Positions 1-18,044 of a DNA stretch of 18,044 nucleotides are shown piece after piece; position 1 is the stretch's first letter; each line of letters begins with the position of its first letter. Source of the stretch: Massilia sp. UBA2604 (GTDB lineage: Bacteria > Pseudomonadota > Gammaproteobacteria > Burkholderiales > Burkholderiaceae_D). Below the pieces are notes generated by a model that was not told where the DNA came from, made no database searches, and was given only the letters and a program-made list of their open reading frames with translations. Made by a program: the position numbers and the translations under genes. The DNA lies in the NCBI GenBank assembly GCA_002339265.1, contig DDKG01000244.1, positions 1 through 18,044 of the forward strand, given 5' to 3'.

Positions 1-225
1 GCGCTGTGGGACGGCATGCGCGCGCTGCCGCCGGAAACCCTGGGCGACACCCTGCTGCTGGCCAACGACCTGGCGCCCCTGCCCTCGCCCCTGTTCGCAC
101 CGCCCGGCGCCACCACGCCTGCGGCGGCGGCCACCATCGACTTCGTGTTCGGCGAAGGCACGCTCAAGGGCGTGCTGGAAGAGTCGGCAGAGGAAGTGAA
201 AAGCCTGACGTCGGCGCTGCTGTAA
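1..225 (+). CDS. 3' end of an unrecognised protein-coding gene
   Basis: This is an open frame running in from the left edge in frame 1 and ending at TAA (223-225), so only the last 74 residues are visible. The visible part begins ALWDGMRALPPETLGD and ends EEVKSLTSALL. It has a Pro/Ala-rich middle (about residues 30-46) and an acidic, probably helical tail. There is no transmembrane segment and no motif I recognise, so I assign no function. Codon use (G/C at third positions) fits a real gene of this genome. An internal ATG at 16 is in frame, but the frame is open to the edge and the true start probably lies outside the window. The stop is 11 bases before the A-tract of the first small-RNA unit, which is on the opposite strand. 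No plus-strand terminator with a T-run follows. Confidence 0.6.
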   Translation, partial: ALWDGMRALPPETLGDTLLLANDLAPLPSPLFAPPGATTPAAAATIDFVFGEGTLKGVLEESAEEVKSLTSALL

Positions 226-236
226 ACACTGCGCAC

Positions 237-267
237 AAAAAAAACGCCCGCTCGGTGAGGAGCGGGC
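237..267 (-). terminator. Intrinsic terminator of small RNA copy 1
   Basis: The 8-bp stem GCCCGCTC/GAGCGGGC with a 6-nt loop is followed in the minus direction by G and then eight T (244-237). On the plus strand the hairpin has A8 before it and no T-run after it, so it should end minus-strand transcripts only. Confidence 0.75.
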
Positions 268-300
268 CAAGTCCAAAACTAGGGATGTCCTGAAAGAGAC
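237..300 (-). ncRNA. Putative 64-nt small RNA, repeat family copy 1
   Basis: Read on the minus strand, a 32-nt core (300 down to 269; begins GTCTCTTTC, ends TTTTGGACTT) is followed by an 8-bp hairpin (246-253 paired with 260-267, 6-nt loop) and eight T (244-237). The core is identical to those at 3154-3185 and 3316-3347. A stable hairpin plus T-run is the signature of an intrinsic terminator, and it exists only in this orientation. A -10-like box lies 6 bp upstream of the core, which puts the transcription start at or near 300. The predicted RNA has a single-stranded 5' half and a structured 3' end with a U-tail, as in Hfq-type trans-acting sRNAs. Target and function are unknown. It resembles in style the multicopy betaproteobacterial 'toxic small RNA' family that I recall from Rfam; membership is untested. 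Confidence 0.72.
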
Positions 301-338
301 AGGTCCATCTTATGCTTGTGGCGTGGCGCCCTCCGTAC
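301..338 (-). promoter_or_regulatory. Promoter of small RNA copy 1
   Basis: In the minus direction the octamer GTACGGAG (338-331), an 18-bp spacer and TAAGAT (312-307) precede a 6-bp gap to the core at 300. Octamer position, spacer and gap are the same in all three copies. TAAGAT is a 4/6 match to the sigma-70 -10. The octamer sits where a -35 would be but does not resemble TTGACA, so an activator or an alternative sigma factor is possible. Confidence 0.55.
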
Positions 339-499
339 GTTCACGCACACTAAGCGCCACTCTTTTCGCTTCGCACGTTCCCCGCCATTGCCGGCCCAGC
401 CGTGCATTTCCCATCCTCGCTTTCTGCTAAGGTCGTTCCAGCCAGGAGCGCGACAGCAGCGTGCGCGCGCCGGCGTACTTATGCTCTGGAGGAAATCCC

Positions 500-1297
500 A
501 TGCACATCAATCTGAACGACCAGGTGGCGCTCGTGACCGGCGGCGACTCCGGCATCGGCCGCGCCATCTGCATCGCCTTCGCCGCGGCCGGCGCCAAGGT
601 GGTGGTCAACTACAACAGCAGCAAAGAGAAGGCGGACGAGGTCGTGCAAGCCATCGAGGGGGCAGGCGGCCGCGCGCTCGCGGTCCAGTGCGACGTGTCC
701 AGCGAAGACGACGTCGAGCGCCTGTTCGCGCAGACCGACAAGGCCTTCGGCGGCCTCGACATCCTGGTGGCCAATGCCGGCATGCAGAAGGATGCGGGCA
801 TCGCCGACATGTCGCTGGACGACTGGAAAACCGTGCTCGACGTCAACCTGACCGGCCAGTTCCTGTGCGCCCGCGCCGCGATAAAACGCTTTCGTCAACA
901 GGGCAACCGCGGCCGCATGCGCGCCAATGGCGTCGTCCTGTGCATGAGTTCGGTGCACGAGACCATCCCCTGGGCCGGCCACGTCAACTATGCCGCGTCC
1001 AAGGGTGGCATGGGCATGTTCATGCGCTCGCTGGCCCAGGAAGTTGCGCAGGAACGCATCCGCGTCAACGGCATCGCGCCCGGCGCCATTCGCACCCCGA
1101 TCAACGAAGACGCCACCGAGGGAAAAGCCGGCAAGAAGCTGCTCGAGCTGATTCCGTACGGCCGCATCGGCGCTCCCGACGACGTGGCCAATCTCGCGCT
1201 GTTCATGGCATCCGACCTGGCCGACTACATGACCGGCTCCACAGTCTATGTCGACGGCGGCATGTCGCTCTATCCAGGATTCGAAGACAATGGCTGA
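500..1297 (+). CDS. SDR-family oxidoreductase, glucose 1-dehydrogenase-like
   Basis: This is a classical short-chain dehydrogenase of 265 residues. The NAD(P) glycine motif is TGGDSGIG (residues 13-20), the NAG motif is ANAG (91-94), and the catalytic residues are Ser151, Tyr164 and Lys168 with Asn116. The stretches SSVHETIPW, PGAIRTPIN and the tail DGGMSLYPGF closely match Bacillus glucose 1-dehydrogenases (about 261 aa), which oxidise beta-D-glucose to gluconolactone in the cytoplasm. I chose ATG 500 because GGAGG (489-493) stands 6 nt before it; an in-frame ATG at 461 lacks this and would add 13 unrelated residues. The stop overlaps the start of the GH15 gene by 8 bases, which implies translational coupling. 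Glucose released by the GH15 partner would be a natural substrate, but that is inference. The substrate could be another sugar or polyol. No convincing promoter was seen in 301-499. Confidence 0.88.
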   Translation: MHINLNDQVALVTGGDSGIGRAICIAFAAAGAKVVVNYNSSKEKADEVVQAIEGAGGRALAVQCDVSSEDDVERLFAQTDKAFGGLDILVANAGMQKDAGIADMSLDDWKTVLDVNLTGQFLCARAAIKRFRQQGNRGRMRANGVVLCMSSVHETIPWAGHVNYAASKGGMGMFMRSLAQEVAQERIRVNGIAPGAIRTPINEDATEGKAGKKLLELIPYGRIGAPDDVANLALFMASDLADYMTGSTVYVDGGMSLYPGFEDNG

Positions 1298-3110
1298 ACC
1301 GACCGCAACCACGCCGCCGCGCAAGATCGGCGACCACGGCGCCATCGGCAATATGGCGACCATCGCGCTGGTGGCGCTCGACGGCGCCATCGACTTCCTG
1401 TGCTGGCCCGACTTCGGCAGTCCCAGCATCTTCGCCGCACTGCTCGACCCGGAACAGGGCGGCCACTTCACCATCGCGCCGGACTGTGATGACGTGCGCG
1501 TCGTGCAGACCTACGTGCCCGATACCAATGTGCTGCTGACCCAGTGGCTCGGCGAAGACAAGAATGCCCAGGTCATCGATTTCATGGTCGGACCGGAAGA
1601 ACTCGGGCACGGCCCGGTACGCCTGCTGCGGCGGGTGCAGGTGACCACGGGCGAAGTGTGCCTGCGGGTCGACTGCCAGCCCCGCTTCGACTACGCGCGC
1701 CAGCGGCCCGAGGTCAGCGTCCAGCAGGGCCAGGTGCTGTTCACGGCCGCTGGCGCCCCACGCCTGCGCCTGTCGGCGCCGGTCGAGTTCAAGGCCATTG
1801 ACGGCGGGGCCAGCGCCAGCGTGGTGCTGCGCGCCGGCGACGTCATGGACTTCGTGCTCGACGAAGAAGGTAATTCGACCCTCGACTTCGACGCGCGCGA
1901 TGCCCTGCTGAAGGAAGTCGTCAAACGCTGGCAGGACTGGACCGCGCGCTCGACCTACAAGGGCCGCTGGCGCGAGGCGGTCAACCGCTCGGCGCTGGTG
2001 CTCAAGCTGATGACCTCATGCCGCCACGGTTCGATGGTCGCGGCGGCGACCTTCGGCTTGCCCGAGGTGCTGGGCGGTGAGCGCAACTGGGATTACCGCG
2101 CGACCTGGATCCGCGACGCCTCGTTTACCGTGTACGCGCTGATGCGGCTCGGCTACGTCGACGAGGCGAAGGCATTCACCCGCTGGGCTGCCGAACGGCC
2201 GAAACACGATTCCACCGAGAGCCACCTGCGCATCATGTATGCGCTCGACGGCAGCCAGATCGGCGAGGAGATCGAACTCGACCACCTGGCCGGGTACGCG
2301 AATTCCAAACCGGTGCGCATCGGCAATGCCGCCGCGACCCAGCTCCAGCTCGACATCTTTGGCGCCCTGCTCGACGCGATATACCTGAGCAACAAGTATG
2401 GCGAGGCGATCTCGCACGCCGACTGGGTGGGCGTGTGCGAGGTGGTCAACTACGTCTGCGATAACTGGCAGCGTCCCGACATCGGCATCTGGGAAGGCCG
2501 CGAAGCGCCGCGCGAACACCTGCATTCGCAGCTGATGTGCTGGGTGGCGGTCGACCGCGCGGTGCGCCTGGCCAGCAAGCGTTCGCTCAGGGCGCCGTTC
2601 GAGCGCTGGATTGCGGCGCGCAACGACATCTCCCGGTATATCTGGGACACGTTCTGGAACGAGGAGCTTGGCCACTTCGTGCGCAGCAAGGGTTCGCGCG
2701 ACCTGGACGGCGCGCTGCTGATGATGCCGCTGGTGCGCTTCGTCGGCTCGACCGACCCGCAGTGGCTGGCCACGCTGGACGCGATCGGCGAGCAGCTCGG
2801 CGACGATGCGCTGGTGCTGCGCTACGACCGCGACGACGGGCTCGAGGGCGAGGAAGGCGCGTTCGCGGCCTGCTCCTTCTGGTACGTCGAGTGCCTGGCG
2901 CGCGCCGGCCGCATCGACCAGGCCCGCAACAATATGGAAAAGCTGCTCGCCTACGGCAACCACGTCCACCTGTATGCCGAGGAATTCACCAGCAAGGCCG
3001 AGCTGCTCGGGAACTTCCCGCAAGCCTTCACCCACCTGGCCCTGATCAGCGCCGCGACCTATCTCGACCGGGCGCTCGACGGCAAGATCGAGCATCCGTG
3101 GCAGTTATAG
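1290..3110 (+). CDS. Glycoside hydrolase family 15 protein (glucoamylase/trehalase-like)
   Basis: The 606-residue product has the two-part GH15 layout: an N-terminal beta-sandwich (about residues 1-240, starting IGDHGAIGN and DGAIDFLCWPDFGSPS) and a C-terminal alpha/alpha-barrel (about 250-600). The barrel carries RNWDYRATWIRDASF, GIWEGRE and YAEEF. By analogy with fungal glucoamylase, Glu402 (GIWEGR) would be the general acid and Glu564 (AEEF) the general base. No signal peptide is visible, so a cytoplasmic enzyme acting on maltodextrins or trehalose is likely. Family members include glucoamylases, glucodextranases and trehalases, and the sequence alone does not separate these. I chose ATG 1290, which overlaps the SDR stop by 8 bases; the upstream in-frame ATG at 1248 lies within the SDR coding region. 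No plus-strand T-run follows the stop, so transcription probably continues across small RNA copies 2 and 3 to the hairpin at 3438-3474. Confidence 0.9.
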   Translation: MAEPTATTPPRKIGDHGAIGNMATIALVALDGAIDFLCWPDFGSPSIFAALLDPEQGGHFTIAPDCDDVRVVQTYVPDTNVLLTQWLGEDKNAQVIDFMVGPEELGHGPVRLLRRVQVTTGEVCLRVDCQPRFDYARQRPEVSVQQGQVLFTAAGAPRLRLSAPVEFKAIDGGASASVVLRAGDVMDFVLDEEGNSTLDFDARDALLKEVVKRWQDWTARSTYKGRWREAVNRSALVLKLMTSCRHGSMVAAATFGLPEVLGGERNWDYRATWIRDASFTVYALMRLGYVDEAKAFTRWAAERPKHDSTESHLRIMYALDGSQIGEEIELDHLAGYANSKPVRIGNAAATQLQLDIFGALLDAIYLSNKYGEAISHADWVGVCEVVNYVCDNWQRPDIGIWEGREAPREHLHSQLMCWVAVDRAVRLASKRSLRAPFERWIAARNDISRYIWDTFWNEELGHFVRSKGSRDLDGALLMMPLVRFVGSTDPQWLATLDAIGEQLGDDALVLRYDRDDGLEGEEGAFAACSFWYVECLARAGRIDQARNNMEKLLAYGNHVHLYAEEFTSKAELLGNFPQAFTHLALISAATYLDRALDGKIEHPWQL

Positions 3111-3121
3111 AAACTGCAGGC

Positions 3122-3151
3122 AAAAAAAACCCGCGCCGTCGCCGGTGCGGG
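3122..3151 (-). terminator. Intrinsic terminator of small RNA copy 2
   Basis: A G+C-rich hairpin (3130-3151) precedes eight T in the minus direction (3129-3122). The stem has one A-C mismatch when read as minus-strand RNA. It has no T-run on the plus side, so it should not stop GH15 transcription. Confidence 0.72.
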
Positions 3152-3185
3152 TAAAGTCCAAAACTAGGGATGTCCTGAAAGAGAC
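3122..3185 (-). ncRNA. Putative 64-nt small RNA, repeat family copy 2
   Basis: The 32-nt core (3185 down to 3154) is identical to copies 1 and 3. It is followed in the minus direction by a hairpin (3151-3144 with 3137-3130) and eight T (3129-3122). Predicted length is again 64 nt. The stem differs in sequence from the other two. On the minus-strand RNA it has five outer pairs, an A-C mismatch, then three pairs closing a GCGA tetraloop. The transcript ends 12 bases past the GH15 stop codon, tail to tail with that gene. It lies directly downstream of copy 3 in the direction of transcription, with its own promoter between them. Function and targets are unknown. Confidence 0.72.
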
Positions 3186-3223
3186 GAGTCCATCTTATGT
3201 GAGCGGCGCCCCGACCTCGGTGC
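3186..3223 (-). promoter_or_regulatory. Promoter of small RNA copy 2
   Basis: In the minus direction, GCACCGAG (3223-3216), an 18-bp spacer and TAAGAT (3197-3192) are followed by a 6-bp gap to the core at 3185. The -10 box and its flank (CATAAGATGGAC) are identical to copy 1, while the spacer is mostly different, which points to selection on the boxes. Confidence 0.55.
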
Positions 3224-3283
3224 GCCATTTCACATTTAACATGTCTTTTTTACATTCTCACTTCAGGCCAGGAAATGCCGGAC

Positions 3284-3313
3284 AAAAAAAACCCGCTTCG
3301 TTGCGGAAGCGGG
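3284..3313 (-). terminator. Intrinsic terminator of small RNA copy 3
   Basis: A perfect 8-bp stem with a 6-nt loop (3292-3313) is followed in the minus direction by eight T (3291-3284). This is the cleanest of the three small-RNA terminators. Confidence 0.78.
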
Positions 3314-3347
3314 CGAAGTCCAAAACTAGGGATGTCCTGAAAGAGAC
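3284..3347 (-). ncRNA. Putative 64-nt small RNA, repeat family copy 3
   Basis: The 32-nt core (3347 down to 3316) is identical to copies 1 and 2. Next comes a perfect 8-bp hairpin CCCGCTTC/GAAGCGGG (3313-3306 with 3299-3292) and eight T (3291-3284), giving 64 nt. It has its own promoter-like boxes (3354-3385). It sits between the bidirectional hairpin that ends secF and copy 2, so it is the upstream member of a tandem pair. Having its own terminator suggests a separate transcription unit rather than a read-through tail of secF. Function and targets are unknown. Confidence 0.73.
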
Positions 3348-3385
3348 AGCTTCACTATAGGCGCGCCGGATTGGCGACTCCGTGC
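3348..3385 (-). promoter_or_regulatory. Promoter of small RNA copy 3
   Basis: In the minus direction, GCACGGAG (3385-3378), an 18-bp spacer and TATAGT (3359-3354, 5/6 match to the sigma-70 -10) are followed by a 6-bp gap to the core at 3347. The spacing equals that of copies 1 and 2 although the spacer sequence differs. Confidence 0.58.
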
Positions 3386-3437
3386 GCTGCCACACACAAC
3401 ACTGTCAAATTCCCTACGCAACACAATTCACATCAAT

Positions 3438-3474
3438 AAAAATGCCGCCGCGGCAAAGCCGGGGCGGCATTTTT
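3438..3474. terminator. Bidirectional intrinsic terminator downstream of secF
   Basis: The arms AAAAATGCCGCC (3438-3449) and GGCGGCATTTTT (3463-3474) pair perfectly and enclose a smaller CGGC-AAA-GCCG hairpin. A run of T follows the stem on both strands. It lies 17 bases past the secF stop. It should end the minus-strand queA-secF operon and also stop plus-strand transcription arriving from the SDR-GH15 operon. Confidence 0.85.
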
Positions 3475-3491
3475 CATGCAGCGCGAGTAGA

Positions 3492-4514
3492 TCAGACCAC
3501 CGCGCCGTCGGTCTCGTCCTTCTCCTTGATCGGCTTGATCAGGTCTTCGCGCTTGACGCCCAGCCACATGGCCACCGCCGCCGCCACGAACACCGATGAG
3601 TAGACGCCGAACAGGATGCCGATGGCCAGCGCGATCGCGAAGTAGTGCAGCGCATAACCGCCGAAGAACAGCATCGACATCACCATCATCAGGGTCGAAC
3701 CGTGGGTGATGATGGTGCGCGAGATGGTGCTGGTGATCGCATGGTCGATGACTTCCGTCGTCGACATGCGGCGCTGCTTGCGGAACATCTCGCGGATCCG
3801 GTCGAAGATGACGACCGATTCGTTGACCGAATAGCCCAGCACCGCCAGCGTTGCCGCCAGCACGGTCAGCGAGAACTCCCACTGGAAGAAGGCGAAGAAG
3901 CCCAGGATGATGACCACGTCGTGCAGGTTGGCGACCACGGCGGCGACGGCGAATTTCCATTCGAAGCGGATCGCCAGGTAGATCATGATGCCGACGACGA
4001 CCATGATCAGCGCGTTCAGGCCGTTCTGGGCCAGCTCGTCGCCGACCGACGGGCCGACGAACTCGACCCGCTGCAGGCTGATCAGCTCTTCACCCGACGC
4101 CTTGGCGCAGCTGGTGTGGTTGACGACTTCACCCTTGTCGGTCGTGATCTGGCTCTGCTTCGGCGCACCGCCGTCGGCCGCGCAGATGGCATTGAACACG
4201 CGCGTCGAGGTGCCGGCCGCATCAGTGCCTTCCACGATCGGCAGGCGCAGCATGATGTCCTGGGCAGTGCCGAAGCTGGCCACCTCAGGATGCGAATAGC
4301 CCATGCCGCGCAAGGTGTCGCGGATCTTTTCCTGGTTGGCCACATGCGGATAGCGCAGCTCCATCACGGTGCCGCCGGTAAATTCCACCGAGAAGTTCAG
4401 CCCTTTGCTGAACAGGAAGAACACCGCCAGCACGAACGTGATCACCGAGATCGCATTGAGGATCAGGGCGTGGCGCATGAACGGGATGTCCCGTTTGATC
4501 TTGAAAAATTCCAT
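3492..4514 (-). CDS. secF: Protein translocase subunit SecF
   Basis: SecF is an inner-membrane subunit that, with SecD and YajC, uses the proton motive force to help release and pull proteins exported through SecYEG. The 340-residue product shows a first membrane helix (about 15-36), the FTGGT motif (45-49), a periplasmic domain, then five membrane helices (about 165-318) with NLHDVVI (196-202) and GYSVNESVVIFDRIRE (227-242), typical of SecF. The periplasmic part includes a stretch (about 95-140) with Cys111 and Cys136. The gene starts 15 bases after the secD stop; AAGGA overlaps that stop and GAGA stands nearer the ATG. It ends 17 bases before a strong bidirectional terminator, so it is the last gene of the operon. 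Confidence 0.97.
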   Translation of the reverse strand: MEFFKIKRDIPFMRHALILNAISVITFVLAVFFLFSKGLNFSVEFTGGTVMELRYPHVANQEKIRDTLRGMGYSHPEVASFGTAQDIMLRLPIVEGTDAAGTSTRVFNAICAADGGAPKQSQITTDKGEVVNHTSCAKASGEELISLQRVEFVGPSVGDELAQNGLNALIMVVVGIMIYLAIRFEWKFAVAAVVANLHDVVIILGFFAFFQWEFSLTVLAATLAVLGYSVNESVVIFDRIREMFRKQRRMSTTEVIDHAITSTISRTIITHGSTLMMVMSMLFFGGYALHYFAIALAIGILFGVYSSVFVAAAVAMWLGVKREDLIKPIKEKDETDGAVV

Positions 4515-4529
4515 GTCAGTCTCGAGTCC

Positions 4530-6404
4530 TTACTTCTTGGTAGGCGACATGCCCGGCTGCCAGACCGTGCCGATCGAAATCTTGGTCAGCTTCTTCTGGC
4601 GGCCGTACCACAGGTTGGCGAAGCCACGTGCCACGACCACTGCCGAGAACATCGAGGTCAGGATGCCCAGGCAGTGCACCACGGCGAAGCCGCGCACCGG
4701 ACCGGAACCGAAGATCAGCAGCGCCAGGCCGACGATCAGGGTGGTCACGTTGGAGTCGACGATGGTGTCCCAGGCGTGCTTGGAACCGGCCGCGATCGCC
4801 GCTTGCGGCGGCGCGCCGGCGCGCAGCTCTTCGCGGATACGTTCGTTGACCAGCACGTTGGAGTCGATCGCGACGCCCAGCGCCAGCGCGATTGCGGCGA
4901 TGCCCGGCAGGGTCAGGGTAATGCCCAGGATCGACAGCAGGGCCAGCAGGAACAGCACGTTGGCCGCCAGCGCCAGCGCCGAGAACACGCCGAACAGGTG
5001 GTAATAGATGACCATGAAGACCGCGATCGCCACGAAGCCCCAGATGGTCGAATGCAGGCCGCGGTCGATGTTTTCCTGGCCCAGCTGCGGGCCGATCACG
5101 CGTTCTTCGACGAATTCCATCGGCGCCGACAGCGCGCCCGAGCGCAGCAGCAGCGCCAGCTCGTTGGCGTCCTGCGAGGTGCCCATATTGGTGATCTGGA
5201 AGGTCGAACCCAGCTCGGCCTGGATGGTCGGGGCCGACAGCACGTTGTACACGCCCTTCTCTTTCAGCAGGATCGCCATGCGCTTGCCGATATTGTCGCG
5301 GGTGGCCATGCGGATGCGGCGGCCGCCGTCGCCGTTCAGGTCGATCGAGACGGCCGGCTGCTGGTTCTGGTCGAAGCTGGCGGTGGCGCTGGAGATGTAT
5401 TCGCCGGTCAGGATGATGTCGCGCGACAGCACGACCGGGGCGCCGCGGCCTTCGGTGAACAGTTCGGAATTGAGCGGGATGGCGGCCGACAGCTCGGTGC
5501 CCGGGGTCACGGTCGGATCGACCATGCGCATCTCGAGGGTGGCGGTGCGGCCGATGATGTCCTTGGCGCGCGCCACGTCCTGCACGCCCGGCAGCTGGAC
5601 CACGATGCGGTCGGCGCCCTGCTGCTGGATGATCGGCTCGGTGGTGCCCAGCTCGTTGATACGCTTGGACAGGGTCACGATGTTCTGCTTGACGCCTTCT
5701 TCGACGCTGCGTTTGATCGCGTCGGGCTTGAGGCTGACGACCAGCTTCTGGTCGGCGCCGTCGGCGGCGTCGGCGAAGTTCAGCTCGTTCGAGCGCGAGG
5801 TCAGCACATTGCGTGCGGCGGAGCGGGTGGCGGCGTCGCGGAAGCGCACTTCGATGGTGTCACCCACGCGCTCGATGCCGGCATGGCGCACGTTCTCGTC
5901 GCGCAGGTTGCTGCGCACGCTGGCCTGCAGCGCCTTGACCTTGTTCTCGACCACTGCACGGGTATCGACCTGCAGCAGGAAGTGCACGCCGCCGCGCAAG
6001 TCGAGGCCGAGGCTCATCGGACCGGCGCCGATCTTTTGCATCCAGGCCGGGGTATTGGTGACCAGGTTGACGGTCACGATGTAATCGGGATTGGCTGGGT
6101 CGCGGTTCAGTTCGCGCTCCAGGGCCAGCTTGGCCTTGAACTGCTCTTCGGTACCGGCGAAACGCGCGCGCACCGAGGTGGTATGGCCCGTGCCTTCGAG
6201 GCTGACGCCGGTATGGGGAATGCCGGCACGCTTGAGCGCATCCTCGACCAGGGTGGTGGAGGCGCTGGTGATGTTCAGGGTCGAACGGCCCGATGTCACC
6301 TGCAACGCCGGCGTTTCGCCGAAGTAGTTAGGCGCCGTGTACAACGCGCCGAGCAGCAGCGCGATGACGATCATTAGGTATTTCCAGACGGGATAGCGAT
6401 TCAT
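4530..6404 (-). CDS. secD: Protein translocase subunit SecD
   Basis: SecD is the larger inner-membrane partner of SecF, with a big periplasmic region that captures emerging substrates. The 624-residue product (E. coli about 615) begins with an uncleaved membrane helix (about 7-25). Recognisable blocks are LGLDLRGGVHFLLQVD (132-147), GRTATLEMR (285-293), LRSGALSAPMEFVEE (420-434) and the membrane motif ALGVAIDSNVLVNERIREEL (508-527). In the last, Asp514 is the expected counterpart of the proton-path Asp519 of E. coli. Five more membrane helices cover about 450-600. I chose ATG 6404, because it gives the normal SecD N-terminus MNRYPVWKYL; an upstream frame opening at 6449 adds 15 unrelated residues. 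The Shine-Dalgarno is weak. A UUCG-capped hairpin separates it from yajC. Confidence 0.97.
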   Translation of the reverse strand: MNRYPVWKYLMIVIALLLGALYTAPNYFGETPALQVTSGRSTLNITSASTTLVEDALKRAGIPHTGVSLEGTGHTTSVRARFAGTEEQFKAKLALERELNRDPANPDYIVTVNLVTNTPAWMQKIGAGPMSLGLDLRGGVHFLLQVDTRAVVENKVKALQASVRSNLRDENVRHAGIERVGDTIEVRFRDAATRSAARNVLTSRSNELNFADAADGADQKLVVSLKPDAIKRSVEEGVKQNIVTLSKRINELGTTEPIIQQQGADRIVVQLPGVQDVARAKDIIGRTATLEMRMVDPTVTPGTELSAAIPLNSELFTEGRGAPVVLSRDIILTGEYISSATASFDQNQQPAVSIDLNGDGGRRIRMATRDNIGKRMAILLKEKGVYNVLSAPTIQAELGSTFQITNMGTSQDANELALLLRSGALSAPMEFVEERVIGPQLGQENIDRGLHSTIWGFVAIAVFMVIYYHLFGVFSALALAANVLFLLALLSILGITLTLPGIAAIALALGVAIDSNVLVNERIREELRAGAPPQAAIAAGSKHAWDTIVDSNVTTLIVGLALLIFGSGPVRGFAVVHCLGILTSMFSAVVVARGFANLWYGRQKKLTKISIGTVWQPGMSPTKK

Positions 6405-6429
6405 AGTGTTCCGGCGTTCAGGTTGGGCA

Positions 6430-6449
6430 GTGCGGCCCGAAGGCCGCAC
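6430..6449 (-). promoter_or_regulatory. UUCG-tetraloop hairpin between yajC and secD
   Basis: In the minus-strand mRNA, GTGCGGCC and GGCCGCAC form a perfect 8-bp stem closed by TTCG, the very stable C(UUCG)G tetraloop. There is no T-run after it, so it is unlikely to be an efficient terminator. It lies 25 bases before the secD ATG and 11 bases after the yajC stop. A role in mRNA stability or differential expression of yajC and secD is inference. Confidence 0.6.
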
Positions 6450-6460
6450 GGAGCTTGCTC

Positions 6461-6790
6461 TTACAGGGCTTTCAGGGTGCCCTTCGGCAGCAGGGTGGTC
6501 ACTGCGTTCTTCTGCACGGTGATTTCGGTGCCGGTCGCGATTTCCAGGCTGACGTAGGCGTCGGTCACTTTCGAGACGCGGCCCACGATGCCGCCGGCGG
6601 TCACGACTTCATCGCCCTTGGTCAGTGCATCCATCATCGCTTTCAGCTCGCGCTGGCGTTTCTGCTGAGGACGGATCATCAGGAAATACATGACCACGAA
6701 CATCAGGATCAGCGGCAGGAAGGTCGTCAGGCTGCCCATGATGCCTGGGTCAGCGGCGGCGGTTTGCGCGTAAGCGTTGGAAATGAACAC
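6461..6790 (-). CDS. yajC: Preprotein translocase subunit YajC
   Basis: YajC is a small single-span membrane protein that associates with SecDF. With a GTG start at 6790 the product is 109 residues, matching E. coli (110). I chose GTG because GGAG stands 5 nt upstream and the resulting N-terminus (FISNAYAQTAAADPG) is the usual one in this group. The upstream in-frame ATG at 6838 has no ribosome binding site and sits beside a -10-like TAGAAT. The membrane helix is at about 22-38 (LTTFLPLILMFVVMYFLMIRP), followed by the family motif RPQQKRQRE and a C-terminal beta domain (GDEVVTAGGIVGRV). It lies between tgt and secD as in E. coli. The 178-bp gap after tgt and the possible terminator there suggest that yajC-secDF can be transcribed separately from queA-tgt. 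Confidence 0.95.
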   Translation of the reverse strand: MFISNAYAQTAAADPGIMGSLTTFLPLILMFVVMYFLMIRPQQKRQRELKAMMDALTKGDEVVTAGGIVGRVSKVTDAYVSLEIATGTEITVQKNAVTTLLPKGTLKAL

Positions 6791-6828
6791 AAGAACTCCG
6801 ATTGTGAAGTTAAAAAAATAAGCGGTGT

Positions 6829-6834
6829 ATTCTA
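6829..6834 (-). promoter_or_regulatory. Possible -10 box for yajC-secD-secF
   Basis: In the minus direction TAGAAT (5/6 match to TATAAT) lies about 40 bases before the yajC GTG. No good -35 is visible; TTGGTT is present only at a 19-bp spacing. Its place just after a likely tgt terminator fits an internal promoter. Confidence 0.35.
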
Positions 6835-6917
6835 GCATCGGCTAGTCGCCGAGAACCAAATCTGGAGATAGGTAATCTTGCTTTTCGGTATTGCAAGAGC
6901 TTGCTAGAAATTAAATT

Positions 6918-6948
6918 CCGGCGCCGCCGTCAATACGGCAGCGCCCGG
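6918..6948 (-). terminator. Possible terminator after tgt
   Basis: In the minus direction a strong G+C-rich hairpin (GCTGCCGT-ATTG-ACGGCGGC, extended by outer pairs across a one-base bulge) follows the tgt stop by about 20 bases. The downstream run AATTTAATTT is A/T-rich but not a pure T-run, so termination may be partial. Confidence 0.5.
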
Positions 6949-6968
6949 CTTAGCGCATGAGCGAGTGC

Positions 6969-9139
<2,171 letters not shown>

Positions 9140-9244
9140 TATTCTCAATTCTGGGAAAATAAGCGCTGCCAGCTTTACAATACAGGCTCCAGCGCTGATG
9201 GCGAACCTTCTATTTTACGCCAGCGAGCGCCATTTTGCCGCGAT

Positions 9245-11305
9245 ATGCCCGCCTCCAAGACCACAAATCCACCCAAGACCCTCGAAAGCAAGCTCGCCCG
9301 CCTTGGACTGCGCAGCGACATGGACCTGGTATTGCACCTGCCGATGCGCTACGAGGACGAGACCCAGATCGTGTCCATCCGCGAGGCCTGCATGCGTGGC
9401 GGCCACGTGTCGCAGGTCGAAGGCGTGGTGACCAAGAACGAAATCTCGTTCAAGCCACGGCGCCAATTATTGGTCACCATTGCCGACGAATCGGGCGAGC
9501 TGCTGCTGCGCTTCATGAATTTCTACGGCAGCCAGGTCAAGCAGATGGCCGAAGGCGTGCGCATCCGCGCGCGCGGTGAACTCAAGCACGGCTTCTTCGG
9601 CGCCGAGATGGTGCACCCGGCCTATAAGGTGGTCAACGAAGGCGCGCCGCTGCCCTCCTCGCTGACGCCCGTGTACCCGGCCGGCGAAGGCCTGTCGCAG
9701 ACGGTGCTGCGGCGCGCGATCGCCGATGCGATGAAGCGCATCGACTGGAGCGACACGGTCCCGGCCGGGATCCGCGCCAAGATGGGCTTGATCGACTTCG
9801 AGCCGGCGGTAAAACTGCTGCACTATCCGCCGGCCGACGTCGACGAATTTGCGCTGGGCGAAAAATCGCATCCGGCCTGGGAACGCATGAAGTTCGACGA
9901 GCTGTTGGCGCAGCAGCTGTCCCTGAAACGGGCGCAGCGCGCACGGCGCGAAAAAGGCGCGCCGCATTTGCGCGCCGTAGGCAGCCTGTCCGAAGCGTTC
10001 TTGAAAGGGCTGCCGTTCGCATTGACCGGCGCCCAGCAGCGCGTGGTGGAAGAGATCCGCGCCGACCTGCGCGAAGGCTATCCGATGCAGCGCCTGCTGC
10101 AGGGTGACGTCGGCAGCGGCAAGACCGTGGTCTCGGCGCTGGCCGCGGCGCAGGCGATCGACAGCGGCTACCAGGCGGCGCTGATGGCGCCGACCGAGAT
10201 CCTGGCCGAGCAGCATTTCCGCAAGATCGCGGCCTGGATGGAGCCGCTCGGCGTGAAGGTCGCCTGGCTCACCGGCAGCCTCAAGAAAAAAGAGAAAGCC
10301 GCGTCGAACGAATTGATCGAATCGGGCGAAGCGCAGCTGGTGATCGGCACCCACGCGCTGATCCAGGACACGGTGAATTTCGCCAAGCTGGGGTTGGTGA
10401 TCGTCGACGAACAGCACCGTTTCGGTGTCGGCCAGCGTCTTACCTTGCGCAACAAAGGCAGCGACGGCCTGGTGCCGCACCAATTGATGATGTCGGCCAC
10501 ACCGATCCCGCGCACCCTGGCGATGACCTATTACGCCGACCTCGAGGTGTCGGTGATCGACGAGCTGCCGCCGGGCCGCAGCCCGATCGTCACCCGTGCG
10601 ATCGACCAGATGCGGCGCGACGAGGTGATCGAGCGCGTCTATGCGGCGGCGCTCGAAGGCCGGCAAGTGTACTGGGTCTGTCCGCTGATCGAGGAATCCG
10701 AGGCCCTGCAATTGCAGACCGCGACCGAGACCTACGAGACCCTGGCCGAGTCGCTGCCCGAGCTGCAGGTGGGGCTGGTGCATGGCCGTATGAAACCGTT
10801 TGAGAAGCAGGAAGTGATGGATGCCTTCACCGCCGGCGAGGTGCACGTGCTGGTGGCGACCACCGTGATCGAGGTCGGGGTCGACGTGCCGAACGCCTCG
10901 TTGATGGTGATCGAGCATGCCGAGCGCTTTGGCCTGTCGCAGCTGCACCAGCTGCGCGGGCGAGTCGGTCGCGGTTCGGCGGCATCGGTGTGCCTGCTGC
11001 TGTACCAGTCGCCGCTGGGCCAAGTCGCCAAGCAGCGTTTGATGACGATGCGCGAGACCACCGATGGATTCGAGATCGCGCGGCGCGACCTGGAGATCCG
11101 CGGGCCCGGTGAGTTCTTGGGCGCGCGCCAGTCGGGGCAGGCGATGCTGCGCTTCGCCGACCTGGAGCTCGATGGCTGGCTGGTCGACCGGGCGCGCGAC
11201 GTGGCGCAGTATCTGCTCGATGGCGAAAAGCCAGAGAAGATCGCGGTGGTCGATGCGCATCTGGCGCGCTGGCTGGGCGGGCGCGAGGAATTCCTGAAGG
11301 TCTGA
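9245..11305 (+). CDS. recG: ATP-dependent DNA helicase RecG
   Basis: RecG is a monomeric superfamily-2 helicase that reverses stalled replication forks and remodels branched DNA. The 686-residue product (E. coli 693) has an N-terminal wedge/OB-fold domain (about 45-190), Walker A GDVGSGKT with Lys293, a DEQH box (388-391), MSATPIPRT (motif III) and the C-terminal helicase lobe with TTVIEVGVDVPNA and QLRGRVGRG. The RecG C-terminal block RRDLEIRGPGEFLGARQSG is also present. I chose ATG 9245 (MPASKTTNPPKTLESKLARLGL); the frame is open far upstream, but that part is antisense to queA and is not RecG-like. No clear Shine-Dalgarno precedes it. The stop TGA shares a base with a downstream ATG (TGATG at 11303-11307). 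Confidence 0.97.
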   Translation: MPASKTTNPPKTLESKLARLGLRSDMDLVLHLPMRYEDETQIVSIREACMRGGHVSQVEGVVTKNEISFKPRRQLLVTIADESGELLLRFMNFYGSQVKQMAEGVRIRARGELKHGFFGAEMVHPAYKVVNEGAPLPSSLTPVYPAGEGLSQTVLRRAIADAMKRIDWSDTVPAGIRAKMGLIDFEPAVKLLHYPPADVDEFALGEKSHPAWERMKFDELLAQQLSLKRAQRARREKGAPHLRAVGSLSEAFLKGLPFALTGAQQRVVEEIRADLREGYPMQRLLQGDVGSGKTVVSALAAAQAIDSGYQAALMAPTEILAEQHFRKIAAWMEPLGVKVAWLTGSLKKKEKAASNELIESGEAQLVIGTHALIQDTVNFAKLGLVIVDEQHRFGVGQRLTLRNKGSDGLVPHQLMMSATPIPRTLAMTYYADLEVSVIDELPPGRSPIVTRAIDQMRRDEVIERVYAAALEGRQVYWVCPLIEESEALQLQTATETYETLAESLPELQVGLVHGRMKPFEKQEVMDAFTAGEVHVLVATTVIEVGVDVPNASLMVIEHAERFGLSQLHQLRGRVGRGSAASVCLLLYQSPLGQVAKQRLMTMRETTDGFEIARRDLEIRGPGEFLGARQSGQAMLRFADLELDGWLVDRARDVAQYLLDGEKPEKIAVVDAHLARWLGGREEFLKV

Positions 11306-11319
11306 TGGAAGGACGAACG

Positions 11320-11721
11320 ATGAAGCAGGAACAGGCACTGATTATCGATGAACTGCGCGCCCTGGCCCAGGCTTCGGAGCAGATCACGCGCAGCTGCACA
11401 TGCGAGATCGCCAGCTACCCCGGATGGACGCGCACGCCGGTCTCGTTCCCGCAGGCGCAGATGCGCCCGGCCGGCACGCTGGCCGGCGATCCGTACTTTG
11501 ATCCGACCTTTGCCGAATACCATCCGCACGGGACCAATTACTGGTCGCCGGACGCGCCGATCGCCATCCACTACTTCCCGTATAACCGCTGCGCGGTCCA
11601 GCAGTGCAGCGTGTGCCTGCGCTACTGCCTCACTTATGTGGAAGCTGGCGGATACTACGTCGAGCCGCGCATTCGCGCGTTGGATGCGCGGCATATCGTG
11701 GATGCGCCAGCCGCCGATTGA
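11320..11721 (+). CDS. Conserved small Cys-rich protein of unknown function
   Basis: A 133-residue protein directly after recG. ATG 11320 is chosen because GAAGGA precedes it at good spacing; an in-frame ATG at 11305, overlapping the recG stop, would add five residues and is an alternative. There is no signal peptide or membrane segment. The C-terminal third has Cys91, Cys96, Cys99 and Cys103, with Cys26 and Cys28 near the N-terminus. The C-x2-C spacing suggests a metal-binding knuckle. The following block YVEAGGYYVEPRIRALD resembles uncharacterised proteins I recall in Burkholderia and Pseudomonas. The function is not known to me. Its tight spacing after recG implies co-transcription, not necessarily a shared role. 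It converges on the NYN gene across only 15 bases. Confidence 0.8.
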   Translation: MKQEQALIIDELRALAQASEQITRSCTCEIASYPGWTRTPVSFPQAQMRPAGTLAGDPYFDPTFAEYHPHGTNYWSPDAPIAIHYFPYNRCAVQQCSVCLRYCLTYVEAGGYYVEPRIRALDARHIVDAPAAD

Positions 11722-11723
11722 GC

Positions 11724-11737
11724 GATCCGATCGGATC
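11724..11737. repeat. Perfect 14-bp palindrome between converging genes
   Basis: GATCCGATCGGATC is a perfect palindrome holding three GATC sites. It fills nearly all of the 15-base gap between two converging stop codons and touches the last base of the minus-strand stop. There is no T-run, so it is at best a weak transcription barrier. Confidence 0.5.
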
Positions 11738-12465
11738 TAGACAGCGCGCAGGATAGCCCCTTGCGGCAAGGGATCCGGCGCCAGGCGCACCCGGCACGGT
11801 CCCGCGGCCGCTGGAGGCATTTGCAGCAGGTCGTATGCCTCGAGCATCGCGCGCAGGTTCTTGTAGCCATAGGCCGTGTGCGAGAAGCCTTTATGAACCG
11901 AGCGCAGGTGGTTGCCCAAGGCGCCGAGGTCGACTTCCCCGTCAGGCGAAGAAAGCGTGAGGGTGCGTACTGCCTCGACAACGAACCTGGGCCTGCGCTT
12001 GACGACGTCGGTCGCGGCAGGGACGACTTCCTGCGGCGCTAACGGCGCCGATTGATGAAACCTGTCGCAGGCATGGCGCAATGCCGTCGGCGTCTTCGCT
12101 TCACCAAAGATATGCACCGCGGCGCCGCGCTCCTGCAGCTTGCGGCAAAGGCCGACAAAGTCCGAATCGCTGGTCACGATCACGAACTGCTCGGCGCGCC
12201 GGTCGAACAACATCTCCAGCGCGTCGAGCGCGAGTGCGATATCGGCGGTATTTTTTCCTGCGACATACTGGAACTGCAGGCAAGGCGCGAAGCCATGGAG
12301 GACCAGCGCTTCCTGCCATTTTTGCGCTAACGACGCCTGGTTCCCGTAGCCGCGCCGCAGCACGACCCGCCCGAGCGACGACGCCAGCCGCATTACACCT
12401 TCGATCACGGCCGGCTGGGCATTCTCGCAATCGATGAGGACAGCGACATTCGGTTCCGCATTCAT
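11737..12465 (-). CDS. NYN-domain protein with C-terminal OST-HTH/LOTUS domain (LabA/DUF88 family)
   Basis: The 242-residue product combines an N-terminal NYN domain (PIN-like RNase fold, about 5-135) with an OST-HTH/LOTUS domain (about 160-216), a putative RNA-binding module. The NYN acidic residues are present: Asp12 in VLIDCEN, Asp75 in NTADIALALDAL, and Asp100 and Asp102 in VTSDSDF. A metal-dependent RNase activity is therefore plausible. NYN proteins are linked to RNA turnover or processing; the target here is unknown. I chose ATG 12465, where AGGAAC lies upstream at good spacing; the frame continues upstream to 12726 but that part is not protein-like. It is divergent from the TPR gene and converges on the Cys-rich gene. 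No toxin or defence genes lie beside it. Confidence 0.88.
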   Translation of the reverse strand: MNAEPNVAVLIDCENAQPAVIEGVMRLASSLGRVVLRRGYGNQASLAQKWQEALVLHGFAPCLQFQYVAGKNTADIALALDALEMLFDRRAEQFVIVTSDSDFVGLCRKLQERGAAVHIFGEAKTPTALRHACDRFHQSAPLAPQEVVPAATDVVKRRPRFVVEAVRTLTLSSPDGEVDLGALGNHLRSVHKGFSHTAYGYKNLRAMLEAYDLLQMPPAAAGPCRVRLAPDPLPQGAILRAV

Positions 12466-12658
12466 CTGAGTTCCTGTTAGGCAACTACTCCTCACTCTAG
12501 CAGGATATGCGGCGGATAAATACGGCTTCCTGGCGCAAAGAGTAACCATGTTGCGCAAACGCAGCGTGACAATGTGTGAGATATCCCCACCCGGTTTGCC
12601 GCTATGTTTACGGCTACCTTTGCTGCAACGCACCCAACAACAGGATACGGAACCACCC

Positions 12659-13405
12659 ATGCCCTTCGTCGGACTCGGACTGCACTTCCTCATTGCCCTA
12701 TTCTTCGCGATCCACGCCGTGCGCAACGGGCGCCAGCTGTACTGGCTGCTGATCCTGTTTTCCTTCCCGCTGCTCGGCAGCCTGGCCTACTTTTTCGTGG
12801 AATACCTGCCGGCCTCGCGCCTCGAGCGCCGCGGACGCATCGCTGGCCGCGCGCTCCAGAAGAGCCTCGATCCGGGCCGCGACGTGCGCGAGGCGCGGCA
12901 CGCCTACGACCTGACGCCGACCGCCCACAACCAGATGCGCCTGGCCACCGCACTGCTCGACGCCGGCGAATCCGAGGAAGCGGTGCGGCATTTCGAGGCC
13001 TGCCTGAGCGGCCCGTTCGCGGGCGACGCCGAAGTGATCCTGGGCGCGGCGCGCGCCCATGCGGCGCATGGGCAGCCGGCGGCGGCGATCGCGCTGCTGG
13101 CACCGCTGCAAGCGAAGCGTCCGGACTTTCGCGCCGACGGCGTCGGGCTGGAACTGGGCCGCGCCTATGCGGCCAGCGGCCGGCAAGAAGATGCCGGGGC
13201 ACAGTACGAAGCGGTGGTCGAGCGCTTCGGCGACCTCGAAGCGCGGGTCGAGCTGACGCTATGGGCCCTGGCGAATGGCCAGGACGCGCTGGCGCAGCGC
13301 GAGCTGAAGGAAATCGAACATGCACGCAAGCATATGCCGAAGCACGCGCGCGACCTGAATCAGGCCTTATTCAAGCGGCTGGACGCGGCGGTTGCTGCGA
13401 GGTAG
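12659..13405 (+). CDS. Membrane-anchored tetratricopeptide-repeat protein
   Basis: The 248-residue product starts with two hydrophobic segments (about 4-20 and 27-47), like the PLDc_N-type membrane module found at the start of some cardiolipin synthases and of TPR proteins. A basic linker (LERRGRIAGR) follows, then helical TPR-like repeats from about residue 85 to 230, for example NQMRLATALLDAGESEEAVRHFEACL and GLELGRAYAASGRQEDAGAQYEAVVERFG. It is probably an inner-membrane scaffold with a cytoplasmic repeat domain. The phospholipase catalytic HKD motifs are absent, so it is not an enzyme of that family. I chose ATG 12659, with an AGGATACGGAA stretch upstream; 12548 is an alternative in-frame start without support. 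Its last 35 bases overlap the 3' end of the opposite-strand DJ-1 gene. Confidence 0.82.
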   Translation: MPFVGLGLHFLIALFFAIHAVRNGRQLYWLLILFSFPLLGSLAYFFVEYLPASRLERRGRIAGRALQKSLDPGRDVREARHAYDLTPTAHNQMRLATALLDAGESEEAVRHFEACLSGPFAGDAEVILGAARAHAAHGQPAAAIALLAPLQAKRPDFRADGVGLELGRAYAASGRQEDAGAQYEAVVERFGDLEARVELTLWALANGQDALAQRELKEIEHARKHMPKHARDLNQALFKRLDAAVAAR

Positions 13406-14105
13406 CGGCCAGGTAGGGGCCGGAACCGCTGGCCGCGGCGCGCTCCAGCAGCGCCTCGAACCGCTGCAGGCGCGGCGCCTGCGAAGCCAGCACCTGTTCG
13501 ACCAGCTGCGGGCCCGCCGCCTGCGGCGAGCCGGCATCGAACGGCGGCTGCGGATCGTATTCGAATACCAGCTGAATCCTGCGCGCCACCTCTTCGCCGG
13601 CCAGCTCCGCCGCCAGCGCCAGCGCGAAATCGATCCCCGCCGTGACGCCCCCGCCCGAAATCCGGTTGCGGTCATGCACGATGCGCTCGTCGACGGGAAT
13701 CGCGCCGAAGCGCGGCAGGTAGGGACGCCACATCCAATGACAGGCGGAGCGATAGCCGTCGAGCAGGCCAGCCGCGCCGAGGACCAGCGCGCCGCTGCAG
13801 ACCGACGTCACGTAGCGCGCCTGCTCGCCCTGGCTGCGCAAAAAATCGAGCACGCGGACATCCTCGAACAACGCCTCGATGCCGCTGCCACCCGGCACGC
13901 ACAGGACGTCGAGCGACGGACAATCATCCAGGGTGGTGGTGGGACAGATCGAAAAGCCGGCATCGGTCGGCACCGGGTCAAGCGTCTTCCAGGCCAGGTG
14001 CACCTTGGCGCCCGGCACGCGGCTCAATACCTGCGCGGGACCGGTCAGGTCGAGTTGGGTGATATTCGGGAACAGCAGGAAACCGATATGCAGGGATGGG
14101 TCCAT
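13371..14105 (-). CDS. DJ-1/PfpI family protein, isonitrile hydratase-like
   Basis: The 244-residue product has the class-I glutamine amidotransferase-like fold. It carries LLFPNITQLDLTGPAQVL at the N-terminus, VLCVPGGSGIEAL (68-79) and the nucleophile elbow VTSVCSGALVLGAAGLL with Cys103, plus GGGVTAGIDFALAL. These blocks match Pseudomonas isonitrile hydratase (InhA), which hydrates isonitriles to N-formamides. Asp19 and Cys103 agree with the reported essential Asp and Cys, while the residue after the Cys is Ser rather than the Thr I recall. The substrate is unproven; related proteins include N-terminal domains of GlxA-type regulators, but no HTH domain is present. AGGAG stands before ATG 14105. 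It is last in a minus-strand cluster, 69 bases after the VOC gene. Its 3' end overlaps the TPR gene by 35 bases. Confidence 0.87.
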   Translation of the reverse strand: MDPSLHIGFLLFPNITQLDLTGPAQVLSRVPGAKVHLAWKTLDPVPTDAGFSICPTTTLDDCPSLDVLCVPGGSGIEALFEDVRVLDFLRSQGEQARYVTSVCSGALVLGAAGLLDGYRSACHWMWRPYLPRFGAIPVDERIVHDRNRISGGGVTAGIDFALALAAELAGEEVARRIQLVFEYDPQPPFDAGSPQAAGPQLVEQVLASQAPRLQRFEALLERAAASGSGPYLAATSQQPPRPAA

Positions 14106-14174
14106 GTTCGCGCTCCTGGCTACTTGTGGTCACATTCTGCCATAGCTTTTTGTGCGATGCCGGTTTCGCCCTGC

Positions 14175-14534
14175 TCAGGAGGCGCTGAACGTCAGCCGGT
14201 TCCCGAACGGATCCTTGACGCTCAGCTCGCGCGACTCCCACGGCGTGTCCTCGATCCCGGGCCGCGCGTATCCATAGTGTTTGGCGGTCAGTTCGGCATG
14301 CAGGCCATCGATGTCGTCGACCTCGATGCGCAGCGCCGCGCCCGGGCAGCAATCGCCATGATGCTCGCTCAGGTGCAGCACGCAGTCGCCGCGCGACACC
14401 TGCAGGTACAGCGGCATGCCGGGGCCGAAGCGATGATCCCAGTCAACCGCAAAGCCAAGGTAATCGACATAGAATTCGCGCGCCTTGGCTTCATCGAAGA
14501 TGCGCAGGATCGGCGTGACGCTCCCGAGCTTCAT
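14175..14534 (-). CDS. VOC-family (glyoxalase/bleomycin-resistance fold) protein
   Basis: A 119-residue single-unit VOC protein with two beta-alpha-beta-beta-beta modules. The first begins VTPILRIFDEAKAREFYVDYLGFAVDWDHRF, and the second ends ELSVKDPFGNRLTFS, the typical glyoxalase-superfamily tail. Members bind metals or small hydrophobic ligands and range from isomerases and dioxygenases to antibiotic-binding proteins; the ligand here is unknown. A Cys pair (DCCPG) lies in the middle. GGGAGG is placed upstream of ATG 14534, and the gene starts 10 bases after the oxidoreductase stop, so the two are co-transcribed. Confidence 0.87.
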   Translation of the reverse strand: MKLGSVTPILRIFDEAKAREFYVDYLGFAVDWDHRFGPGMPLYLQVSRGDCVLHLSEHHGDCCPGAALRIEVDDIDGLHAELTAKHYGYARPGIEDTPWESRELSVKDPFGNRLTFSAS

Positions 14535-14544
14535 CGCACCCTCC

Positions 14545-15534
14545 CTAGGTGCGGTCGGCCGCGTAGCGCAGGCCGATCTGGCGCCGGATCTCGTCCATCA
14601 CGCCCATCAGCGCCAGCGTCTCGCCCTGCGTCATCGACGGGCTTTCCAGCAGTCCCTCGCGCCAGCAGCGCTGGGCCTCGATCGCCTCGTGCACATAGCC
14701 GTTGCCGAGGTATGGCGTCTCGATCGTGCGCTCGCTGCCGTCGTCGAGCTTGACGGTGACCGAGGTCGCGCGGTGGAACATGGTGTTCATCCGCACCTGG
14801 CCGCACTCTCCCGACACGGTCAGCTCGGCCGGCGTGCGCGCCAGCAGGGAGCAGCTGCACACCGACATGCCGCCGCCTTCGTGCTTGAGCGTGAAACCGG
14901 TCTGCACGTCGACGCCGGTCGGGCCCATCTGGGCCTGGGCGCGCACTTCGGAGACTGGTCCCAGCAGGCCGGCCGCGACCGACAGCGGATAGATGCCCAG
15001 GTCGAGCAGCGCGCCGCCACCGAGATCGGGATTGAAGACGCGGTGCTCGGGGCCAAAGGCCGCCGCGAAGCCTAAGTCGGCGACGACCTGGCGCGGGGTG
15101 CCGATCTCGCCCGATGCCAGGATGCGTTTCACTTCCAGGTAGGCCGGCAGGTAGCGCGTCCACATCGCCTCCATCAGGAACAATCGCTTCGAGCGCGCCA
15201 GCGTCACCACCTGCTCGGCCTCGCGCAGGTTCATCGTGAACGGCTTCTCGCACAGCACGCCCTTGCCGGCGCGCAGCGCCATCAGGGCGTTGCCTGCATG
15301 TTCAGGATGCGGCGTGCCGATGTAAATCAGGTCGATGCCCTCGGCCTGGGCCAGCAGCTCGCACGAGCCATAGCTTGCCAGCGCGCCGAACTCCTCGGCG
15401 AAGGCCGCGGCCTTGTCCTGGCTGCGCGAGCCCACGGCGGCCAGCACGGCGCCCGGCACATCCTTCAATGCATTGGCAAAGGCGCGAGAAATCTTGCCCG
15501 TGCCGAGAATTCCCCAGCGTACCGTTTCAGCCAT
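14545..15534 (-). CDS. Gfo/Idh/MocA-family oxidoreductase
   Basis: The 329-residue product has an N-terminal Rossmann domain with VRWGILGTGKISRAF (glycine motif at residues 11-13) and the family signature CEKPFTMN, with the catalytic Lys97. A C-terminal substrate domain carries GGGALLDLGIYPL, containing Asp178 and Tyr182. The overall pattern is closest to dihydrodiol dehydrogenase/D-xylose dehydrogenase-like members, which are NAD(P)-dependent and act on sugars or cyclic diols; the substrate cannot be read from sequence. I chose ATG 15534, which has GGAG 9 bases upstream and gives the standard N-terminus; a longer frame reaches 15615 within the DUF3025 gene. It begins 14 bases after the DUF3025 stop. 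Confidence 0.9.
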   Translation of the reverse strand: MAETVRWGILGTGKISRAFANALKDVPGAVLAAVGSRSQDKAAAFAEEFGALASYGSCELLAQAEGIDLIYIGTPHPEHAGNALMALRAGKGVLCEKPFTMNLREAEQVVTLARSKRLFLMEAMWTRYLPAYLEVKRILASGEIGTPRQVVADLGFAAAFGPEHRVFNPDLGGGALLDLGIYPLSVAAGLLGPVSEVRAQAQMGPTGVDVQTGFTLKHEGGGMSVCSCSLLARTPAELTVSGECGQVRMNTMFHRATSVTVKLDDGSERTIETPYLGNGYVHEAIEAQRCWREGLLESPSMTQGETLALMGVMDEIRRQIGLRYAADRT

Positions 15535-15548
15535 CGGCCATCTCCAAT

Positions 15549-16340
15549 TCAAGCCGTCCGCTTTGGACGGAACACAGTCGTATCCAGATAAAAGTCCGGG
15601 TCCTGGCCTGGCCACCAGCCCGGAATGCCCAGCACCTGCAGGGGCGTGAAGCCGCCAGGCGTCAGTTCTTCATGCGCCAGGCTGGCCGCCACCTCGCGGT
15701 CGAGCCATGCGCGGCGCGCTTCCGGCGCCAGCGCAAAGTAATCGTCGCCGGCGAACACCACCCGCGTATGGGCGGTGATCGCCTTGCGCGGCGCCACCAG
15801 CTTTTCCATCAGCGCGTGGCCGAACAGCCAGACCTCGGCATCCTTGCCGAACAAGTCACGCTTATCGTACAAGGCCTCCAGCCAGCGGTGCGCACGCAAG
15901 TCCTCGACCAGTGATCGTCCCACGTCGTTGGCGCGCACCACCAGCAAGGCCGCGTTCTCATCAAAAATGGTGGCGGCGTCGCGCGCCGGCCCGCGCGACT
16001 TGCCGACGCCGGCCTGTGCGATCTGGGCCGCCTGCAGCGCGTTCAGCGCGCGCTTGATGCCCGGGAAGGTCTGCCACACCAGCGCATTGAAGAAGTCGTG
16101 CAGGTTGTCACGGGTCGGCACCTGGCCGGTGGCGCCGATGAATTCTTCATAGGCCATCCCTTCCGGCAGCATCTCTTGCGGCACGAAGCACAAGGGCATG
16201 CCGGCGCCATTACGCAGGTCGAGCGCGCGCGCCGCCGCGTTGAAAGCGTCGATGAAACCATCGGGCGGCGGCGCGGCGCGTTCAAAGCTTGGGCGCACCG
16301 TGTCGTACCACGGCAGGGCCCAGTCGATCGGCGGCAGCAC
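15549..16340 (-). CDS. DUF3025 family protein
   Basis: The product resembles the uncharacterised DUF3025 proteins of proteobacteria. It shows an N-terminal LPPIDWALPWYD, then TRDNLHDFFNALVWQTFPGIKRALN, ALLVVRANDV and the C-terminal LTPLQ-type block TPLQVLGIPGWWPGQDPDFY, followed by FRPKR. No catalytic residues or signal peptide are known. I propose a GTG start at 16340, 8 bases after the pyrC stop, giving 263 residues. No good Shine-Dalgarno is seen (GGAAG is about 17 bases away), so translation probably depends on coupling to pyrC. Longer in-frame options reach into pyrC. The start is the least certain part of this call. Confidence 0.8.
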   Translation of the reverse strand: MLPPIDWALPWYDTVRPSFERAAPPPDGFIDAFNAAARALDLRNGAGMPLCFVPQEMLPEGMAYEEFIGATGQVPTRDNLHDFFNALVWQTFPGIKRALNALQAAQIAQAGVGKSRGPARDAATIFDENAALLVVRANDVGRSLVEDLRAHRWLEALYDKRDLFGKDAEVWLFGHALMEKLVAPRKAITAHTRVVFAGDDYFALAPEARRAWLDREVAASLAHEELTPGGFTPLQVLGIPGWWPGQDPDFYLDTTVFRPKRTA

Positions 16341-16348
16341 GGTGCTGC

Positions 16349-17398
16349 TTATACCATCTTCCAGTTGATGCTCTCGCCCGCGTTCAGCGGCACCAGCTGG
16401 TGTTCGCCCATCGGCACGGATTCCGGCAGGGTCCACGATTCGCGCTTGAGCGTGATCGTGCCCTCGTTGCGCGGCAGGTTGTAGAAGGCCGGGCCGTTGA
16501 AGCTGGCGAAGGCTTCCAGTTTATCCAGTGCACCGGCCTGGGCGAAGGCTTCGGTATACATCTCCATCGCGTGCAGCGCGGTGTAGCAGCCGGCGCAGCC
16601 GCAGGCGGCGTACTTGGTGTGCACCGCGTGCGGGGCCGAGTCGGTGCCCAGGAAGAAGCGCTCGTCGCCGCTGGTGGCGGCAGTGACCAGCGCCAGGCGG
16701 TGTTCTTCGCGCTTGAGCACCGGCAGGCAGTAGAAGTGCGGGCGGATGCCGCCGCGGAAGATCTCGTTGCGGTTGTACAGCAGGTGGTGGGCGGTGATGG
16801 TGGCCGCGATCGGGCCTTCCGCCTCGGCCACGTACTGGGCCGCGTCCTTGGTGGTGATGTGTTCGAACACCACGTTCAGCGCCGGCATGTCCTTGCGCAG
16901 CGGGCGCATCACGCGCTCGATGAACACGGCTTCGCGGTCGAACAGGTCGATGTCGTTGTCCGTGACTTCGCCGTGCACCAGCAGCGGCATGCCGACTTCC
17001 TGCATCACTTCCAGCACCTTGTAGCAATTCTTGATGTCGGTGACGCCGGCATCCGAGTTGGTGGTGGCGCCGGCCGGGTACAGCTTGACCGCATGGATGA
17101 AACCGGTGTCCAGGGCGCGGCGGATCTCGTCCGGATTGGTGTTATTGGTCAGGTACAGCGTCATCAGCGGTTCAAACTGCATGCCCTCGGGCAGTGCGGC
17201 CAGGATGCGCGCGCGGTACTCGGCTGCCGCCGCCGCCGTGGTGACGGGCGGCTTCAGGTTCGGCATCACGATCGCGCGGCCGAACTGGCGCGCGCTGTGC
17301 GGCAATACGCTGGCCATCGCCGCGCCGTCGCGCAGGTGCAGGTGCCAGTCGTCTGGACGGGTGATGGTGATGGTGTCTGGGGTCTCGATGGTGGACAT
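16349..17398 (-). CDS. pyrC: Dihydroorotase (class II, E. coli type)
   Basis: PyrC catalyses the reversible cyclisation of N-carbamoyl-L-aspartate to dihydroorotate in pyrimidine synthesis. The 349-residue product (E. coli 348) contains all expected metal ligands at +3 relative to E. coli: His19 and His21 (DDWHLHLRD), the carbamylated Lys105 (HAVKLYPAG), His142 (LVHGEVTD), His180 (VFEHITT) and Asp253 (GTDSAPH). The CGCAGCY segment near residue 270 is also typical. I chose ATG 17398, which gives [22 protein letters not shown]; the frame is open to 17764 but that part is intergenic. It is first in a five-gene minus-strand cluster; its neighbours have no evident pyrimidine role. Confidence 0.96.
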
Positions 17399-17424
17399 GG
17401 CGGCTCTCGAAAAACGAATGGCGT

Positions 17425-17430
17425 ATTTTA
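17425..17430 (-). promoter_or_regulatory. Possible -10 box for pyrC
   Basis: In the minus direction TAAAAT (5/6 match) lies 26 bases before the pyrC ATG. No recognisable -35 stands 16-18 bp upstream, so this is tentative. Confidence 0.3.
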
Positions 17431-17546
17431 CCCGTGCGACCGTCCCGGAGGTGCGTTTCATATGCCACGCAACAGCGTCTGTATTGACCGCCCAAGCATG
17501 CAGCCGGGGTAGGCAAAATGCCGTTACGTCAACCTTGTAAGCATGC

Positions 17547-17575
17547 TTGACAGCACTAACAGTGCCTAGGATACT
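17547..17575 (+). promoter_or_regulatory. Sigma-70-type promoter of the symporter gene, with palindrome in the spacer
   Basis: TTGACA (17547-17552) is a perfect -35. After exactly 17 bp, GATACT (17570-17575) is a 4/6 -10. The spacer holds the inverted repeat GCACT-AAC-AGTGC (17553-17565), and the -35 overlaps the palindrome AAGCATGCTT (17539-17548). Both are placed where a repressor could block RNA polymerase. Predicted start is near 17582, giving a leader of about 127 nt. Confidence 0.6.
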
Positions 17576-17708
17576 GCGGAACTTGCCATAATCTTCAGAA
17601 CCAACTGGCCCGTCGGTCCTCGATAGCCAGCCATGCCCGAACAATCTGCCCGCGACAGCGCGATCCGCCGTTGCCGGCCCTGCACAGGTCCACACGACAG
17701 GAAGCTTT

Positions 17709-18044
17709 ATGAACAATCGAAATCGCCTGACTACCTTCATCATGATTGCGCTGGTAATCGGCATCGTGGTCGGCTACCTGGTCAACGCCAATACGGATAC
17801 GGCGGGCGCGACGAGCTTCTCCGACACGATGTCGCTGATCACCACGATGTTCCTCCGCCTGATCAAGATGATCATCGCGCCACTGGTGTTCGCGACCCTG
17901 GTGGTCGGCATCGCCAAGATGGGCGACGCCAAGGAGGTCGGCCGCATCGGCGTCAAGGCGCTGGGCTGGTTCGTGATCGCCTCGATCATCTCGCTGTCGC
18001 TGGGCCTGGTCCTGGTGAACATCTTCCGTCCGGGCGACGCGCTG
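17709..18044 (+). CDS. Dicarboxylate/amino acid:cation symporter, 5' part
   Basis: The first 112 residues are present and the frame is open at the right edge. The protein begins [26 protein letters not shown], the first membrane helix of DAACS/SDF-family carriers. The characteristic [37 protein letters not shown] follows, with a further hydrophobic segment from about 87 to 105. The family takes up C4-dicarboxylates (DctA) or glutamate/aspartate (GltP) with protons or sodium. The residues that set specificity lie in the C-terminal half, outside the window, so I give no symbol. AGGAAG lies 4-5 bases before ATG 17709. It is divergent from pyrC and has its own well-formed promoter. Confidence 0.92.

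Follow-up and report, generated by a model that had tools for sequence, protein, structure and literature searches.

Tandem small RNA units related to RF02278 between secF and an HDOD-domain gene in Massilia and its relatives: a discrete class with a predicted activator-driven promoter

Introduction

The closest described relatives of the units considered here are the RNAs of the Rfam family RF02278 (Betaproteobacteria toxic sRNA), namely the double-hairpin RNAs ncS03, ncS05, ncS27 and ncS62 of Burkholderia (PMC5688073) and Hsnc059, Hsnc063, Hsnc086 and Hsnc107 of Herbaspirillum (PMC7011215). Overexpression of ncS27 is reported to attenuate growth, with amino-acid and carbohydrate genes described as affected, and S17S of Bordetella pertussis directly represses a regulator gene (PMC5688073, PMC10987360, PMC11722255); overexpression of S17S left the exponential growth of E. 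coli unimpaired (PMC11722255). The authors of the Burkholderia study state that the regulator of accumulation of these RNAs is as yet unknown (PMC5688073).

Here we analyse a stretch of 18,044 nucleotides from Massilia sp. UBA2604 (contig DDKG01000244.1; hereafter the window) that holds three units of a related kind, which we term class D. They resemble the RF02278 RNAs in length, in a 5' UGUCUC, in the combination of a weak hairpin with a terminator and in occurring in multiple copies per genome, and differ from them in that the CU-rich stretches directed against ribosome sites are changed (UGUCUCUUU, loop AUCCCUA). Class D has an upstream box of its own; the RNAs of Burkholderia have a common upstream motif (PMC5688073, Fig. 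S3). Class D also occupies a single locus, where its copies stand in tandem, and in this it differs from the copies in Burkholderia, which are described as dispersed (PMC5688073). With S17/S17S it shares a 5' end that is constant in many species, followed by a hairpin and a terminator; S17S represses through ribosome sites, as is proposed below for class D, but is processed from a longer RNA, whereas class D has promoter elements adjoining its core (PMC11722255). The NmsR sibling RNAs of Neisseria, also tandem and with two unpaired CU-rich stretches against ribosome sites as described in PMC5688073, are likened to class D here by description only, and their bacterial group within the Betaproteobacteria is a different one. 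Among the matches listed for the literature on RF02278-type, sibling and Massilia-group sRNAs, no account of class D or of its box was found.

Results

Three units with an identical core

The minus strand of the window carries the 32-nt core GTCTCTTTCAGGACATCCCTAGTTTTGGACTT three times, precisely at 269-300, 3154-3185 and 3316-3347 and each time free of mismatches; a search across the window allowing up to three mismatches gave no further copy, and none is expected by chance (0 in 200 dinucleotide-preserving shuffles). Each predicted sRNA measures 64 nt from the G of the core to the end of the T-run. Copy 1 spans 237..300 (-), with a terminator hairpin at about 246-267 and a T-run at 237-244; copy 2 spans 3122..3185 (-), with the hairpin at about 3129-3152 and the T-run at 3122-3129; and copy 3 spans 3284..3347 (-), with the hairpin at about 3291-3314 and the T-run at 3284-3291. 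The preliminary description of this DNA, made from the letters alone, is borne out on these points: the three minus-strand units lie where it had placed them, each core is followed by a hairpin and eight T, and the surroundings have indeed diverged, the identity with copy 1 over the 118 nt compared being 72% for copy 2 and 63% for copy 3.

Relationship to RF02278

A cmscan search matched copies 1, 2 and 3 to RF02278 at 46.0, 33.2 and 38.6 bits, respectively, and each alignment spans the whole model (positions 1-64 of 64). The gathering cut-off of the family is 50 bits, and in eight genomes all 16 class D units score between 33.2 and 47.2 bits. Because all three copies fall under the cut-off, the curated rule does not make class D a member of RF02278, within whose reach it lies as a divergent sister class; thus, of the earlier suggestion that the units belong to the Rfam toxic-sRNA family or to a relative of it, the kinship stands through the full-length alignment and the membership does not. 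The suhB/mmgR family RF00519 was set aside: it matched copies 1 and 3 at 28.5 and 27.0 bits, below its gathering score of 41 and more weakly than RF02278, and copy 2 is absent from its match list. Elsewhere in the window, 10055-10297 (-) gave a match to Yersinia Ysr141 (38.5 bits against a gathering score of 196), likely a chance one, inside a recG-like coding sequence, and 3428-3496 a weak match to sX6 (22.3 bits against 40) over the terminator-like hairpin that follows secF.

Conservation and genomic context

Counted across related genera, the exact core is found in 99 contig stretches that correspond to 86 genomes (13 names occur twice), distributed over Massilia, Telluria, Pseudoduganella, Duganella, Janthinobacterium, Rugamonas and a few loosely named organisms including one Herbaspirillum. 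Since an exact-core search selects for identity, it was repeated allowing three mismatches in 195 genomes from the family to which genome G001 belongs. This gave 63 copies, spread over 46 of the genomes, and none for a control pattern. Of these copies, 48 are exact, 14 carry one change, one carries two and none carries three; 12 of the 14 single-change cores share one T-to-C change and the other two differ otherwise. By this count, class D is discrete and nearly invariant.

In the window the units lie downstream of secF (3492..4514, minus strand; Pfam SecD_SecF_C), and the C-terminal end of a gene on the plus strand at 1..225, which tblastn connects to relatives of which a full-length one (stretch L090) is an HDOD-domain protein, marks the other side. 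Between secF and copy 3, a terminator-like hairpin recognized by eye (3438..3474, minus strand) would stop transcription from secF ahead of the sRNA units. The arrangement is general: wherever this is testable, units stand downstream of secF and on its strand (102 of 102) and are convergent with the HDOD gene (95 of 95), so that class D sits between these two anchors wherever the flanks are readable. Copies are in tandem, at times kilobases apart. Neither anchor is present in seven of the 99 stretches; one of these seven (L059) has a GH15 and an SDR gene, the two kinds of gene that stand between copies 1 and 2 in the window and that occur in eight and seven of the 99 stretches, respectively. 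The window's place in the Massilia group shows in its SecF, SecD, YajC, Tgt and QueA proteins, which share 94-100% identity with their counterparts in M. timonae (L009), M. arenae (L038) and Massilia sp. HP4 (L053).

Predicted fold

Each unit is predicted to fold into a weak hairpin and a strong terminator hairpin followed by the T-run, with a z of about -3 for the whole RNA. The 5' half had been described as unpaired, which is only partly so: a weak hairpin is predicted over nt 8-30 of the unit, yet the 33-nt 5' part taken alone is no more stable than shuffled sequence (z 0.13; 104 of 200 shuffles fold equally well or better), so that a stable fold does not account for the unvarying core. All eight pairs of this first hairpin are invariant in 54 rows, which had been chosen for an exact core, so that no covariation stands behind it; further, the T-to-C change and two rarer changes of the core alter the predicted fold of the 33-nt part, which argues against the first hairpin as what conservation acts on. 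In the terminator helix both sides have changed in five of nine pairs (54 of 108 distinct units), with a covariation of 0.124 as against 0.061 (sd 0.005) in shuffled alignments and at most 0.058 when slid.

A -10 element and a dyad box at fixed positions

Alignment on the core of 142 copies with full flanks, the three of the window among them, reveals TANNNT at -12 to -7 (T 99%, A 100%, T 99%) and a 16-bp dyad at -49 to -34, approximately TGTGARTCAGCGCACA (about TGTGA-N6-GCACA), which is followed by GAG. The dyad is centred at -41.5, or at -42.5 in 17 copies. In the window, the -10 boxes occupy the positions seen in the alignment (TAAGAT at 307..312 for copy 1, TAAGAT at 3192..3197 for copy 2 and TATAGT at 3354..3359 for copy 3, all on the minus strand), and the dyads TGTGCGTGAACGTACG (334..349), TGTGAAATGGCGCACC (3219..3234) and TGTGTGGCAGCGCACG (3381..3396), likewise on the minus strand, are all centred at -41.5. 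The right half of the dyad, CGYACNG, is present in 141 of the 142 copies, with its first base at -39 in 124 of them and at -40 in the other 17; it has just three stray matches elsewhere in -80 to -21, single ones at three positions. In eight genomes it marks all 16 class D units and none of the 56 other RF02278 relatives. Both the right half and the -10 recur in each of 15 altered-core copies, which were retrieved once the motif had been settled; the left half is often weaker in them.

The preliminary description had seen in the units independently transcribed trans-acting RNAs rather than a passive repeat. In sequence, separate units are favoured by the -10 and box that 141 of 142 copies have as their own and by a T-run of at least six T in 142 of 142; cores that lack T-run and promoter boxes were looked for among the 142, where a single copy (L060) is without the upstream box and none is without the T-run.

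A strict form of the box, TGTGNNNNNNCGCACNGAG, has 18 matches in eight genomes, nine of them class D promoters; the reversed control has three. Among the remaining matches, three precede a ydeP-like oxidoreductase gene (L173, L185 and, at about position 1500, L180), with a catalase-like gene on the opposite side in two cases, all named by reading; among orthologues of the ydeP-like gene the dyad pattern occurs in seven of 14 upstream stretches, that of L425 being far from the usual place, in a check that left out nine further rows at 47-52% identity.

Candidate targets and seed

Targets were screened against 1342 starts predicted in 1.56 Mb of genome G001 with a simple gene finder of our own. 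Duplex energies of class D against these starts were no better than those of 20 shuffled RNAs. Perfect 9-nt matches within -40..+15 fall on 11 genes as against 5.6 (sd 3.0) for 100 shuffles, six of which reach 11, and as against one to five in four windows of coding sequence. At 8 nt, class D has 28 matches at starts versus 3-13 in coding windows, and A1, from a sister class, has 40 versus 1-9. Thus, the genome-wide target signal of class D is weak, and its preference for ribosome sites is weaker than that of the sister classes A-C.

Three of the genes with a 9-nt match were traced in 30 carrier genomes, and two of them were rejected as conserved targets: leuB, for which G002 gave no match and which pairs over at least 8 nt in four of the other 29 genomes (at least 10 nt in three), and an rpoH-like gene, with at least 8 nt in one of 29, a partial row from G002 being dropped. 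The third, sbp, is only partly conserved in this respect, with at least 8 nt matching in four of 30 carrier genomes; in several sbp rows the start was extrapolated and is possibly off. The pattern CTGAAAGAGAC-N2..9-ATG has 16 matches in 11 of 30 genomes, of which three are the antisense of the sRNA itself, and two for the reversed control. Only sapC (Pfam PF07277) occurs twice among the 13 remaining matches, in genomes G001 and G106, both with the 12 nt CTGAAAGAGACA directly before the start. By eye, the neighbours of sapC are tryptophan-halogenase-like and cupin-like.

We identified 18 sapC genes in 17 of the 30 genomes, the other 13 having no sapC match at the cut-off. At least 8 complementary nt are kept in nine of the 18, or in seven of 16 without G001 and G106, the genomes that led to the choice of the gene. 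GAGACA lies within -20..+1 of 13 of 18 sapC genes as against 24 of 1342 background starts; the form fitting class D, AGAGACA, precedes the start in 10 of 18 as against two of 1342 in G001, whereas GGAGACA, which fits the 5' ends of classes A-C, is found in one of 18 as against 20 of 1342. As the orthologues are related, none of these sapC counts are independent events. On present evidence sapC is the best candidate target. The preliminary description had suggested pairing by CAGGACATCCC with GGGATG-type sites; the best evidence instead favours the 5' end UGUCUCUUU, which appears to be the better supported seed, mainly through this one partly conserved candidate gene.

Sister classes within reach of RF02278

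With an E limit of 1, RF02278 matched 102 rows in the eight relatives' genomes, and the best 72 of the 102 were read together with their upstream DNA. These 72 comprise 25 units of class A, eight each of classes B and C (one per genome in both cases), 16 of class D (one to three per genome), four of class E and 11 others, where classes D and B were assigned by the core, C and E by the box and A by a looser fallback. Class B scores 48.4-53.4 bits and class A 29.1-67.4, as compared with 33.2-47.2 for class D. An element of the approximate form AATTGGACTTATATG...GCAGCATAAT precedes every class B unit and the majority of class A units (L104, L112 and L114 are examples); its AATTRG part is found in eight of eight and 22 of 25, respectively.

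Class C units, e.g. G005:C12:535797-535867 (L119), G003:C1:173355-173424 (L126) and G004:C1:2009838-2009906 (L127), have a PhaR-like box such as TGCACTGCACAA over the promoter. In Bradyrhizobium the PhaR consensus is given as TGCRNYGCASMA (PMC6201568), and a full fit to it is found in six of eight class C units, themselves assigned by a looser form of the box, and, anywhere in the 75 upstream bases, in four of 64 other units; box counts for classes C and E are circular, because both classes were assigned by the box. The class C box may tie an sRNA to PHB storage.

Class E (G001:C7:3301320-3301376, G003:C3:181055-181111, G004:C1:811043-811099 and G005:C34:277302-277359; 25.1-26.9 bits) shares the upstream GTAAGCAA-NTGTAAGA and the 5' end TCTCTCTCCACTT, and is possibly a separate sRNA family. 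A gene for a GntR-type regulator, named by reading, lies in stretch L244 (G008:C4:564600-566600) near an RF02278 unit that scores above the cut-off (G008:C4:564765-564826).

Discussion

Proposed mechanism and its alternatives

The reading that we favour, with somewhat better than even confidence, is that the three units are tandem sibling genes of one regulatory sRNA, which would form a distinct class of the RF02278 double-hairpin family in the Massilia group, be driven from promoters of its own by an activator and repress by pairing with ribosome-binding sites. The DNA points to it in several ways: the core is identical in the three units and conserved between species, the box and -10 keep fixed positions, the terminator helix shows compensatory changes, and the locus is shared. 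From these we infer a chain of events in which a putative activator would bind the dyad, RNA polymerase would start at or beside the G of the core and the RNA would end at the terminator hairpin and T-run; Hfq would then use the U-rich tail, and the 5' end of the RNA (about nt 1-12, UGUCUCUUUCAG) would cover the weak ribosome sites of some mRNAs, with sapC as the best candidate, and thereby repress them. The effects described above for the published relatives ncS27 and S17S make such a mechanism plausible (PMC5688073, PMC10987360, PMC11722255).

The position of the units, downstream of secF and on its strand, would also suit RNAs that have no transcription of their own and are released from the secDF transcript at its 3' end, and S17S is made by RNase E processing (PMC11722255). 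We hold this to be quite unlikely for class D, as a -10 and a dyad stand at fixed positions before the copies, some copies (e.g. copy 1 in the window) are kilobases off beyond other genes, and a terminator-like hairpin separates secF from copy 3. That the units are a passive repeat or a mobile terminator element devoid of any regulatory role is very improbable: they are repeated and carry terminators, but their core is constant between diverged flanks in 86 genomes, and the promoter elements keep a fixed spacing at a single shared locus. More credible than either of these, though still unlikely, is an RNA that works chiefly through contact with a protein, or as a sponge for another RNA, rather than by covering ribosome sites; GGA is the signal of CsrA, and the two GGA motifs of the core could bind CsrA/RsmA. 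The constancy of the whole 32-nt core despite its weak fold and the targeting of ribosome sites, weaker than in the sister classes, would fit such a role; the sapC pattern, specific to the 5' end of class D, speaks against it.

As the predicted activator, the box suggests cAMP-CRP; it would then be a class II CRP site, and the RNAs would be catabolite-control sRNAs like CyaR or Spot 42. The dyad TGTGA-N6-GCACA is one base off the CRP consensus TGTGA-N6-TCACA, and its centre at -41.5 is exactly the class II position, so that a CRP-like dyad does stand where a class II CRP-activated sRNA should have one. The group also has a protein whose recognition helix, SRETVTR, is of the CRP type and which is related to solved CRP/CAP chains. 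However, close relatives of this protein (at least 66% identity) are found in four of eight genomes, in three of which the helix itself was read, rather than in every genome that bears the box, while class D with its box is present in eight of eight. A class III cyclase (PF00211) is found in three of eight, in a search for class III alone, and the other Crp/Fnr proteins, in a survey of about 50 of 57 PF13545 rows, have FNR-type or atypical helices. Because the CRP-like protein is present in four and the cyclase in three of eight genomes, as against eight for the box, cAMP-CRP is unlikely as the general activator.

Implications

The RF02278 family was already known; what is new here is the discrete, near-invariant class D, its locus between secF and the HDOD gene and its dyad at -41.5. 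A 32-nt core that is letter-perfect in 86 genomes despite a weak fold points to many simultaneous constraints, and with its changed 5' end class D is a natural seed variant beside sister classes in the same cell. More tentatively, and with slightly less than even confidence, RF02278 could be viewed as a limb of a superfamily of sRNAs partitioned by their promoters, whose siblings within each Massilia-group genome would fall into classes, each with its own seed variant and a box linked to a sensor. Class C would then read carbon storage via PhaR and class D a dyad-binding activator at -41.5, the whole forming a carbon-use switch of many inputs and a shared output, in which the target code of class D would have moved off the plain anti-ribosome-site sequence. 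If the PhaR-like box of class C holds, sibling RNAs of one family would be wired to different sensors. The class-specific boxes at fixed positions make the control of a widespread sRNA family directly testable.
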